Below are positions 1-64,000 of a DNA stretch of 64,000 nucleotides, piece by piece. Source of the DNA: Bradyrhizobium guangxiense (GTDB lineage Bacteria; Pseudomonadota; Alphaproteobacteria; Rhizobiales; Xanthobacteraceae); the NCBI RefSeq assembly GCF_004114915.1, contig NZ_CP022219.1, forward strand, positions 836,501-900,500, in the 5' to 3' direction. Below the pieces are notes generated by a model. It was not told the origin of the DNA, ran no database searches, and saw nothing but the letters and a program-made list of their open reading frames with translations. Position 1 is the first letter of the stretch, and each line of letters starts with the position of its first letter. The translations under genes were made by a program, and so were the position numbers.

Positions 1-67
1 AAATAGTCAGGACGTGGGCACGCTTCGCTTTGCTCACCCTACGATACTGCGTTCGCGGGGAGAACCC

Positions 68-622
68 TTACGAAAAATCCGTCCAGCTCAGATGCCGGGC
101 ATCGAGGTCGCCAATCGTCATGTTCTCGCGGATCTCGCGCGGCGTGTGGAAATTGCTGCGCAAGTACACCAACGGCGTGGCGGCGGCGGAATGCGAGGCG
201 CTGCGGACCTCGCCGACGAAGATTGAATGCGTCGTGGTCTCGAACTCCTGCGCGAGCACGCAATCGAATGCCGCGACCGCATCGGTCAGCACCGGGGCGC
301 CCGTCGCCCCGCGCGTCCACTGGCCGAACGCAAAGCGGTCGTCGCCGTTGATACCCTTCTGGCCGCTGAAGGTGAGCGCGAGCAGCGCGTGATCCTCGTG
401 CAGGAAGTTGATCGCAAACGCGCCTTCCTCGCGGATGCGCGCATGAGCGCTGGCGTTGCGGTTGACGCAGACGATGAGCGAGGGCGGCGAGTCCGACAGC
501 GAGCAGGCCGAGGTCACCGTCAGCCCGGTGCGCTTGCCCTGCTCGGCCCCGACCGTCACCAGCGCCACGGCACCGGCGCATTGGCGCATCGCCTGCTTGA
601 AATCCTTGGCGTCGACCGTCAC
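68..622 (-). CDS. Flavin reductase domain protein, small component of a two-component monooxygenase
   Basis: This 184-residue protein has the size and conserved blocks of the flavin reductase-like family, which uses NAD(P)H to reduce FMN or FAD and hands it to a partner oxygenase. Visible family features are the N-terminal stretch ending VALVTVG, the block LTVTSACSLSDSPPSLIVCV, and the AFAINFLHEDH segment. The start is a GTG with CGGAG eight bases upstream. It lies 57 bases downstream of a luciferase-like monooxygenase on the same strand, so the two probably form a reductase/oxygenase pair in one transcript. The substrate cannot be read from the sequence. The family call is firm and the pairing is inference from position. 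Confidence 0.85.
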   Translation of the reverse strand: MTVDAKDFKQAMRQCAGAVALVTVGAEQGKRTGLTVTSACSLSDSPPSLIVCVNRNASAHARIREEGAFAINFLHEDHALLALTFSGQKGINGDDRFAFGQWTRGATGAPVLTDAVAAFDCVLAQEFETTTHSIFVGEVRSASHSAAATPLVYLRSNFHTPREIRENMTIGDLDARHLSWTDFS

Positions 623-679
623 GTCGATGTCTCCGAAATAGATGCGGGTGCGGAAAGTTTGCGCCGCACCCGCTGGCGG

Positions 680-1777
680 TCAAGCCGCCTTCTTCGCGGA
701 GCCGAGATGCGCCAGGCGCGGCATCACCTCGTTCTTCAGCAGCGAGAGCGAATGGTGCCAGGCTTCCGCCTTGTGCTTGTAGTCGAAGCCGAACACCAGG
801 AGCACGCCGAAGCCGCCGACCTCATCGTAGATCTTCTCGATCTTCTCGGCGACGGTTGCGGGCGAGCCGACGATCCAGTTCCGCTTGGCGCAATATTCGA
901 CCGTGACGTCGCTGTCGGGCACATCGGGCGCGTGCTTGAGATAATCCTTGAAGCCGAAATGGCCGAGCAGCGGCAGGAAGTACTCGCTCATCATCCGGCC
1001 CATCATGTCGCCGGTCGAGAGCCGCCACGCCTCCTCATCGGTGTCGGCGACGAACACCTCGCGCACGAGACGCCAGTCCTGCCGGTTCGGCTTGCGGCCG
1101 GTCTTGGCCGCCCCGACCTCGACGGAGTCCCAATGGCTCGAGACATAGGCCGGGTTGAGGTTGAGGCTCATCGGGATGAAGCCGCGCTCGCCCGCGAGCT
1201 TCAGCGTGTCCGAGTTCTTGGACAGACCAGCGACGCCGATCGGCGGATGCGGCGCCTGCAGCGGCTTGATGTGGGGCTTGAGGAAGTCGAACATCGTGTC
1301 CGGCTTGCTCACCGTCCAGAACTTGCCCTTGTGGGTGAAGGGCGCAGGCTCGGTCCACAGCTTCAGGATGATCTCCAGCGCTTCGCGCGTCATGTCGCGG
1401 TTCTGCCCGCTCATGCCGTCGACGTTGAACATCGCCCAGTCGCTCGGCAGGCCGCTCGCGGCGACGCCGAAATTGAGCCGGCCCTCGGAGAGATGGTCCA
1501 GCATCGCGACGCGGTTGGCGAGCTCGGCCGGGTGGTGATAGGGCAAGAGGAAGCCGCCCGGCCCGATGCGAAGCTTCTTGGTCTGCATCAACGCCTGCGC
1601 GATCAAGAGATCCGGCGTCGGATTGGGTTCCCAGGGCGCGGTATGGTGCTCGCCGACCCAGGCCTCCTGGTAGCCGAGCTCGTCGAGCCAGCGCATGACC
1701 TGCAGGTCCCAGTCGTTTCCTTCCTTCAGGCCGCACTCCGGCGGATGCGAAGGCATCGTGAAATAGCCAATCTCCAT
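680..1777 (-). CDS. LLM class flavin-dependent oxidoreductase (luciferase-like monooxygenase)
   Basis: This 365-residue protein belongs to the bacterial luciferase-like TIM-barrel family, which uses reduced flavin and O2. The N-terminal MEIGYFTMP strand, the WVGEHHT motif near residue 40 and the later LGPGGFLLPYHHPAELA-like block are typical of the family. The ATG at 1777 is preceded by GAGAGG at good spacing. A GTG five codons further upstream overlaps that ribosome site and is less likely to be used. The flavin reductase gene follows 57 bases downstream, which fits a two-component monooxygenase. Substrates in this family range from alkanesulfonates to nitrilotriacetate, and none can be assigned here. 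Confidence 0.88.
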   Translation of the reverse strand: MEIGYFTMPSHPPECGLKEGNDWDLQVMRWLDELGYQEAWVGEHHTAPWEPNPTPDLLIAQALMQTKKLRIGPGGFLLPYHHPAELANRVAMLDHLSEGRLNFGVAASGLPSDWAMFNVDGMSGQNRDMTREALEIILKLWTEPAPFTHKGKFWTVSKPDTMFDFLKPHIKPLQAPHPPIGVAGLSKNSDTLKLAGERGFIPMSLNLNPAYVSSHWDSVEVGAAKTGRKPNRQDWRLVREVFVADTDEEAWRLSTGDMMGRMMSEYFLPLLGHFGFKDYLKHAPDVPDSDVTVEYCAKRNWIVGSPATVAEKIEKIYDEVGGFGVLLVFGFDYKHKAEAWHHSLSLLKNEVMPRLAHLGSAKKAA

Positions 1778-2014
1778 GGGTTTCCTCTCCACAATTGACG
1801 CGTCTTGTTGCGCGGTTCACGGATGTGAGTAGGGCTGCTTGAGCAAGCGCTGTGCCAGCGGTTCAGCAAGGGTGTGCCAGCGCGACGAAGGCTCAAATCG
1901 GAGAGAAAGGGCTGGTTTGCCCGCGCAATTGCCGGTATCTCGACCAAGATCCGAGAAGGGGTCGTCTCATTGTCGCGAGACGGCGTCTTGGCCGTGAGAC
2001 GAGGATAGTTTCGC

Positions 2015-2929
2015 ATGACCGAACCGGCTTATGTCGCGGTGGACTGGGGCACCAGCAGCTTTCGGCTCTGGCTGGTCGATCGGGCCGGTGCGGTGCTGGC
2101 CGAGCGCCGCAGCGGCGAAGGCATGCTCGCCGCCGCCAAGGCCGGCTTTCCCGCCGTGCTGCAAGCGCATCTTGCGGCGATCGAGGCGCCGGATCATCTC
2201 CCGGTTCTGGTCTGCGGCATGGCGGGCGCGAAGACCGGCTGGGTCGAGGCCGGCTATGTCGACACGCCTGCACAGCTGTCGGCGATCCTGAAACAGGCCG
2301 TGCGCGTCCCCGGCGAAGCGCGCGACATTCGCATCCTGCCGGGCATTGCGCAGCGCGATAAAAGCGCGCCGGACGTGATGCGCGGCGAGGAGACACAGCT
2401 GCTCGGCGCGCTCGGCCTCACTGCGGCGGGCGATGCGCTGGTCTGCATGCCCGGCACGCATTCGAAATGGGTGCGGGTGAAGGACGGCGTCGTGGAACGT
2501 TTCTCCACCTTCATGACCGGCGAGCTGTTCAGCGTGGTCTGCCGCGAGACCATCTTGTCGCTCGCGGTCGCGGGCGCCGATGAGGCCGAGGATGTCGCGA
2601 GCTTCAAGGTCGCGGTGAAAGCTGCCTTTGAAGCGCCGGCCTTCGCCGCCAATCTCCTGTTCACGGCACGCTCGCGTCAGCTGCTGTTCGGCGGCACGCC
2701 CGCCGCGGCGCGCGAGACGCTGTCGGGCACGTTGATCGGTGCCGAGCTGGCGGCGGGGCTTTCCGGCGCAGTGCCGAAAGAAGGTGTCACGCTGATTGCA
2801 TCAGGCCGGCTTGCGACGCTGTACCGACTGGCCTTCGATGGCCTGTCGATCACCGTGCAGCCGGTCGATGCGGATGAAGCCGTTCGACGCGGCCTGTCGA
2901 TGGCGGCTGCCGCGATCTGGACGAAATAG
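2015..2929 (+). CDS. dgoK: 2-dehydro-3-deoxygalactonokinase
   Basis: This 304-residue sugar kinase phosphorylates 2-dehydro-3-deoxy-D-galactonate (KDGal) with ATP in the De Ley-Doudoroff route of galactose/galactonate breakdown. The N-terminal VAVDWGTSSFRLWL block is the phosphate-binding strand typical of DgoK. The MPGTHSKWV segment near residue 150 and the FSTFMTGELF block are also family features. The aldolase that uses its product starts 13 bases downstream, so the two form an operon. The upstream galactonate dehydratase and the transporter are not in the window. It is divergent from the flavin monooxygenase genes, with about 235 bases between them for both promoters. Confidence 0.93.
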   Translation: MTEPAYVAVDWGTSSFRLWLVDRAGAVLAERRSGEGMLAAAKAGFPAVLQAHLAAIEAPDHLPVLVCGMAGAKTGWVEAGYVDTPAQLSAILKQAVRVPGEARDIRILPGIAQRDKSAPDVMRGEETQLLGALGLTAAGDALVCMPGTHSKWVRVKDGVVERFSTFMTGELFSVVCRETILSLAVAGADEAEDVASFKVAVKAAFEAPAFAANLLFTARSRQLLFGGTPAAARETLSGTLIGAELAAGLSGAVPKEGVTLIASGRLATLYRLAFDGLSITVQPVDADEAVRRGLSMAAAAIWTK

Positions 2930-2942
2930 AAGGACTCTTGAG

Positions 2943-3575
2943 ATGAGCACTCCCTTTCCGTCGATGCAGCGTCCGCTGGTCGCGATCCTGCGCGGCGTCA
3001 AGCCGGAGGAGACCGAGGCCATTGTCGGCGTGCTGATCGAAGCCGGCATGACCGCGATCGAGATTCCCTTGAACTCGCCCGATCCGTTCCGCTCCATTGC
3101 AACGGCCGTGAAGCTCGCGCCCGCTGGCGTGCTGATCGGCGCCGGCACGGTGCTGGCCGCTGCGGATGTCGATCGTCTCAGCGACGTCGGCGGCAGGCTC
3201 ATGGTCTCTCCGAATGTCGACACCGAGGTGCTGGCGCGCGCGCATCAGCATGGCATGGTGACGTTGCCCGGCGTGTTCTCGCCGACCGAGGCGCTGCTGG
3301 CCGCGCGGTCGGGCGCATCGGGCCTGAAATTCTTTCCGGCAAGCGTGCTCGGTGTCTCCGGCATCGCCGCGATCCGCGCCGTGCTGCCGGCAGGCGCGAT
3401 GATAGCCGCCGTCGGCGGCGTTTCCGACCAGAATTTTGCCGAATACATCAAGGGCGGGGTGATCGCGTTCGGGCTCGGCTCCAGCCTCTACAAGCCCGGA
3501 ATGAGTGCGGCCGACGTGGCGGCGCGCGCGAAAGCGACAATCATGGCTTATGATCGGGCAATTGCGAAAGGCTGA
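2943..3575 (+). CDS. dgoA: 2-dehydro-3-deoxy-6-phosphogalactonate aldolase
   Basis: This 210-residue class I aldolase of the KDPG/KDPGal family cleaves 2-dehydro-3-deoxy-6-phosphogalactonate to pyruvate and glyceraldehyde 3-phosphate. The catalytic Glu lies in AIEIPLNSP (residue 40) and the Schiff-base Lys in GLKFFPAS (residue 129). The IPLNSPDPF wording, rather than a KDPG-type block, and the dgoK gene immediately upstream support the galactonate isozyme. The ATG at 2943 is chosen because it follows the dgoK stop by 13 bases with an AGGA-type site and gives the usual family length. The reading frame is open upstream inside dgoK, but that extension is not family sequence. Confidence 0.92.
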   Translation: MSTPFPSMQRPLVAILRGVKPEETEAIVGVLIEAGMTAIEIPLNSPDPFRSIATAVKLAPAGVLIGAGTVLAAADVDRLSDVGGRLMVSPNVDTEVLARAHQHGMVTLPGVFSPTEALLAARSGASGLKFFPASVLGVSGIAAIRAVLPAGAMIAAVGGVSDQNFAEYIKGGVIAFGLGSSLYKPGMSAADVAARAKATIMAYDRAIAKG

Positions 3576-3683
3576 ACCGCTAATAAACTAGCCGTGATCC
3601 TGACATCGCTTATTGTGCCTCATATTGCCGCGATGCTGATGCCGATACATCGCGCAGTGTGACCGGGGCAGCAGGAGACCGAC

Positions 3684-5420
3684 ATGGCGATCAACAACGT
3701 GGCCGATCTGTTCGTGGCAACGCTCGAACAGGCCGGCGTCAAGCGCATTTACGGCATCGTCGGCGACAGCCTGAACGCCCTGACCGAGGCGCTGCGCCGC
3801 CGCGGCACGATCGAATGGGTCCATGTCCGCCACGAGGAGGTCGCAGCCTTTGCGGCGGCCGGCGAAGCCGAGATGACCGGGAACCTGGCGGTGTGCGCGG
3901 GCTCCTGCGGCCCCGGCAATCTGCATCTGATCAATGGCCTGTTCGACGCGCATCGCAGCCGCGTTCCCGTGCTGGCGATCGCGGCGCAGATCCCCTCGTC
4001 CGAAATCGGCGGCGGCTATTTTCAGGAGACGCATCCGCAGAACCTGTTCCGCGAATGCAGCCATTATTGCGAGCTGGTCGCCGATGAAAGCCAGCTTCCG
4101 TTCGTGCTGGAGAATGCGATCCGCGCGGCGGTGGGCCTGCGCGGTGTCGCCGTCGTCGCCATGCCCGGCGACATTGCCTTTCGCGCTGCGCCCAAGCGCG
4201 CGCTGACGACGTCGCGCGGGCTTGCGCTGTCTCCGCCGCAGGTGGTGCCGCAGGCGGACGAGCTGAAGGCGCTGGCCGATCTCCTCAACGGTGCCGAGCG
4301 CATCACCCTGTTCTGCGGCCGCGGCTGCGCCGGCGCGCATGCGCCCTTGATGCAGCTTGCCGAGACGCTGAAGAGCCCGATCGTGCACGCGCTCGGCGGC
4401 AAAGAGCATGTCGAATACGACAACCCCTACGACGTTGGCATGACCGGCTTCATCGGCTTCTCCTCAGGCTACGCGGCCATGCATGCCTGCGACGCGCTGG
4501 TGATGCTCGGCACCGATTTTCCTTACAAGCAGTTCTTCCCAACCGACGCGAAGGTCGCGCAGATCGACATCCGCCCCGAAAACCTCGGACGGCGGTGCAG
4601 GATCGATCTCGGCCTCGTCGGCGACGTCAAGCTCACCATCGAGGCGCTGCTGCCGCTGCTGAAATCGAAGACGCAGCGCAAGCATCTCGACGGCGCCGTC
4701 GCGCATTACAAGAAGGCGCGAGAGGGGCTGGACTCGCTTGCGAAGGGCACGCGGGGAAGAAAGCCGATCCATCCGCAATATCTCGCCAAGGTGATCAGCG
4801 ACCATGCCTCCGCCGACGCGGTGTTCACCGCCGACGTCGGCACGCCCACGGTGTGGGCCGCGCGCTATCTCGACATGAACGGCCGCCGTCGCCTGATCGG
4901 CTCCTTCGTGCACGGCTCGATGGCGAACGCCATGCCGCAGGCGATCGGTGCGCAGGCTGCCCAGCCCGGCCGCCAGGTCATCTCGCTATCCGGCGACGGC
5001 GGCTTCACCATGCTGATGGGTGACCTGATCACGCTGACGCAAGAGAAGCTGCCGGTGAAGGTGGTCGTCTTCAATAACGGCGTGCTCGGCTTCGTCGCGC
5101 TGGAGATGAAGGCCGCGGGCTTCGTCGACACCAATGTCGACCTGGAGAACCCCGATTTTGCCGCGATGGCGCGCGCGATGGGCATCTTTGCCAGACGTGT
5201 CGAGGATCCCGGCGAGCTTCCCGGTGCGGTGAAGGAGATGCTCGCGCATGACGGGCCGGCGCTGCTCGACGTCGTCACCGCCAAGCAGGAGCTGTCGATG
5301 CCGCCGACCATCACCGCCGAGCAGGTCAAGGGCTTCAGCCTCTGGGTCTTGCGCGCAGTGATGAACGGCCGCGGCGACGAGGTGCTGGACCTCGCGAAGA
5401 CGAACCTGCTGCCGCGGTGA
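3684..5420 (+). CDS. poxB: Thiamine pyrophosphate-dependent pyruvate dehydrogenase (quinone), PoxB type
   Basis: This 578-residue enzyme decarboxylates pyruvate to acetate and CO2 and passes electrons via FAD to the membrane quinone pool. It matches E. coli PoxB closely along the N-terminal part: the TPP-activating Glu in [11 protein letters not shown] (about residue 51), [18 protein letters not shown] and GYFQETHPQ. The C-terminal TPP-binding motif starts [10 protein letters not shown] and ends at the NNG about 30 residues later. Domains are in the usual order: PYR, FAD-binding middle and PP. The extreme C terminus is shorter and less clearly amphipathic than the lipid-activation peptide of E. 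coli. It stands alone, followed directly by a palindromic repeat. Confidence 0.9.
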
Positions 5421-5440
5421 TATCAGCTGGGCGCGGCGGT

Positions 5441-5572
5441 CACCTCTCCCAAAGGGAGAGGTCGGATCGCATTGAAAATGCGATCCGGATGAGGGGTCAA
5501 GGTCTCGCCGGGTGCTGCGGCCCCTCATCCGGATTGCTGCGCAATCCGACCTGTCCCCGCGGGGGAGAGGTG
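5441..5572. repeat. Large imperfect palindromic intergenic repeat (CCTCTCCC/GGGAGAGG family)
   Basis: The left part begins CACCTCTCCC and the right end reads GGGAGAGGTG. Inner arms containing ATCCGGATGAGGGG and CCCCTCATCCGGAT pair with each other, and a small hairpin sits in each arm. The same family recurs at 57248-57390 and 61974-62160. It follows the poxB stop and covers the 3' end of the convergent small membrane protein gene. Confidence 0.85.
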
Positions 5573-5862
5573 AGAGCTTGCCAGTGCAGCACGCTGCCGA
5601 TCAGCAGGGCCGGCACGAAGCCGAGCACGATCAAGAAGTGCGGCAACTCCTTCGGCGAGATGAAGGCGATGGCGATGTCCGAGATCAGCCAGAGCGCCGC
5701 GAACATCACCGCAAAGTCCGTTCGCGGGCAGCGGAGATAGTAGAACACGGCGGTGATGACGATCGCGGGCCCGATCGCGACGCCGATCATGATCGCGGTC
5801 AGCTCCTTCGGCGTCAACGCGTCGAGCATCATCGAGGCCAGCAGCCAGAGTGCGGCGAACAT
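5497..5862 (-). CDS. Small membrane protein with an internal duplication; start probably damaged, C terminus runs into a repeat
   Basis: The 121-residue frame contains two homologous halves of about 50 residues, each starting MFAALWL, with a (T/S)PKEL turn and a hydrophobic helix ending in an aromatic. This suggests four membrane segments. The similarity of the first half continues upstream of the ATG at 5862 through GFRHPLDIIA, but no ATG, GTG or TTG precedes the in-frame TAG at 5914-5916. A frame starting at a TTG at 5944 may hold the original N terminus, which would imply a one-base frameshift near 5900. The last 23 or so residues, from SPPRGQVG on, are encoded by the palindromic repeat. 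It follows the thioesterase gene on the same strand. I do not recognise a function. Confidence 0.6.
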   Translation of the reverse strand: MFAALWLLASMMLDALTPKELTAIMIGVAIGPAIVITAVFYYLRCPRTDFAVMFAALWLISDIAIAFISPKELPHFLIVLGFVPALLIGSVLHWQALTSPPRGQVGLRSNPDEGPQHPARP

Positions 5863-5956
5863 GGCGATGATGTCGAGCGGATGCCGAAATCCAATACCTC
5901 TCGCGGGGACGGGCTATCGTTGTGGCCGGAGCTGTGGCCGTCAAGTCAAAATGAGC

Positions 5957-6865
5957 TTATTCCTCGTCGCTTCCCGGCGCCGGGCGCAGCATGAAATGAC
6001 CGAAGGCGGTGGCGATCGGCCTCGTAGCATCGTCCTGCCAGGCGCGCGCCTCGAATGCGACGATGCGCCGGCCCTGCTTCACGATCGAGACGTCGGCAAA
6101 CGTGTCGAGCGCGCGGCCGGAACGCAAATAGTTGACGGTGAGGCCGATCGGCTTTGGCGGCGCGGCGATGCCGAGCTCGCGCGCCACCCCGACGATCGCC
6201 GTGGTCTCGAGGAAGGCTCCGGTCATGCCGCCATGGATCGCAGGCAGGATCGGGTTGCCGATGATCTTCGGCGAGAACGGCATCGTCAGCGTGCCGTCGT
6301 CGTTGACGCGGATGCCGAGCCAGCGCGCGAACGGGCTGCGGGCGAACGGCCCGTCCGGATCCTCCGGCGCCTCCAGCGTCGGGATGCCCAGCGCATCCAT
6401 CCTGCGGTCGGCCAGCATGTTGGTGCGGTTGGCGCCGATCATGAAGCAGGCGGTCGCGGTTGCGACCGGATCGTCCTCGGACTCCTGATAGGCGGTGGAG
6501 CGCACGAAGGCGATCGAGCGCGTGGTGCGGTAGCAGACCGAATGCGCCTTGATGTCGAGGCCGGGCGTTGCCGGCTTCTGGTAGTCGATGCGCAGGTCGA
6601 GGGTCGCGATCGCGCGCGTGCCGTCGAGCGCAAGTTGCACCGCCATGCCGCAGCTCTCGTCCAGCATCGCGGTGACGACACCGCCATGCAGCACGCCGGT
6701 CTCGGTGTCGCCGACGAAGACGGGCCGGTAGGGTAGGCTCGACCAGGCCTCGGCGGGCGCGAAGCGATCGAGCTGGAGCCCGCTGATATGGCCGTAGTCG
6801 GAACGGCGTCCCTTGATCGCCTCGGCGAGTTCCTCGAAGGCAAGCGTGGTCGGTGTGGTACTCAT
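5957..6865 (-). CDS. Tandem hot-dog thioesterase, PaaI/acyl-CoA thioesterase family
   Basis: This 302-residue protein has two hot-dog domains, at about residues 30-150 and 160-295. Each carries the family loop: VLHGGVVTAMLDESCG in the first and AIHGGMTGAFLETTA in the second, with the HGG turn followed by an acidic residue at the catalytic position. It should hydrolyse acyl-CoA thioesters in the cytoplasm. The chain length is unknown. Double hot-dog thioesterases usually act on longer or aromatic acyl groups, but that is an inference. The start at 6865 is an ATG. It is divergent from the small hypothetical gene at 6998. Confidence 0.82.
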   Translation of the reverse strand: MSTTPTTLAFEELAEAIKGRRSDYGHISGLQLDRFAPAEAWSSLPYRPVFVGDTETGVLHGGVVTAMLDESCGMAVQLALDGTRAIATLDLRIDYQKPATPGLDIKAHSVCYRTTRSIAFVRSTAYQESEDDPVATATACFMIGANRTNMLADRRMDALGIPTLEAPEDPDGPFARSPFARWLGIRVNDDGTLTMPFSPKIIGNPILPAIHGGMTGAFLETTAIVGVARELGIAAPPKPIGLTVNYLRSGRALDTFADVSIVKQGRRIVAFEARAWQDDATRPIATAFGHFMLRPAPGSDEE

Positions 6866-6997
6866 GGCCAGGTTCTAGACCAGTGTCGGGCCTCGCGCAA
6901 AACCCCGAATGGGCCCCGGGGGCGGTTTGGCCTCGACAGGGCGCGCCGAAGCGCCGATGGTAGGCGCTTGTTCGTCGACGAACTGCAAGGAGCGCCC

Positions 6998-7318
6998 ATG
7001 GCCGACCCCGAAACGCCCGCCACCAACCAGGGGCCTGTCATCATTTCGAGCTCCAGCTCGGAGCGTGCGCCGATCATCTATTTCGACGGCGCGTCCTGCT
7101 TCGGTCATCACAACGGCGCGATCCAGATCGAGCTTGCCGCGAACCTGTTGATGCCGGTCGGTGCCGCCGTCAGGGTTGACGTGGTCCAGACCGCGCACCT
7201 GCGTTGCAGCGTGGCCGCGGCGCTGGCGCTGCGTGAAGCCCTCGACAAGGCGCTGGCGATGTACCAGCAGGGCCAGAAGCAGCCGGTCGCCGAGGAGATC
7301 CCGGTCGTGAAGAACTGA
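6998..7318 (+). CDS. Small hypothetical protein, about 106 residues
   Basis: An AAGGAG site five bases before the ATG at 6998 fixes the start. The frame is open about 210 bases further upstream, but that part overlaps the divergent gene. The N terminus is polar and Ser-rich. The middle has the pattern of beta strands (IIYFDG, NGAIQIELAANLL, AAVRVDVVQTAHLRC) followed by a helix AALALREALDKALAMYQ. This general plan resembles DUF3467-type small proteins, but the likeness is too weak to assert. I do not recognise a function. It lies 184 bases upstream of the Lon-N/Clp-N fusion gene on the same strand. Confidence 0.7.
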   Translation: MADPETPATNQGPVIISSSSSERAPIIYFDGASCFGHHNGAIQIELAANLLMPVGAAVRVDVVQTAHLRCSVAAALALREALDKALAMYQQGQKQPVAEEIPVVKN

Positions 7319-7502
7319 GATCGCAATTGACAGCGATTTATCTTTGCGCCACCTTCCGTGCAGGTTGATACGACCTGCCGGTTGCACCCTCCGTGGAATG
7401 GTGAACGTATCGAGCCTTCATCGGCCTCCCCTTTGCCCGAGCGTCCGGGTCAGCAACGCAACCGCCTGATACATCTGGATCGCTCATGCAGAGGAAGAAC
7501 CG

Positions 7503-8729
7503 ATGCGCGATTTTCGCGATGCCAAGGCTATGGCGCAGACCCTGCGCGAATCCCTGATCACCAAGGCCGTCACCATCAGTCACAGCGAAAGCCTCGAACT
7601 GGTGTCGAGGATGCTGGGCGTTGCCGACTGGAATACATTGTCGGCAATGCTTCAGACCGGGCGTCGCGACACGCCGGTGCCGATCGCAAGGCTCAAAAGC
7701 TCGACCGCGGTCTATCCGGCGGTGCCGTTGCGCGATTTCGTACCGTTTCCAAACGCAAGCTTTCCGCTGTTCGTCGGGCGCGAGAATACGGTGCTGGCGC
7801 TCAACCATGCGTTCGAGGGCGCACGCCAGATGGTCTGCGCGATCCAGCGCGATGCGGCCGTCGATGAGCCGCAATTTGCCGACGTCCACGAGGTTGGTCT
7901 GCTCGCTCAATTGGTCGAGCTCGAACGGCTCTCCGACGGCTCGATCAGGGTCCTGACCCGCGGACTCCGCCGCGTCGGGCTTCGCAGCTTCGCGGCGACG
8001 AATGACGGTTACCGGTCCGAGGCTTTCGAACTGCCCGAGAGCCCGCCTGCGGAGGCGCCTGACCTGGTCCGCCGAACCATCCAGCGCTTCGAGGATTACG
8101 CGGCGGCCCACGGTCTGCTGATGCCGGACGTCTGGTCGTTCTTTGATCGGACGTCCGACATCGGACATATCGCCGATACGATAGCGACGCGGATGAAGCT
8201 CTCGGTCAAGGACAAGTACGAGTTGCTGGCCATCCTAGATCCCATGAAGCGGCTGGAGAAGATCGACGCGTTGCTTGACGCCTCGTCCCGCCCGTTCGCT
8301 CCGGCCTATGTCGCCACGCGCCGCCGGGCGCTTGATCTTGCCGACCGGCGCCGCCATCAGTTTGCGACGCTGGAGCACCTTCTGCTGGCGTTGACCGAAG
8401 ACGGCGATGCCGCGCCTGTCCTGCAGGCCTGCAAGGCCGATCTCGGCACGCTCAGGCAGAGCCTGACCGACTATCTCGATAAGGAGCTCGCTCACATCGT
8501 GGTCGAGACCGGCACCGCAGTGCCGACCGCTGCATTCCAGCGCGTCGATCGTCGGGGCGCGCTGCTTGCCCAGGAGGTCGGCAATCCCGCGGTGACCGGC
8601 GCCAATGCACTCGTCGCTCTGTTTCCGGAGACACGAAGTCCCGCGGTGCGCTTCCTCGCCGAGCAGGACGTATCACGCTGGCGCGTGGACAAGGCCATCG
8701 CGAAAGCGAGTGCCAAGGACAAGGGCTAG
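7503..8729 (+). CDS. Three-module fusion: glyoxalase-related N-module, Lon substrate-binding domain, ClpA-type N domain; no ATPase or protease
   Basis: This 408-residue protein has three recognisable parts. Residues 1-50, with FRDAKAMAQTLRESL and the SHSESLELVSRMLGVADW block, match the small glyoxalase-related module found in many rhizobial proteins. Residues about 71-258 align along their whole length with the N-terminal domain of Lon: AVPLRDFVPFPNASFPLFVGR, DEPQFADVHEVGLLAQLVEL, ADTIATRMKL and a helical end MKRLEKIDALL. Residues about 265-405 align with both repeats of the ClpA N domain: HQFATLEHLLLALTEDGDA, then VTGANALVALFPE and DVSRWRVDKAI. There is no Walker motif, Ser-Lys dyad or ClpP loop. 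The start has GAGGAAG upstream. It could be a substrate adaptor, a ClpS decoy or an assembly scaffold; all of these are inference. Confidence 0.85.
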   Translation: MRDFRDAKAMAQTLRESLITKAVTISHSESLELVSRMLGVADWNTLSAMLQTGRRDTPVPIARLKSSTAVYPAVPLRDFVPFPNASFPLFVGRENTVLALNHAFEGARQMVCAIQRDAAVDEPQFADVHEVGLLAQLVELERLSDGSIRVLTRGLRRVGLRSFAATNDGYRSEAFELPESPPAEAPDLVRRTIQRFEDYAAAHGLLMPDVWSFFDRTSDIGHIADTIATRMKLSVKDKYELLAILDPMKRLEKIDALLDASSRPFAPAYVATRRRALDLADRRRHQFATLEHLLLALTEDGDAAPVLQACKADLGTLRQSLTDYLDKELAHIVVETGTAVPTAAFQRVDRRGALLAQEVGNPAVTGANALVALFPETRSPAVRFLAEQDVSRWRVDKAIAKASAKDKG

Positions 8730-8730
8730 A

Positions 8731-8775
8731 GCATGATCCGGAAAAGTGCGAAGCCGTTTTCCGGAAAGATCATGC
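8731..8775. repeat. Nested palindromic repeat (GCATGATC...GATCATGC)
   Basis: Arms GCATGATC (8731-8738) and GATCATGC (8768-8775) enclose a second pair, CCGGAAAA and TTTTCCGG. It starts right after the stop of the fusion gene. This motif is a familiar interspersed repeat in Bradyrhizobium and Rhodopseudomonas genomes. Confidence 0.8.
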
Positions 8776-8787
8776 GCAAACAACAAC

Positions 8788-8830
8788 CTAAAGCGCGATG
8801 ACGATTCATCTAAATCTCATCGCGCTTTAG
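8788..8830. terminator. Perfect 14-bp inverted repeat, likely bidirectional transcription stop
   Basis: CTAAAGCGCGATGA (8788-8801) pairs perfectly with TCATCGCGCTTTAG (8817-8830) around a 15-base AT-rich loop. It sits between the convergent fusion gene and the amidase gene. There is no long T run, so it may be a repeat rather than an intrinsic terminator. Confidence 0.5.
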
Positions 8831-8849
8831 AGCAGGACGCGGCGGCAGC

Positions 8850-10325
8850 TCACGCCTTGGTCACATGCACCTTCGCGGTCTTGCCGCCGTTCCACTTGCC
8901 GTCGAGCGCGCGCTCGATCTGGGCGGCGAGCTGCAGCAACAGGCCGTCATTGGCCTGCTTGGCGATGGCCTGGATGCCGAGCGGCAGGCCGTGGTCTTGC
9001 GCTGCCATCGGCATCGAGACCGCGGGCATGCCGCAGAGATTGGCGAGCGGCGTGAAGGCGAAGAAGCGCCAGAGATTCTCGAACCAGTCGCGCACGTCGG
9101 GATTGTCGGAGATGGTGAGATATTCCCTGGTGCCGACCTTCGGCGTCGGCAGTGCCGTGATCGGCGTCAGGATGACGTCCCACTGCTCGAAGAATGCACC
9201 GAAGCCGCGCGAGGTCGTGTTGAACACGCCCTGCATCTTCGCCCGCTCGGCGAAGCTGGTGTGGCGGCCGGCTTCCCAGATGCGGATGTTCATGGGCTCG
9301 ATCAGGCCCTCCGGCGGCTTCTCCAGTCCGCGCGCGGCGAGCATGTTGGAGATCACCACCGCGAAATTCGAGATGTAGCAGGTGGTCTGCGCCTCGAATG
9401 CGGCGGGAAGGTCGATCTCCGGCAGCGCATAGTCGACGTGATGGCCGAGGCCTTCGAGCAAGCGTCCGGCCTTCTCCAGCTCGGCTGCGATCTCGGGCGC
9501 CGCGGTGTAGTTGCCCCAGGTGTGGGACAACGCGATGCGCAGCTTCGACGGATCCCGCTTGATCATCTCGGAATAGGGCTGCGCGGTGGTCCAGAACGGC
9601 ATGAACTCGCCGGGCGCAGGCCCGCGCGCGTGATCGACGAAGGCGGCGGTGTCGCGCACGCTGCGCGACTGGCAGCCCTGAATCGAGACGAGACCGGTGA
9701 GGTCGGACATGTGGGGAGCGAGCGAGAACACGCCGCGCGAGACCTTCAGGCCGATATTGCCGTTGACGCCGGCGGGAATGCGGATCGAGCCGCCGCCGTC
9801 GGTCGCATGCGCGATCGGCACCACGCCGGCGGCAACCATCGCGGCGCTGCCCGCCGACGAGCCGCAGGTGGTGTAGTCGGTATTCCAGGGATTGCGCGTG
9901 ACATAGACGGCGGGATTGTCGGCCGAAGAGCACACGCCGAACTCCGGTGTGGTGGTGCGTCCGATCAAATTGAGCCCCGCCTGCCGGAATTTGCCGGTGA
10001 GGAACGTATCGGCCGCGGCGCGATTGCCGCGCATCAGCAATGAGCCCATCTCCTGCAGCCGGCCCTTCATGGTCGGCCCGAGATCCTTCATCAGGAAAGG
10101 CAGGCCGGCAAAGGGACCTGCGAGATTGGCGCCGTCCTTGGCGGGATCGGCGATCACGTCCTCGAATAGCTCGACCACGCCCGACAGCGCCGGATTGACC
10201 TTGGCAACGCCCGCGGCAGCCTGGCGCGCCAGCTCCTTCGCCGTCAGCTCGCCCTTGCGGACACGCCCCGCCAGCGCGACGCCGTCGTGCTGCGCCCATT
10301 CATTCCAGCTCATCGGCAAGGTCAT
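8850..10325 (-). CDS. Amidase signature family hydrolase
   Basis: This 491-residue cytoplasmic enzyme has the Ser-Ser-Lys catalytic set of amidase-signature proteins: the Lys in GLPFLMKDLG (near residue 80), the Ser in the CGSSAGS block (near residue 155) and the nucleophile region DGGGSIRIPA (near residue 177). It should hydrolyse an amide bond. GAGGGG precedes the ATG at 10325. It lies 127 bases downstream of a ring-opening amidohydrolase on the same strand. Amidases next to such enzymes can act on the opened product (for example carboxybiuret or ureidomalonate), but the sequence alone does not show this. A general amide or nitrile-pathway role is the alternative. Confidence 0.85.
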   Translation of the reverse strand: MTLPMSWNEWAQHDGVALAGRVRKGELTAKELARQAAAGVAKVNPALSGVVELFEDVIADPAKDGANLAGPFAGLPFLMKDLGPTMKGRLQEMGSLLMRGNRAAADTFLTGKFRQAGLNLIGRTTTPEFGVCSSADNPAVYVTRNPWNTDYTTCGSSAGSAAMVAAGVVPIAHATDGGGSIRIPAGVNGNIGLKVSRGVFSLAPHMSDLTGLVSIQGCQSRSVRDTAAFVDHARGPAPGEFMPFWTTAQPYSEMIKRDPSKLRIALSHTWGNYTAAPEIAAELEKAGRLLEGLGHHVDYALPEIDLPAAFEAQTTCYISNFAVVISNMLAARGLEKPPEGLIEPMNIRIWEAGRHTSFAERAKMQGVFNTTSRGFGAFFEQWDVILTPITALPTPKVGTREYLTISDNPDVRDWFENLWRFFAFTPLANLCGMPAVSMPMAAQDHGLPLGIQAIAKQANDGLLLQLAAQIERALDGKWNGGKTAKVHVTKA

Positions 10326-10452
10326 GAAATCAAAATCCCCTCAGATAGTGGCGCCACCTTTTTCGCAAGGGACCGCCTGAATCAACTGAGCCGGCGCGAG
10401 GGGCAGGGTTGCACCGGGCGGAGGGGTCGGAGGATTCGGGGTGCCGGCCCTA

Positions 10453-11562
10453 TCAATCCGACAGTCGCGCGATCACTGCAACCGGGCCGCCGCCGGCCGG
10501 TCCCTGATGCTCGGCGCCACCGGACACGTAGACCGCGCCGGTACCGGCAAGGCCCGCGATCAGGCCGCCGACCGCTGCGCGGGCGTGGCGTGTCGAGCTG
10601 ATGTCGGTGTCTTCGAGCATAGTGTGGCGGAAGCCGCGCACGCTGCCATCAGGCGAAGCCTCCGCCTTGGCGAAGATGTTGACGAGCTCGTGGCCCGCGA
10701 TGCTCTGCGGGGCCACGCCAAGCCCCACGCTGCTCAATGCCGATATCACCGCCGCGGCGTCGATGGCATCCTCCATGACGGCATGCCCGATCACGAACTC
10801 GCTCGCTGACGAGGCCGAATTGCCGAGCACGATGACCACATTATGCATCAGCTCGATCCCGGACGAGGTCGAGGCCACCCTGGAGAAAAGATCGTGGCGT
10901 CGCAGCACATCCTCGTCGCGGACATCGGAGCCGATCTCGCCGAGCGCGACCGCAACGCCCAGCGCGGAAGCCCCGCGCGAATAGGCCATCGAGCTGTAAG
11001 CGTTCGTCGTCGCCGTCTTGTTGCCGCGCGCGTTTGCCGCCGCGACACGCTCGCTGGTCAGCAGCGGGCACTTGATCTGCACAAAATGGACATCCGTGGG
11101 ATCAGTGATGCCGGCATCCGCCATCGCGGCTTGCACGGCCTTGGCCGTCTCGGTGACCTGCGCGGAGCGGCCGAGCTCCTCGGGCAGGAAGTCCCGCGTG
11201 TGCGCCATGCCGATGCCGAGGCGCTTGCCGGAGCGATCCACCGGATCGACATCGAGCCGGCGCGTGAACACCGTGATGTGCGGGCTGAGCACGCCCTCGG
11301 TGCCGCCGGACATCACGAAGGCGATGCGTTGCTCGACTGCCTCTGGCGACAGGCCGAGCTTGGGTGCCAGCGCCGTGCACAGCGCGGCCACCGCGTACTC
11401 GCGGGTAAAATCGTTGACGCCGCCATTGCCCTCGGTCTTGCCGAGAATGGCGAGGATCGACTCGGGATCGATCGCGCCGGAGCCGATCATGGTCATGAGG
11501 CCGGAGACGTCGCCGGGGCCCGTGGTGACGACCTTGAAGACGCCGACCGATGTCGTACGCAT
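10453..11562 (-). CDS. Ring-opening amidohydrolase, cyanuric acid hydrolase/barbiturase family
   Basis: This 369-residue protein belongs to the AtzD/TrzD/barbiturase family, whose fold is a trimer of similar domains with three Ser-Lys pairs. Family blocks seen are LGKTEGNGGVNDFTREYA (near residue 40), FVMSGGTEGVLSPH (near 85), the HFVQIKCPLL segment, NAYSSMAYSRGASALGVA, and the C-terminal SGGAEHQGPAGGGPVA loop. The enzymes open cyanuric acid or barbituric acid; which one cannot be decided here. The ATG at 11562 gives the usual family length. The frame runs about 140 codons further upstream without family similarity. No dedicated regulator lies next to it; a possible operator is described upstream. 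Confidence 0.88.
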   Translation of the reverse strand: MRTTSVGVFKVVTTGPGDVSGLMTMIGSGAIDPESILAILGKTEGNGGVNDFTREYAVAALCTALAPKLGLSPEAVEQRIAFVMSGGTEGVLSPHITVFTRRLDVDPVDRSGKRLGIGMAHTRDFLPEELGRSAQVTETAKAVQAAMADAGITDPTDVHFVQIKCPLLTSERVAAANARGNKTATTNAYSSMAYSRGASALGVAVALGEIGSDVRDEDVLRRHDLFSRVASTSSGIELMHNVVIVLGNSASSASEFVIGHAVMEDAIDAAAVISALSSVGLGVAPQSIAGHELVNIFAKAEASPDGSVRGFRHTMLEDTDISSTRHARAAVGGLIAGLAGTGAVYVSGGAEHQGPAGGGPVAVIARLSD

Positions 11563-11601
11563 GAGTGGTCCCTTGGTTCGGCGGTCCGGCAGTGCAACCA
11601 G

Positions 11602-11635
11602 CCTGGGTAATGGGGCGGCTGTCAAGATACCCAGG
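11602..11635. promoter_or_regulatory. Inverted repeat upstream of the ring-opening amidohydrolase
   Basis: CCTGGGTA (11602-11609) and TACCCAGG (11628-11635) are perfect 8-base arms 18 bases apart, 40-73 bases upstream of the start codon. The spacing of two turns suits a dimeric repressor or activator. No binding protein can be named. The rest of the 316-base gap (11563-11878) holds one hairpin and presumably the promoters of both divergent genes. Confidence 0.35.
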
Positions 11636-11657
11636 CCATCTGCGCCATTCCCGGCGT

Positions 11658-11679
11658 CGTCCTGGCGAAAGCCAGGACG
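11658..11679. repeat. Hairpin with 9-bp arms and GAAA loop
   Basis: CGTCCTGGC (11658-11666) and GCCAGGACG (11671-11679) pair around the tetraloop GAAA. It lies in the divergent intergenic region, so it is more likely a fragment of an interspersed palindromic repeat than a terminator. Confidence 0.5.
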
Positions 11680-11878
11680 AGAAGACGATAAAGTCTTCGT
11701 ATCGTGAACAGCCACCGGCTCCACGAATGTGGCGAGATCGCATCGGTTCAGCAAAAAAATCCTCTGTCGACGGTTGCGCCCCGCACCTTGATGAATCAAC
11801 CTGGGTTGGTCCATAAGCGGCGTCCCGCGGCCGGTGGTTCGCCCCCGCGCCCGCGTGCTAGGATAGAGGGATTCTCGC

Positions 11879-14221
11879 GTGGCAAATATCAACCAGAAAA
11901 TTGCGCAGGAGCTTGGGGTTCGGGCCGAGCAGGTCGAGGCGGCGGTGACGCTGCTCGACGGCGGCGCCACGGTTCCCTTCATCGCGCGCTACCGCAAGGA
12001 AGCGACCGGTGCGCTCGACGACGCGCAATTGCGCACTCTGGAGGAGCGCCTGGTCTACCTGCGCGAACTCGAGGACCGCCGCAAGGCCATCCTCGAATCG
12101 GTCCGCGAGCAGGGCAAGCTCGATGCCGCGCTCGAAGCCTCGATCATGGCCGCCGACAGCAAGGCGCGCCTGGAGGACATCTATCTGCCGTTCAAGCCGA
12201 AGCGCCGCACCAAGGCGGAGATCGCCAAGGAAGCCGGCCTTGAGCCGCTGGCCAACCAGTTGCTCGCCGGGCCCGGCAACGATCCGAAGGTCGTGGCGGA
12301 AGGCTTCATCAACGCCGAGAAGGGCGTCGCTGACGCCGCCGCCGCGCTCGACGGTGCCCGCGCCATCCTGGTCGAACGCTTCGACGAGGATGCCGACCTG
12401 ATCGGCGCCTTGCGCGAGGAGATGTGGACCAATGCGCGCATGGCCTCCAAGGTGCGCGACGGCAAGAAGACCGAGGGCGAGAAATTCGCCGATTATTTCG
12501 ATTTCTCCGAGCCGCTGACCAAGCTGCCCTCGCACCGCATCCTCGCGATGTTCCGCGGCGAGAAGGAAGAGATCCTCGATCTGCAAATTCAGGCCGAGGC
12601 GGAAGCGCCGCCGCCGGGCGTGCCGAGCGCCTATGAGCTCAAGATCATGAAGCGGTTCGGCATTGCCGACCTCAAGCGCGCCGGCGACCGCTGGCTGATC
12701 GACACCGTGCGCTGGGCCTGGCGCACCAAGATCCAGGTGCATCTCAACATCGATCTGCGCATGCGGCTGTGGAACTCGGCCGAGACCGAGGCCGTGCGCG
12801 TGTTCGCCTCCAACTTGCGCGATCTCCTGTTGGCCGCGCCCGCGGGCACCCGCGTCACCATGGGGCTCGACCCCGGCTACCGCACCGGCGTCAAGGTCGC
12901 GGTGGTCGATGCGACCGGCAAGGTGGTCGACACCACTGCGATCTATCCGCACGAGCCGCAGCGGCAATGGAACGAGTCACTGGCGACGCTCGGCCGGCTC
13001 GCGATGAAGCACAAGGTCGAGCTGATCGCGATCGGCAACGGCACCGCCTCGCGCGAGACCGACAAGCTCGCGACCGAGCTGGTCAAGGGCCTCGCCGAGC
13101 TGAAGATGTCCAAGATCGTGGTGTCCGAAGCCGGCGCGTCGGTTTATTCGGCCTCCGCCTTCGCCTCGGAAGAGCTGCCGGGCCTCGACGTCACCCTGCG
13201 CGGTGCGGTCTCGATCGCGCGGCGGCTCCAGGATCCGCTCGCCGAGCTCGTCAAGATCGAGCCCAAGGCGATCGGCGTCGGCCAGTATCAGCACGATCTA
13301 GGCCAGGCCAAGCTGGCGAAATCGCTCGATGCCGTGGTCGAGGACTGCGTGAACGCCGTCGGCGTCGACGTCAACACCGCCTCGGCGCCGCTGCTCGCCC
13401 GCGTCTCGGGCGTCGGTTCGGGTCTAGCGCAGAGCATCGTGGCGCACCGCGACGCCAACGGCCCGTTCAAGTCGCGCAAGGCGCTCAAGGACGTGCCGCG
13501 GCTCGGGCCGAAGGCGTTCGAGCAGTGCGCAGGCTTCTTGCGCATTCTCGGCGGCGAAGATCCGCTCGATGCCTCGGGCGTACATCCGGAAGCCTATCCG
13601 GTCGTGCGCCGCATCCTGGCGGCGACCAAGAGCGACATCAAGGCGCTGATCGGCTCTAGCGAGATCGTGCGCACCTTGAAGCCGAAGGATTTCGTCGACG
13701 AGACTTTCGGCCTGCCGACCGTCACCGACATCTTGAAGGAATTGGAAAAGCCCGGCCGCGACCCGCGTCCGGCGTTCAAGGCCGCGGTGTTCAAGGAGGG
13801 CGTCGAGGAGATCAAGGACCTCAAGAAGGGCATGATCCTCGAGGGCACCGTGACCAACGTCGCCGCCTTCGGCGCCTTCGTCGACATCGGCGTGCACCAG
13901 GACGGTCTCGTGCACATCTCGGCGATGTCCAAGACCTACATCAAGGATCCGCGCGAGGTGGTGAAGCCCGGCGACATCGTCAAGGTCAAGGTGCTGGACT
14001 TCGAGGTCGCGCGCAAGCGCATCTCGCTGACGCTGCGCCTCGACGACGAGGTCGGGCCTAAGAAGGACGCCCCCGGCATGCAGCGCGACAACAATCAGCG
14101 CAACCCGTCGCGCATGACCTCATCGGCGCCGCGCAAGCAGGAGTCGTCTTCCGGTGGCGGCGGCGCCCTCGCTGAGGCGCTGCGCCGCGCGGCGGAGAAG
14201 AGCGGCGGCAAGCGGGTGTGA
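11879..14221 (+). CDS. tex: Tex family RNA-binding transcription accessory protein
   Basis: This 780-residue protein has the full Tex domain order. The N-terminal helical region ([20 protein letters not shown] near residue 40) comes first. The YqgF/RNase H-like domain starts at about residue 325 ([18 protein letters not shown]). Helix-hairpin-helix repeats lie near residues 500-560 ([38 protein letters not shown]), and an S1 RNA-binding domain near 645-720 ([20 protein letters not shown]). The tail is Gly/Ser- and Lys-rich. Tex binds nucleic acid and affects transcription and stress tolerance. The start is GTG, chosen because it opens [13 protein letters not shown], the standard N terminus. 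It appears monocistronic, with a hairpin after the stop. Confidence 0.95.
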
Positions 14222-14229
14222 GACTCAAT

Positions 14230-14257
14230 CTCTCTCCCCGTAAGAACAGGGAGAGAG
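14230..14257. terminator. Hairpin after tex
   Basis: CTCTCTCCC (14230-14238) pairs with GGGAGAGAG (14249-14257) eight bases after the tex stop. No T tract follows, so it may be a single-hairpin member of the CCTCTCCC repeat family that also works as a transcription stop. Confidence 0.5.
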
Positions 14258-14392
14258 GGTCACAGACCATGGCTTCCTTAACACCCGCGTCAGAATCTGG
14301 CGCGTTTGTAAGTTGAAGCTGCCGGTTCCTTGCTCTCATCTGATCCTCCTCGCGCGGCACGGAGACCGTCGCGCTGCAAGGAGGACGTTCCG

Positions 14393-14818
14393 ATGAACAA
14401 CAGGCTTCTCAAAGGCCTCACGGCGACCGTGATCGCAGCCATGATGGCGGTCGCGCCACCGGCGCTTGCGCGCGGCGGTGGCGGCCATGGTGGCTTTGGC
14501 GGTGGCGGTCATTTCGGCGGCGGCATGCACGCTGGCGGATTTGGCGGCATGCGGGCCGGCGGTATGGGCGGTGCACACTTCGCTCACGTCGGCGGGCCGG
14601 CCTTCGGCGGGGCCCGCTTCGCGCATGCGGCGATCGGGCCGCGCTTCGCCGGCGCAGGCTGGCACGGCCACCACGGCTTCCATCATCACCACCATTTCGG
14701 CCGTTTCGCCGTCTTCGGCGCGCCCTATTTCTACGCCGGCTACGACGACGGCTGCTGGCGCCGGAGCTTGACGCCCTATGGGTGGCAATGGGTCAATGTG
14801 TGCGGAGACTATTGGTAG
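14393..14818 (+). CDS. Secreted Gly/His-rich protein
   Basis: This 141-residue protein begins with a clear signal peptide: a positive start, a hydrophobic core through TATVIAAMMAVAPP, and ALA before the mature part. The mature part is built of Gly-rich repeats (GGGGHGGFGGGGHFGGG), then HGHHGFHHHHHFG, and ends in a Tyr/Trp/Cys-containing segment, DDGCWRRSLTPYGWQWVNVC, common to many small rhizobial exported proteins. AAGGAGG precedes the ATG at 14393. The role is unknown. The His-rich part could bind metal, which is an inference. Low-complexity composition makes database matches unreliable. Confidence 0.75.
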   Translation: MNNRLLKGLTATVIAAMMAVAPPALARGGGGHGGFGGGGHFGGGMHAGGFGGMRAGGMGGAHFAHVGGPAFGGARFAHAAIGPRFAGAGWHGHHGFHHHHHFGRFAVFGAPYFYAGYDDGCWRRSLTPYGWQWVNVCGDYW

Positions 14819-14918
14819 TCGCATCGCCGTTCCGCACCATTGTCGCGGTCGCCACCGGGCGGTTCCGTCCAGCCCCGGAACGGGATAGTCTGGTGGCGAT
14901 CGTCGCGCGGAGTTTTGC

Positions 14919-15611
14919 ATGACCGGAGGTCACCGTCGCATCCTGGTCGTCGAGGACGATCCGGAAACCGCAGGCCAGCTCGTCGAGGAATTGACGACCT
15001 CCGGCTACGACGTCGATCTTGCAGCAACGGGGCGCGAAGCCCTGAGCCACGGCGCCGCGCGCGATTATGCCGTGATCACGATCGATCGGATGCTGCCCGA
15101 TATCGACGGCATCAGCGTGATGCGGCAATTGCGCGACGACGGCGTCGCCGCGCCGTTCCTGATCATTTCTGCACTGGGCGAGGTCGATGACCGCGTGCGC
15201 GGCCTGCGCGCCGGCGGCGACGACTATCTCGTCAAGCCGTTCTCCTTCACCGAATTGCTGGCGCGACTCGAGGCGCTCGGCCGCCGCAGTGAGACCATCG
15301 CCAAGGAGACGTTGCTGCGGGTCGGCGATCTCGCCATCGACCTGATCGAGCGGGCTGCGTTCCGCCGCGGCCGCAAGATTTCGCTGCTGCCGCGCGAGTT
15401 CCAGCTGCTTGAGTATCTCGCGCGCAACGAGGGCAGGGTCATTTCCCGTGCCATGCTGCTCCAGCATGTCTGGGACCTGCATTTTGATCCCTCCACCAAC
15501 ATCATCGACGTCTATGTCGGGCGCGTGCGCCGCAAGGTCGATGATGCCCAGGCCTATCCGCTGATCCACACCATCCGCGGCATCGGATATTGCCTCCGTG
15601 CTCCTGGCTAA
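14919..15611 (+). CDS. OmpR/PhoB-type two-component response regulator
   Basis: This 230-residue protein has a receiver domain at residues 5-120 and a winged-helix DNA-binding domain at about 130-228. The acidic pair is in VVEDD, the phosphoacceptor Asp is residue 56 in ITIDRMLPD, and the conserved Lys is residue 106 in DDYLVKPF. The C-terminal RVISRAMLLQHVWDL and VDVYVGRVRRKVD-like helices are typical of OmpR. Its stop overlaps the start of the histidine kinase gene by 14 bases, so the pair is translationally coupled. The target genes are unknown; the Gly/His-rich secreted protein just upstream is a possible candidate. Confidence 0.93.
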   Translation: MTGGHRRILVVEDDPETAGQLVEELTTSGYDVDLAATGREALSHGAARDYAVITIDRMLPDIDGISVMRQLRDDGVAAPFLIISALGEVDDRVRGLRAGGDDYLVKPFSFTELLARLEALGRRSETIAKETLLRVGDLAIDLIERAAFRRGRKISLLPREFQLLEYLARNEGRVISRAMLLQHVWDLHFDPSTNIIDVYVGRVRRKVDDAQAYPLIHTIRGIGYCLRAPG

Positions 15612-16668
15612 GACGCTCCGCTCCTCGACCTTCCGTCTGGCGCTGATCGCGATCGCGGCATTCGGGCTGATCGTCGCGACGATCATGGCCTATGTCTATT
15701 TCGGAACGCTGGCCTATGTGGAGAGCCGGCTCGGCGCCGCCGTCGATCACGACGGTTTCATCGGCACGATCGAGTTCGCGATGGCCGCCGTTGCCGGACT
15801 GCTGCTCGTGCTCGCCGGCCTTGCGGCCGTGCTGGTGACGCGGCGTACGGTGGGGCGGATCGAGGAGATCAATGCCACCAGCCGTGCCATCATGCTCTCC
15901 GGCCTCGACCGGCGGATCCCCTTGCGCGGCAGCAACGACGAGTGGGACCGTGTTGCCGAAAACCTCAACCAGATGCTCGATCGCATCGAGACGCTGATGG
16001 GCGAGGTCAAGCAGGTCAGCGACAACGTCGCCCATGATCTGCGCACGCCATTGACGCGCATGCGCGGCCGGCTGGAAAAGGCCTATCACCACGAGCGCAA
16101 CAGCGAGGCCGATGCCGCGCTGATCGGCGACACCATCGCCGATCTCGACGCCGTGCTCGGCATGTTCGCGTCCATCACCCGGATCTCCGAGATCGAGACC
16201 CGCGCCCGCACCGGCGCCTTCCGCGCGCTCGACCTCGCCGAGATCGCCGGCGAGGTGGTCGAGCTCTACGATGCCGCCGCCGAGCAGGTTGCGACAAGGC
16301 TCAGCCTTGCCGGAGACCGCCGGGTAGCGGTCACCGGCGATCGCGACCTGCTGTTCGATGCCATCGCCAACCTCGTCGACAATTCGATCAAGCACGGTCG
16401 CAAAGGCGGGCAGGTGACCGTGACGTGCCGCAGCATTGATGGCGGCGCGGTGATCGCCATCGCCGATGATGGTCCGGGCATTCCGGCCGACCAGCAGGAT
16501 CACGTCTTCAAGCGCTTTTACCGGCTCGAGCAGAGCCGTTACACGCCGGGCAACGGACTCGGCCTCAGTCTCGTCGCCGCGGTCGCGCGCCTCCATGGCG
16601 CCGAGATCGTGTTGCGTGACAACGCGCCGGGGCTGACGGTCGAGCTCAGCTTCCCCGCGACGTCATAG
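15598..16668 (+). CDS. Membrane sensor histidine kinase
   Basis: This 356-residue kinase starts at a GTG that overlaps the response regulator gene. It has two membrane helices, at about residues 14-36 and 58-80, with only about 22 residues between them. The periplasmic loop is therefore very short, and sensing probably occurs in the membrane or cytoplasm. A HAMP linker follows at about 82-130. The phosphorylated His is residue 146 in NVAHDLRTPLTRM. The ATPase domain shows the N box (NLVDNSIKHG), G1 (DDGPGIP) and G2 (GNGLGLSLV). Its 3' end overlaps the convergent LuxR gene by six bases. Confidence 0.93.
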   Translation: MLLAKTLRSSTFRLALIAIAAFGLIVATIMAYVYFGTLAYVESRLGAAVDHDGFIGTIEFAMAAVAGLLLVLAGLAAVLVTRRTVGRIEEINATSRAIMLSGLDRRIPLRGSNDEWDRVAENLNQMLDRIETLMGEVKQVSDNVAHDLRTPLTRMRGRLEKAYHHERNSEADAALIGDTIADLDAVLGMFASITRISEIETRARTGAFRALDLAEIAGEVVELYDAAAEQVATRLSLAGDRRVAVTGDRDLLFDAIANLVDNSIKHGRKGGQVTVTCRSIDGGAVIAIADDGPGIPADQQDHVFKRFYRLEQSRYTPGNGLGLSLVAAVARLHGAEIVLRDNAPGLTVELSFPATS

Positions 16669-17034
16669 CTCGATGACGCCGCGGCGCGCCGCATGCGCCA
16701 CCGCATCGGTGCGGCCGGTGGCGTCCAGTTTGTCGAGCAGCGAGCCGACATGGAATTTGACGGTGTGCACGGAGATGCCGAGCCGCCGCGCGATCATCTT
16801 GTTGGAGGCGCCCTCGGCCATCAGCGCCAGCACGTCGAGCTCGCGCTGCGTCAGCGCGATGTCCGCAGGGCTGACACGTGGGTCGCGGGCGACGACCGTG
16901 GCGGTGGCCTGCTCGCCGGGCCCGGCAAGACGCAGCCCGGCGACATTACCGAGCAGCGCCGTCAGGCGGTCGGCGAGGGCGGGATCGTCGACCTCCAGGG
17001 CGAGCACGATCTCCGGCGCCTTGTCCGCGCTCAC
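16663..17034 (-). CDS. Short LuxR-type regulator without a recognisable receiver domain
   Basis: This 123-residue protein has a LuxR/FixJ helix-turn-helix at about residues 58-120 (LTQRELDVLALMAEGASNKMIARRLGISVHTVKFHV). The first 55 residues look like a shortened receiver fold (VLALEVDDPALADRLTALL) but lack the phosphoacceptor Asp and the conserved Lys. It starts at GTG 17034, and that GTG overlaps the TGA stop of the upstream HtrA-like gene, so the two are translated as a coupled pair. The coupling suggests that the regulator's activity is set by the PDZ-containing partner rather than by phosphorylation, which is an inference. The target genes are unknown. Confidence 0.85.
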   Translation of the reverse strand: MSADKAPEIVLALEVDDPALADRLTALLGNVAGLRLAGPGEQATATVVARDPRVSPADIALTQRELDVLALMAEGASNKMIARRLGISVHTVKFHVGSLLDKLDATGRTDAVAHAARRGVIEL

Positions 17035-17897
17035 GCCTCCGGCCTTTCGCCGATCGTGACCTTGAAGCTGATCGGCTCGCCGCCGCGGCGCGCCGCGACG
17101 TCGACGACCGCGCCGACGCTTGCCGGTCCCAGGGAGCGCGACAGCGCGCGCACGCCGGACAGCTTCTGGTCGTTGACCCCTATGATCACGTCGCCCTGGC
17201 GGATGCCGGCCGCGGCGGACGGCCCGGCCTTGTCGACATTCATCACCATCGCGCCGATGCCGTCATCGAGCCGGACGGGCTGCAGCCCGAGGCCGAGATA
17301 TCCCCGCGCGATGCGGCCGCGCGTCTCCAGCTGGGCCGCAGCGCGCTCGATTGTCGCCGTCGGGATCACCAGAACGCGCCGCGGGCCGAGCACGGCCATG
17401 CCGAAAGCTTGCCCCGATGCATCGAGCGCCACGCCGCCCTGCTGGCTTTCGCGCAGGCGGACGTCGAGCTCGATCCGCGCATCGATCTCGCCGCCGCGCA
17501 AGGAGCGCCAGCCGTTGCCGGATGCCGACACCATCCCGAGCGCCGCGCTCGGCGTCTCGCGGTTGGTGGCGACCACGATCGACAAGGCGCCCAGCGGCGG
17601 GACGATCGCTGCAAGCTTGACCGGGGTTGTCGCGACGTCGGCGCGGAGCAGCGCGATGTCGGTGGTGTGATCGCGGCCGGCGATCGTGGCGGGGACCCTG
17701 CTGCCGTCGGAGAGGCCGATCTCGACCTCGCCCTCGTCGGCCAGCGCCTCGTCGGCGGTGACGATCAGGCCGGGTTTCCAGACGAAGCCGGTCGCGCGGG
17801 CACGATGCGAATGCACGGAGACGACGGACGGCGCTGCGCGCGCCACCACGTCCGCGAACGCGGACGACAGTGAGGATAGGGGAGTTGGGGCGGTCAT
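17031..17897 (-). CDS. HtrA/DegP-like pseudoprotease with PDZ domain; catalytic His and Ser missing, no signal peptide
   Basis: This 288-residue protein follows the HtrA layout: a trypsin-like domain at about residues 15-190 and a PDZ domain at about 195-285 (RGYLGLGLQPVRL, AGIRQGDVIIGVNDQKL). Aligned with DegP, the TNNHV block reads TADEA, so the catalytic His becomes Glu 50. The catalytic Asp is kept (TTDIALL, Asp 80). The GNSGG block reads SQQGG, so the nucleophile Ser becomes Gln 153. It therefore cannot work as a classical serine protease. No signal sequence is seen, so it is probably cytoplasmic. GGAGG precedes the ATG at 17897. It is coupled to the short LuxR gene. Confidence 0.88.
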   Translation of the reverse strand: MTAPTPLSSLSSAFADVVARAAPSVVSVHSHRARATGFVWKPGLIVTADEALADEGEVEIGLSDGSRVPATIAGRDHTTDIALLRADVATTPVKLAAIVPPLGALSIVVATNRETPSAALGMVSASGNGWRSLRGGEIDARIELDVRLRESQQGGVALDASGQAFGMAVLGPRRVLVIPTATIERAAAQLETRGRIARGYLGLGLQPVRLDDGIGAMVMNVDKAGPSAAAGIRQGDVIIGVNDQKLSGVRALSRSLGPASVGAVVDVAARRGGEPISFKVTIGERPEA

Positions 17898-18058
17898 GGC
17901 GGCCTCCTGTATGTTGCCCTCAATCTGGGATGCCGCGAGGAAACGCGAAACTGGCCTGGTGGCCAGGACTGGCGGTCCGTAGGAGCACGGCCGACGAACA
18001 TGTGATTGGGAAGAGCTCACGGGAACGTGTAGCAATCCCGAAATTGCGCCCCACGGCC

Positions 18059-19240
18059 TCAAGGATTTCGGCGAGAGCCTGCAGCGCGTTCGAGGACGGT
18101 ATCCTCGTCCGACCAGGTCCAGCGTCCGCCTCCACCGCGTTTGGCGACGTAGAGGGCGCGGTCGACTCGCTCCAGCAGCTGCGAGGCCTTCGCTGCGGTC
18201 ACCGCGCCGGTGCTGACGAGAATGCCAGCGCTCGCCGCGATGCGGACCGGAATGTCCGCCAGCAGGAATGGCATCGAGAGATCGCGAATGGCCTGGCGCG
18301 CCAGCGCGAGCGCCTCCTTGCGGCCGTCGTCGCCTGCCGCAACCGGCCTGAGCATCAGGAACTCGTCGCCGCCGAAACGTGCTGCGATGCCGCCGCCGCC
18401 GACGCAGAGCGACAGCCGCTCCGCCACCTGACGCAGCAGGTCGTCGCCGGCTTGATGGCCGTGACGGTCGTTGATCGGCTTGAAGCCGTCGAGATCGATG
18501 GCGACGATGGCGAAGTCGCCCTGTGTGTCTGCCAGCGTCTGGAAGAACGCGGCGCGGTTCGGCAGTCCCGTGAGGAAGTCGTGGGTGGCCTGCCGCGCCA
18601 GGCGGTGCTTGGCTTCGAGGCGCTCCACGAAAGCGGCGCTGAGGTGCTTGGAGGCCTCGCGCAGGGTCAGCCAGAAGAACACCAGCATGATGGCGCCGAT
18701 CTTGTAGGCGAATTCGGGCCTCAACAGGCCGCCGACGATGGTCGGCAGCAACAGGACGGCCGCCGTGTTGAGGATGATCCACGGACGGATCGCCGCGCGC
18801 GAAACCATGCCGACGCAGAACGACATCGAGAGCCCGAACGCGATCCAGGCACCGGGGGCGTCGTCGATCTCGAGCGCGCGATAGGAGAGCAGGCCGAGCG
18901 CAAGGCCGAAGGCGGAGGCGCCGGCCCCGTAAAGCCGTTCCCAGCGGATCACGTCGGCATCGGAGAATTGAGCCGCGCGCGACCGGTAGCGGAACAGGGA
19001 ATAGATGCGGGCCGCGGCCGTGATGAAGATGAAGAGCGAGATCGCGGCGTAGCCGATATCGCCGCTCATAACGGTCAACGCCACGGCACCCGTCACCGAG
19101 GTGACGCCGATGGCGAACACCTGCGGTAGCGATGTGTACAGGAGATCGACGAGCTCGCGCCGAATGCGCGGATCGGGATGCAAATACCTGGACAGCACTG
19201 TGAGAGGCATGCCGGCACCATCGCCGTCACTCCCTAACAT
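18059..19240 (-). CDS. Membrane-bound diguanylate cyclase (GGDEF)
   Basis: This 393-residue protein has about six hydrophobic segments in residues 35-205 and a GGDEF domain at about 215-375. The motif is intact as RFGGDEFLML, and substrate-binding features such as DLDGFKPINDRHGH are present, so cyclic di-GMP synthesis is expected. The residues just before GGDEF are Gly-rich (CVGGGGIAAR) and no RxxD inhibitory site is visible, so product feedback through a classical I-site is unlikely. Starts at 19240 and 19210 are both possible. Neither has a strong ribosome site. The input signal of the membrane part is unknown. Confidence 0.88.
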   Translation of the reverse strand: MLGSDGDGAGMPLTVLSRYLHPDPRIRRELVDLLYTSLPQVFAIGVTSVTGAVALTVMSGDIGYAAISLFIFITAAARIYSLFRYRSRAAQFSDADVIRWERLYGAGASAFGLALGLLSYRALEIDDAPGAWIAFGLSMSFCVGMVSRAAIRPWIILNTAAVLLLPTIVGGLLRPEFAYKIGAIMLVFFWLTLREASKHLSAAFVERLEAKHRLARQATHDFLTGLPNRAAFFQTLADTQGDFAIVAIDLDGFKPINDRHGHQAGDDLLRQVAERLSLCVGGGGIAARFGGDEFLMLRPVAAGDDGRKEALALARQAIRDLSMPFLLADIPVRIAASAGILVSTGAVTAAKASQLLERVDRALYVAKRGGGGRWTWSDEDTVLERAAGSRRNP

Positions 19241-19386
19241 AGGGTAGGAGAGTGACGCGACATGCTAGCCGGCGTGCAACATCCTTAAGGAGTGGTCAAT
19301 GCCAAACTTGCCGACGATTTCCTCGCATGTTAGCAGCGATTGACGAGGCCTTGCAGCGCCCCGATGTCCTGGGAATCTTGCCCGCC

Positions 19387-20262
19387 ATGTCCGAATTTCG
19401 CGGTGTCTTCCCCTATCTGGTCTCACCCGTCGATGCCGGCGGCATCGTGCGCACCGAAGTCCTCGGCAAGCTCTGCGACGACTTGATCGGCGCCGGGGTG
19501 CACGGCTTGACGCCGCTCGGCTCGACCGGCGAATTCGCCTACCTCAATGCGGCGCAACGCAGCGCGGTCGTGCAGACCACGATCGAGGCCGCGAAGGGCC
19601 GCGTGCCTGTCGTGGCGGGCGGCGCCTCGACCTCGACGGCGGACGCGGTGGCGCAGGCGAAAGCGTACCAGAAGTGTGGGGCCGACGGCATCCTCGCGAT
19701 CCTGGAAGCGTATTTCCCGCTCGCTGACGCCCAGGTCGGATCCTACTTCCGGGCCATTGCGGATGCCGTCGATATTCCCGTCGTCATCTACACCAACCCG
19801 CAATTTCAGCGCTCCGATCTGACGCTCGACGTCATCGCGAGCCTCGCCGAGCATCCGCGCATCGGCTACATCAAGGATGCCTCGACCAACACGGGCCGGC
19901 TGCTCTCGATCATGAACCGCTGCGGGGACGCCTTGCGCGTGTTCTCGGCCTCAGCCCATATTCCGGCTGCGGTGATGCTGATCGGCGGGCTCGGGTGGAT
20001 GGCGGGACCTGCTTGCATCATCCCGCGCCAGAGCGTCATGCTCTACGAGCTCTGCAAGGCCGGCCGTTGGGACGAGGCCATGGTGCTCCAGCGCCGGCTC
20101 TGGCGCATCAACGAAGCCTTCGCCCGCTTCAACCTCGCCGCCTGCATCAAGGCGGGGCTTGCGATCCAGGGCTACGACGTCGGCGCCCCCATTCCGCCGC
20201 AGGCCCCGCTGACGGCGGACGCGCGCAAGGTCGTGGAAGCGGCGCTGCGGGAGCTGGCGTAG
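19387..20262 (+). CDS. Dihydrodipicolinate synthase family (DapA-like) aldolase/lyase
   Basis: This 291-residue TIM-barrel protein belongs to the DapA/N-acetylneuraminate lyase superfamily. The pyruvate-binding GSTGEF motif lies near residue 45, the conserved Tyr in VVIYTNP near 135, and the Schiff-base Lys in GYIKDAS near 163. These support class I aldolase chemistry with pyruvate or a 2-oxo acid. It stands alone, away from lysine biosynthesis genes, and differs in the strands that follow, so it is probably a catabolic member rather than the lysine enzyme. The ATG at 19387 gives normal length. An ATG at 19327 would add 20 residues. Confidence 0.85.
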
Positions 20263-20264
20263 CT

Positions 20265-20363
20265 GTCATTCCGGGGCGTCCGCAGGACGAACCCGGAATC
20301 TCGAGATTCTCAGGTGCGCAATTGCGCACCATAGTTCGATGCTGCGCATCGCCCCGGAATGAC
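20265..20363. repeat. Palindromic intergenic repeat (GTCATTCCGGGG/CCCCGGAATGAC family)
   Basis: The ends GTCATTCCGGGGCG and CGCCCCGGAATGAC are complementary. Inside are ACCCGGAATCTCGAGATTCT and a GTGCGCAATTGCGCAC palindrome. Related copies lie at 26349-26422 and 48048-48148. The rest of the gap to 20484 shows nothing else I can name. Confidence 0.88.
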
Positions 20364-20484
20364 GGTGGCTTTGGGGACATGCCGAAATCGTGGATATCCC
20401 GCCCAAAACCGCGACTGGTGCGCCGTTGGTCGATCCGCTAAAAGGCTGCCCGCAGTTTCGAAAAGACCCTGAGGACCCCACGGA

Positions 20485-22809
20485 ATGAACATTCTTCCCG
20501 GCAATTTGCGTTTCGGAGCGGGCCAGCCCGTCAAGCGTTTGGAAGACCAGCGGCTGCTCACCGGGAAGGGGCAATTCATCGACGACAAGCCGCAAGACGG
20601 CGCGCTGTGGTTGCACGTGCTGCGCTCGCCGCATGCCCACGCCAAGATCGCCTCGATCGACACCAGCGCCGCGGCCGCGATGCCCGGCGTCACTGCGATC
20701 TATACCGGGGCCGATCTCGTCAAGGACGATATCGGCAGCATCCCGACCCTCAGCATCTTCAAGCGCCCCGACGGCAAGCCGATGACGGTGCCGCCGCGCC
20801 GTCTGCTGGCCCATGAGGTCGTGCGCTACGCCGGCGAAGCGGTGGCCGCCGTTGTGGCTGCCTCCCGCGCGGAAGCGCAAAGCGCGGCCGAGGCGATCGT
20901 CGTCGAATATGACGTGCAGCCGGCAGTGGTCGATCCCGCCGAAGCCGTCAAGCCTGGCGCGCCCGTGGTCTGGCCGGAAGCGCCCGACAACATCGTCGGC
21001 GCGATGTCCTACGGCGATGCCGCCAAGGTCGACGAGGCGTTTGCCAAGGCCGCGCATACGGTCGAGCTCGATCTCGTCAGCCAGCGCCTCGTTCCCTCCG
21101 CGATGGAGCCGCGCTCGACCATTGCCGAGATCGACAAGAAGTCAGGCCGTCTCCTGCTGCACGTGCAATCGCAGACGCCGGCCTCGACCCGCGACGTGCT
21201 GGCTGAGGCCGTGCTGAAGCGTCCCAAGGACAGCGTGCGCGTGCTGGTCGGCGACATCGGCGGCGGCTTTGGCCAGAAGACCAACCTCTATCCCGAGGAC
21301 GGCATCGTCGCCTACGCCGCGACCAAGCTGAACAAGAAGATCCGCTGGCGCGGTGACCGCACCGACGAGTTCGTCGGCGGCACTCACGGCCGCGATCTTA
21401 CCTCCACGGCGTCCTTCGCGCTGGACGAGAAGGGCAAGGTGCTGGCCTATCGCGTCAAGTCGATCGGCTGCACCGGCGCCTACTCCTCGGGCGCGGCGAA
21501 TATCATCCCGTTGGTGCTCGGGCCGTTCGTGCAGACCGGCGTCTATGACCTGCCGCTGGTGCATTTCGAGGTGCAGTCGGTGATGACCCACACCGCGCCG
21601 GTCGGCGCCTATCGCGGCGCGGGTCGCCCTGAAGCGGTGTTCATCGTCGAGCGCCTGTTCGACGCCGCTGCGCGAAAAATCGGCATGGATCCGCGTGCGA
21701 TCCGCAAAGCCAACTACATCAAGCCGGCGCAGCTGCCCTACACCAATGCGGCAGGGCAAGTCTACGATTCCGGCGCGTTCGCGCATATGCTCGACCGCGC
21801 CGTGAAGCTCGCGGACTGGGACGGCTTTGCCGCGCGCAAGAAGGCGGCGAAGAAGAAGGGCCTGCTCTACGGCCGCGGTCTCACCTCCTACATCGAATGG
21901 ACCGGCGGCCGTGCCCATACCGAGAAGGTCAGCCTGCACGCCACCTCGCAAGGCCGCGTCGTGCTGCATTCCGGCACCATGGCGATGGGGCAGGGCTTGC
22001 AGACCACCTACACCCAGATGATCTCCGACACGCTCGGCATTCCCATGGAGAAGATCGACGTGGTGCAGGGCGACACTGATCTTGCCATGGGTTTCGGCAG
22101 CGTCGGCTCGCGTTCGCTGTTCGTGGGCGGCACCGCGGTCGCGGTCTCCTCCAATGATCTGATCCAGAAGGCGCGCGAGAAGGCGGCGAACGTGCTGGAG
22201 ACCTCGATCGAGGACATCGAGTATCAGGGCGGCATGCTCACCGTGGTCGGCACCGACCGCCGCATCAGCCTGTTCGATCTCGCCGAGAAGGAGAGCGGTG
22301 CCAAGCTCAGCGTCGATTCCGAAGGCGAGGTCGACGGGCCGAGCTGGCCGAACGGCACGCATATCTGCGAGGTCGAGATCGATCCGGAGACCGGGGTCTC
22401 CAAGGTCGTGCGCTACACCACGGTCGACGACGTCGGCGTCGCCGTGAACCCGATGCTGGTCACCGGCCAGATCCATGGTGGCGTCGCGCAAGGCATCGGC
22501 CAGGCGCTGTATGAGGGCGCGTCCTATGACGCTGACGGCCAGCTGCTGACCGCGAGCTACCAGGACTACTGCATCCCGCGCGCCGACGACGTCCCGCCGA
22601 TTGTAGTGACGCTGGACGATTCCGCGCCCTGCCGCACCAATCCGCTCGGCGCCAAGGGCTGCGGCGAATCCGGCGCCATCGGCGGCCCGCCCTGCGTCAC
22701 CAACGGCGTGATGGACGCACTCGCCGAGCTCGGCATCACCCAGCTCAATACGCCGCTGACGCCGCAGAAGATCTGGCAGGCGATCAGGGACGCGAAGGCA
22801 GCGGGTTAG
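20485..22809 (+). CDS. Xanthine dehydrogenase family molybdopterin-binding (large) subunit, CoxL form II type
   Basis: This 774-residue protein is a complete molybdenum hydroxylase large subunit. The start (GQPVKRLEDQRLLTGKGQFIDD), GGGFGQK near residue 262, and the active-site loop VGAYRGAGRPEA are clear. That loop has AYRGAGR instead of the CO-dehydrogenase type AYRCSFR, which places it in the form II group with unknown substrates. The catalytic Glu is in GAKGCGESGAIGGPP near residue 720. Partner FAD and 2Fe-2S subunits are not adjacent, so they must be encoded elsewhere or supplied by a paralogous complex. It sits between two palindromic repeats and appears to be a single-gene unit. Confidence 0.9.
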   Translation: MNILPGNLRFGAGQPVKRLEDQRLLTGKGQFIDDKPQDGALWLHVLRSPHAHAKIASIDTSAAAAMPGVTAIYTGADLVKDDIGSIPTLSIFKRPDGKPMTVPPRRLLAHEVVRYAGEAVAAVVAASRAEAQSAAEAIVVEYDVQPAVVDPAEAVKPGAPVVWPEAPDNIVGAMSYGDAAKVDEAFAKAAHTVELDLVSQRLVPSAMEPRSTIAEIDKKSGRLLLHVQSQTPASTRDVLAEAVLKRPKDSVRVLVGDIGGGFGQKTNLYPEDGIVAYAATKLNKKIRWRGDRTDEFVGGTHGRDLTSTASFALDEKGKVLAYRVKSIGCTGAYSSGAANIIPLVLGPFVQTGVYDLPLVHFEVQSVMTHTAPVGAYRGAGRPEAVFIVERLFDAAARKIGMDPRAIRKANYIKPAQLPYTNAAGQVYDSGAFAHMLDRAVKLADWDGFAARKKAAKKKGLLYGRGLTSYIEWTGGRAHTEKVSLHATSQGRVVLHSGTMAMGQGLQTTYTQMISDTLGIPMEKIDVVQGDTDLAMGFGSVGSRSLFVGGTAVAVSSNDLIQKAREKAANVLETSIEDIEYQGGMLTVVGTDRRISLFDLAEKESGAKLSVDSEGEVDGPSWPNGTHICEVEIDPETGVSKVVRYTTVDDVGVAVNPMLVTGQIHGGVAQGIGQALYEGASYDADGQLLTASYQDYCIPRADDVPPIVVTLDDSAPCRTNPLGAKGCGESGAIGGPPCVTNGVMDALAELGITQLNTPLTPQKIWQAIRDAKAAG

Positions 22810-22851
22810 CCGCAGCGCTTTGTTGCGCTGGTTGTCGCGGCACATTTAACT

Positions 22852-23007
22852 GTCGTCCCGGACAAGCGCGCCATAAGCGCGCGCCGATCCGGGACCCATA
22901 GCCACAGGGAGTGGTTGTGGCGCCAAGTCGGTAACTCCGAGTCCCCGTAACCGCATCTTCCTGTGGCTATGGGTCCCGGATCTGCGCTTACGCTTGTCCC
23001 GGACGAC
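22852..23007. repeat. Long palindromic intergenic repeat (GTCGTCCCGGACAAGCG family)
   Basis: The outer arms GTCGTCCCGGACAAGCG and CGCTTGTCCCGGACGAC are nearly complementary, and inner arms GGGACCCATAGCCACAGG and CCTGTGGCTATGGGTCCC pair perfectly. The closest relative in the window is at 41743-41896. It separates two convergent genes. Confidence 0.9.
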
Positions 23008-23031
23008 GGCGGAGGGGGCGCGCCAGGTTGG

Positions 23032-24228
23032 CTAAATCCCCAGCATCATCTTCGCGATGATATCGCGCTGGATCTCCGAGGTGCCGCCGAAGATGGTGTA
23101 GGCGCGGCCGTTGAGATATTCCGGCACCACCGTCAGCATCTCCTCGGGCGTCGCCGGCTCGTGGTTGAGCTTGTAGAGCGGGCGCATCGGCTCGATGGCG
23201 AGCGCGTCGTGACCGATCACGTCGACACCCAGCCGCGTCACGGCTTTGCGGATCTCGCTGTTGCGCAGCTTCAGGATCGACGACACCGCGCCGGGATTCT
23301 GTCCCGTCTGCAGCGCCGAGAGCACGCGCAGCTCGGTCATCTCCAGCGCGTCGATGTCGATCTCGACCTCGGAGATCCGCGTCGCGATATCGGGACTGTC
23401 GATGGCGCGGCCCGTCAAATCGGACTCGGCAAGATCGGCGATCGCCTTCAGCCCCTCGCGCAGCTTGGCCGAGGCAATGCCCGAGCCGCGCTCGAACTCG
23501 AGCAGATATTTGCCGTAGGTCCAGCCCTTGCCTTCGTCGCCGACGCGGTTGGCCACGGGGACGCGCACGTCGTCGAAGAACACCTGGTTGACCTCGTGGT
23601 CGCCGCCGATGGTGAGGATGGGGCGGGTGGTGATGCCCGGCGTCTTCATGTCGATCAGGATGAAGCTGATGCCGTCCTGCTGCCGCGGCCCGTCGCTGGT
23701 GCGCACCAGCGCGAACATGCGGTTGGCATGGTGCGCATGCGTGGTCCAGATCTTGGTGCCGTTGATGATGTAGTCGTCGCCGTCGCGCACCGCGCGCGTC
23801 TTCAGCGAGGAGAGATCCGAGCCGGAGCCCGGCTCGGAATAGCCCTGGCACCAATAATCCTCGCCGGAGAGAATCCGCGGCAGGTAGAAATTCTTCTGCC
23901 CCGGCGAGCCGAAGCCGATGATGACGGGCCCGACCATCTTCACGCCCATGACATTGACATTGGGCACGCCGGCGCGAGCACATTCGGTTTCGAAGATCCA
24001 GCGCTGCGCCGGCGTCCAGTCCGGCCCGCCATATTCGACCGGCCAGCCCGGCGCGCCCCAGCCATTGGCGTGCAGCGCGCGTTGCCAGGCCATGCCGATG
24101 TCAGGATCGGAGAACACCGACGGCGTCAGCGCGGTCGCGCGCTTCATCTCCTCGGTGAGGTTCTTGGCGATGAAGCCGCGCACCTCGCTCTGGAAGGCGC
24201 GCTCCTCGGCATTGAAACTGAGGTCCAT
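23032..24228 (-). CDS. Acyl-CoA dehydrogenase, PimC-like large subunit
   Basis: This 398-residue flavoprotein resembles the large subunit of heterodimeric acyl-CoA dehydrogenases such as pimeloyl-CoA dehydrogenase PimC. Family blocks include the FAD-binding CQGYSEPGSGSDLSSLKT and the C-terminal YTIFGGTSEIQRDIIAK. The medium-chain catalytic Glu position in that last block is Gly, so the base must be elsewhere; LEFERGSGIASAK carries a Glu at the isovaleryl-CoA-dehydrogenase-type site. The gene starts 15 bases after the small-subunit gene, within a three-gene operon headed by the enoyl-CoA hydratase homologue. The gene order differs from the known pim operon, so the substrate is not assumed to be pimeloyl-CoA. 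Confidence 0.87.
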   Translation of the reverse strand: MDLSFNAEERAFQSEVRGFIAKNLTEEMKRATALTPSVFSDPDIGMAWQRALHANGWGAPGWPVEYGGPDWTPAQRWIFETECARAGVPNVNVMGVKMVGPVIIGFGSPGQKNFYLPRILSGEDYWCQGYSEPGSGSDLSSLKTRAVRDGDDYIINGTKIWTTHAHHANRMFALVRTSDGPRQQDGISFILIDMKTPGITTRPILTIGGDHEVNQVFFDDVRVPVANRVGDEGKGWTYGKYLLEFERGSGIASAKLREGLKAIADLAESDLTGRAIDSPDIATRISEVEIDIDALEMTELRVLSALQTGQNPGAVSSILKLRNSEIRKAVTRLGVDVIGHDALAIEPMRPLYKLNHEPATPEEMLTVVPEYLNGRAYTIFGGTSEIQRDIIAKMMLGI

Positions 24229-24243
24229 GAGGCTCTCCCGGTG

Positions 24244-25383
24244 TCAGGCCCTGCGGCCAAGCTCGGCGTGGCGGGCATAATGATGCGCGCTGCCGCCGAA
24301 CAGCGTGTCGAAGGCGACGAGCCGCTTGAAATAGGCGCCGACCTCCAGCTCCTCGGTGACGCCCATGCCGCCGTGAAGCTGGATCGACTGCTCGCCGACG
24401 AAGCGCGCGCATTTGCCGATCTTCGCCTTCGCGCCCGACGCGGCCCGCGCCCGCTCGATCGGCGCAGCTTCCAGCTTCAGCGCAGCCCGCAGCGCCATCG
24501 AGCGCGCCTCGTCGACCTGCATCGCCATGTCGGCGAGGCGATGGCGGATCACCTGGTTGGCCGAGAGCGGCCGGCCGAACTGCTTTCTGATCTTGGTGTA
24601 TTCGAGCGTGGTCTCCAGCAGCGTCTGCATGATGCCGATCGCTTCCGCACCCAACGCGGCCATGGCACCATCCACCGCCCATTCGATCGCCGGCAGCGCA
24701 TCGCGGCCGTCGCCGAGCAGCGCGTCCTCGGGCAGATGCACGTCGGACAGCTCGATGTTGCAGGCACGCCCGCCGCCGAGGCGGGCGTAGTCGGAGATGC
24801 CGAGGCCCGGCGCCGTTGCCGGCATCACGAACAGGCCGATCCGCCCCGAGGGCCCATGATGGTCGTGCAGAGTTGCGGAGACGATGATCTCATCGGCGGC
24901 GTGGCCGTCGAGCACCGCGATCTTGCTGCCGGAAAGGCGCCAGCCTTGCGCCGTCTTGTTGGCGCTGGTTGCGACCTTGGCGAGATCGAACCTTGCCGCG
25001 CGCTCGGAATGCGCAAACGCAAGCTTCAGTGATCCGTCCGCGACCTTGGGCAGGCTCGCCTCCTTCTGCTCCGCGGTGCCGCATCTGGCGATCAGCGCGG
25101 CGCCCAGCACCACGGTCGCGACATAGGGCTCCGATACCAGCCCGCGGCCGAAGGCTTCCATCAGGATGCCGATCTCGACCGCGCCGCCGCCGAGCCCGCC
25201 GAGCTCTTCGGGCAGCGGCAGCGCCAGCCAGCCGAGCTCGGCGAATTGCTTCCACACCGCAGGGCTGAAGCCGAGCGGATCGTTTGCCATCTTGCGGCGA
25301 TGATCGGCATCATAGCTGCCGGCCACAAAGCGCTCCGCGCTGTCGCGCAGCAGCTTCTGCTCGTCGCTGAGATTGAGGTCCAT
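24244..25383 (-). CDS. Acyl-CoA dehydrogenase, PimD-like small subunit
   Basis: This 379-residue partner subunit has the N-terminal acyl-CoA dehydrogenase fold (LSDEQKLLRDSAERFVAG, FAELGWLALPLPEELGGLGG) but weak FAD and active-site motifs, as is usual for the small half of PimCD-type heterodimers. The C-terminal region GGMGVTEELEVGAYFKRL is typical of this subunit. It starts five bases after the enoyl-CoA hydratase gene stop and is followed 15 bases later by the large-subunit gene, so the three are co-transcribed. The heterodimer is inferred from the family and the arrangement. Confidence 0.87.
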   Translation of the reverse strand: MDLNLSDEQKLLRDSAERFVAGSYDADHRRKMANDPLGFSPAVWKQFAELGWLALPLPEELGGLGGGAVEIGILMEAFGRGLVSEPYVATVVLGAALIARCGTAEQKEASLPKVADGSLKLAFAHSERAARFDLAKVATSANKTAQGWRLSGSKIAVLDGHAADEIIVSATLHDHHGPSGRIGLFVMPATAPGLGISDYARLGGGRACNIELSDVHLPEDALLGDGRDALPAIEWAVDGAMAALGAEAIGIMQTLLETTLEYTKIRKQFGRPLSANQVIRHRLADMAMQVDEARSMALRAALKLEAAPIERARAASGAKAKIGKCARFVGEQSIQLHGGMGVTEELEVGAYFKRLVAFDTLFGGSAHHYARHAELGRRA

Positions 25384-25388
25384 GGCGT

Positions 25389-26243
25389 CTACTCCGCCGC
25401 CGCGGGCGGCTTGCGCACGGAGGGATGCAGGCCGGATGGATCGACGATCATGCCGAACTCCTGAAGATTATGGGCGTGGCAGAGCTGGTGCAGGGCGAAG
25501 GCCTGGTCGATCGCGGCAGGCTGGCCCATCACGTCAACCGAGCGGTTGACCGCTTCCTTGGTCAGCTTGAGTGCGAAGGACGGCTTTGCCGCGATCCGGC
25601 GTGCCAGCTCCAGCACGCGTGATGACAGTTCCGCGCGCGGCACGACCTGATTGACCATTCCGAGCTGGTGCGCTTCTAGCGCGCTCCAGCTGTCGGCCGT
25701 GAACAGGAACTCCTTGGCCTTGCGCGGGCCCAGCTCCCAGGGGTGCACGAACCATTCGACGCCGCAGACGCCCATGGTCACGACGGGGTCGCAGAACTGG
25801 GCGTCGTCGCTGGCGATGATGAGGTCGCAGGCCCAGGCCAGCATCAGCCCGCCGGCGATGCACTTGCCGTGCACCTCGGCAATGGTCGGCTTTGCCAGGT
25901 TGCGCCAGCGCCGCGTGATCTGGAGATAAATTTCCTGCTCGCGCGCGAACCGGCCGTGCGCGTTCGGCTCGGCGAAACCGCCCCAATTGCCGATCGGTGG
26001 AAAATCGACGCCGGCGGCGTTCTTGCCGCCGGGACGGAGGTCATGACCGGAGGAGAAGTGCGGGCCGTTCCCGGCGAGAATAATCACCTTGACCGCATCA
26101 TCCTGCACCGCCGCATCGAAGGCGGCGTTGAGGTCGTAGGTCATTTGCAGGTTCTGCGCGTTGCGGGCCTCGGGCCGGTTCATCACGACCCGGGTGATCG
26201 CGGGCTCAGGCCTCTCCACGAGGACGGTCTCGAACGAGGTCAT
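25389..26243 (-). CDS. Enoyl-CoA hydratase/isomerase family protein lacking both canonical catalytic glutamates
   Basis: This 284-residue crotonase-fold protein leads the acyl-CoA dehydrogenase operon. The oxyanion-hole regions are normal (FSSGHDLRPGG near residue 65, GKCIAGGLMLAWACDL near 130). However, alignment with rat mitochondrial hydratase puts Met 134 at the Glu144 position and Val 154 at the Glu164 position. The Glu in GVEWFVHPWELG is a possible replacement. It may therefore be a different crotonase activity (isomerase, thioesterase or decarboxylase) rather than a hydratase. AGGGG precedes the ATG. The family is certain; the reaction is not. Confidence 0.83.
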   Translation of the reverse strand: MTSFETVLVERPEPAITRVVMNRPEARNAQNLQMTYDLNAAFDAAVQDDAVKVIILAGNGPHFSSGHDLRPGGKNAAGVDFPPIGNWGGFAEPNAHGRFAREQEIYLQITRRWRNLAKPTIAEVHGKCIAGGLMLAWACDLIIASDDAQFCDPVVTMGVCGVEWFVHPWELGPRKAKEFLFTADSWSALEAHQLGMVNQVVPRAELSSRVLELARRIAAKPSFALKLTKEAVNRSVDVMGQPAAIDQAFALHQLCHAHNLQEFGMIVDPSGLHPSVRKPPAAAE

Positions 26244-26348
26244 GACGTTCCCCTTGGCTTTTCCGCTTTGTTTGGCGGGAGTTGACTATGTCGGCCTGCG
26301 ATAGGCAAGAGGCTTGCGTCAGCCGGCTGGAGCGCCCCATCCACCGCA

Positions 26349-26422
26349 GTCATTCCGGGATGGTCCGAAGGACCAGACCCGGAATCTCGAGATTCCGGGT
26401 TCGCTTCGCGCCCCGGAATGAC
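26349..26422. repeat. Palindromic intergenic repeat (GTCATTCCGGG family, short copy)
   Basis: The outer arms GTCATTCCGGG and CCCCGGAATGAC enclose the palindrome CCCGGAATCTCGAGATTCCGGG. It is a shorter relative of 20265-20363 and lies in the divergent gap between the hydratase homologue and lemA-like genes. Confidence 0.88.
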
Positions 26423-26489
26423 ATCGGCAAGCTGGCGTCTTGCGTGTCCCATCTGGTAATTTGCACCAGATTCCACCGGGAGAAATTTG

Positions 26490-27098
26490 ATGCGCAAGAT
26501 CCTGACCGTGCTGGCAGCGCTGGCCTCGCTGAGCCTTACCAATTGCGGCTACAACGCGATCCAGAGCGAGGACGAGCAGATCAAGGCCAACTGGTCCGAG
26601 GTCGTGAACCAGTATCAGCGTCGTGCCGACCTCGTGCCCAATCTCGTCAACTCGGTGAAGGGCTTTGCGCAGCAGGAGAAGGACGTCCTGCTCGGCGTCA
26701 CCAATGCGCGCGCTAAGGTCGGCAGCATCCAGGCGACCCCGGAAGTGCTGAACGATCCGGCGGCCTTCCAGAAATTCCAGGCCGCCCAGGGCGAGCTCTC
26801 CAGCGCTCTTTCGCGCCTGCTGGTCGTCACCGAGAACTACCCGCAGCTGAAGTCCGATGCGTTGTTCAAGGATTTGATGTCGCAGCTCGAGGGCACCGAG
26901 AACCGCATCACGGTAGCGCGCAACCGCTACATCAAATCGGTGCAGGACTATAACGTCACCATCCGTTCCTTCCCGAGCAACCTCACCGCGATGATGTTCG
27001 GCTACAAGGAGAAGCCGAACTTCACGGTCGAGAACGAGAAGGCGATCTCGACCGCGCCGAAGGTGGATTTCAATCCGGCGCCCGCGCCGTCGAAGTAG
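26490..27098 (+). CDS. LemA family lipoprotein
   Basis: This 202-residue protein has a lipoprotein signal (hydrophobic core, then LSLTNCGY, with Cys near residue 19) and the LemA fold, a long antiparallel helical bundle (IKANWSEVVNQYQRRADLVPNLVNSV, ARNRYIKSVQDYNVTIRSFPSN). The ATG at 26490, after a GGGAGAAA site, is preferred to the TTG directly before it. It is followed by two TPM-domain genes, the usual LemA/YgcG association. LemA proteins are envelope proteins of uncertain function. Confidence 0.9.
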   Translation: MRKILTVLAALASLSLTNCGYNAIQSEDEQIKANWSEVVNQYQRRADLVPNLVNSVKGFAQQEKDVLLGVTNARAKVGSIQATPEVLNDPAAFQKFQAAQGELSSALSRLLVVTENYPQLKSDALFKDLMSQLEGTENRITVARNRYIKSVQDYNVTIRSFPSNLTAMMFGYKEKPNFTVENEKAISTAPKVDFNPAPAPSK

Positions 27099-27140
27099 CT
27101 GCTCGCCGTTTTGCGAATGTGCCAAGCTTCACACTCCGTC

Positions 27141-27241
27141 GTCATTCCCCGCGTAAGCGGGGAATCCAGTACGCCGCGGCCTCTCCGTATCCCGCCGGCG
27201 TTTCTGGAATACTGGATCGCCCGGTCAAGCCGGGCGATGAC
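27141..27241. repeat. Palindromic intergenic repeat (GTCATTCCCCGCGTAAGCGGGG) overlapping a start codon
   Basis: The left end GTCATTCCCCGC with its own small hairpin and the right end GCCGGGCGATGAC form an imperfect outer palindrome. Inner arms include GGAATCCAGTA and TACTGGATCG-like parts. The last bases, GCGATGAC, contain the likely ATG of the next gene. Confidence 0.8.
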
Positions 27242-28148
27242 AGCGAGGTTGTCTTGTTCGGCCTTCACCGCGGCTGTCCTCGCCGTAGCGCTACTCCTCG
27301 CCGTTGCCTTTCCCGCCTTGGCCGAGGTCGCCGTCCCCCAGCTCACCGGCCGCGTGGTCGATCAGACCGGCACGCTGTCGAGCAGCGACATCGCCTCCCT
27401 GTCGCAGAAATTGCGTGACTTCGAGGCGCGCAAGGGCAGCCAGATCGCCGTGCTGATCGTGCCGACCACGCAGCCGGAGACGATCGAGCAGTTCTCGATC
27501 CGCGTCGCGGAGGGCTGGAAGATCGGGCGCAAGAAGGTCGACGACGGCGCGATCCTCGTCGTTGCCAAGAACGACCGGCATTTGCGCATCGAGGTCGGCT
27601 ACGGCCTCGAGGGCGCGCTCACCGACGTCACCTCGCGGCGCATCATCGACGAGGACATCACGCCCAAGTTCAGGAGCGGCGATTTCGCCGCCGGCATCGG
27701 CGCGGGCGTCGACCGCATGATGCGGGTGATCGACGGCGAGCCGCTGCCGTCGCCATCGCGCAGCGTCAACTTCGCCCATAATCTGGACGACCTCGCCCCG
27801 GTCTTTGCCGTGGCGCTGTTCGCCTCGATCGGCGTCGGCGGGTTCTTCCGCGCGATCCTGGGACGGCTGCTCGGCTCGTTGGTGACCGGCGGCATCATCG
27901 CGGCGGTGACCTGGTTCATCCTCGGCTCCGCGGCGCTCGCCGCGGCCGTCGGCGTGCTCGGCTTCATCATCGGATTTATCGCTGATCTGTTTTCGGCGAT
28001 CACGCCAGGCACGGGCCGCTCGCGCGGCGGCTCCTGGTCGAGCGGCTCATCGGGAGGCGGCTGGAGCAGCGGATCGTCCAGCGACAGCGGCGGCTTCAGT
28101 GGCGGTGGCGGCAGTTTTGGCGGCGGCGGTGCCTCGGGGAGCTGGTAG
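27237..28148 (+). CDS. TPM-domain (YgcG family) membrane protein
   Basis: This roughly 303-residue protein has a signal peptide (TAAVLAVALLLAVAFPALA) and a TPM domain at about residues 35-165 (TGRVVDQTGTLSSSDIASL, ESQIAVLIV-like strand, VGYGLEGALTDVTSRRII). Two membrane helices follow at about residues 185-245, and a Ser/Gly-rich tail (SSGGGWSSGSSSDSGGFSGG) ends the protein. The start is uncertain. The ATG at 27237 lies inside a palindromic repeat and lacks a clear ribosome site. A TTG at 27249 and the read-through frame from 27111 are alternatives. It forms a lemA-TPM-TPM operon. TPM proteins of this type are linked to envelope or photosystem repair in other organisms; the role here is unknown. 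Confidence 0.85.
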   Translation: MTARLSCSAFTAAVLAVALLLAVAFPALAEVAVPQLTGRVVDQTGTLSSSDIASLSQKLRDFEARKGSQIAVLIVPTTQPETIEQFSIRVAEGWKIGRKKVDDGAILVVAKNDRHLRIEVGYGLEGALTDVTSRRIIDEDITPKFRSGDFAAGIGAGVDRMMRVIDGEPLPSPSRSVNFAHNLDDLAPVFAVALFASIGVGGFFRAILGRLLGSLVTGGIIAAVTWFILGSAALAAAVGVLGFIIGFIADLFSAITPGTGRSRGGSWSSGSSGGGWSSGSSSDSGGFSGGGGSFGGGGASGSW

Positions 28149-28151
28149 GAC

Positions 28152-28649
28152 ATGAGCATCAAGCGCATTGCCAGGCATCTCGTGCAGCATCATTGGCGGG
28201 CGAAGCAGATTTTCCCGCAAGCCGTACTCGACCGCATCGAGCAGGCGATCAAGCAAGGCGAAGCCACTCATTCCGGCCAGGTCCGCTTCGTGGTCGAAGG
28301 CGCACTCGACGGCGTGCCGCTGTTTCGCAACCAGCCGGCGCGAGCGCGCGCGCTCGACGTGTTCTCGCATCTGCGCATCTGGGATACCGCACACAATAAC
28401 GGCGTCCTGATCTATCTCCTGCTCGCCGACCGCGATGTGGAGATCATCGCCGATCGCGGCATCGACGCGAAGGTCGGCGCTGCGGGCTGGGAGAGCATCT
28501 GCCGCGCGATGGAAGCCGAATTCAGCTCGAACCAGTTCGAGCGCGGCGTGATCGCCGGCATCGCAGCGGTGTCGCGCGAGCTGGCAAAGCACTTCCCGCC
28601 GCAGGGACCGCATGCGAACGAGCTGCCGGATGCGCCCGTCGTGATGTGA
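28152..28649 (+). CDS. Soluble TPM-domain protein
   Basis: This 165-residue protein starts three bases after the larger TPM gene and consists essentially of one TPM domain. Key stretches are RFVVEGALDGVPLF, ARALDVFSHLRIWDTAHNNG, VLIYLLLADRDVEIIADRGI and GVIAGIAAVSRELAKHFPP. There is no signal peptide or transmembrane helix, so it is predicted to stay in the cytoplasm while its operon partners are in the envelope. Two TPM proteins with one LemA protein is a common rhizobial set. The function is unknown. Confidence 0.87.
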   Translation: MSIKRIARHLVQHHWRAKQIFPQAVLDRIEQAIKQGEATHSGQVRFVVEGALDGVPLFRNQPARARALDVFSHLRIWDTAHNNGVLIYLLLADRDVEIIADRGIDAKVGAAGWESICRAMEAEFSSNQFERGVIAGIAAVSRELAKHFPPQGPHANELPDAPVVM

Positions 28650-28687
28650 CCGGAGCGCGCGTCGCGTGCTCCGTTATTGCTCTCTGA

Positions 28688-28820
28688 CCGTCACCCTGAG
28701 GTGCTCGCCTCTTCGGCGAGCCTCGAAGGGCGCGGCCCGGCTGCGGCAGCTTGGCCGTTCATCCTTCGAGGCTCCGCGCGCACTGCTTCGCAGCGCACGC
28801 CTCGCACCTCAGGATGACGG
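28688..28820. repeat. Palindromic intergenic repeat (CACCCTGAGG/CCTCAGGATG family)
   Basis: CCGTCACCCTGAGGTGC and GCACCTCAGGATGACGG form the ends, with inner hairpins CTCGCCTCTTCGGCGAG and CCTTCGAGG-type arms. Relatives are at 51171-51277 and nested within 43552-43801. The remaining bases to 29029 show no feature beyond a GGAG-type site before the next gene. Confidence 0.87.
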
Positions 28821-29029
28821 GTGGGGAGTTGTGCCGGGCTTTACGCATTCCGCCGCCGTTCATCTTGGCCGGTTACAAATTGTTTCACGCCCGCCACACC
28901 GGTTCCATCTTCCCGGCTCAATTCGGCCCCGGATAACTTCCTAAAATTTCGGTAAGCGGGTCCTGAGGTAAGGATTTCGCAAGCAATGAAAGTTACCAAA
29001 AGGTCAATCCAGAGCGGAGTATTTGAACT

Positions 29030-30034
29030 GTGAGCGAACCAATGGCTGAGCAGGCTGCCCAGGATAACAGCGTCGTCGAAACAGGAACGACCGCGCCGCA
29101 GGCTGTCGAGGCTGCCGGGATCGACGCCCCCTCGATCGCGCCCGACCACGAGGCGCCGCCCAAACCGGATCCGGTGAAGGTCGAGCCGCCAAAGATCGAG
29201 GCTTCGAAGCTCGAGGCTTCGAAGGTCGAGGTGCCGACGGTCGAGGCCAAAGCCGAGACCAGGCCCGAGCCGAAGCCCGGCAAGCTCATCGTCATGGCGC
29301 CCTCGGATCGCTCGTGGAACGGCTCTTGGGACCGCGAGGATTTTGCTCCGCATATGAAGGCAGACGAGCCGCGCGAGGCCGGCAGCAAGCGCCGGCTCTC
29401 GGCCATGGCCGCGGTTGTGGCGATTGCCGCCGGCGTCGGCGCGATCAGCGGCGCGCTCGCAACCGCTGGCATGATGCACTTCGCAAGCCCGGCCCAGGCG
29501 CCGGTCCAGGTCGCCGACACCAGCGCGCTCGATGCTTCCGTCGCGCGGATCGATGCCGATCTCGTCGCGCTGAAGGCCAATGTCGAGCAAAGCTCGAAGA
29601 CCGGCGTCAGCCAGATCAACCGGGCCAATGACCGCCTCGACAAGCTCGAGAGGGCGCAGGCCGAGCCGATGGCCAAGATCGCCAAGCTGTCCGAGACCAT
29701 CGACAAGCTTCGCGCCGCGCCGCCCGCAGCCCCTGCGCAGGCCGCGGCTGCCGCGCCCGCGAAGGAGACCACCGGCTCGATCGCGCCGACGCAGGTTGCG
29801 GCCGCAGCGCCCGTGCCCGCCGCGCCCAAGACCGAGGTCGGCCGTCTGCCGACGATCGAGGGCTGGCGGCTGCGCAACGCCGCCAATGGCGGTGCGCTGA
29901 TCGAGGGCCGCGACGGCCTCTACGAGGTCTATCCCGGCGATCCCATCCCCGGGGTGGGCCGTGTCGACGCCATCCGCCGCCAGGACGGCCGCTGGGTGGT
30001 CGTCACCAGCAGGGGCCTGATCGTCTCGCGCTGA
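29030..30034 (+). CDS. Hypothetical single-pass membrane protein with Pro/Ala-rich and coiled regions
   Basis: This 334-residue protein starts at GTG 29030 with CGGAG ten bases upstream. Residues 1-100 are acidic and Pro-rich with KxE repeats (KIEASKLEASKVE). A membrane helix spans about residues 125-147 (AVVAIAAGVGAISGALATAG). Then comes a predicted coiled coil, about residues 165-225 (LVALKANVEQSSKTGVSQINRANDRLDKL). An Ala/Pro linker follows, and a C-terminal globular part of about 60 residues (GWRLRNAANGGALIEGRDGL, YPGDPIPGVGRV) resembles a small beta-barrel such as in pilus or secretion accessory proteins. That likeness is only by eye. Its topology suggests an inner-membrane anchor with a periplasmic coil and head. 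The function is unknown. Confidence 0.75.
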   Translation: MSEPMAEQAAQDNSVVETGTTAPQAVEAAGIDAPSIAPDHEAPPKPDPVKVEPPKIEASKLEASKVEVPTVEAKAETRPEPKPGKLIVMAPSDRSWNGSWDREDFAPHMKADEPREAGSKRRLSAMAAVVAIAAGVGAISGALATAGMMHFASPAQAPVQVADTSALDASVARIDADLVALKANVEQSSKTGVSQINRANDRLDKLERAQAEPMAKIAKLSETIDKLRAAPPAAPAQAAAAAPAKETTGSIAPTQVAAAAPVPAAPKTEVGRLPTIEGWRLRNAANGGALIEGRDGLYEVYPGDPIPGVGRVDAIRRQDGRWVVVTSRGLIVSR

Positions 30035-30058
30035 GCGTTCGATCTCCAACTTCCAAGG

Positions 30059-30090
30059 GGCGCTTCACCACCGCGTGAAGCGCCTTTTTA
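30059..30090 (+). terminator. Intrinsic terminator
   Basis: GGCGCTTCAC (30059-30068) and GTGAAGCGCC (30075-30084) form a perfect 10-bp stem with a CACCGC loop, followed directly by TTTTTA. It lies 25 bases after the stop of the membrane protein gene and is the clearest rho-independent terminator in the window. Confidence 0.9.
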
Positions 30091-30126
30091 CTTGAATAGG
30101 CCTCCCGCCGCGGTGTTACCTCAGGC

Positions 30127-31665
30127 ATGAGCCGCGCGTTGCGAATTCTCGTTCTGGCCGCCGTGTTGCTTGGCGGTGCCGCCTCGCCGTCGGCAGCGGA
30201 GACCGCGCAGCTTTTGCGCGGCACGGCCATCACCGATCCCGATCTCCTGCGCAACCTTGACCAGAGCGGCGCCCTCACACTGTCGCACCTGTTGCAGCCC
30301 GATCGGACGTTCGAGGCGCCGCTGACCAATGACCTCATGTTCTCGCGGTTACCGCTGCTTGCGTCAATTCCGCCCGCGATCGACGCGGAGCTCGACCGCT
30401 ACGTTGCGCGGCAGAAGGCGGCCTATCCGACCGAGACCATCGGCGTCGGCGAGGGCTATGACGTGCAGCTGTTCGACCGCGCCAATCTGACATCCGCCGA
30501 CACGCGCTTCGTGCTGGCCGGCATCGTCAACCGCATGGACCGCGCCTATGTCGACGAAGAGTCCTGCGGCGAGATCCGGCTGATCTACCGTCTCGCGCGT
30601 TTCGACACCAAGCCTGACGGCGGCAAGACCGCGGCGCGGCTGCCGATGACACTCAATCTGGTGATGAAGGCGCGCGATGCACGGCAGACGGCCGGGAACG
30701 GCAAGCCGGTCAGCTGCGCCGAGATCGCGCGGCGGTGGCTCGACAACGGCAACTGGCAGGAGCTGATCCGCGGTCGAGACGACGCCATGCTCGATCGCAT
30801 CGAGACCAACATTCAGGTCTCCATCGCGCCGAAATCGGCGCTGCATGATTTCCGCTCCGACTATCTGCTCAAGGTGTTCAAGTACAACGCGGCCACGAAG
30901 CAGTTCGAGGAAGCGGCGCTGGAGAACCAGATCGACCGTGACCGCATCCTCGCCGACGATGCGCTCCGACGCGACTTCAAGGCCTGGCTGCTCGCACCCG
31001 AGAACTTGCGCGAGTTTGATCGCGGCACGGTGCTGATCCCGGAAAAATTCCTGGCCAGGGCTGCGGTGGTGCCGACACCCGTCGGCCTCGATGCCTCCGC
31101 CCTGCAGCCGGAGTTCGGCATGATGCAAGGAGAGGGAAAAGGCGAGGGGAGCGGCGATCCGGTCTTCACCGACAACGACGTCGTCGGCGCGTTGAAGCAG
31201 GCCGCCGCGCGCGGCGAGATTCAGAACATCCGCTCGGTTGCGGGCTTCCAGCGCCGTCTCAACGACGTCACCTGCGCCGGCTGCCACCAGACCCGCGGCA
31301 TCGGCGGCTTCCACTTCCCTGGTGTCGACTGGCTCGCCGACAAGCCGTCCAATTCCACCATCGTGCCGGCTTCGCCGCATTTCGTCGGCGATCAGCTCCG
31401 CCGCCGCGACATCCTGACCGCGTTCGCCGCGGGCAAACGTCCTGATTTCTCACGCGGATTTGCCAGCCGGCCGCAGACCCGCGGCAGCCGGGAGCTGGCC
31501 GGCAGCGAATACCAGGACGGCTGGGGCGCCCATTGTTCCCTGCAAGATGCGGGATCAGGAACGCGAGATGAGAGTTTTACGTCATGGAGCTGTGCTAACG
31601 GTCTCACCTGTCAGGCTGCCGCGGCCTCGCGCCGCATCGGCATGTGCTTCATCAAGACGCGTTAG
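30127..31665 (+). CDS. Secreted protein of unknown function with a single CxxCH motif
   Basis: This 512-residue protein has a signal peptide (VLAAVLLGGAASPSAAE). A CAGCHQTRGIGGFHF motif lies near residue 384. CxxCH normally binds haem c covalently, and the following GFHF could bring a ligand, but the surrounding sequence is not a standard cytochrome c domain. The C terminus holds several more cysteines (HCSLQD, SWSCANGLTCQ, GMCF) suggesting disulfides. The middle has long conserved-looking stretches (LTSADTRFVLAGIVNRMDRA, EIRLIYRLARFDT) not matching a family I can name. It is a periplasmic or exported protein that may be redox-active. It is not in an obvious operon. Confidence 0.75.
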   Translation: MSRALRILVLAAVLLGGAASPSAAETAQLLRGTAITDPDLLRNLDQSGALTLSHLLQPDRTFEAPLTNDLMFSRLPLLASIPPAIDAELDRYVARQKAAYPTETIGVGEGYDVQLFDRANLTSADTRFVLAGIVNRMDRAYVDEESCGEIRLIYRLARFDTKPDGGKTAARLPMTLNLVMKARDARQTAGNGKPVSCAEIARRWLDNGNWQELIRGRDDAMLDRIETNIQVSIAPKSALHDFRSDYLLKVFKYNAATKQFEEAALENQIDRDRILADDALRRDFKAWLLAPENLREFDRGTVLIPEKFLARAAVVPTPVGLDASALQPEFGMMQGEGKGEGSGDPVFTDNDVVGALKQAAARGEIQNIRSVAGFQRRLNDVTCAGCHQTRGIGGFHFPGVDWLADKPSNSTIVPASPHFVGDQLRRRDILTAFAAGKRPDFSRGFASRPQTRGSRELAGSEYQDGWGAHCSLQDAGSGTRDESFTSWSCANGLTCQAAAASRRIGMCFIKTR

Positions 31666-31722
31666 CGCGTGATCCGCAAAAGGGTCACGGGCAAGACAAA
31701 GCTTGTTCGATTTGGATGACCC

Positions 31723-31887
31723 ATGACGGATACCGGCAATGCCAACAAGGCGCGCAATCGCCAGATCGCGCGGAACGAGGAAGCCAAGCAGGTCACCGGC
31801 AGCGCCCGCGTCAGCATCTGGGCGATTGCGGTGGCCGTCATCATCGGCGGCATTCTGTTCACGCTCGGCTGGCTGTCGCTGAGGTGA
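31723..31887 (+). CDS. 54-residue single-pass membrane protein
   Basis: The short frame encodes a polar, basic N terminus (ANKARNRQIARNEEAKQ) and one hydrophobic helix (VSIWAIAVAVIIGGILFTLGW), with codon usage like the neighbours. An ATG at 31723 is the only reasonable start, although no strong ribosome site precedes it. Small N-in tail-type proteins of this kind are common in Bradyrhizobium and have no known role. It lies between a secreted protein gene and a convergent glutathione transferase gene. Confidence 0.6.
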   Translation: MTDTGNANKARNRQIARNEEAKQVTGSARVSIWAIAVAVIIGGILFTLGWLSLR

Positions 31888-31924
31888 GCTGCGAATTTTT
31901 CGCCCGGGTGAGGGCAAGGAATCC

Positions 31925-32572
31925 TTACTTCGCGTAATTCGTCATTCGCTGTCCCGGCAGCAGCTCGTAGGCCGACTTCCAGCCGGGCAGGGCGGCCACG
32001 CGGCCGAGCCAGGCGCGGATGGCGGGATGGCTCGTGGCGAAATCGAAGCCGTGCTCGTCGCTGGGATAATGCAGATAGGCCATCATCGAGATATCGGCGA
32101 CCGTGGGCCTTGCCCCGATCGCGAAGTCATTGTGCTGGAGATGTCCGTCGAGGATGCCGAGAAAATCTTCGAGCCGCCGGCGAAAATGCTTCAGCACCTG
32201 CGGATCGTTCTTCTCGCTGAAGGCGCGCATGAAGCGATAGGTTGCCATGTAGCCAGTGAGCTTGTGGTTGTCCCAGAACAGCCAGCGCAAGAGCTCGAAT
32301 TTTTCAGCCTCCGTCTCGGCGCCGAAGCGGCCATACTGTTCGGCGAGCTTCAAGAGCAGCGGCGCAGTCTGCGTCATCTTCACGCCGTCGATCTCGAGCA
32401 CGGGAATCTCGCCCATCTCGTTGACGGCCTTGCGCCACTCCGGAGTGCGCGTGACGCCGCCGGCAAAATCGGTCCACACCGGCTCGAAGGTCTCGCCGCA
32501 AAGCGTGAGCATCAGGGCCAGCTTGTAGCTGTTGCCTGATTCGGGGAAGTAGTGCAGGCGGTAGAGCGGCAT
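31925..32572 (-). CDS. Glutathione S-transferase family protein
   Basis: This 215-residue protein has the thioredoxin-like N domain (YRLHYFPESGNSYKLALML, then MGEIPVLEIDGVKMTQTAPLL with the cis-Pro and the glutathione-binding Gln-Thr) and an all-helical C domain (FAIGARPTVADISMMAYLHY with the conserved Asp). The likely catalytic Ser or Tyr is in the N-terminal FPESGNS segment. GAGG precedes the ATG. The substrate is unknown. The gene is the last one in a same-strand run with the CoA transferase, about 65 bases away. Confidence 0.9.
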   Translation of the reverse strand: MPLYRLHYFPESGNSYKLALMLTLCGETFEPVWTDFAGGVTRTPEWRKAVNEMGEIPVLEIDGVKMTQTAPLLLKLAEQYGRFGAETEAEKFELLRWLFWDNHKLTGYMATYRFMRAFSEKNDPQVLKHFRRRLEDFLGILDGHLQHNDFAIGARPTVADISMMAYLHYPSDEHGFDFATSHPAIRAWLGRVAALPGWKSAYELLPGQRMTNYAK

Positions 32573-32637
32573 GGGACCTCGCGACGCGTGTTTGTTGCTG
32601 CGAGTAAATAGCGAGTTTGCCCCAGGAAGCGATGGCG

Positions 32638-33843
32638 CTACCCGACCGCCCCCGATCCGCGCAGCTGCTTGATCGCGGCTTCATCGTATCCCGCGTCACG
32701 CAAAATCTCGTCACTGTGCTCGCCCACCGCGGGCGGCTTGCGCGGCTGCACCTTCTTGGCTCCGTCGATCCAGATCGGGCTGTTGATGGTGAGCATGGTG
32801 TCGTTCTCGAACGGCACCAGCACCTCGTTGTCGAGCATCTGCTTGTCGTTCGGGATGTCGTCCAAAATGGCGACGACGCCGAACACGAGGCCGTTGCCGT
32901 CGAGGATTTTTCGCCATTCGGCAAGGTCCTTTGTCGCAAACGTCTCGTCAAAAATCCTGATCAGCTCCACCGAGCGGGCGTGACGGTCGGTTTTGGTCGC
33001 GAAGCGGGGATCGGTGACGAGGTCTTCGCGTCCCAAGCACTTCGCCAGCGCCGGAAACTGTTTCTCCTCGTTCAGCAGCGACAGGATCAGCCAGCGGCCG
33101 TCCTTGCACTGATAGTGATTGGCGACCGCGTTGAGCGCGCGCTCGCGCGGGCGCCGCTCGCCGAACTTGGCGCCGCAGAGCTTGGCCTGCGCCAGCACGC
33201 TCGCCGCCCATACGCCGTTCGCCATCAGGTTGGAGGCGACATGCGATCCCTTGCCGGTCTTCTCGCGCTGATACAGCGCGGTGACGATGGCACCGTAGAA
33301 CGCCATGGCGCAGGGATGGTCGCCCATGCCTGCGACGGAACGCGCCGGCGTGGTGCCGGTGTCGGCGCGGACGAGGTCCATCAGGCCGGAGCGCGCCCAA
33401 TAGGCGTTGCTGTCGAAGCCGGGCTTGTTGGCCTCTTCGCCCTTCTCGCCATAGCCGGTGAAGGAGGCGTAGATCAGCCGGTCGTTGAGATGGGCGAGAT
33501 GGTCATAGGTGATGCCGAGCTTGGCGCGCACCGGCGGCGGCATGTTGGTGATGAAGACGTCGGCCTCTTCCACCAGTCTGTAGAGCACCGCCTGCGCCTC
33601 GGGCTTGGCGAGGTCGAGCGCGATGCTCTTCTTGTTGCGCGCTTCCAGCAGCCAGGCGAAATTGTGCTCGCCGGTGGGATAGCCCGGCAGGTTTGGCAGG
33701 TTGCGATAGGGATCTCCGGCGCCGGGCGGTTCGATCTTGATGACGTCGGCGCCGAAATCCGACAGCACGGTCGCGGCCGCGGGCGCTGCGATGAAGCTCG
33801 CGCAATCCAGAACTTTCAGGCCTGAAAAGATGCCTTTTTCCAT
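32638..33843 (-). CDS. CaiB/BaiF family CoA transferase
   Basis: This 401-residue class III CoA transferase has the N-terminal block GLKVLDCASFIAAPAAATVLSDFG, the IKIEPPGAGDPYR motif and the catalytic Asp region near residue 170 (RSGLMDLVRADTG). It moves CoA between carboxylic acids through a glutamyl or aspartyl thioester. The start has a GGGAG site. There is no acyl-CoA dehydrogenase beside it, only a glutathione transferase downstream, so the substrate cannot be inferred. A second member of this family is at 52201-53304 in a clearer catabolic setting. Confidence 0.88.
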   Translation of the reverse strand: MEKGIFSGLKVLDCASFIAAPAAATVLSDFGADVIKIEPPGAGDPYRNLPNLPGYPTGEHNFAWLLEARNKKSIALDLAKPEAQAVLYRLVEEADVFITNMPPPVRAKLGITYDHLAHLNDRLIYASFTGYGEKGEEANKPGFDSNAYWARSGLMDLVRADTGTTPARSVAGMGDHPCAMAFYGAIVTALYQREKTGKGSHVASNLMANGVWAASVLAQAKLCGAKFGERRPRERALNAVANHYQCKDGRWLILSLLNEEKQFPALAKCLGREDLVTDPRFATKTDRHARSVELIRIFDETFATKDLAEWRKILDGNGLVFGVVAILDDIPNDKQMLDNEVLVPFENDTMLTINSPIWIDGAKKVQPRKPPAVGEHSDEILRDAGYDEAAIKQLRGSGAVG

Positions 33844-33959
33844 CGCAGCGTCGCTCCCTCGCTCTTGTCGTTTCCCGCGCGCTGGAATTGGCGCGGGCAG
33901 ATGATGGGAGCAGTTAGACCGATGTTTTGCCGGGATGCAACGGCGCCTGGCGCAGGGCG

Positions 33960-36900
33960 TTATTCCTCCCCCGCCAGCAGTGCCGCATTGCCGCCCGCCG
34001 CCGCCGTGTTGATGGTCACGGTCTGCTCGGTGGCGAAGCGCGTGAGGTAGTGCGGGCCGCCGGCCTTGGGGCCGGTTCCAGACAGGCCGTTGCCGCCGAA
34101 CGGCTGCACGCCGACCACCGCGCCGATCATGTTGCGGTTGACGTAGATGTTGCCGATCTGGGCGCGATCGATGATGGCTTCGATCGTGTCGTCGATGCGC
34201 GAATGAATGCCGAGCGTGAGCCCGTAGCCGGTGCGTTCGATGGACTGCAGCACGCGGTCGAGAGTCTCGGCGCGGTAGCGCACGACATGCAGGATCGGGC
34301 CGAAGATCTCCTCGGTGAGCTGGCCGGCCTCTCTGAGCTCGAAGATGTGCGGCGCCACGAAGCAGCCGTCAGGCGCATGGCCCGCAAAGTGCAGCCGCGC
34401 CTCGTTCTTCATCCGCGTGATATGCGCATCGAGCCGCTGCTTAGCCTCCATGTCGATCACCGGACCGACATGGGTCGCGAGATCGGAGGGATCGCCGATC
34501 TTGAGCTCGCGCGCCGCGCCCGCGATCATCTCGATCATGCGATCGGCGACGTCCTCCTGCACGAACAAGAGCCGCAGCGCCGAGCAGCGCTGGCCGGCGG
34601 AACGGAAAGCGGAGGTCACGACGTCATCGGCAACCTGCTCGGGCAGCGCGGTGGCATCCGCGATCATGGCGTTGATGCCGCCTGTCTCCGCGATCAGCGG
34701 CACGATCGGCCCGTCCTTGGCGGCAAGCGTCCGGTTGATCGACCGTGCCACTTCGGTCGATCCGGTGAAGACGATGCCGGCGATGTCGGGGTGGGCAGTC
34801 AGCATCGCACCGATCTTGCCGTCGCCAGTGACGAGGTGCAGCGCGCTTCTGGGGATGCCGGCCTCGTGCAGCAGAGCGACGGCCTCACGCGCGATGCGCG
34901 GCGTCTGCTCGGCCGGTTTTGCCACCACGGTGTTGCCGGCCATCAGGGCCGCCGTGACCTGGCCTAGGAAGATCGCCAGCGGAAAATTCCACGGCGAGAT
35001 CGCCACGAAGACGCCGCGGCCGCGCATGGCGAGCGCGTTGCTCTCGCCGGTCGGTCCGGGCATTGCCGTCGCGCTGCCGAAAAGCTTGCGGCCTTGTGCG
35101 GCATAGTAGCGGCAGAAGTCCGCGGCCTCGCGCAGCTCCGACAGCGCATCGTCGAGCGTCTTGCCGCCTTCGCGTTGAAGCAACGCGATGAAGTACGCGC
35201 CACGGCTTTCCAGCAGATGCGCGGCCTGCTCCAGGGCTGCGGCGCGCATGGCTGCCGGCGTCCGGCTCCAGGCGGCAAGGCCCGCGCGGCTTGCGGCCAC
35301 CGCCGCGCTGGCCTGATCCGGCGTTGCGTCGGCGATCGGCTTCAGGTCGACCGCCTCTGCTTTGACATTTGTCAGCAATTGGTCGAGCGCGACGCGTGCG
35401 CCGAATTCGACGCCGCGCGAATTGCGCCGCTCCGGCCCGAACAGATCGCCCGGCAACGGAATTTTGGGATGGGCCGCCGCTTGCGGCCGGAGAATCGCAT
35501 CCGCCGGACGCTGCAACAGCGCCGTAACAGGCACGCGATAATCGGCGGCCTGCGCCACGAACGAGGAATTGGCGCCGTTCTCCAGGAGCCGCCGCACCAG
35601 ATAGGCCAGCAGATCGCGATGGCTGCCGACCGGCGCATAGGTGCGGTAGGCGATCTCAGGGTGATCCTTGGCGAGCTGCTCGTACAGCGCCTCGCCCATG
35701 CCGTGCAGGCGCTGGAATTCGAAGCCGCCGCCGTCAGCTGCGAGCTCCAGCACGGTCGCGACCGTCAGCGCGTTGTGGGTGGCGAATTGCGGGAAGATGC
35801 GCGGCCGCAAGGCCAGCAGCTTCGTCGCGCAGGCGACGTAGTTCAGATCCGTCATCGCCTTGCGCGTGAACACGGGGTAGCCCTCGAGCCCGCGCTCCTG
35901 CGCGCGCTTGATCTCGGTGTCCCAATAGGCGCCCTTGACGAGGCGCACCATCAGCTTGCGGTCATGCGCGCGGGCCAGCGCATCGACATAGTCGATCACG
36001 GCGCTGGCGCGCTTCTGATAGGCCTGGATCGCGAGGCCAAATCCGTCCCAGCCCTTGAGCGAGGGATCGGCGAGCGTCGCCGCGATCACGTCGAGCGACA
36101 GTTCGAGCCGGTCGGCCTCCTCGGCATCGACGGTGAAGTTGAGATCATGGGCTTTGGCCCGGCGCGCGAGATCGAGCAGCAGTGGCACCAGCTCGGCCAT
36201 CACCCGCTCGCGGCTGATCGCCTCGAAGCGCGGATGCAGTGCCGAGAGTTTGACCGAGATGCCGGGCCGGTCGGGCAGGGGATGGGAGCCTGCCGCCTTG
36301 CCGATGGTTTCAATGGCACTGGCATAGGCGTCGAAATAGCGTTTTGCGTCCGCCGCCGTGCGCGCGCCCTCGCCGAGCATGTCGAAGGAATAGCGCGGCT
36401 TCTGGCCGGAGCGTGGCCGGCCCCGCTCCAGCGCCTGCTCGATGGTCTCGCCGAGCACGAAATGATTGCCCATCAGCCGCATTGCCTGGCGCGTCGCGGT
36501 GCGAACAGCCGGCGCGCGGAGCCGCTTGACGAGGCGGCCGATGGTGCCGTCTGGCGTTTCGCCGGGCTGGATCACCCGCGCCGACAGGCCGAGTGCCCAG
36601 GCCGAGGCGTTGACCAGGAAGGCGGTGGACTTGGTCTCGTGATGGATGAAGTCACCCTCGCCGAGCTTGTCCTCGATGAACTGGTCGGCGGTGCGGGCAT
36701 CAGGCACGCGCAGCAGCGCCTCGGCCAGCACCATCAGCGCGAGGCCCTCCTTGGTCGACAGCGCGAACTCCCGCAGCATGTCCTCGCCCCCGCCAAGATT
36801 TCCCGCAAGCCGGTCGTCGCGCTTGCGGATCGCCTCTATCAGCCGCGTCGCGGTGCGATCGATCCGCGTCTCCTGTGGTGGACTGAGATGCGACGCCGGC

Positions 36901-36971
36901 AAGAGGCGTGCGGCGATCTCAGCGTCATCGGGCGCGAAAGGGGCGGTGAAGGGCGGTGGGATGTTCGGCAT
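33960..36971 (-). CDS. putA: Bifunctional proline dehydrogenase / L-glutamate gamma-semialdehyde dehydrogenase
   Basis: This 1003-residue PutA converts proline to glutamate in two linked steps. The FAD-dependent proline dehydrogenase barrel spans about residues 150-440 (VKLSALHPRFEAISRERV, VRLVKGAYWDTEIKRAQERG, YRTYAPVGSHRDLLAYLVRR). The NAD-dependent aldehyde dehydrogenase part follows, about residues 500-990, with the catalytic Cys in SAGQRCSALRLLF and Glu in LIAETGGINAMI. The N-terminal ribbon-helix-helix of E. coli PutA is absent, so this form is not its own repressor. That agrees with the divergent PutR gene. The ATG at 36971 is preferred over one 13 codons upstream. Confidence 0.95.
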   Translation of the reverse strand: MPNIPPPFTAPFAPDDAEIAARLLPASHLSPPQETRIDRTATRLIEAIRKRDDRLAGNLGGGEDMLREFALSTKEGLALMVLAEALLRVPDARTADQFIEDKLGEGDFIHHETKSTAFLVNASAWALGLSARVIQPGETPDGTIGRLVKRLRAPAVRTATRQAMRLMGNHFVLGETIEQALERGRPRSGQKPRYSFDMLGEGARTAADAKRYFDAYASAIETIGKAAGSHPLPDRPGISVKLSALHPRFEAISRERVMAELVPLLLDLARRAKAHDLNFTVDAEEADRLELSLDVIAATLADPSLKGWDGFGLAIQAYQKRASAVIDYVDALARAHDRKLMVRLVKGAYWDTEIKRAQERGLEGYPVFTRKAMTDLNYVACATKLLALRPRIFPQFATHNALTVATVLELAADGGGFEFQRLHGMGEALYEQLAKDHPEIAYRTYAPVGSHRDLLAYLVRRLLENGANSSFVAQAADYRVPVTALLQRPADAILRPQAAAHPKIPLPGDLFGPERRNSRGVEFGARVALDQLLTNVKAEAVDLKPIADATPDQASAAVAASRAGLAAWSRTPAAMRAAALEQAAHLLESRGAYFIALLQREGGKTLDDALSELREAADFCRYYAAQGRKLFGSATAMPGPTGESNALAMRGRGVFVAISPWNFPLAIFLGQVTAALMAGNTVVAKPAEQTPRIAREAVALLHEAGIPRSALHLVTGDGKIGAMLTAHPDIAGIVFTGSTEVARSINRTLAAKDGPIVPLIAETGGINAMIADATALPEQVADDVVTSAFRSAGQRCSALRLLFVQEDVADRMIEMIAGAARELKIGDPSDLATHVGPVIDMEAKQRLDAHITRMKNEARLHFAGHAPDGCFVAPHIFELREAGQLTEEIFGPILHVVRYRAETLDRVLQSIERTGYGLTLGIHSRIDDTIEAIIDRAQIGNIYVNRNMIGAVVGVQPFGGNGLSGTGPKAGGPHYLTRFATEQTVTINTAAAGGNAALLAGEE

Positions 36972-37085
36972 GGCGTGTCCTGTGGCTGAAATCCAGGATA
37001 AGGCTCGCATGACCGTAGTTCGATAGACAATCTAGCCGATTAGCCTTAGAAAACGAAGATAAGACGCAGTTTGGCCTCAGAAATT
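36972..37085. promoter_or_regulatory. Divergent putA/putR control region
   Basis: This 114-base AT-richer gap separates divergent putA and putR starts. It includes AATC-TAGCC-GATT (37029-37041) next to GATAGACAATC, the kind of degenerate dyad that Lrp-type proteins bind. In Agrobacterium and relatives PutR activates putA from such a region in response to proline. Site assignment here is tentative. Confidence 0.4.
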
Positions 37086-37547
37086 ATGGAACTAGATCGA
37101 ATCGACCGGAAAATCCTCTCGATTTTGCAGGAGGATGGGCGAATCGCCAATGTCGAGCTCGCCGAGCGGATCGGGTTGTCGCCGACTTCAATCGGCGAGC
37201 GGCTGAAGCGCCTGCAGCGCGAGGGGTTTGTCGAAGGCTATGGCGCACGGCTCAACCCGCACCGGCTCGGCCTCGGTCTCCTGGTGTTCGTCGAGGTGTT
37301 GCTCGACAAGACCACGCCGGAAAATTTCGAGCGGTTCGCGCGCGCGGTGAAGCTCGCGCCTGAAGTTCTTGAGTGTCACATGGTTGCCGGCGGATTCGAC
37401 TATCTTGTCAAGGCGCGGCTTGCGGACATGGCCGCCTATCGACGCTTTCTCGGCGAGACCTTGCTGTCGATGCCGGGCGTGCGCGAGACGCGGACCTATG
37501 CGGTGATGGAGGAGATCAAGCGCGACGCACCGTTGCCGGTGGGCTGA
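37086..37547 (+). CDS. putR: Lrp/AsnC family transcriptional regulator PutR
   Basis: This roughly 153-residue regulator has a winged HTH at about residues 3-60 (LDRIDRKILSILQEDGRIANVELAERIGLS) and an Lrp ligand-binding RAM domain (GFVEGYGARLNPHRLGLGLL, LECHMVAGGFDYLVKARL). It is divergent from putA, the arrangement of the known proline-responsive activator PutR of rhizobia. The ATG at 37086 opens the standard MELDRIDRKIL sequence. A TTG at 37071 is the alternative start. It probably binds proline and activates putA and may repress itself. Confidence 0.9.
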   Translation: MELDRIDRKILSILQEDGRIANVELAERIGLSPTSIGERLKRLQREGFVEGYGARLNPHRLGLGLLVFVEVLLDKTTPENFERFARAVKLAPEVLECHMVAGGFDYLVKARLADMAAYRRFLGETLLSMPGVRETRTYAVMEEIKRDAPLPVG

Positions 37548-37678
37548 CGACATGTCGTCGCGATTGTCATTGCTGTGGCGTTGAATGAGCGGTCTTCGCA
37601 GGGAAAATAGCTACCCGCGTGCAGTCGCAACGCCTGTCGTCGAATGCACTGGCCGTCTTCTGAAATTTTCTTGGCCCG

Positions 37679-37699
37679 CTCCCGGAGGTGATCCGGGAG
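37679..37699 (-). terminator. Hairpin downstream of the cold-shock gene
   Basis: CTCCCGG (37679-37685) pairs with CCGGGAG (37693-37699) 20 bases after the stop of the cold-shock gene. On that strand the hairpin is followed some ten bases later by AAGAAAATTT rather than a clean T tract, so terminator function is only likely. Confidence 0.45.
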
Positions 37700-37718
37700 G
37701 CAGCAAAGGCTGGCGGGC

Positions 37719-37919
37719 TTATACTTTGAGGTTCTCTGCGGAAGTCTTGCCCCGGTTTGCGATCTCTTCGTATTCCACCGTCTGTCCCTCGTTCAGGGTC
37801 GACAGACCGGCTTTCTGCACTGCCGAGATATGCACGAACACATCCTTGCCACCCGACGCAGGCTGGATAAATCCATAACCCTTCGTCGGGTTGAACCACT
37901 TGACCGTACCTTTAGCCAT
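37719..37919 (-). CDS. Cold-shock domain protein (CspA family)
   Basis: This 66-residue protein is a single cold-shock domain. RNP1 reads KGYGFI and RNP2 reads VFVHIS, both intact. The start [10 protein letters not shown] is standard, with GGAGAAG before the ATG at 37919; the longer in-frame extension is not family sequence. It binds single-stranded RNA or DNA and melts RNA structure. A gap of about 210 bases upstream (37920-38127) leaves room for a long 5' leader of the type that controls csp genes. I could not identify a definite structure in it. Confidence 0.95.
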
Positions 37920-38127
37920 CACGACTTCTCCGCGGGTCTTCCTCCGAGATCTCGAACCGCCAGTCCCCGCCAACCGGCCGGTTCGGTCCTAACAGGATAC
38001 GCGGAATGTGGCGGGCTTGGTAGCTCAAACCACATCCGCATTTCGCCGAATTCCGCTCAACTTCGCGGCGCTTTTGCCGGTTTTGCCCGTTTCGCGGTCA
38101 AACGGCCTACGCGCCGCGCGCTAGCAG

Positions 38128-38436
38128 TCAATACGTCGCGGCCAGATAATCGACGATCTTGCCGACATCGGCGTCGTCGATCGGCGCACCATAGACCTTG
38201 ATCATCTTGGTCACCTCGGCCTGCCAGAAGCCTTTCTTGTCCTTCATCGGCGGCTGCGTCTTGATGTAGTCGGCCGAGTGGCAGGCGCCGCAATTGCCCT
38301 TGACGATCTCGAGGTCGGGGCCCGGCTTGAACGCTGCGACCTCGTCAGGGGTCTTGTAATTGACCGGCGCTGCGAGGCCCGATCCCACCATTGCGGCGAG
38401 GCCGAACGAGACGGCGAGGAGAACGGTGCGGTGCAT
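38128..38436 (-). CDS. sorB: Small cytochrome c, SorB-like subunit of sulfite dehydrogenase
   Basis: This 102-residue protein has a signal peptide ending near GLAAP and one haem site, CGACH, at about residue 49. Later Met residues (PPMKDKKGFW) could give the sixth ligand. It starts about 12 bases after the sulfite-oxidase-type gene, as in sorAB of Starkeya, and should pass electrons from the molybdenum subunit to the respiratory chain in the periplasm. GGAG at seven bases supports the ATG at 38436 rather than one two codons upstream. Confidence 0.82.
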   Translation of the reverse strand: MHRTVLLAVSFGLAAMVGSGLAAPVNYKTPDEVAAFKPGPDLEIVKGNCGACHSADYIKTQPPMKDKKGFWQAEVTKMIKVYGAPIDDADVGKIVDYLAATY

Positions 38437-38448
38437 GATCATTCTCCT

Positions 38449-39648
38449 TCAGGCCACGGTCACGCGGACGGTTTCGACGACGTTGCGCAAATAGCCCGCT
38501 GGGTTCCAGCGCGGCGTGTCCGGCTGCGTCTCGCCGCCATTGCCGGTGGCGCGCACCCTGAGCTCGTGACTGCCGGCCGCGAGCTTCACCGGCAGCTTCC
38601 ATTCGCGGAAGGCGTATTTGCCGAGATCCTTGCCGAGCTTGGCGCTGACCCAGGTCGTGCCGCCGTCGGTGGAGACCTGGACCTCCTTGATGCCCTGGCC
38701 GCCGTCGAAGGCGATGCCGCGCAGGGTCACGGCGCCCGCCTTCAGCTTGGCGCCGTCCGGCACGCTGGTGATGAAGGAGCGGATGGTGAAGCGGTTGATC
38801 GGGATCGTCGCTTTCGGCGCGGTGCCGGGCTCGACCGCGTTGTTCGGGGTGTCCGGAATCCGATAGGCCGACTTCATCCAGAAGCCGTCATAGACATTGT
38901 CGATGACGGTGATGTCGTTGAGGTGCTTGACCCAGTAGGTGCCGTAATAGCCGGGCACGATCAGGCGCAGCGGAAAGCCGTTGAGGAACGGCAGGGCCTC
39001 GCCGTTCATGCCATAGGCCAGCATCACCTCGCCGTCACGGGCATGATCGAGATCGAGGGCCTTGACGAAATCGGGCGTTTTGTCGCTGACCGGGCCGTCC
39101 ATGCCGTTGAATGTGACCTGCTTGGCGCCGGCCTGCACACCGGCCATCTCCAGCACCGCCTTCAGCGGCACGCCGCGCCAGCGCGCACAGCCCATGGCGC
39201 CGTTGGCGAGCTGGCCGCCGGCGACGCGCGGCTCGAAGAAGCCGCGGCTGTTGCCGGAGCACTGCGCGACGGCGACGATCTCCGTCGCCTTCATCTTCCT
39301 GATGTCCTTCAGCGACAGTTTCAGCGGCTTGTCGACCTTGCCCTTGACCTCCAGCGTGAACTTGTCGGGGTCGAGATCGTAGGGCAGGTCGGAGAGGTGA
39401 TAGCGCACGAAGAACGCATTGTTCGGCGTGATCGGACCGTCATTGAAGATCGCAAACGGCGTCTCGAGCTGCGGCGGCCGGCTGGTCAGGCCGATCATCG
39501 GCCGCTTCTGCGGATATTTCACCAACGGTCGTTCGCCGTTAGCAAAGGGCAGGGCGACGGTGTCGAGTGCCAGCGCTTTGGTGGAATTCAGTGTGGCCGC
39601 AAGTGCGGTGAAGCCCGCTCCTTTGAGCAGGTCGCGTCGATCGAACAT
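38449..39648 (-). CDS. sorA: Sulfite dehydrogenase molybdenum subunit, SorA-like
   Basis: This 399-residue protein belongs to the sulfite oxidase family. It starts with a twin-arginine-type export signal (DRRDLLKGAGFTALAATL). The Mo-coordinating Cys is residue 130 in VAQCSGNSRGFF, and downstream blocks GCARWRGVPLKAVLEMAG, GFPLRLIVPGYYGTYWVKHL and the C-terminal dimer domain (RGIAFDGGQGIKEVQVSTDG) are normal. It oxidises sulfite to sulfate in the periplasm, with the adjacent cytochrome as acceptor. GAGGAG precedes the ATG at 39648. A methionine-sulfoxide reductase (MsrP) is excluded by its length, its C-terminal domain and the cytochrome partner. Confidence 0.87.
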   Translation of the reverse strand: MFDRRDLLKGAGFTALAATLNSTKALALDTVALPFANGERPLVKYPQKRPMIGLTSRPPQLETPFAIFNDGPITPNNAFFVRYHLSDLPYDLDPDKFTLEVKGKVDKPLKLSLKDIRKMKATEIVAVAQCSGNSRGFFEPRVAGGQLANGAMGCARWRGVPLKAVLEMAGVQAGAKQVTFNGMDGPVSDKTPDFVKALDLDHARDGEVMLAYGMNGEALPFLNGFPLRLIVPGYYGTYWVKHLNDITVIDNVYDGFWMKSAYRIPDTPNNAVEPGTAPKATIPINRFTIRSFITSVPDGAKLKAGAVTLRGIAFDGGQGIKEVQVSTDGGTTWVSAKLGKDLGKYAFREWKLPVKLAAGSHELRVRATGNGGETQPDTPRWNPAGYLRNVVETVRVTVA

Positions 39649-39827
39649 TCTCGTCTCCTCCCGGAGCTTTTCTCTGCCTGCGGTCATCACCGCCGACCTG
39701 CGCTCATCTGCCGCAACGATTTGAACGAAGTCAATTCGTGCTTTCGCAGCAGGCCCATGCCGCTGCGCTGCAGCAGGCCGGTGTTGCGTCCGTGGTGAAA
39801 TTGAGCCGGGCTGTAACTGCAGTCTCG

Positions 39828-39859
39828 GTGCACCTCTCCCGCGAGCGGGAGAGGTGCAC
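39828..39859. terminator. Perfect 15-bp hairpin between the cyclase gene and sorA
   Basis: GTGCACCTCTCCCGC (39828-39842) pairs perfectly with GCGGGAGAGGTGCAC (39845-39859) with a two-base loop. It lies 22 bases after the cyclase stop codon. It carries the CCTCTCCC core of the repeat family seen at 5441, so it is a repeat that can also end transcription. Confidence 0.6.
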
Positions 39860-39880
39860 GCTTTCCGTGTGGTTTGCCTG

Positions 39881-41614
39881 TCAGGCCGCGACGCGCTCGC
39901 TGCGATCGACCAGTGCCGCCAGCTCCCGCGTATCCGCAATCACCCGCACCGCCATCGGCTCGTCGCGGCCGCGAATCGCGACCTCCTGCTGCGGCAGCGT
40001 ATCGTCGGCAAGGCCTGCGCTGCGGCGGATTTCGTCCGAGACGATCGCCTCGCAGGCCAGCGTCTTGGTCATGTCCTGGAGACGGGCGGCGACGTTGACG
40101 GCATCACCGAGCGCCGTGAAGACGATGTGATCGCGATAGCCGATGTCGCCGATGATGACCTCGCCGCCGTGAATGCCGATGCCGAAGCGGATCGGCTGGC
40201 GAAGGTCATGGCTCAGGAGCTTGTTCAGCTCGTCGATATGGCTGGCGATGCCGGAGGCCGCCTTCAGCGCCTGCCGGCAGGCGGGTTCCGGATCAGCCGT
40301 GAGCCCGAACAGCGCCAGCATGCCGTCGCCGACGAACTGGTTCGGCTGGCCGCCATTCTCGATCACGGCCTGCGATACCGCGCCGAGGAAGCGGTTGACG
40401 ATGAAGACGGTGTCGAACGGTAGCCGTTTCTCGGCGAGCTGTGTCGAGCCACGCATGTCCACGAACAGGCTGACGAGATAGCGCTCCTGGCCGATGCTCG
40501 CCGGCGCCGAGGCATGCGCGGTTGCCGACGACGTTTGCGGGGTGAAGAGCTGGAAGAAGGAGAGGTCGGATGTCGGCCGCAGCTGGCAGGCCAGCCGGAT
40601 CGAGGGATCGCTGGTGCCGACACGGGTGAGCACGAAGGCTTCGCGCTGTGACGGCTCGGGCAGGGCGGCATGATCGCCGATGATGCGGATGCGGCAGGTC
40701 GAGCAGCGGGCGCGGCCGCCGCAGACGCTGGCATGGGGCAGATTGTGCCGCAGGCTCGCTTCCAGCACGGAGACGCCCTTGGGGACCCGCACCGTCTTGC
40801 CGTTGCCGTAGGACAGCGCGATCATGCCGCCGCGCCGCTCGCGCAGGGCTCGCACCCCGCGCGCCGCCAGCGCCAATCCCAGCAGACCGAAATAACCGAC
40901 GGTGAGGATGCCGGTGATGCGGTCGAGCGTGTCCCCTTCCGCGACCGTGCCGACCTGGCGGCGGGTGAGATTGTGCGTGCGCCATTCCCCGTCATCGGCT
41001 TCGAACGCGACGCTGCGGCCGCCCTGGTAGATGCCGAGCAGCGACAATGTCGGGATCAGCACGGCGGCGGCGAGCAGATAGGGGGCGGCGCGCGTGAAGA
41101 ACGGCTTTAGGCGCAGCCAGAAGAAGATGCCGATGCAGCCGTGCACCCAGGCAATCAGAAGCAGGATCGTCATCTGCCAGAGCCGGCCGGGCGCGGCGAC
41201 GAAGAACAGATACAGCTCCTGCGGATAGAGCTTGTGATGATCGTACAGCGTGTAGCCGAGCCGAACGCCGATCACATGCCCCATGACCAGCGCCGGGATG
41301 CTCAAGCCCAGCACGAGCTGAAGCGGCTCGATCGTGCGCCAGCGGAACTGGCGGCGCTGGTACAGCGCATAGATGCCGAGCCCCATATGCGTGAGCGCCG
41401 CCGTGTAGAACACGATCGAAATGGGGAGGAACTGCCAGAACAGGGTGTGGTAGTAGACCCCGGCCTCCATGGCCTCGACCGAGATATTGCCGAGTGCATG
41501 GTTGAGGAAATGGCTGATCACGTAGGCGAACAGGATCACGCCGCAGACGAGCCGCACCTGCCGCACGCTGGTCGCGCGGACGAGTTCGGACATGTGTGCG
41601 GGAGCGGTGGCCAT
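39881..41614 (-). CDS. Class III adenylate cyclase with membrane haem-b-type anchor and 2Fe-2S ferredoxin domain (CyaC-like)
   Basis: This 577-residue protein has six membrane helices in residues about 20-250, with paired histidines in SHFLNHALGN, LTHMGLGIY, MGHVIG and WVHGCIGIF that could hold two b haems. A 2Fe-2S ferredoxin domain at about 270-350 has CGGRARCSTC plus the distal Cys in LACQL. A class III cyclase domain at about 375-550 has metal Asp residues in VSLFVDMRGST and QFVGDGMLALFG. The layout matches the Sinorhizobium CyaC group, reported as a redox- and quinone-responsive cyclase. It should make cAMP in response to respiratory state. The first ATG is used; MSELV seven codons later is an alternative. 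Confidence 0.87.
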   Translation of the reverse strand: MATAPAHMSELVRATSVRQVRLVCGVILFAYVISHFLNHALGNISVEAMEAGVYYHTLFWQFLPISIVFYTAALTHMGLGIYALYQRRQFRWRTIEPLQLVLGLSIPALVMGHVIGVRLGYTLYDHHKLYPQELYLFFVAAPGRLWQMTILLLIAWVHGCIGIFFWLRLKPFFTRAAPYLLAAAVLIPTLSLLGIYQGGRSVAFEADDGEWRTHNLTRRQVGTVAEGDTLDRITGILTVGYFGLLGLALAARGVRALRERRGGMIALSYGNGKTVRVPKGVSVLEASLRHNLPHASVCGGRARCSTCRIRIIGDHAALPEPSQREAFVLTRVGTSDPSIRLACQLRPTSDLSFFQLFTPQTSSATAHASAPASIGQERYLVSLFVDMRGSTQLAEKRLPFDTVFIVNRFLGAVSQAVIENGGQPNQFVGDGMLALFGLTADPEPACRQALKAASGIASHIDELNKLLSHDLRQPIRFGIGIHGGEVIIGDIGYRDHIVFTALGDAVNVAARLQDMTKTLACEAIVSDEIRRSAGLADDTLPQQEVAIRGRDEPMAVRVIADTRELAALVDRSERVAA

Positions 41615-41742
41615 GATTCGGTTGTATCAGTTCACCAAGGAGAACAGCCAGCGTAGCGGTTAATTCCCGATATGGACAGGCTGCGAGATCACATGCGCGG
41701 CAAGGTTACGAAATCGTAGGGTAGGCAAAGGCGCGCGCCGCT

Positions 41743-41896
41743 GTCGTCCCGGACAAGCGCGCCCTCAGGCGCGCGCCGATCCGGGACCCATAACCACAGG
41801 ACGTGGTGATGGGCGAGCCGGCAACTCCGGGTCTTCGCCAAACTCCTCCCTGTGGTTATGGGTCCCCGGTCTGCGCTGACGCTTGCCCGGAACGAC
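41743..41896. repeat. Long palindromic intergenic repeat (GTCGTCCCGGACAAGCG family, second copy)
   Basis: It has the same order as 22852-23007: GTCGTCCCGGACAAGCG, GGGACCCATAACCACAGG, a central loop, CCTGTGGTTATGGGTCCC, and GCTTGCCCGGAACGAC. Inner arms have changed together (CATAACC with GGTTATG, against CATAGCC with GGCTATG in the other copy), so pairing is preserved. It fills most of the gap 41615-41925. Confidence 0.92.
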
Positions 41897-41925
41897 AGCG
41901 GTATTTGTAGCGCGGTCCCCCCGCA

Positions 41926-43695
41926 TTGACTCCCTCTGTCAGGTTGGCGAAAAGCGCGCTCGTGACGATCGCTCCCGATATCTCCGTGAAGCCGGACGGT
42001 GCAGAACGCCGTCTCATGCTTATTGCCGTGCTCGTCATCGCCGCGATGACGCTGCTCCGCATCGTCTATGCTTCCGCCATCGAGCTGCGCACCGACGAGG
42101 CCTATTACTGGACCTGGTCCAAGGAGAGCGCGCTCAGCTTTCTCGATCATCCCCCGGGGATCGCCTGGCTGATCCGCTTCGGCACCGCGATCTTCGGCGA
42201 TACCGTGCTTGGCGTTCGCTTCGGCGGCATCGTCGCGATGCTGCTGACGCAACTGCTGCTCGCCGACATCGTCCGCCGTCTCACCCATGACGCGCGCGCG
42301 GTCATGTTCGCCGTGCTGATGCCGGAGGCCGCGCTCTATTACGGCCTGCTGATGGCCAAGGTCGCGCCCGACGTGGCGATGATCCCGTTCGCGGTGGCGA
42401 TGATGTGGTCGCTTGTACGGCTGGCGCAAAGCGGCGACGGACGCTGGTGGCTGGCGGCCGGCCTGTTCGCCGGCCTCTCGATGCTGTCGAAATTCACCGC
42501 GATCATGTTCGCGCCGGCGGTTGCGGCCTTTCTGCTGGTGCCGGACTGGCGCTGGCGCTGGTTGCGCAGCCCCTATCCTTATCTTGCCGTGCTGGTTGCG
42601 GCCGTCGTGTTCTCGCCGGTGCTGATCTGGAACGCCCAGCACGATTGGGCCTCGTTCCGCTTCCAGGGCGTGCGCGCCACCGCCAATTACGGCATCTCGC
42701 TGCGCACCATCGGCGATTACATCGGCCTGCAATTCGGCCTGGTCGGTTTTGTCATGTTGCCGGTGGTGCTGACCGGGCTGGCGCTGACGGCATGGCGCGG
42801 CTATCGCACGCGGGAGCCGGTCGCGATCCTGCTGTCGACCGCGGTGCTGGTGCCGTTCTGCTATTTCTTCGCCAAGTCGATGACGCTCCGGGTCGGCGAC
42901 ACCTGGCCGATGTTCATGTGGCCGGTCGGCTTCGCCGCAGCCGCCGTGAACCTCGCGACGATGATGAAGGAGGGATGGTCGGCACGCATGCTCAGATCGT
43001 CACTGTTCTGGGCCAGGACAGCGGTCGTCTCCGGCATCGCCTTCGTCGTCATCGTGTTCCTGTACTACGTCGCCGCGCCCTGGAACCTGCTCGGCAAGAT
43101 CGATCCGATCGGCGCCGAGGCGGGTTACGAGCAGGTCGCCGCGCGTGCACAAGCCGCGCTCGACGAAACCGGCGCGACCTGGATCGCGACCACCGACTAC
43201 CGCACCTACGCCATGATGCGTTGGCTGTTCCGCGGCCGCGTGCCGGTCATCGAGATCAATGAGCGCGGCCGCTTTCAGGATTTCCGCGATCCCGGCATCG
43301 ACAAGATCAAGGGTCACGCCGGCATCTATGTCGGCCGCGAGCCCGACGACCGGTCGTCGCTGTGGGAGAACATTCCGGCGAAGCGCGAACAGCTCGGCCG
43401 GGTCGAACGCCGCTGGCGCGGCGTTTTGGCGGATACCTATGTGATCGAAAAGCTCACCGGCTGGACCCCGGAGCTCTCACCGCCGAAGGATTCGCCGCTG
43501 TTTTGGTGGAAGGTGCTAGCGGGCGAACTCGAGAAGCGGGAGCTCGGCTTCTCTTACCCTCCCCTCCAGGCAGGGCCATCGCATATGGGAATGATGTCGC
43601 CCGTGACCATCCTTCGAGACGCCCGCCGTTGGCGGGCCCTCAGGATGAGGACTGAGGGCATTTCGCTCGTTTCAACGGCCTCCGATATCGCTTAG
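41926..43695 (+). CDS. GT39-type membrane glycosyltransferase with a repeat-encoded C terminus
   Basis: This protein of up to 589 residues belongs to the ArnT/PMT-like superfamily. It has about ten membrane helices and the first-loop acidic motif RTDEAYYWTWS (near residue 57) with the LDHPP motif after it, both typical of polyprenyl-phosphate sugar transferases. It should transfer a sugar to an envelope acceptor. The TTG at 41926 is a weak start; a GTG at 41965 or an ATG at 42013 may be used. From about residue 543 the frame runs into a 250-base palindromic element, so roughly the last 48 residues are repeat-encoded and not family sequence. Confidence 0.85.
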   Translation: MTPSVRLAKSALVTIAPDISVKPDGAERRLMLIAVLVIAAMTLLRIVYASAIELRTDEAYYWTWSKESALSFLDHPPGIAWLIRFGTAIFGDTVLGVRFGGIVAMLLTQLLLADIVRRLTHDARAVMFAVLMPEAALYYGLLMAKVAPDVAMIPFAVAMMWSLVRLAQSGDGRWWLAAGLFAGLSMLSKFTAIMFAPAVAAFLLVPDWRWRWLRSPYPYLAVLVAAVVFSPVLIWNAQHDWASFRFQGVRATANYGISLRTIGDYIGLQFGLVGFVMLPVVLTGLALTAWRGYRTREPVAILLSTAVLVPFCYFFAKSMTLRVGDTWPMFMWPVGFAAAAVNLATMMKEGWSARMLRSSLFWARTAVVSGIAFVVIVFLYYVAAPWNLLGKIDPIGAEAGYEQVAARAQAALDETGATWIATTDYRTYAMMRWLFRGRVPVIEINERGRFQDFRDPGIDKIKGHAGIYVGREPDDRSSLWENIPAKREQLGRVERRWRGVLADTYVIEKLTGWTPELSPPKDSPLFWWKVLAGELEKRELGFSYPPLQAGPSHMGMMSPVTILRDARRWRALRMRTEGISLVSTASDIA

Positions 43696-43801
43696 CCTCA
43701 CCCTGAGGAGACCGCGAACCGGTCGTCTCGAAGGACGAGGCGCGCGCTCAGCTCGCGCTAAGAGCCATATGCGATAGCCCTGCCTGGAGGGGAGGGTAAG
43801 A
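43552..43801. repeat. Composite inverted element with 37-bp arms
   Basis: The left arm 43552-43588 and the right arm 43765-43801 are complementary over 37 bases with one mismatch; they begin TCTTACCCTCCCCTCCAGG and end CCTGGAGGGGAGGGTAAGA. Nested inside are CCTTCGAGACG/CGTCTCGAAGG and CTCAGGATGAGG/CCTCACCCTGAG arms from the family at 28688. The element lies between two convergent genes and contributes codons to the one on the left. Confidence 0.9.
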
Positions 43802-43808
43802 AAGAGCC

Positions 43809-44837
43809 TTACTCCTCGCCATCCTTCTTGCGCAACAAATCCGTCGCAAGATCCGACAGTTTCGGTGGCGGCAGCGCCGCGAACGGCAATGGCCTGGTCA
43901 CGTCGATCGCAGCTAATCCCAGCCGCGCGGTCAGCAGCCCGTTGAGCACGCCTTCGCCGAGCCGCTGCGACAGCTTCGCCGCGATCCCGTGTCCCAGCAT
44001 CTGTTGCACCAGGCTGTCACTCGCGGCCATGCCGCCGGTGATGGCGAGATGGGTGATGACGTGGCGGAGCAGGCGGATCATGCCGAGCGCGCCGGGGCGG
44101 CCGCCATAGAGATAGGCCAGCTGGCGGATCAGGCGCAGCGCGGCGACGAACACGAACAGCACGTCGATCGCCGCGCGCGGACTCACCGCGGTCACGATCG
44201 AGACCTTTTGTGCGGCCGACGACACCAGGTGCCGCGCCTCGGCGTCCAGCGGCGACATCAGCTCGCGCTCGGCGAGCCGGATCATGTCGGCGCCATCAAT
44301 GATCTCGCCGGCGTGGCTCTCCAGGGTGGCGCGGGCGCGTGCGAGCTGCGGGTTCTGGTGCGCGATCCTGAGCAGGTCCTGGACGATGACGCGACTCTCC
44401 TTGCGGTCATCGCTGGCAAGCACCGCCGCAGCGCGCGCGTGCAGCTTCTCGATCGTCGCGAGGCGCGCGAGACCGAGCGCCTCGCGTCCGATCACCACCG
44501 CAAGCGCGAGCGCCGTCACGGAGGCGAGGGCAAGCCCGACGAAGCCGAGTGTTTCGCTGCGCGCGAACAAATCCTCGACCAGATGCACGACGCCGAGCCC
44601 GGTGCCGAGCAGCGTCAGCCCGGCAAGTCCCGACCAGAACAGCGTGCCCCAGGGAAAACCACGCCGCGCCGGCAGCGCGGCCTCGATCGGCACCGGCAGC
44701 ATGGCCGGATCAGGCTCCGGCGTGATCTGGATGGTGGCGCGGCCGGGCCGCGCCGTCTCGTCCGCCTCGGTGACGACGACGCCGGGATCGTCAAGCCGGA
44801 ACGTCGCCGGCCGCCGTGGCTTCGATCGGTCGTTCAT
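43809..44837 (-). CDS. YcjF family (TIGR01620) membrane protein
   Basis: This 342-residue protein has a charged N terminus, two membrane helices at about residues 65-120 (GTLFWSGLAGLTLLGTGLGV, LGFVGLALASVTALALAVVI) and a C-terminal DUF697-like region with more hydrophobic segments (IDVLFVFVAALRLIRQLAYL). It starts within the stop of the ycjX-like gene (ATGA overlap). YcjF and YcjX are paired in many proteobacteria, often under stress control. Their role is not established. Its 3' end lies eight bases from a composite palindromic element. Confidence 0.88.
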   Translation of the reverse strand: MNDRSKPRRPATFRLDDPGVVVTEADETARPGRATIQITPEPDPAMLPVPIEAALPARRGFPWGTLFWSGLAGLTLLGTGLGVVHLVEDLFARSETLGFVGLALASVTALALAVVIGREALGLARLATIEKLHARAAAVLASDDRKESRVIVQDLLRIAHQNPQLARARATLESHAGEIIDGADMIRLAERELMSPLDAEARHLVSSAAQKVSIVTAVSPRAAIDVLFVFVAALRLIRQLAYLYGGRPGALGMIRLLRHVITHLAITGGMAASDSLVQQMLGHGIAAKLSQRLGEGVLNGLLTARLGLAAIDVTRPLPFAALPPPKLSDLATDLLRKKDGEE

Positions 44838-46303
44838 GCGAGCTTGTCTCCGATCAGGAACTGCAAGGCACGGTCAAGGCGGATGTGTGGCAGCGTCGGC
44901 TCGTTCGTTCCCTCGCGTTCGAGCTTGGGCGGGCGGAAGCGCAGGAAGCGGAAATCGCTTCTGTCGGCGGCCTCGGTCGCGAGGCCGCGGAACGCATCGG
45001 TGCCGTTGAAGAGCGGCTCGGGATCCAGCGGCAAATCGCCCGGAAAGGTCGCCACTTCCGTGTTGCCATCGAAGAACTCGCCGCCGGCGCTTTCGCCCGC
45101 GGCCGGCGTTCCCAGGATCGACGGCAATTTGTCGCGGCCGCGGGCGACTTGAGCCTCTCTTGTGGCGCGCACGGCGGCGAGCGCCACGACGTCGATCGCC
45201 GCGCCGGTATTTTCCGCGCGCGCGACTGCGCCCGAGACGGCGCGGCGCAGCACGGCCTCGAGCCGGTCGTGGCTGGAATGGTGCAGATGGTCCGCCTTGG
45301 TCGCCGCGAACAGGATGCGGTCGATGCGCGGCCGGAACAGGCTGGAGAGCAGGGTGCTGCGGCCGACGTTGAAGCAATCGAGAATGCCGGCGAGGGCAGC
45401 TTCGAGATCGTGCAGCGCCTCGGGACCGGAATTGAATGCGGCAAGCGCGTCGGCCAGCACGATCTGGCGATCGAGCCGGGCAAAATGGTCGCGGAAGAAC
45501 GGCCGCACCACGACGTCCTTGTAGGCCTCGAAGCGGCGCACCATCATCGCCCACAGCGATCCCTCCGGCGCCTGCGCGCCGTTGGGCACGTCGAGCGGTG
45601 CGAAAGTCAGCGCCGGCGAGCCCGCGAGATTGCCGGGCATCAGGAAACGGCCGGGCGGCAGCAAGCTCATCGCAACGCGCTCGTTGCGGCAGGCGCGCAA
45701 ATAATCGGTGAAGAGCCTTGCCGCCGTCAGCGTCGCCTGCTCGTCCTCGCGCGCCTCGGGCTTGAGCGTTGCGAGATGCGCGTGCCACTCGGCGGCGAGA
45801 TGCGCGCGCGGCGCCTCGCGCGACAGCGCAAGGCTTTCCGCCGACCATTGCTCAAAACTCTTCTGCAGGAGCGGCAGGGCGAGCAGCCATTCGCCGGGAT
45901 AGTCGACGATGTCGAGCGTCAGCGTGCGGTCGGCGCCGTTGCGGCGCTGATAGTCGATAACGAGCCTGAGCTCGCTGATGTCGACCGTCGAATTCGGCCA
46001 GCGTCGCTCCTCGACCAGCGCGTGCAGGTGGCCCTCATAGGCAAACCGGGGCACGGCATCGTCCGGCTGCGGCGCCAGATGCGCTCGCGCAATCCGGCCG
46101 GAGGCATAGGCTTCGAACACCGGAAACCGACCGCCGCGGGTGAGGCCGTGGATCAGCGCGGTGATGAACACGGTCTTGCCGGCCCGCGACAGGCCGGTGA
46201 CCCCGAGCCGCACCGTCGGGTTGAAGAAGTGCTCGCCATAGTCGATCAGCGCCCGCGCCGACAGCCGCGCTTCTTCGACCATATCCTGGAAACTGAATGC
46301 CAT
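44834..46303 (-). CDS. YcjX family GTP/ATP-binding protein
   Basis: This 489-residue protein carries a P-loop, GLSRAGKTVF, near residue 36, a Walker B-like DIVDYPGEWLL near 130, and the DUF463 pattern through ILDCFNVGRSTLLSSLFRPRIDRILFAATKADHLHH, where TKAD is the guanine-specificity type motif. It is a cytoplasmic stress-linked P-loop NTPase coupled to YcjF, with which it probably acts at the membrane. The start at 46303 has no competing family-consistent alternative. Confidence 0.9.
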   Translation of the reverse strand: MAFSFQDMVEEARLSARALIDYGEHFFNPTVRLGVTGLSRAGKTVFITALIHGLTRGGRFPVFEAYASGRIARAHLAPQPDDAVPRFAYEGHLHALVEERRWPNSTVDISELRLVIDYQRRNGADRTLTLDIVDYPGEWLLALPLLQKSFEQWSAESLALSREAPRAHLAAEWHAHLATLKPEAREDEQATLTAARLFTDYLRACRNERVAMSLLPPGRFLMPGNLAGSPALTFAPLDVPNGAQAPEGSLWAMMVRRFEAYKDVVVRPFFRDHFARLDRQIVLADALAAFNSGPEALHDLEAALAGILDCFNVGRSTLLSSLFRPRIDRILFAATKADHLHHSSHDRLEAVLRRAVSGAVARAENTGAAIDVVALAAVRATREAQVARGRDKLPSILGTPAAGESAGGEFFDGNTEVATFPGDLPLDPEPLFNGTDAFRGLATEAADRSDFRFLRFRPPKLEREGTNEPTLPHIRLDRALQFLIGDKLA

Positions 46304-46481
46304 ATGAACGTTAGTGGATCTGGGGCGGGCGGGATGTGTGTCCGTTCACAAAAGTGGCAATTGCGTGAGGAAAATCAAGCTCCATACTTCCACCGCCTTT
46401 ATCGGGAAATCAGCCGTTTGAACGACGCGACGATCTCGAAAGACCCATAGAAGAGAGCATTACCTGATCTTGCGGATTGCC

Positions 46482-47177
46482 ATGACCGTCTTCCAACTGA
46501 AACAGCTTGCATCGACGTCTGTTCATGCCGCCGCCGACGTGATCGGCTGGGATTACGACCGCGCCGAGCTCATCGCCGACGGCATTATCCACGCGATCGG
46601 TGTGCTCTCCGGCGTCATCGCGGCAACCGTGCTGGTGGTGCTGACGGCGATCTATGCGGATGCGACCGACGTCATCGGCGTCTCGGTCTACGTCGCCGGC
46701 CTGCTCTCGATGCTGGTGTTGTCGGCGACCTATAATCTCTGGCCGGTGTCGCCGGCCAAATGGCTGCTGCGCCGGTTCGACCATTCCGCGATCTATCTCC
46801 TGATCGCGGCGACCTACACGCCGTTCATCCTGGAAGTGAAGGACAGCGGCTTCGCGCTGGTGCTGCTTGCCGGCGTCTGGTGTGTCGCCATCCTCGGCAT
46901 CGTGCTGAAGCTGTTGTACCCCGGCCGGTTCGACCGCGTCTCGGTCGGCATCTATCTCGCGATGGGCTGGAGTGGCGTGATGCTCTATGACGCCGTGGTC
47001 AGGGCGTTGCCGGCGCTGGTGCTGGGATTCATCTTGGCCGGCGGTCTGCTCTACAGCTTCGGCGTTATTTTTCACGCCTGGCGGCGCCTGCGCTTCCAGA
47101 ATGCGATCTGGCACGGCTTTGTCTTGGCCGGCGCGGCATGCCATTATACCGCAGTGCTCGACCTCGTGTTGAGCTGA
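46482..47177 (+). CDS. Hemolysin III / PAQR family membrane protein
   Basis: This 231-residue protein has seven membrane helices. The PAQR zinc-site pattern is present: ADGIIHAIGV in helix 1, the Ser in LSATYNLW and FDHSAIYLLIAATYTPF in the middle, and WHGFVLAGAACHYTAV near the end. Members include YqfA/TrhA proteins linked to membrane fluidity or lipid hydrolysis, and true haemolysis is doubtful. The ATG at 46482 is preferred to the TTG at 46470; neither has a strong ribosome site. It is divergent from the ycjX-like gene. Confidence 0.88.
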   Translation: MTVFQLKQLASTSVHAAADVIGWDYDRAELIADGIIHAIGVLSGVIAATVLVVLTAIYADATDVIGVSVYVAGLLSMLVLSATYNLWPVSPAKWLLRRFDHSAIYLLIAATYTPFILEVKDSGFALVLLAGVWCVAILGIVLKLLYPGRFDRVSVGIYLAMGWSGVMLYDAVVRALPALVLGFILAGGLLYSFGVIFHAWRRLRFQNAIWHGFVLAGAACHYTAVLDLVLS

Positions 47178-47245
47178 GCTGGCTCCGCGCCGCGGAATAA
47201 GTGGCGCGGCGTAAGAGCGGTATAGAAAACAAGAGGAGACGTCGC

Positions 47246-48040
47246 ATGCAGGTGACCGGCAAGGTCGTGGTCGTCACGGGCGGCGCAAACGGTATCGGCA
47301 GGGCGCTGTGCGAGGCCTTTCACAACGCGGGCGCGGCCAAGGTCGTCGTCGCCGATATGGACGCCGCCAATGCAAGGGCGGTCGCCGCCATGGTGGATGG
47401 CGCCGCCTTCAAATGCGACGTCGCGCAGGAGAAGGACATTGCGCACGTCATCGAGGAGACCGAGCGCCAGTTCGGCCCCATCGCCCTGTTCTGCTCCAAT
47501 GCCGGCATCGGCGGCGGCTTCGATCCGATGTCGGAGAATGCCGGCGGTGCTTCCGACGAGCCGTGGCAGCGCAGCTGGGCGATCCACGTGATGGCCCATG
47601 TCTATGCCGCGCGGCATCTGATTCCGCGCATGAAGGCGCGCGGCGGCGGTTATTTCCTCAACACCATCTCGGCCGCGGGCCTGTTGTCGCAGGTCGGCAG
47701 CCCGGCCTATTCGACCACCAAGCACGCTGCGGTCGGCTTTGCCGAGAATCTCGCGATCTCGCACAAGGCGCATAACATCAAGGTCTCGATCCTCTGCCCT
47801 CAGGGTGTCGACACCAACATGCTGCGCTCGATCCCGAAAGGCCCACAATCCGGCGACGGCGATCTCACACCGGAGCAGGTCGCCAAGGACGTGCTCGCCG
47901 GTCTCGAGCAGGAGACCTTCCTGATTCTCCCGCACCCCCAGGTGCTCGGCTACATGCGCAAGAAGACCGAGAATTACGACCGCTGGATCGGCGGCATGGC
48001 CAAGATCCAAGCCAAGATGCGGGAGGAGTTCGGAAAGTGA
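47246..48040 (+). CDS. Short-chain dehydrogenase/reductase (SDR)
   Basis: This 264-residue enzyme shows the classical SDR order: the nucleotide-binding TGGANGIG, the NAG-type SNAGIGG block, catalytic Ser in TISAAGLLSQ and the YSTTKHA active site. The acidic residue at the end of strand 2 (VVADMDAA) suggests NAD+ preference. AGAGGAG precedes the ATG at 47246. Its neighbours give no substrate clue. It ends just before a palindromic repeat and is convergent with the MarR gene. Confidence 0.9.
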   Translation: MQVTGKVVVVTGGANGIGRALCEAFHNAGAAKVVVADMDAANARAVAAMVDGAAFKCDVAQEKDIAHVIEETERQFGPIALFCSNAGIGGGFDPMSENAGGASDEPWQRSWAIHVMAHVYAARHLIPRMKARGGGYFLNTISAAGLLSQVGSPAYSTTKHAAVGFAENLAISHKAHNIKVSILCPQGVDTNMLRSIPKGPQSGDGDLTPEQVAKDVLAGLEQETFLILPHPQVLGYMRKKTENYDRWIGGMAKIQAKMREEFGK

Positions 48041-48047
48041 CCGCAAG

Positions 48048-48148
48048 GTCATCCCGGGGCGATGCGCAGCATCGAACCCGGGATCTCGAGATTCTCAGGT
48101 GCACAATTGCGCACCGTAGTTCGGTCCTGCGGACCGCCCCGGAATGAC
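48048..48148. repeat. Palindromic intergenic repeat (GTCATNCCGGGGCG family, third copy)
   Basis: GTCATCCCGGGGCG and CGCCCCGGAATGAC are the ends, with GATGCGCAGCATC-type and GTGCACAATTGCGCAC inner segments. It is similar in layout and size to 20265-20363 and lies between two convergent genes. Confidence 0.88.
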
Positions 48149-48153
48149 GAGGG

Positions 48154-48612
48154 CTATCTGGGCTCCGACATCTCCTCCACCCGGCTCGCCCGCAGCGCCC
48201 GCGCATAGAGCATCATGCCCTCGCGCACCTTGCGCTGCTCCGCTTCCGTCAGCGTCGCTAGCGCGCCGCGCACCTGCTGGCGGCCGAAGGCATGCAGCGC
48301 CTCCAGCGTGCGCCGGCCCTTCGCCGTCAGCGACAACAGCTTGCTGCGGGCGTCCGTCTCATCCGCCGTCTCCTTGAGCTCGCCGCAATCGACCAGCTTG
48401 CGCACCAGGCGGCTGACGCTGGATTTTTCGAGCAGCAGGAAATCGCCGAGCTCGCCTGACGTCATCGGACCGCGGATGCCGATCTCAAGGATGGTGTGGA
48501 CCGCCGAGGGCGGATAGTCCGAGGCCGCGACCGTCGCATCCATGAAGCCGAGCTCGCGCACCATCAGGCGCGAGGCGGCGCGGATGTCGTCGATCAGCGA
48601 AAGCTCAGCCAT
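48154..48612 (-). CDS. MarR family transcriptional regulator
   Basis: This 152-residue protein has the MarR winged-helix fold: VHTILEIGIRGPMTSGELGD, then the recognition helix LEKSSVSRLVRKLVDCG and the wing LKETADETDARSKLLSLTAKG. The start at 48612 has GGAG eight bases upstream. It is divergent from an SDR gene, and a perfect 27-base palindrome lies between them, so it probably represses both itself and the SDR and is released by an unknown phenolic or lipophilic ligand. Confidence 0.9.
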   Translation of the reverse strand: MAELSLIDDIRAASRLMVRELGFMDATVAASDYPPSAVHTILEIGIRGPMTSGELGDFLLLEKSSVSRLVRKLVDCGELKETADETDARSKLLSLTAKGRRTLEALHAFGRQQVRGALATLTEAEQRKVREGMMLYARALRASRVEEMSEPR

Positions 48613-48626
48613 CCCTTGACTCCCGG

Positions 48627-48653
48627 CATATAGTTGTATCATACAACTATATG
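48627..48653. promoter_or_regulatory. Perfect palindrome, likely MarR operator
   Basis: CATATAGTTGTAT (48627-48639) and ATACAACTATATG (48641-48653) are perfect 13-base arms around one central C. The element lies 15 bases from the MarR start and 39 from the SDR start and overlaps likely -10 positions of both promoters. A TTGACT (48616-48621) could serve as -35 for the rightward promoter. Confidence 0.85.
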
Positions 48654-48691
48654 TGCGCAACGGCGCGCGCGCAAGCGTTTTGGAGTGGCCC

Positions 48692-49468
48692 ATGAGCGGA
48701 GCTTTGCCGACGGGGATGCGGATGCAGGGCAAGGTCTGCCTGGTGACCGGTGGCGGCAGCGGCATCGGCCGCGCCACCGCGTTGCAGATGGCGACCGAAG
48801 GCGCGGATGCGGTCATCGTCGCGGGCCGCCGCGAGGCCGAGATCGAGGCGACCGCCGCTTCGTGCCGCGAGCTCGGCGCGGAAGCGATTGCGCTCAAGAC
48901 CGACATCACACGCGAGGACGAGGTCGAGCGGCTGGTTCGCACCGCGAATGACCGTTGCGGCCGGCTCGACGTCGCCTTCAACAATGCCGGCTTCCAGGAG
49001 CGCCGCGCGCCGCTCGAACAGCAGGGCACCGACATCTACGACAGCGTGTTCGACACCAATGTCCGGGCGCTGTTCCTGTGCCTGCGCCACCAATTGCCGG
49101 TGATGTTGGCGCAGGGGCGCGGCAGCATCGTCGTCAATGCCTCCGTCAGCGGCATGCGCAATCCCAATCCGGGCTTCTCGCTCTACTCGGCGTCCAAGGC
49201 GGCCGTGATCTCCCTGACGCGCTCGGCGGCGATGGAGAATGCCCCGCGCGGAATCCGCATCAACGCCATCGCGCCTGGCCGCGTCGTCACCGACATGATG
49301 CTGCGCGCCGGCGTCGGCGATGTCGCGACGGTCAGCGCGGGATTGCCGTTGCGGCGGATGGGTAGTCCGGAGGAGGTGGCGGAAGCCGTGGTGTGGCTGT
49401 CGTCCGACGCGTCATCTTACGTGGTTGGACACGTGCTGGCGGCGGACGGGGGATTCTTGGCGTCATAG
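48692..49468 (+). CDS. Short-chain dehydrogenase/reductase under MarR control
   Basis: This 258-residue SDR has TGGGSGIG at the cofactor site, NNAGFQ, Ser in VNASVSGM, the YSASKAA active site and the C-terminal VGHVLAADGGF. The residue following strand 2 is Gly-Arg-Arg (VAGRREAE), which points to NADP(H). The ATG at 48692 follows TGGAG. Its promoter region contains the MarR operator palindrome, so expression should respond to the regulator's ligand, which may be related to the enzyme's substrate. Confidence 0.9.
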   Translation: MSGALPTGMRMQGKVCLVTGGGSGIGRATALQMATEGADAVIVAGRREAEIEATAASCRELGAEAIALKTDITREDEVERLVRTANDRCGRLDVAFNNAGFQERRAPLEQQGTDIYDSVFDTNVRALFLCLRHQLPVMLAQGRGSIVVNASVSGMRNPNPGFSLYSASKAAVISLTRSAAMENAPRGIRINAIAPGRVVTDMMLRAGVGDVATVSAGLPLRRMGSPEEVAEAVVWLSSDASSYVVGHVLAADGGFLAS

Positions 49469-49525
49469 TGGGCGCGGTCGCGCCAAATATTCAGTGTCGT
49501 CCCTGCGTTCGCAGGAACGACATCT

Positions 49526-51148
49526 TCAATGCTTCTGCCCGTACAGTACCGGCACGGTTGAATCCACGACGACCTCGACGAGGCTGGTGCCTGCATGCGC
49601 CATGCCGCGCTTCAGCGCCTCGCCGAGCTCTGCGGCCTTGCTGACCCTCACGGCATGGCAGCCCATGCCCTCCGCGAGCCGGACGAAATCGATGCCGGGC
49701 AGCTCCAGTCCCGGCACGTTGCGCACCTGCATCACCTGGCTGAACGAGCGCATCGCGCCATAGCCGGAATTGTTGATGACGACGATGGTGAGCGGCAGCT
49801 TGCGCTGCGCGGCGGTCCACAGCGCCTGGATCGAATACATCGCCGAGCCGTCACCGATCAGGCAGATCGTGCGGCTGCTCGGCTTGCCGAGCGCCATGCC
49901 CACCGCGGCGGGCAGGGAATAGCCGAGGCCGCCGCTCGACATCGTATAAAAGCTGTCTTGGCCGCGCATCGGCAGGAATTTTTGCATCGCTGGGCGGTGC
50001 GAGGGCACTTCCTCGACCAGCGAGGCATCATCCGGCATCGCCTGCGACAGCGAATGCAGCAGGAATTCGACCGGCAGCGGATCGGCCGCCGGCGGCGGCG
50101 CCGGCAGCATACGTCCTTTTGGCGTGGCGCGCTTGCTCTCGGGCAGGAGCTCGAGCAGCAGGCTGAGCGCCGGCTTCATGGTGGCGATGATGCTGGTGCC
50201 GACGGGCGTGACGGCCGCGGCATCGGCATCGTCGGTGATCTGGAAGATGGTCGCGCCGCCGTCGAAGATCGCGGCATGGCCCTCGACATGGAAGGTGAAC
50301 ACCGGCGCGCCGACGACGACGACGAGGTCATGCGCGCGCAGCGCGTCGGAGAGCTGCGCGGGCGAAGCGTGCAGGAAGCCTGCGAATTGCGGGTGATGCT
50401 CGGGGAAGGAGCAGCGCGCCGAGAACGGGCTGACCCAGACGCTCGCCTTGGCTTTCTCCGCGACGCGCACCATCAGATCCACCGCGCCGGCGCGGTCGAC
50501 GCCGGGGCCGACGACCAGGGCGGGGTGTTTTGCCGATCCGAGCGCTGTGACCAGCGCCTTCATCGCCTTCGGCTCGGGGCCGATCTCGCGGCTCACTGTC
50601 CGCGCTTCGATCGGCGCGCAGGCATGCGCCCAATCGTCGATCGGGATCGACACGAAGGTCGGCCCGCACGGCGGCTGCATCGCGGTGTAATAGGCGCGTG
50701 CGATCGCGGCCGGCACGTCCTCGGGCCGCGCCGGCTCGACGCTGTATTTGACGTAAGGTCGCGGGAATTCGGAGGCGCGCTCGGCATAGAGGAACGCCTG
50801 CAGCGGCAGGATCGAGCGCGCCTGCTGGCCCGCCGTGATCACCAGCGGCGTCTGGTTGCGGTGCGCGGTGTAGATATTGCCGAGCGCGTTGCCGACGCCG
50901 GCCGCCGAATGCAGATTGACGAAACCCGCATTGCGGGTCGCCTGCGCATAGCCATCGGCCATGCCGACCGCAGAAGCTTCCTGCAGCGCCAGCACGTAAT
51001 CGATGTCGTCGGGCCAGTCGCTGAGGAAAGGCAGCTCGGTCGAGCCGGGATTGCCGAACACTTTCGTGATGCCGAAGGCGCGCAGCAGGTCGAGTGTCGC
51101 CTGCTTCACGGTGACGGACTTGCTGCCGGTCTTGCCGTTCTTGGCCAT
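49526..51148 (-). CDS. mdlC: Thiamine pyrophosphate-dependent decarboxylase, benzoylformate decarboxylase-like
   Basis: This 540-residue ThDP enzyme matches benzoylformate decarboxylase at its diagnostic sites: the Ser in FGNPGSTELPFL, Glu in LALQEASAVGMADGYA, His in VNLHSAAGVGNALGN, and a His in VFTFHVEGHAAI where the second active-site His is expected. The C-terminal GDGSAMYSIQALW segment through NNSGYG binds the diphosphate and Mg2+. It would turn benzoylformate into benzaldehyde and CO2 in mandelate-type breakdown. No mandelate or benzaldehyde dehydrogenase gene is adjacent, so a related 2-oxo acid may be the true substrate. Confidence 0.82.
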   Translation of the reverse strand: MAKNGKTGSKSVTVKQATLDLLRAFGITKVFGNPGSTELPFLSDWPDDIDYVLALQEASAVGMADGYAQATRNAGFVNLHSAAGVGNALGNIYTAHRNQTPLVITAGQQARSILPLQAFLYAERASEFPRPYVKYSVEPARPEDVPAAIARAYYTAMQPPCGPTFVSIPIDDWAHACAPIEARTVSREIGPEPKAMKALVTALGSAKHPALVVGPGVDRAGAVDLMVRVAEKAKASVWVSPFSARCSFPEHHPQFAGFLHASPAQLSDALRAHDLVVVVGAPVFTFHVEGHAAIFDGGATIFQITDDADAAAVTPVGTSIIATMKPALSLLLELLPESKRATPKGRMLPAPPPAADPLPVEFLLHSLSQAMPDDASLVEEVPSHRPAMQKFLPMRGQDSFYTMSSGGLGYSLPAAVGMALGKPSSRTICLIGDGSAMYSIQALWTAAQRKLPLTIVVINNSGYGAMRSFSQVMQVRNVPGLELPGIDFVRLAEGMGCHAVRVSKAAELGEALKRGMAHAGTSLVEVVVDSTVPVLYGQKH

Positions 51149-51170
51149 TGGTTTCCGTCCCCTTCTTAGT

Positions 51171-51277
51171 TCCTCATCCTGAGGAGCGCGTCTTCGCGCG
51201 TCTCGAAGGATGAAGGCCCGGCTGGTGGCCTCAGCCCTTCGAGACGCGCGCGAAAGGCGCGCTCCTCAGGGTGAGGT
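51171..51277. repeat. Palindromic intergenic repeat (CATCCTGAGGAGCGCG family)
   Basis: TCATCCTGAGGAGCGCG and CGCGCTCCTCAGGGTGAGG form the ends, with inner arms GCGCGTCTCGAAGGATGAAGG and CCTTCGAGACGCGCGC. It is related to 28688-28820 and to the core of 43552-43801. Confidence 0.87.
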
Positions 51278-51333
51278 GCCAGCTTCCTACATCGCGGTTG
51301 CATTCGCAACGACGAGGAGAAAACAGCGGTGGC

Positions 51334-52185
51334 TTACCACACCGCCGTGCCCTTCATCGTCGGTTGTCCCTCCGCGTTCGCGGTCCACAGCTCCATGCCC
51401 GCCTCGGTCTCGTTGGCGTTGACGGAGAACTCGGTGCCCTCGAACAGCGGCTGCAGCCCGCGATAGGTAAATTTCTTCGGCGCCTTTCCGCCGCGCAGCC
51501 TTGCAGCCATCTCGATGATGAGTGCCGCCTGCAACGGGCCGTGGAAGATCAGGCCCGGATAGCCTTCGACCTTGGTGACGTAGTCGCGGTCGTAATGGAT
51601 GCGGTGGCCGTTGAAGGTCAGCGCGGAGTAGCGAAACAGCAGCACGGGATCGGACACATGCGTCTCGCGGTGCTGCGCCTTCGGCGGCGGCGGCGGGGCC
51701 TTGGCGGTCGCTGGCGCGCTGCTCGTCATCTCGCGATAAACGATGTCCTGGCGCTCGCGGATGGCTGTGCCGCGCGGTGAGGAAATGCTGTGCTCGACCG
51801 AGACGAAGCAGAGCGTGCCGGTCGAGCCTGTCTTGACCTGCACATCGGCGATACGCGACGTCCGCGTCGATTCATCGCCGACTTGCAGCGGCTGCAAAAA
51901 CTCGATCTCGCCGCCGGCCCACATCCGGCGCGGCAGCGGCACCGGCGGCAGGAAGCCGCCGCGGGTCGGATGGCCGTCGGGACCGAGCATCGACATCGGA
52001 AACACCGGCTGTGCCAGGCACCAATGCACCGTGAACGGTGCGGCGTCACCCGTCTTGGGCGCGCCGACCTCCTGGAACAGCGTCGCGCGCAGACCCATGA
52101 CGAGCTGCGCGGTGACGATGTCGGTGGCCTCGGTGCTGCGGCCGATCCATTGCCGCAAATGATCGATGTCGAGCTTCTCGGTCAT
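51334..52185 (-). CDS. MaoC/FAS1-like hot-dog dehydratase, mesaconyl-C4-CoA hydratase type
   Basis: This 283-residue double hot-dog protein has an N-terminal FAS1-like domain (FTVHWCLAQPVFPMSMLGPD, GGFLPPVPLPRRMWAGGEIEF) and a C-terminal MaoC-like domain in which RYSALTFNGHRIHYDRDYV carries the hydratase Asp/His motif. This is the plan of mesaconyl-C4-CoA hydratases and HTD2-type dehydratases. It probably adds water to an alpha,beta-unsaturated acyl-CoA. It starts 15 bases after the CoA transferase gene and is third in a dehydrogenase-transferase-hydratase operon. Confidence 0.85.
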   Translation of the reverse strand: MTEKLDIDHLRQWIGRSTEATDIVTAQLVMGLRATLFQEVGAPKTGDAAPFTVHWCLAQPVFPMSMLGPDGHPTRGGFLPPVPLPRRMWAGGEIEFLQPLQVGDESTRTSRIADVQVKTGSTGTLCFVSVEHSISSPRGTAIRERQDIVYREMTSSAPATAKAPPPPPKAQHRETHVSDPVLLFRYSALTFNGHRIHYDRDYVTKVEGYPGLIFHGPLQAALIIEMAARLRGGKAPKKFTYRGLQPLFEGTEFSVNANETEAGMELWTANAEGQPTMKGTAVW

Positions 52186-52200
52186 GACGCCTCGCTCTTG

Positions 52201-53304
52201 CTACTTCTTCGCTTGGGGACGTTCGCCGATGGCGGGCACGGCGCCATAGCTGCGCATCTCGCCGACGATGATCGGCGCCGGCGCGGGATAGCTGACACGG
52301 CCGTTCGGCGTGTCGACCTCGATCCGCCGCAGATGCGGATGCCTGGTGAGGTCGGCCATGGTGTTGACCTCGGCGAAGGCGATGTCGGCATCCGACAGCC
52401 GCTTGAGGAGCTCGTCGCGCGTCATCCTGCCGAAGATGTCCGCGACCGTCTTGTCGGTGAAGTCGCGGTTGCGCACGCGCTCGACCATGTTGGCGACGCG
52501 GGGATCGGCCGGCAGGTCCGGCTGGGCCAGCACCTTCGCGCACAGCGTCTTCCACTCCCGCTCGCTCTGGATCGAGATCAGGATGTCCTTGCCGTCCTTG
52601 GAGGTGAACACGCCATAGGGCGCGATCGAGGGATGACGAAGGCCCATGCGCTTGGGCGGATTGCCGGCTTCGGCGTTGAGCAGCGGCACCGTGCACCAGT
52701 CCGCCATCACGTCGAACATGGAGATGCGGATGTCGGCGCCCTTGCCGGTGCGCCCGCGCCCGATCAGCGCTTCCAGGATCGCCGCATGTGCGGTGGCGCC
52801 GGTCGCGACGTCGACGATCGACATGCCGACGCGCGAGGCGCCATCGGGATTGCCGGTGATCGAGGCAAGCCCGCTCTCGGCCTGGATCAGGAGATCATAG
52901 GCCTTGCGATGGGCATAGGGGCCCTCGTCGCCATAACCGGTGATGGTGCACGAGATCAGCCTGGGATAGTCCTTCAGGAGCCGCTCGCGCGAGAAGCCGA
53001 GCTTGTCCATCGACCCCGGCTTGAGGTTCTGGATCAGCACGTCGGCGCTGGCGATCAGCTTCTCCAGCTCGGCGCGGCCTTCCGTCGTGGTCAGATCGAC
53101 CACCGCCGATTGCTTGCCGCGATTGAGCCAGACGAAGTAGCTGCTCTGGCCCTTGGCCGCCGCGTCATAGCCGCGGGCGAAATCGCCCTCGGGTCGCTCG
53201 ATCTTGATCCCCTCGGCGCCGGCATCCGCCAGCCGCGAGGAGCAGAACGGCGCCGCCACCGCCTGCTCGACCGCAATCACCCTGATCCCGTCAAGTGCTC
53301 CCAT
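52201..53304 (-). CDS. CaiB/BaiF family CoA transferase (dicarboxylate operon)
   Basis: This 367-residue class III CoA transferase shows GIRVIAVEQAVAAPFCSSRL at the N terminus, the EGIKIERPEGDFARGYD motif and the catalytic Asp in KAYDLLIQAESGLASITG near residue 150. It starts ten bases after the acyl-CoA dehydrogenase gene, with a GAGG site overlapping that gene's stop. The frame stays open upstream inside the dehydrogenase but without family sequence. In this operon it would load CoA onto the acid that the neighbouring dehydrogenase and hydratase then process. Confidence 0.88.
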   Translation of the reverse strand: MGALDGIRVIAVEQAVAAPFCSSRLADAGAEGIKIERPEGDFARGYDAAAKGQSSYFVWLNRGKQSAVVDLTTTEGRAELEKLIASADVLIQNLKPGSMDKLGFSRERLLKDYPRLISCTITGYGDEGPYAHRKAYDLLIQAESGLASITGNPDGASRVGMSIVDVATGATAHAAILEALIGRGRTGKGADIRISMFDVMADWCTVPLLNAEAGNPPKRMGLRHPSIAPYGVFTSKDGKDILISIQSEREWKTLCAKVLAQPDLPADPRVANMVERVRNRDFTDKTVADIFGRMTRDELLKRLSDADIAFAEVNTMADLTRHPHLRRIEVDTPNGRVSYPAPAPIIVGEMRSYGAVPAIGERPQAKK

Positions 53305-53314
53305 GGCTGCGGCC

Positions 53315-54484
53315 TCAGTATGAGCGGGGCATGCCGAGCACATGCTCGGCGACGAAGGACAGCACGAGGTTGGTCGAGATCGGTGCCACCTGATAGAGCC
53401 GCGTCTCGCGGAACTTGCGCTCGACGTCGTATTCCTCGGCAAAGCCGAAGCCGCCATGGGTCTGGATGCAGGCATTCGCCGCTTCCCATGACGCGTCCGC
53501 CGCCAGCATCTTGGCCATGTTGGCCTCTGCGCCGCAGTCGAGCCCGGCTTCGTATTTGCGCGTGGCTTCCTTCACCATCAGCTCGGCCGCGCGCATCGAG
53601 GCGTAGGCCTTGGCGATCGGGAACTGGATGCCCTGGTTCTGGCCGATGGGACGACCGAACACCGCGCGCTCCTTGGCGTAGTTGGTCGCCTTCGCGATGA
53701 ACCATTTGGCGTCGCCGACGCATTCGGCCGCGATCAGGATGCGCTCGGCATTCATGCCGGAAAGGATGTAGCGGAAGCCCTTGCCTTCCTCGCCGATCAA
53801 ATTCTCCGCCGGCACCTTCATGTCGGTGAAGAACACTTCCGTCGTCGCGTGGTTCATCATGGTGCGGATCGGGCGGATCTCAAGGCCGTTGTTCTTGGCC
53901 TCGCGCATGTCGACGATGAACACGGACAGACCATCGGTGCGCTTCTTGACCTGGTCCTTCGGCGTGGTGCGCGCAAGCAGCACCATCAGGTCGGAATGCT
54001 CGGCGCGGCTGGTCCAGATCTTCTGGCCGTTGACGATGTAGCTGTCGTTGCCCTCCTTGCGGGCGAAGGTCTTCAGCGAGGAGGTGTCGGTGCCGCTGGT
54101 CGGCTCGGTGACGCCGAAGGCCTGCAGGCGCAATTCGCCGCTGGCGATCTTCGGCAGGTATTTCGCCTTCTGCTCGGCATTGCCGTGCCGCAGCACCGTG
54201 CCCATCGTGTACATCTGGGCGTGGCAGCCACCGCCGTTGCAGCCCGCGCGCTGGATCTCCTCCAGGATCGCCGCTGCCGCGGACAGCTTCAGGCCCGCGC
54301 CGCCATATTCCTCGGGGATCAGCACCGAGAGATAGCCGGCCTCGGTCAGCGCATCGACGAAGGCCTTGGGGTAGGCCATCTCGCGATCGAGCTTGCGCCA
54401 ATATTCGCCGGGAAACTGCGCGCACAGCTTGGCGACGGCTTCGCGGATGTCGGCATAATCTTCGGTGTGGTGTTCTTGACTCAT
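53315..54484 (-). CDS. Acyl-CoA dehydrogenase with isovaleryl-type catalytic Glu
   Basis: This 389-residue flavoenzyme has AFGVTEPTSGTDTSSLKT for FAD binding and the C-terminal THGGFGFAEEYDVERKFRETRL. The medium-chain catalytic Glu position (in LYQVAPIST) is not acidic, but Glu 247 in GMNAERILIAAECVG sits where isovaleryl-CoA and long-chain dehydrogenases keep their base. It should introduce a 2,3 double bond into a branched or carboxylated acyl-CoA. It is the first gene of an operon with a CoA transferase and a hydratase and is divergent from a LysR regulator. Confidence 0.9.
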   Translation of the reverse strand: MSQEHHTEDYADIREAVAKLCAQFPGEYWRKLDREMAYPKAFVDALTEAGYLSVLIPEEYGGAGLKLSAAAAILEEIQRAGCNGGGCHAQMYTMGTVLRHGNAEQKAKYLPKIASGELRLQAFGVTEPTSGTDTSSLKTFARKEGNDSYIVNGQKIWTSRAEHSDLMVLLARTTPKDQVKKRTDGLSVFIVDMREAKNNGLEIRPIRTMMNHATTEVFFTDMKVPAENLIGEEGKGFRYILSGMNAERILIAAECVGDAKWFIAKATNYAKERAVFGRPIGQNQGIQFPIAKAYASMRAAELMVKEATRKYEAGLDCGAEANMAKMLAADASWEAANACIQTHGGFGFAEEYDVERKFRETRLYQVAPISTNLVLSFVAEHVLGMPRSY

Positions 54485-54532
54485 GACGTTTCCAGTTCTT
54501 GGCGGCAGTTAGGATAACGCCGGCCGATCCTC

Positions 54533-54554
54533 TGGCGTTGTGAAAACAACGCCA
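54533..54554. promoter_or_regulatory. Inverted repeat in the LysR/acyl-CoA dehydrogenase divergent promoter
   Basis: TGGCGTTGT (54533-54541) and ACAACGCCA (54546-54554) are perfect 9-base arms around GAAA. The inner part contains a T-N11-A type pattern expected of LysR recognition sites. It lies about 50 bases from each start codon, suited to control of both genes by the adjacent LysR protein. Confidence 0.7.
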
Positions 54555-54609
54555 GCCCCCTATGCTCATTTGTTATAGCGTATGAAGTAGCCTTCCAGGA
54601 TTGGCAAGC

Positions 54610-55530
54610 ATGGATTTCCGGCAGCTCAGGACCTTCAGTTGCGTGGCGGAGCTCGGCAGCCTCTCCAAGGCGTCCGACATGTTGCGCGTGGCGCAGCCGG
54701 CGCTCTCCAGGCAGATCAAGCTTCTGGAACACGAGCTGCGCACCGAGCTGTTCACCCGCAACGGCCGCGGCATGGTGCTGACCGGGGCCGGCCGCCTGCT
54801 CTTGGCCCGCACCTCCGGCATCGTGCGGCAGATCGACCAGATCCGCGACGACATCCAGTCGGTGAAGGGCCCGCCCTCCGGACAAGTCGTGCTCGGCCTC
54901 GTTCCGACTGTGAGCTGCGTGCTGTCGGCGCGCTTTGCGCGGCGCTGCGTCGAAAAATTTCCCGGGATTTCGCTGCGCATCGTCGAGAGCTACAGCGGCC
55001 ATCTCGTCGAATGGCTGCACCGCGGCGAGATGGATCTCGCCATCCTCTACGGCCGATCGGCCGATTTGCATCTCAACGTGCAGAGCCTGGGGCGCGACAA
55101 CATCGTCGCGGTCGGTCCGCGCGGCTGCGGGCTGGCGCGCAAGAAGAGCGTCGACATCGGCTGGCTGCTGCGGCAGCGGCTGGTGCTGCCCAGTCATTCG
55201 CACGGCCTCCGCGCCCTGATCGAGCACGCGGCGGCCCAGCGCAAGATCAAGCTCAACGTCCAGCTCGAAGCGGATTCCTTCCGCGTGCTGACGAGCCTGG
55301 TCGAGGAGGGGCTCGGCTTTGCGCTGCTGCCGCCATCGTCGGTCCATGGCGAGGTCGCGGACGGACGGTTGGAGACGACGGCCGTGTCAAAGCCGATGAC
55401 GCGCGAGCTCATTTTCGCTTCTCCGATCGACCGCCCGGCCTCGACCGCTTCGCTGGCCGTCACGGCGCTTCTGCGCGAGGAGGTCGCCGCCTGCCGCAAG
55501 GAAGGCGTTTGGGACATAAAATTGAGTTAG
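54610..55530 (+). CDS. LysR family transcriptional regulator
   Basis: This 306-residue regulator has an N-terminal winged HTH (FRQLRTFSCVAELGSLSKASDM, VAQPALSRQIKLLEHEL) and a periplasmic-binding-protein-like ligand domain starting near GQVVLGLVPTVSCVLSARFA. The ATG at 54610 is preferred over the TTG three codons upstream. It is divergent from the dehydrogenase operon and shares with it a palindrome, so it most likely activates that operon when the acid or its CoA ester is present. Confidence 0.92.
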   Translation: MDFRQLRTFSCVAELGSLSKASDMLRVAQPALSRQIKLLEHELRTELFTRNGRGMVLTGAGRLLLARTSGIVRQIDQIRDDIQSVKGPPSGQVVLGLVPTVSCVLSARFARRCVEKFPGISLRIVESYSGHLVEWLHRGEMDLAILYGRSADLHLNVQSLGRDNIVAVGPRGCGLARKKSVDIGWLLRQRLVLPSHSHGLRALIEHAAAQRKIKLNVQLEADSFRVLTSLVEEGLGFALLPPSSVHGEVADGRLETTAVSKPMTRELIFASPIDRPASTASLAVTALLREEVAACRKEGVWDIKLS

Positions 55531-55629
55531 GTGCGGTAGTCTCGTAGAACAGCCGCGCGCCATCGTGCCTTCGCATCTGGCGCGAGCTGTCATGCCGAAA
55601 TTTTATAGCAGGTTGGGTTGATTTGCCTC

Positions 55630-55923
55630 TCAAGGAGCAAGTCTAGAGCAAACCGCATTGAGAAGCACAGGCAGCGAGGTTCTGTCCGATATGAGAACTG
55701 TCGTGGGATCCTCTGCGCGAAAGACAACTCTAATCGTTTTGCCGTCACGCATCACGGTGTTCGATCGAGCGACAAGCCAAGTGCCATTCGGCTGTCGATG
55801 ATAGGCAGAACAATCCACCTCCGTCATCGACGCCGCTTTGGACGGTTGGGCATTGCATGGCTGATGGATCGCGCCAGCGATTAGGACCGTGAGAGATAGA
55901 GCTAAGAACTCGCGATTGTTCAT
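55630..55923 (-). CDS. Small secreted hypothetical protein
   Basis: This 97-residue protein has a signal peptide (FLALSLTVLIAGAIHQPCNAQ) and a short mature part with two cysteines (VDCSAYHRQ and NAVCSRLAP), probably linked by a disulfide. The middle reads as beta strands (GTWLVARSNTVMRDGKTIRV). The GC content is lower than in the neighbours. It ends near the weak frames at 55531-55629, where I see nothing else. It is not clearly co-transcribed with the P450 gene on the same strand, which lies downstream. The function is unknown. Confidence 0.65.
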   Translation of the reverse strand: MNNREFLALSLTVLIAGAIHQPCNAQPSKAASMTEVDCSAYHRQPNGTWLVARSNTVMRDGKTIRVVFRAEDPTTVLISDRTSLPVLLNAVCSRLAP

Positions 55924-55941
55924 GCGTTGACTGCCGAGCCC

Positions 55942-57216
55942 TTACCCCGGTATCCTTACCGGCAGCGTCTCATATCCCTTGATGAAGCTCGAATAGATCC
56001 GCTTGGGCTCGCCGACCACCTCGATCCGGTCGAACCGCTTCAGCATCTCCTCCCAGACGATCCGCAGCTGCAGCTCGGCGAGGCGCATGCCGACGCAGCG
56101 GTGGATGCCGAAGCCGAAGGAGAGATGCGTCCTCGGGCGCGGGCGGTCGATGATGAACTCGTTCGGCTTCTCGAACATCTCTTCGTCGCGGTTGCCCGAG
56201 ACGTACCACATCACGACGCGGTCGCCCTTCTTGATGTGCTTGCCGCCGATCTCGGTGTCGGCAAGCGCCGTGCGCCGCATATGCGCCAGCGGCGTCTGCC
56301 AGCGGATCACCTCCGGCACCATGGAGTCGATCAGCTCCGGATTGGCGCGGAGCTTGTCGTACTGCTCCGGGTTCTCGTTCAGCGCCAGCACCGAGCCGGT
56401 CATGGTGTTGCGCGTGGTGTCGTTGCCGCCCACGATGAGCAGGATGATGTTGCCCATGAGATTGTCGGGGTCCATGTGCCGCGTGGCGTCGTTATGGGCC
56501 ATCAGCGACAACAGATCGTTGCGCGGCGCCGAGTTGACGCGCTCGTTCCACAGCTTCGACATGTAGGCATAGCACTCGTCCATCTCGCGGCGGCGCTCCT
56601 CGGCGGAGGCGACGATGCCGCTCTTGGGCAACGCGGTGGAGACGTCCGACCAGCGCGTCAGCTTGCGCCGCTCCTCCCAGGGGAAATCGAACAGGGTGGC
56701 CAGCATCTGCGTCGTCAATTCGATCGAGACGCGCTCGACGAAGTTGAAGGTCTCGTTGCGCGGCAGATTGTCGAGCACGGTCTGCGAGCGCTGGCGAATC
56801 AGCTTCGCGAGCTCGTCCAGATGTGTCGGCGTGAACATCGGCGACACCGTCTTGCGCTGCGCCGAATGCCTCGGCTGGTCCATCGCGATGAAGCTCGGAT
56901 AGTCGTAGCCTTCCGGCACATCGCGGATCGAGATGCCGCCGAGCTTGGAGTCCGAGGAGAAGATGCCGTGATTGGTGTCGACATGCATGATGTCGTTGTA
57001 CTTCACCACCGACCAGTACGGCTCGATCGGCGCATTGGTGCAGTAATGCACCGGCTCTTCCTTGCGCAGCCGCTCGAACCAGGGCCACAAGGTATCGTCC
57101 TGGAACAGCCTGGGCGCGCCGGGATGGAATTGCGACAGCGGCGTCGCATAGGCCTCATCAAAGGCCCGGCGCATGCGTTCGGCCTTGTCCACCTTGACCG
57201 GCGCTTGGATGTTCAT
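55942..57216 (-). CDS. Cytochrome P450, CYP153-like (second of a tandem pair)
   Basis: This 424-residue soluble P450 closely resembles CYP153 alkane/fatty-acid terminal hydroxylases. Matches include FWPYF-type entry, PVHYC, YWSVVKYNDIM, FIAMDQPRHSAQRKTVSP, the I-helix LIVGGNDTTRNTM (near residue 265), the ExxR in VPEVIRWQTPLAHMRRTAL, and the haem ligand Cys in FGFGIHRCVGMRLAE (near residue 372). It needs a ferredoxin and ferredoxin reductase, which are not adjacent. CTGGAGC precedes the ATG at 57216. A paralogue lies upstream across a palindromic repeat. Confidence 0.88.
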   Translation of the reverse strand: MNIQAPVKVDKAERMRRAFDEAYATPLSQFHPGAPRLFQDDTLWPWFERLRKEEPVHYCTNAPIEPYWSVVKYNDIMHVDTNHGIFSSDSKLGGISIRDVPEGYDYPSFIAMDQPRHSAQRKTVSPMFTPTHLDELAKLIRQRSQTVLDNLPRNETFNFVERVSIELTTQMLATLFDFPWEERRKLTRWSDVSTALPKSGIVASAEERRREMDECYAYMSKLWNERVNSAPRNDLLSLMAHNDATRHMDPDNLMGNIILLIVGGNDTTRNTMTGSVLALNENPEQYDKLRANPELIDSMVPEVIRWQTPLAHMRRTALADTEIGGKHIKKGDRVVMWYVSGNRDEEMFEKPNEFIIDRPRPRTHLSFGFGIHRCVGMRLAELQLRIVWEEMLKRFDRIEVVGEPKRIYSSFIKGYETLPVRIPG

Positions 57217-57247
57217 CGTCGTGGCTCCAGTTGGTTCTCTTTCTTCG

Positions 57248-57390
57248 CCTCTCCCGCCTGCGGGGAGAGGCCGGAATTCGAGCGAAGCTCAAACTCCGGG
57301 TGAGGGGGACTCTCCGCGAATCCGTCCCTCAGCGTGTTCGCGGAGAGAGCTCCTCACCCCGACCCTCTCCCCGTAAGAACGGGGAGAGGG
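57248..57390. repeat. Palindromic intergenic repeat between the two P450 genes (CCTCTCCC/GGGAGAGG family)
   Basis: CCTCTCCCGCCTGCGGGGAGAGG forms a hairpin at the left, CCCTCTCCCCGTAAGAACGGGGAGAGGG one at the right, and TCTCCGCGAA / TTCGCGGAGA arms pair in the middle. It belongs to the family of 5441-5572 and 61974-62160 and could stop or weaken transcription between the two P450 genes. Confidence 0.87.
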
Positions 57391-57397
57391 AGATTTC

Positions 57398-58663
57398 CTA
57401 CGCCGCAATCTTCACCGGCAGCTCCTCCAAACCCTTCACGAAGCTCGAATAGACCCGCCTGGGTTCGCCGACCACATCAATATGGTCGAACCGCCTGAGA
57501 ATTTCTTCCCAAATAATCTTGAGCTGGAGTTCGGCAAGCCGCAATCCCACGCAGCGGTGGATGCCGAAGCCGAAGGACAGATGCGTGCGCGGGCGGGCGC
57601 GGTCGATGATGAACTCGTATGGCTTGTCGATCGCCTCCTCGTCGCGGTTGCCCGAGACGTACCACATCACGACCTTGTCACCTTTCTTGATCTGCTTGCC
57701 GCGAAACTCGAAGTCGGAGAGCGCGGTGCGCCGCATATGGGCCAGCGGCGTCTGCCAGCGGATCACTTCGGGGACGAAACTGTCGAGCAAAGCGGGGTTG
57801 TCGCGCAGCTTGCGATACTGCTCCGGATGCTGGCTCAGCGCGAGCAGCGAGCCCGACATGGTGTTGCGCGTGGTGTCGTTGCCGCCGACGATCAACAGAA
57901 TGAGATTGCCGAGGAAGTTCTTGGCGTCCATGTCGCGGGTCGCGGCGCCGTGCGCCATCATCGAGAGCAGGTCGCTCTTCGGCGGCTGCGCGATGCGTTC
58001 CTTCCAGAGCCGCGCGAAGTAGGTCGCGCATTCCGTCAGCTCGGCCTGGCGCTCGTCCTCGGTGGCGACGAGGCCGTCGGGCCCGGGAATCGTGGTCGCG
58101 ATGTCGGACCAGCGCGTCAGCTTGCGGCGGTCCTCCCAGGGGAAGTCGAACAGCACCGCCAGCATCTGCGTGGTGAGCTCGATCGAGACGCGGTCGACCC
58201 AATCGAACACCTCGCCGCGGGGCAGATTGTCCAGGCACTCGGCCGAGCGCTTGCGGATGTTGAGCGCGAGATTGTCCAGATGTGTCGGCGTGAACATCGG
58301 CGCGACGGTCTTGCGTTGCGCGGCATGGCGCGGCGGGTCCATCGAGATGAAGCTCTCGCGGCGCAGATCCGGATCGATGTCGCGGATGGTGATGCCGCCG
58401 AGGGCGGAGGCCGAGGAGAACACCGCATGGTTGGTCTCGATCTCCATGATGTCGTTATAGCGCGTCACCGACCAGTACGGCCCGAACATCGAGTCCTTGC
58501 AGTAATGCACGGGATCTTCCCGGCGCAGCCGATCGAAATAGGGCCAGAACGTATCGGTCCTGAACAATTCCGGATCGCCAGGATCGAACTGCTCCAGCGG
58601 AAGTGAATTGGCGCGCTCGCGCAATGCGTCGAGCTTGGCCGCGCTCTCGATGGTCCCATGCAT
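57398..58663 (-). CDS. Cytochrome P450, CYP153-like (first of a tandem pair)
   Basis: This 421-residue P450 is a clear paralogue of the downstream one, with DTFWPYFDRLRREDPVHYC, SMFGPYWSVTRYNDIM, FISMDPPRHAAQRKTVAPMF, the I-helix LIVGGNDTTRNTMSG and the haem Cys in FGFGIHRCVGLRLAE. The wording is even nearer to characterised CYP153A sequences. GGGAG seven bases before the ATG at 58663 fixes the start. Reading-frame extensions to 58729 have no ribosome site. The substrate is predicted to be an n-alkane, alcohol or fatty acid. Redox partners must come from elsewhere. Confidence 0.9.
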   Translation of the reverse strand: MHGTIESAAKLDALRERANSLPLEQFDPGDPELFRTDTFWPYFDRLRREDPVHYCKDSMFGPYWSVTRYNDIMEIETNHAVFSSASALGGITIRDIDPDLRRESFISMDPPRHAAQRKTVAPMFTPTHLDNLALNIRKRSAECLDNLPRGEVFDWVDRVSIELTTQMLAVLFDFPWEDRRKLTRWSDIATTIPGPDGLVATEDERQAELTECATYFARLWKERIAQPPKSDLLSMMAHGAATRDMDAKNFLGNLILLIVGGNDTTRNTMSGSLLALSQHPEQYRKLRDNPALLDSFVPEVIRWQTPLAHMRRTALSDFEFRGKQIKKGDKVVMWYVSGNRDEEAIDKPYEFIIDRARPRTHLSFGFGIHRCVGLRLAELQLKIIWEEILRRFDHIDVVGEPRRVYSSFVKGLEELPVKIAA

Positions 58664-58797
58664 GACCGCTCTCCCTGGCATGAACCGCGCGTTCTCGTTG
58701 AATTCTGCGCTGCGGTATTTGATTTGCAATTACAGCCGGTTGTCTGCGCCGGAGCAAGGGAGAGTTTTGCCACTCCAACCCTTGTGAGAGGGGAATG

Positions 58798-58876
58798 CGT
58801 AGCCCGGATGGGCGAAGCGACATCCGGGACTTTGCTCGCGATGTTCCTGGGAATCGCTCCGCTCACCCGGGCTACG
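58798..58876. repeat. Palindromic intergenic repeat (CGTAGCCCGG/CCGGGCTACG family)
   Basis: CGTAGCCCGG (58798-58807) and CCGGGCTACG (58867-58876) are the outer arms, with CGAAGCGACATCCGGG and related inner segments. It lies in the 381-base divergent gap 58664-59044. The rest of the gap shows no feature I can name apart from likely promoters. Confidence 0.85.
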
Positions 58877-59044
58877 GGACTGCGCCACGAACCTCGTCAA
58901 CGTGATCCCGCGCACGCTGTTTGTCGTGAAATCGTGCCAGAACGGGCTGGAATCGAGCTAAATCGAACCTGGCCGTGTTGGGGATCGACCAAATCTCTGA
59001 TCTATAGTTTGAATGCAACAGGCCGACATCCCGAGGTTGCCGCC

Positions 59045-60199
59045 GTGAACGACATGCAATGGACCCCCATCGGCTCCGAGCCCATTCCGCCGCCGCTGCC
59101 GCCGACGCGGGTCGAGTTCAGCGGTAACCGCTCCGAGTTCCGGAAAATGGTCACCAAGGGTGCCATGCTGGAGCTCGTCACCTTCGGCTTCTACCGGTTC
59201 TGGCTCGTCACCGACATCCGCCGTCATCTGTGGGCGAACACCGCGATCGACGGCGATGCCGCCGAATATACCGGGCGGGCCAAGGAGCTTCTGGTCGGCT
59301 TCCTGTTCGCGCTCGCGATCCTGGTGCCGATCTACCTCGCCTACTTCCTGATCGGCATCGAGTTCGAGCGCTGGCAAGGCTTTGCCTCGACGCCGCTGTT
59401 CATCGGCTTCTATGCCTTCGGCCAGTTCGCGATCTTTCGTGCGCGGCGATACCGGTTGACGCGCACGGTCTGGCGCGGCGTGCGGTTCTGGATGGACGGC
59501 TCCGGCTGGGCCTATGCGTTCCGCGCCATGGCGTGGGGCCTGCTCGTGCTTCTCACGCTCGGCCTGGCGCTGCCGTGGCGCGCGGCGGCGCTCGAACGCT
59601 ACAAGATGCAGCACAGCCATTATGGCGATCTCCGCGGCGATTTCGTGGGCGACGGCTGGACCTTCTTCAAGCGCGCCTGGTCGCTGTGGCTGCTCAGCCC
59701 GATCGCGCTCCTGATTTCCCCGCTCGCGCCGTTCCTCTATGCCGAGTTTAAGGCGCGCGAATGGCGCTGGTGGCTCGACGGCATTCGCATCGGCGGCGTC
59801 AGCCTGTCCTCGGACCTGCCTCACGACGCCTTCTACGGCCTGTACTGGAAGGTGATCGGCTGGTGGATGCTGCTCACGATCGCCTTCGCTGTCTATATCG
59901 GCGGTGGCGCTTTGCTGCTCGTGCAGCTGAGCGGCGTTCCGGCCGATCAGGTGTTCGGCGGCGACAATGCCGCCAAGAGCATCCCGATGGTGGTGATGAT
60001 GGTGATCGGCTATTTCGCCCTGGCGCTCGCGATCAACATCGTCATGCGCGTCTATCTCCAGCGCGATCTCTGGGCCAAGGTGCTGGAAACCGTCGAGGTG
60101 CACGACATCGCGGCCGCGGCGGACGTGCGTGGCAGCGGCGAGCTCGCCAGCGCGCTCGGCGAAGGTTTTGCCGACGGCCTCGATGTTGCGGGATTTTGA
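59045..60199 (+). CDS. DUF898 (YjgN-like) multi-pass membrane protein
   Basis: This 384-residue protein has about eight membrane helices in two similar halves, each beginning with an extramembrane FxG(N/D)xxE/DFF-type box: VEFSGNRSEFRKMVTKGAML, and GDFVGDGWTFFKRAW later on. This is the DUF898 pattern. The start is GTG 59045 with GAGG eight bases upstream. It is followed after three bases by a zinc metallopeptidase gene. The role of DUF898 is unknown. The pairing suggests a membrane-quality or envelope function. Confidence 0.85.
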   Translation: MNDMQWTPIGSEPIPPPLPPTRVEFSGNRSEFRKMVTKGAMLELVTFGFYRFWLVTDIRRHLWANTAIDGDAAEYTGRAKELLVGFLFALAILVPIYLAYFLIGIEFERWQGFASTPLFIGFYAFGQFAIFRARRYRLTRTVWRGVRFWMDGSGWAYAFRAMAWGLLVLLTLGLALPWRAAALERYKMQHSHYGDLRGDFVGDGWTFFKRAWSLWLLSPIALLISPLAPFLYAEFKAREWRWWLDGIRIGGVSLSSDLPHDAFYGLYWKVIGWWMLLTIAFAVYIGGGALLLVQLSGVPADQVFGGDNAAKSIPMVVMMVIGYFALALAINIVMRVYLQRDLWAKVLETVEVHDIAAAADVRGSGELASALGEGFADGLDVAGF

Positions 60200-60202
60200 G
60201 TC

Positions 60203-61315
60203 GTGAGTGATGTGTTCGCCGACAGCCCGGCGCAGTCCACCAAGCCGACGATCTTCTTCGACGGCGTGTCGAACCGCAGACGGCAGGTGACGCTGACGTT
60301 CGGTGACGCGCTCGAGATTTCCGAAGTGGGCGGAACACCGGTTCGCTGGGCCTATCCCGACCTCCGCCGCGCCGACGGTCCGCCCGGGATGTTGCGCCTG
60401 GCGTGTACCAGCGCGCCGCCATTGTCGCGGCTGGAGATCCGCGACGCCGCGCTCGCGGCAGATGTGACCGCCCGCTGCCTGCGGCTCGACGATCACCGGA
60501 CCTCGCGCCGCGGCGTGGCAAAGATCGTCGGCTGGTCGGTGGCGGCGGCCGTCTCGATCGTCTGTGTGGTTCTTTTCGGCGTGCCGCTCGCGGCCGACCG
60601 TCTGGCGCCGCTGGTGCCGAAACCCGTCGAACGGCGCATCGGTGACGCCGCCGAAGTGCAGATGAAGACCATCTTCGGCCGTAACGTGTGCGAAGAGCCC
60701 GCGGGCAAGGCCGCCTTCACGAAGCTCGTCAACCGCCTGCGCGATGCCGCCGGCCTCGACGATGATTCCATGACGGCCGGCGTACTGCCAACCTCGGTGC
60801 CGAATGCGTTCGCGCTGCCCGGCGGCAAGGTCTACGTGCTGAAGGGTCTGCTCGACAAGGCCGAGAATCCGGACGAGCTCGCCGGCATCCTCGCCCACGA
60901 GTTCGGCCATCTCAAGCATTACGACAACATGCGCGGCCTGATCTACAACGGCGGCACCTCGTTCCTGATCGGCCTGTTGTTCGGCGACGTCACCGGCTCC
61001 GGCGCGGGGATCTTCGCCTCGCGCAATCTGGTCGAGGCCTCCTATTCGCGCGAGGCCGAGACCGGTGCCGACACTTTCGCGATCGAGGTCATGCACAGGC
61101 TCGGCCGCTCGCCGAACCCCGCCGCAGAGCTGATGTTCCGCATCACCGGCAAGGAAGGCGGCTCCACGCTCACGACGATCCTCGCCAGCCACCCGCTGAC
61201 CGAGGACCGCCTCGCGCGCATGACCAGGGAAGACGGCCCAGCCTCGGGCCCGCCGCTGCTGACGGACAAGGAGTGGCAGGCGCTGAAGCTGATTTGCGGC
61301 AGCGGAAGGGGCTAG
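60203..61315 (+). CDS. M48 family zinc metallopeptidase with one membrane helix
   Basis: This 370-residue protein has an N-terminal beta-rich domain of about 100 residues facing one side (FFDGVSNRRRQVTLTF), a membrane helix at about 108-130 and an M48 peptidase domain. The zinc site is HEFGH near residue 230, with the third ligand Glu in YSREAETGADTFA near 285. It starts at GTG three bases after the DUF898 gene, so the two are translated together. It resembles BepA/HtpX-class proteases of the envelope. Its stop codon abuts the stop codon of the convergent upp-like gene with no gap. Confidence 0.88.
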   Translation: MSDVFADSPAQSTKPTIFFDGVSNRRRQVTLTFGDALEISEVGGTPVRWAYPDLRRADGPPGMLRLACTSAPPLSRLEIRDAALAADVTARCLRLDDHRTSRRGVAKIVGWSVAAAVSIVCVVLFGVPLAADRLAPLVPKPVERRIGDAAEVQMKTIFGRNVCEEPAGKAAFTKLVNRLRDAAGLDDDSMTAGVLPTSVPNAFALPGGKVYVLKGLLDKAENPDELAGILAHEFGHLKHYDNMRGLIYNGGTSFLIGLLFGDVTGSGAGIFASRNLVEASYSREAETGADTFAIEVMHRLGRSPNPAAELMFRITGKEGGSTLTTILASHPLTEDRLARMTREDGPASGPPLLTDKEWQALKLICGSGRG

Positions 61316-61945
61316 CTACCGGGTCCCGTAGGCGCGATCGCCAGCATCGCCGAGGCCGGGCAGGATGAAACCGTTCTCGTCGAGGCCTTCGTCCACGGCA
61401 GCGGTCCAGACCGGCACGTCAGGATGAAATCCGCGCAGCCGTTCCAGGCCTTCAGGAGCCGCGATCAGACAGGCGAGGCGAATGTCCCTGGCGCCGCGCT
61501 CCTTCAGCCGGTCGATGGCGGCGACGGCCGTGTTGGCGGTAGCGACCACCGACGTCACCACGATGGCGAGGCGCTCGCTGAGATCGGACGGCGACTTGAA
61601 GAAATACTCGACCGCGGCAAAGCTGTGCGGCTCGCGGTAGAGACCGATATGCGCGATGCGCGCGGTCGGCACCAGGTCCATCATGCCCTCGACGAAGGTC
61701 GTGCCGGCACGCAGCATCGGCACGAACACCAGTTTCTTGCCGGCGATCTTGGCCGAATGCATCGTCGCCAGCGGCGTCTCGATGACGGTATCGGCGAGCG
61801 GCAGATCGCGCGTCACCTCGTAGCAGAGCAGCATGCCGATCTCCTTGATCAGCTCGCGGAATGACTTGGTCGAGATGGACTTGTCTCGCACCAGCGTCAG
61901 CTTGTGCTGCACCAGCGGATGATCGACGATCGTGACGCCTTCCAT
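61316..61945 (-). CDS. Uracil phosphoribosyltransferase homologue with degenerate PRPP loop (URC cluster)
   Basis: This 209-residue protein aligns end to end with Upp: [34 protein letters not shown], the uracil-binding GLYR, and the C-terminal [16 protein letters not shown]. However, the PRPP signature DPMLATGGS of true Upp reads TSVVATANT at residues 131-139, losing the Asp and the Gly-Gly-Ser that grip PRPP. It is the third gene of a Urc1-Urc4-Upp set. It may be a URC-specific variant with altered chemistry or a non-catalytic subunit. A sequencing error is unlikely because the whole loop differs. Confidence 0.85.
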
Positions 61946-61973
61946 GATGAGAAACCTTTCTTTCTTCTCCCCT

Positions 61974-62160
61974 TGTGGGAGAAGGTGGCATAGGCGGCCT
62001 TCGGGCCGCCGTTCTTAAGAACGCCGAAGCTTAGCTTCGGCTACGGCGCCCGATGAGGGGTTCTCTCCGCGAACTTCACTGAGAGAGGTGCCCGCGGAGA
62101 GAGACCCCTCGCCCCGCTTCGCTTTCGCGAAGCCATCCTCTTCCGCAAGGGGAGAGGGTT
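61974..62160. repeat. Long palindromic intergenic repeat between the upp-like and urc4 genes
   Basis: Outer arms TTCTCCCCTTGTGGGAGAAGG and CCTCTTCCGCAAGGGGAGAGG enclose hairpins GGCGGCCTTCGGGCCGCC and CCGAAGCTTAGCTTCGG and TCTCTCCGCG / CGCGGAGAGA arms. It belongs broadly to the family at 5441 and 57248. It interrupts an otherwise tight operon and could lower expression of the last gene. Confidence 0.85.
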
Positions 62161-63397
62161 AGAAAACCGTGCCGTCGCTGATCACCTTGAGCGGCGGCGA
62201 GCCGTCGGGACGGCGCGCAAAGGCGATGGCGCGGCCGGCGGCCCACGTGCCGCCTTCCAAGATGCTGGCGAGCGGTAGCGTCTCAGGCGTGCGGCAGAGC
62301 TTCGTGCGGATGCGCTCCGCCAGCCTGTCGAGCAGCGCAACCGTCAGCGCGCGCCACTCCACGACGAGCAAGGAATCCACCGCATGCGCGCGCTCCGCAT
62401 CGGCGGCATCGCGCAGGCGCAGCACCCCGTGATCGACGAACAGGCCGCCATTGCGGTATTCGGCAAGCCCGGTCAGGCCGTCGATGTCGGTGACGTCAAA
62501 TCCGGCGCGCTGCAGCGGCTCGATCAGCGAATAGCTCAGCCATTGCGACAGCTTGTGCAGCGGCACGAGGCCGCCCGTTCCGTCATCGGCCTTGAGCGCA
62601 GGGTGGCGCCAGCAATCGCCGAGCGGGACACCGGCGAGCGCGAGTCGCGAGGGCCAGATCGGCCCCAGCTGGTTCAGCACCGCCGACAAAATGGTGGGAG
62701 CGGCAATGGCGCCGCCGTTCGCTTGCGCCGCGATATGATCGAACAGGCCGCCCGGCCGTGGCCTGTCGCGCAGGCCGAACACCTCCGCGCGCTCAGAGAC
62801 CTGCTTGCCCAGACGGCGCAGCAGATCGGTGCGTCCTTCGAGGCCGAGCAGCGGATTGGCCTCGCTGACCTGAAAGGCGAAGGTGAGAGAGGCGAGCGGC
62901 AGTCTTGCCAGCACGTCCGCATCGGCCCTGAACGGCGCGCGGGGCTCGCCCGAGAAAAGGCCGCCCGCAAACATGTCGAGGCTCGCGATCGCGAGCCCCT
63001 CGGATCGGCCGATGCTTTCGCCGCTGGTCGCATCGCGATATCGCCACGTTGCGCCAGCGCCGGCGTCGAGCAGCACGCTGACGATCGCGAGGTCGAACTC
63101 CGCGCGCGCCCGCGCCGCGCGATCCGGCCACGACGCCGCATTCGCAAGGCCCGACCAGCGGTCGACGCCGCCGATCACGAAGTGCCGCCAGCGCGCATGG
63201 AAGGGAATCTCCAGCGTTGGATAGGCTCTTCGCGTGATCGCGAGCACGGCCTCTGCGACATCGTCCATGCGGTCGAGATCGATGGTGAAATGGCTCAAGC
63301 CGCCGGCAAGGCCGATCTCGAGCATTTGTCCGGCGCGCGCGCGAACCGCCTGTGCGGTGAGCAGTGCGCGTGCCTGTCGTTCCAAAGCTTCCGCCAT
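62159..63397 (-). CDS. urc4: Urc4/Urg3 family protein (DUF1688), uracil catabolism
   Basis: This 412-residue protein matches the URC4/urg3 family, found in fungi and bacteria as part of the URC uracil-degradation route. The recognisable parts are LEIGLAGGLSHFTIDLDRMD, IPFHARWRHFVIGGVDRW, FDLAIVSVLLDAGAGATWRY, EGLAIASLDMFAGGLFS and AEYRNGGLFVDHGVL. The ATG at 63397 lies eight bases after the Urc1 stop. The biochemical step of Urc4 is not firmly established as far as I know. The operon order Urc1-Urc4-Upp-like supports the assignment. Confidence 0.88.
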   Translation of the reverse strand: MAEALERQARALLTAQAVRARAGQMLEIGLAGGLSHFTIDLDRMDDVAEAVLAITRRAYPTLEIPFHARWRHFVIGGVDRWSGLANAASWPDRAARARAEFDLAIVSVLLDAGAGATWRYRDATSGESIGRSEGLAIASLDMFAGGLFSGEPRAPFRADADVLARLPLASLTFAFQVSEANPLLGLEGRTDLLRRLGKQVSERAEVFGLRDRPRPGGLFDHIAAQANGGAIAAPTILSAVLNQLGPIWPSRLALAGVPLGDCWRHPALKADDGTGGLVPLHKLSQWLSYSLIEPLQRAGFDVTDIDGLTGLAEYRNGGLFVDHGVLRLRDAADAERAHAVDSLLVVEWRALTVALLDRLAERIRTKLCRTPETLPLASILEGGTWAAGRAIAFARRPDGSPPLKVISDGTVF

Positions 63398-63404
63398 CGC
63401 GCGA

Positions 63405-64000
<596 letters not shown>

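Follow-up and report, generated by a model that had tools for sequence, protein, structure and literature searches.

A structured RNA leader and a conserved N-terminal module accompany detached Lon, ClpA and ClpX receptor domains in Bradyrhizobium

We report here a gene family in which a short N-terminal module (hereafter the N-module) is the constant part and the domains attached to it are exchangeable, and a covarying leader RNA that precedes its genes. In the largest group of members the attached domains are the receptors of AAA+ proteases, detached from any catalytic part. The family is hidden by its annotations, which include 'glyoxalase' (for PF20066) and 'ATP-dependent Lon protease'. 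The member analysed in most detail lies in a 64,000-nt stretch of Bradyrhizobium guangxiense DNA, referred to as the window, in which all positions are given; 'genus' and 'order' in our counts are those of this host.

Results

Domain content and conservation of the three-domain gene

The gene and its parts are as follows:
7503..8729, + strand: coding sequence for 408 aa, N-module followed by a Lon N domain and a ClpA N domain
7503..7664, + strand: N-module, residues 1-54, three predicted helices, the N part of PF20066
7701..8282, + strand: Lon N (substrate-binding) domain, residues 67-260
8292..8708, + strand: ClpA N domain with both repeats, residues 264-402

The product of 7503-8729 thus contains the N-terminal substrate-binding domain of Lon and a Clp N domain with two repeats. 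Neither the AAA+ ATPase and Ser-Lys protease domains of Lon nor the two AAA+ modules with Walker A of ClpA-type proteins gave a Pfam or NCBIfam match in the 408-aa protein, and its score against the full Lon model was 104.7 (cut-off 891). The Clp N half is ClpA-type according to NCBIfam, with 45.5% identity to the genome's own ClpA, and fold comparison gave 37% identity to ClpA-N versus 19-22% to the N domains of ClpC. PF20066 matches the protein at profile positions 8-58 of 143 only; the glyoxalase fold that follows this part of the profile is absent, and a Lon-N fold stands there instead. A preliminary description, made from the sequence alone, had proposed these domain identities and the lack of a catalytic part, both of which hold by Pfam, NCBIfam and fold comparison, and had known of no described system with this architecture, for which we likewise found no paper in the open-access literature. 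What it missed was the larger pattern, namely the constancy of the N-module, the ClpX zinc domain fusions and the RNA leader.

The three-domain gene is under purifying selection and is not an accident of one strain. Homologues of the 408-aa protein show 61-93% identity among the 120 listed of 1545, and the 35 other three-domain genes found among 80 loci, from Bradyrhizobium, Tardiphaga and a few metagenome-assembled genomes, all encode 403-413 aa. Median dN/dS was 0.106 for the N-module, 0.169 for the Lon N domain and 0.194 for the ClpA N domain (102-103 pairs each). A frameshift that removed the ATPase in this strain only, which the preliminary description had raised against itself, is ruled out by the relatives of the same length and the low dN/dS, since the layout recurs across relatives under purifying selection. 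A decaying, functionless remnant of Lon and ClpA fragments would agree with the missing catalytic part and with the few truncated copies (234 and 355 aa), but is extremely improbable: with a median dN/dS of 0.11-0.19 in every domain and 403-413 aa kept in 35 other genes, low dN/dS and constant length contradict it. The truncated three-domain copies are L051 and L158 (234 aa) and L041 and L143 (355 aa); the record of L041 is named Frankia sp. RB7, its relatives here are Bradyrhizobium, and the assembly is possibly misnamed. As for the surroundings, the flanking frames on the opposite strand each recur in 19 of the 35 three-domain loci. A small upstream protein of about 106 aa (6998-7318, + strand; no Pfam match) ends about 185 nt before the gene, and its frame also recurs in 19 of 35 relatives.

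The preliminary description had suggested that the protein could compete for ClpS. The E. coli ClpA residues that contact ClpS are E23, E28, T81 and R86, as given in the consulted part of PMC12493166. All 36 three-domain rows have the counterparts of E28 and R86 unchanged; at the T81 position 30 rows have T and 6 have S, and at the E23 position 28 have Q, 7 have R and 1 has G. The four positions are Q, E, T and R both in the 408-aa protein and in the genome's own ClpA. At the same positions, ClpB has E28 in 18/25, R86 in 15/25 and T81 in 5/25. Judged from these residues, competition for ClpS by the ClpA N half is plausible: the contacts are kept as in the cell's own ClpA, but because E28 and R86 also occur often in ClpB, they are consistent with ClpS binding rather than decisive for it. 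In the genome (G000; C1:3619073 and C1:4743305), Lon is represented by two full-length frames and ClpS by two genes, so that there is more than one possible ligand set.

A constant module with exchangeable partners

The N-module is the most conserved stretch, with 50% of its columns at least 95% invariant versus 21-24% in the other domains. Modelled alone it reached a mean pLDDT of 79.9, and no significant fold match to it was found. Over 229 rows, K8 and W43 are each present in 100%, N44 in 99%, R15 in 97% and H27 in 87%, and these five residues would suit contact with nucleic acid (RNA).

An N-module scan of 242 genomes of the genus returned 131 genes in 111 genomes; since the other 131 of the 242 genomes gave no match, the family is not a core gene. 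The second domains of all 131 genes were classed by blastp to representative domains, each class being backed by Pfam or NCBIfam in the representatives that were run. The partners were LonN with ClpA-N (36 genes), DUF3471 (32), LonN (29) and the ClpX zinc-binding N domain (17), and more rarely ClpA-N (12), ClpA-N with sigma region 4 (1) or nothing recognised (4). A single module thus bears the receptors of three AAA+ proteases: Lon, ClpA or ClpX supplies such a domain in 95 of the 131 genes, with some of these truncated, as are some of the counted genus members generally (for example 124, 145, 234 and 355 aa). A Walker A pattern was found in none of the 131, and the zinc cysteines are intact in the 8 aligned rows of the 17 ClpX-type proteins. 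DUF3471 or nothing recognised accounts for 36 of the 131. Beyond the genus, many N-module genes encode a full-length PF20066 glyoxalase (about 145 aa), and at least one N-module protein carries pentapeptide repeats. The family is thus not confined to proteolysis, given its DUF3471, glyoxalase and pentapeptide-repeat members, and PF20066 comprises two units, the first of which is wrongly called 'glyoxalase' because it also sits on other domains.

The set of partners bears on two other readings of the protein. It could be an adaptor or tether: a client bound by the N-module would be delivered to a protease by the receptor domains, with ClpA-N acting through ClpS, and with LonN and the ClpX zinc domain each pairing with its counterpart in the enzyme. 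The ClpX zinc domain dimerises, and three AAA+ receptor domains on one module would fit a shared client sent to different proteases. Delivery through ClpA-N would, however, need ClpS to bridge two N domains, because to our knowledge the ClpA N domain does not bind the ClpA ring itself, and the DUF3471 and glyoxalase members do not fit; we regard this reading as unlikely. The other is a stand-alone holdase, in which Lon-N keeps unfolded proteins soluble and the rest is accessory. In the consulted part of PMC8087443, Lon N domain in isolation is described as binding proteins that are unfolded, aggregated or degron-tagged, but a holdase leaves the ClpA-N-only and ClpX-zinc-only members unexplained, and the leader as well, and is in our judgement quite improbable.

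Several further members and neighbours were seen. Plasmids from Rhizobiaceae and a single Phyllobacterium encode a 273-aa protein of N-module and LonN, which lies beside repABC in 2 of the 4 annotated loci examined. On three Rhizobiaceae plasmids (L019, L020, L106) repABC adjoins N-module genes, and on two of these a Phd/PemK toxin-antitoxin pair lies near the N-module gene. The 275-aa protein at L157:344-1168 (+ strand) consists of N-module, ClpA N domain and sigma-70 region 4, a Clp receptor joined to a promoter-binding domain. At L107:2480-2980 (+ strand) the N-module is fused to pentapeptide repeats, with a leader match directly upstream (44.8 bits, E 1.6e-11). A ZMP/ZTP riboswitch (L103:3314-3395, + strand, E 1.2e-7) stands before folD on an Agrobacterium vitis plasmid and adjoins an N-module and DUF3471 gene. 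Frames of 68-170 aa with the ClpX zinc domain in G476, G449, G415, G419, G171 and G401 are further detached receptor domains, at places where the N-module scan matched nothing.

A structured RNA leader that ends at the start codon

Upstream of the gene lies a leader with these elements:
7352..7505, + strand: structured RNA leader, the match of covariance model R1, ending at the start codon
7367..7372, + strand: helix 1, 5' arm GATACG, pairing with 7406-7411 (columns 28-33 with 73-78 of alignment A6)
7406..7411, + strand: helix 1, 3' arm CGTATC, pairing with 7367-7372
7430..7436, + strand: anti-Shine-Dalgarno arm CCTTTGC (A6 columns 102-110 with 170-176)
7488..7494, + strand: GCAGAGG of helix 4, overlapping the Shine-Dalgarno site (AGAGGA, 7490-7495)

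This leader is a covarying RNA. To build A6, 212 upstream regions, duplicates included, were thinned to 67; after removal of five of these (the truncated copy L041, the 27-aa fragment L242, and L243, L386 and L387 from outside the family) and addition of the window, the 63 leaders were aligned with plain MAFFT. RNAalifold recovered the main helices from A6 unaided. In the 34-pair structure, 91.8% of cells are paired versus 33.6-42.5% in controls with slid partners. With the structure drawn from the same alignment on which it was tested, changes on both sides occur at 14 of the 34 pairs (shuffle mean 7.3) and in 70 cells (shuffle mean 22.2), neither value being reached in any of 500 shuffles; a count of 42 further pair types is unremarkable, since 38 of 500 shuffles reach it. 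An alignment fitted to the model raises the pair count to 29/34, the plain-alignment test being the fairer one. Helix 5 has two inner pairs that are often broken, in 16 and 29 of the 63 rows. Helix 1 (GAUACG/CGUAUC) shows a compensatory exchange of U-A to C-G in L079, and in helix 4 CCUUUGC pairs with GCARAGG across the alignment, 89.1% of the cells of this anti-Shine-Dalgarno pairing being paired. Median identity to the window is 0.895 for the leader (about 140 nt), 0.723 for the coding sequence and 0.592 for the next 141 nt upstream, and the leader is more conserved than the coding sequence in all 35 comparisons with the window. On this model, the leader is predicted to hide the Shine-Dalgarno site in helix 4; a simple single-sequence fold gives a predicted pairing of 0.83 for that site at all temperature steps between 15 and 55 °C.

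Model R1 finds the leader in the 64-kb window with 138.2 bits (E 1.2e-40) as the sole match at E up to 1, the window being one of the model's 63 rows, which, like all rows of A6, match by construction. Upstream similarity to the leader was seen in 36/36 genes of the LonN and ClpN class (query included), 14/14 with DUF3471, 16/17 of the ClpX type, 12/12 with ClpN, 31/31 with LonN (two of them truncated three-domain copies), 4/4 plasmid genes with LonN and the single gene with ClpN and sigma (1/1). The model matched before 127 of the 131 N-module genes of the genus, 28 of the 127 being rows of its own alignment, and the four without a leader are the same four without a recognised second domain. 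Across 397 genomes of the order, searched with stricter filters that lose weak matches, R1 gave 72 matches in 63 genomes. An N-module frame adjoins 68 of the 72, where L406, which a longest-frame rule misread, and two places outside the 70 inspected are counted from the N-module scans; no recognised N-module frame stands beside the matches L399, L446, L447 and L457, and the leader may also precede other genes. Among the 70 inspected matches, 65 run straight into an N-module frame, whose start codon lies exactly at the model's end in 60 of these 65. At E up to 1e-3, the leader also occurs beyond the order, in 16 of the 28 N-module loci at class level (L161-L188) and in 6/6 further plasmid loci (L103-L108, one of Variovorax); N-module glyoxalase genes have it too (L105, L106). 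Rfam 15 gave no match at gathering score in window positions 7201-7600 (three up to E 10, the best with E 1.4, all on the minus strand) and none at E up to 0.5 in the leaders of 13 relatives. With its strong covariation, the leader is a candidate for a new class of cis-regulatory RNA.

It is worth asking whether the RNA acts apart from the protein, as a small-molecule riboswitch, with the N-module serving another role such as dimerisation. The RNA is compact and conserved, with predicted sequestration of the Shine-Dalgarno site, and stands before N-module glyoxalase genes as well; the stable pairing from 15 to 55 °C in the simple fold would argue against a melting thermometer. However, nothing would require a metabolite switch to keep to a single protein module, whereas 68/72 leader matches adjoin N-module frames, and we do not think a riboswitch likely. 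Nor need the conserved 5' block act as RNA at all, for it could be a DNA recombination site for the exchange of 3' domains, its fold being that of single-stranded DNA. Domain exchange behind a constant 5' block and integrase genes near plasmid copies would agree with this, but the block ends at the start codon (the model's last codon in 60/65 frames) and pairs the Shine-Dalgarno site, which makes such a site very unlikely. A shared leader could also partly reflect duplication that carried the 5' region along, a point against a regulatory reading; duplication is insufficient as the sole cause, because it does not explain the compensatory changes and the kept pairing.

Discussion

Each part is known by itself; the cassette, the leader RNA and the receptor set appear to be new as far as the open-access literature goes, in which we found no description of them or of the receptors of three proteases on one module. 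The closest known protein is mycobacterial ClpC2 which, in the consulted part of PMC10030653, has an N-terminal dimerisation domain followed by a detached ClpC1-like N domain, and acts as a sponge for a drug and as a repressor of its own gene at the DNA level, a repression relieved by ligand. In both proteins, an N-terminal domain that is not an ATPase precedes a detached Clp N domain. By that same part of the source, however, the N domain of ClpC2 is ClpC1-type rather than ClpA-type, a Lon domain is lacking, and autorepression occurs at the DNA level with no mention of an RNA leader (PMC10030653).

Stand-alone Lon N proteins (1zbo, BPP1347; 7cay, Xanthomonas; and the 225-aa L016 of the same genome) have the Lon-N fold without ATPase, as here, but unlike the 408-aa protein have neither N-module nor Clp N domain, and L016 is only distantly similar to it (22% over 91 aa). 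The ClpA/ClpS system shares the ClpA-type N domain, whereas the D1 and D2 ATPase modules are absent from our protein. The Glyoxalase_8 proteins of PF20066 share the N-terminal module, but not the glyoxalase fold, and of their 30 full-length loci in the order (L109-L138), 8 have the same leader (E up to 1e-3). The chain 7eko_O, which we take to be a chloroplast ClpT-type subunit, differs from the 408-aa protein in being bound to the ClpP complex in plastids.

We propose, tentatively and at somewhat less than an even chance, that the 408-aa protein is a decoy or sensor of Lon and ClpA ligands, built on a fixed cassette of leader and N-module, with the leader controlling translation. The 5' cassette, a leader of about 150 nt and the 54-residue helical N-module, would be the control unit, and the exchangeable domains attached at its 3' side, here the receptors of Lon and ClpA, would bind the ligands of these receptors, that is, damaged or degron-bearing proteins and ClpS, without degrading them. 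N-degron cargo would then be bound through ClpS. As a decoy the protein would lower the load on Lon and ClpAP, and as a sensor it would report it. Since leader and N-module are the only parts common to all members, the N-module probably helps to read the leader, a form of autogenous control. The idea of a decoy or sensor with feedback comes from the analogy with ClpC2, the feedback here probably acting at translation. Because detached receptors stand behind a shared module and leader, it is testable whether a ligand of the receptor alters translation of the receptor's own gene.

A further step, which we consider rather doubtful, is that these proteins form a new class of translational one-component regulators, in which the N-module recognises its own leader and the attached domain senses protease load. 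If this is true, receptor domains of Lon, ClpA and ClpX would be used as sensors in one-component regulators, and free ClpS and damaged proteins would be read as protease load and fed back to translation. This family bears on the way in which bacteria gauge the load of their AAA+ proteases, and suggests an unrecognised means of sensing or controlling protein breakdown.
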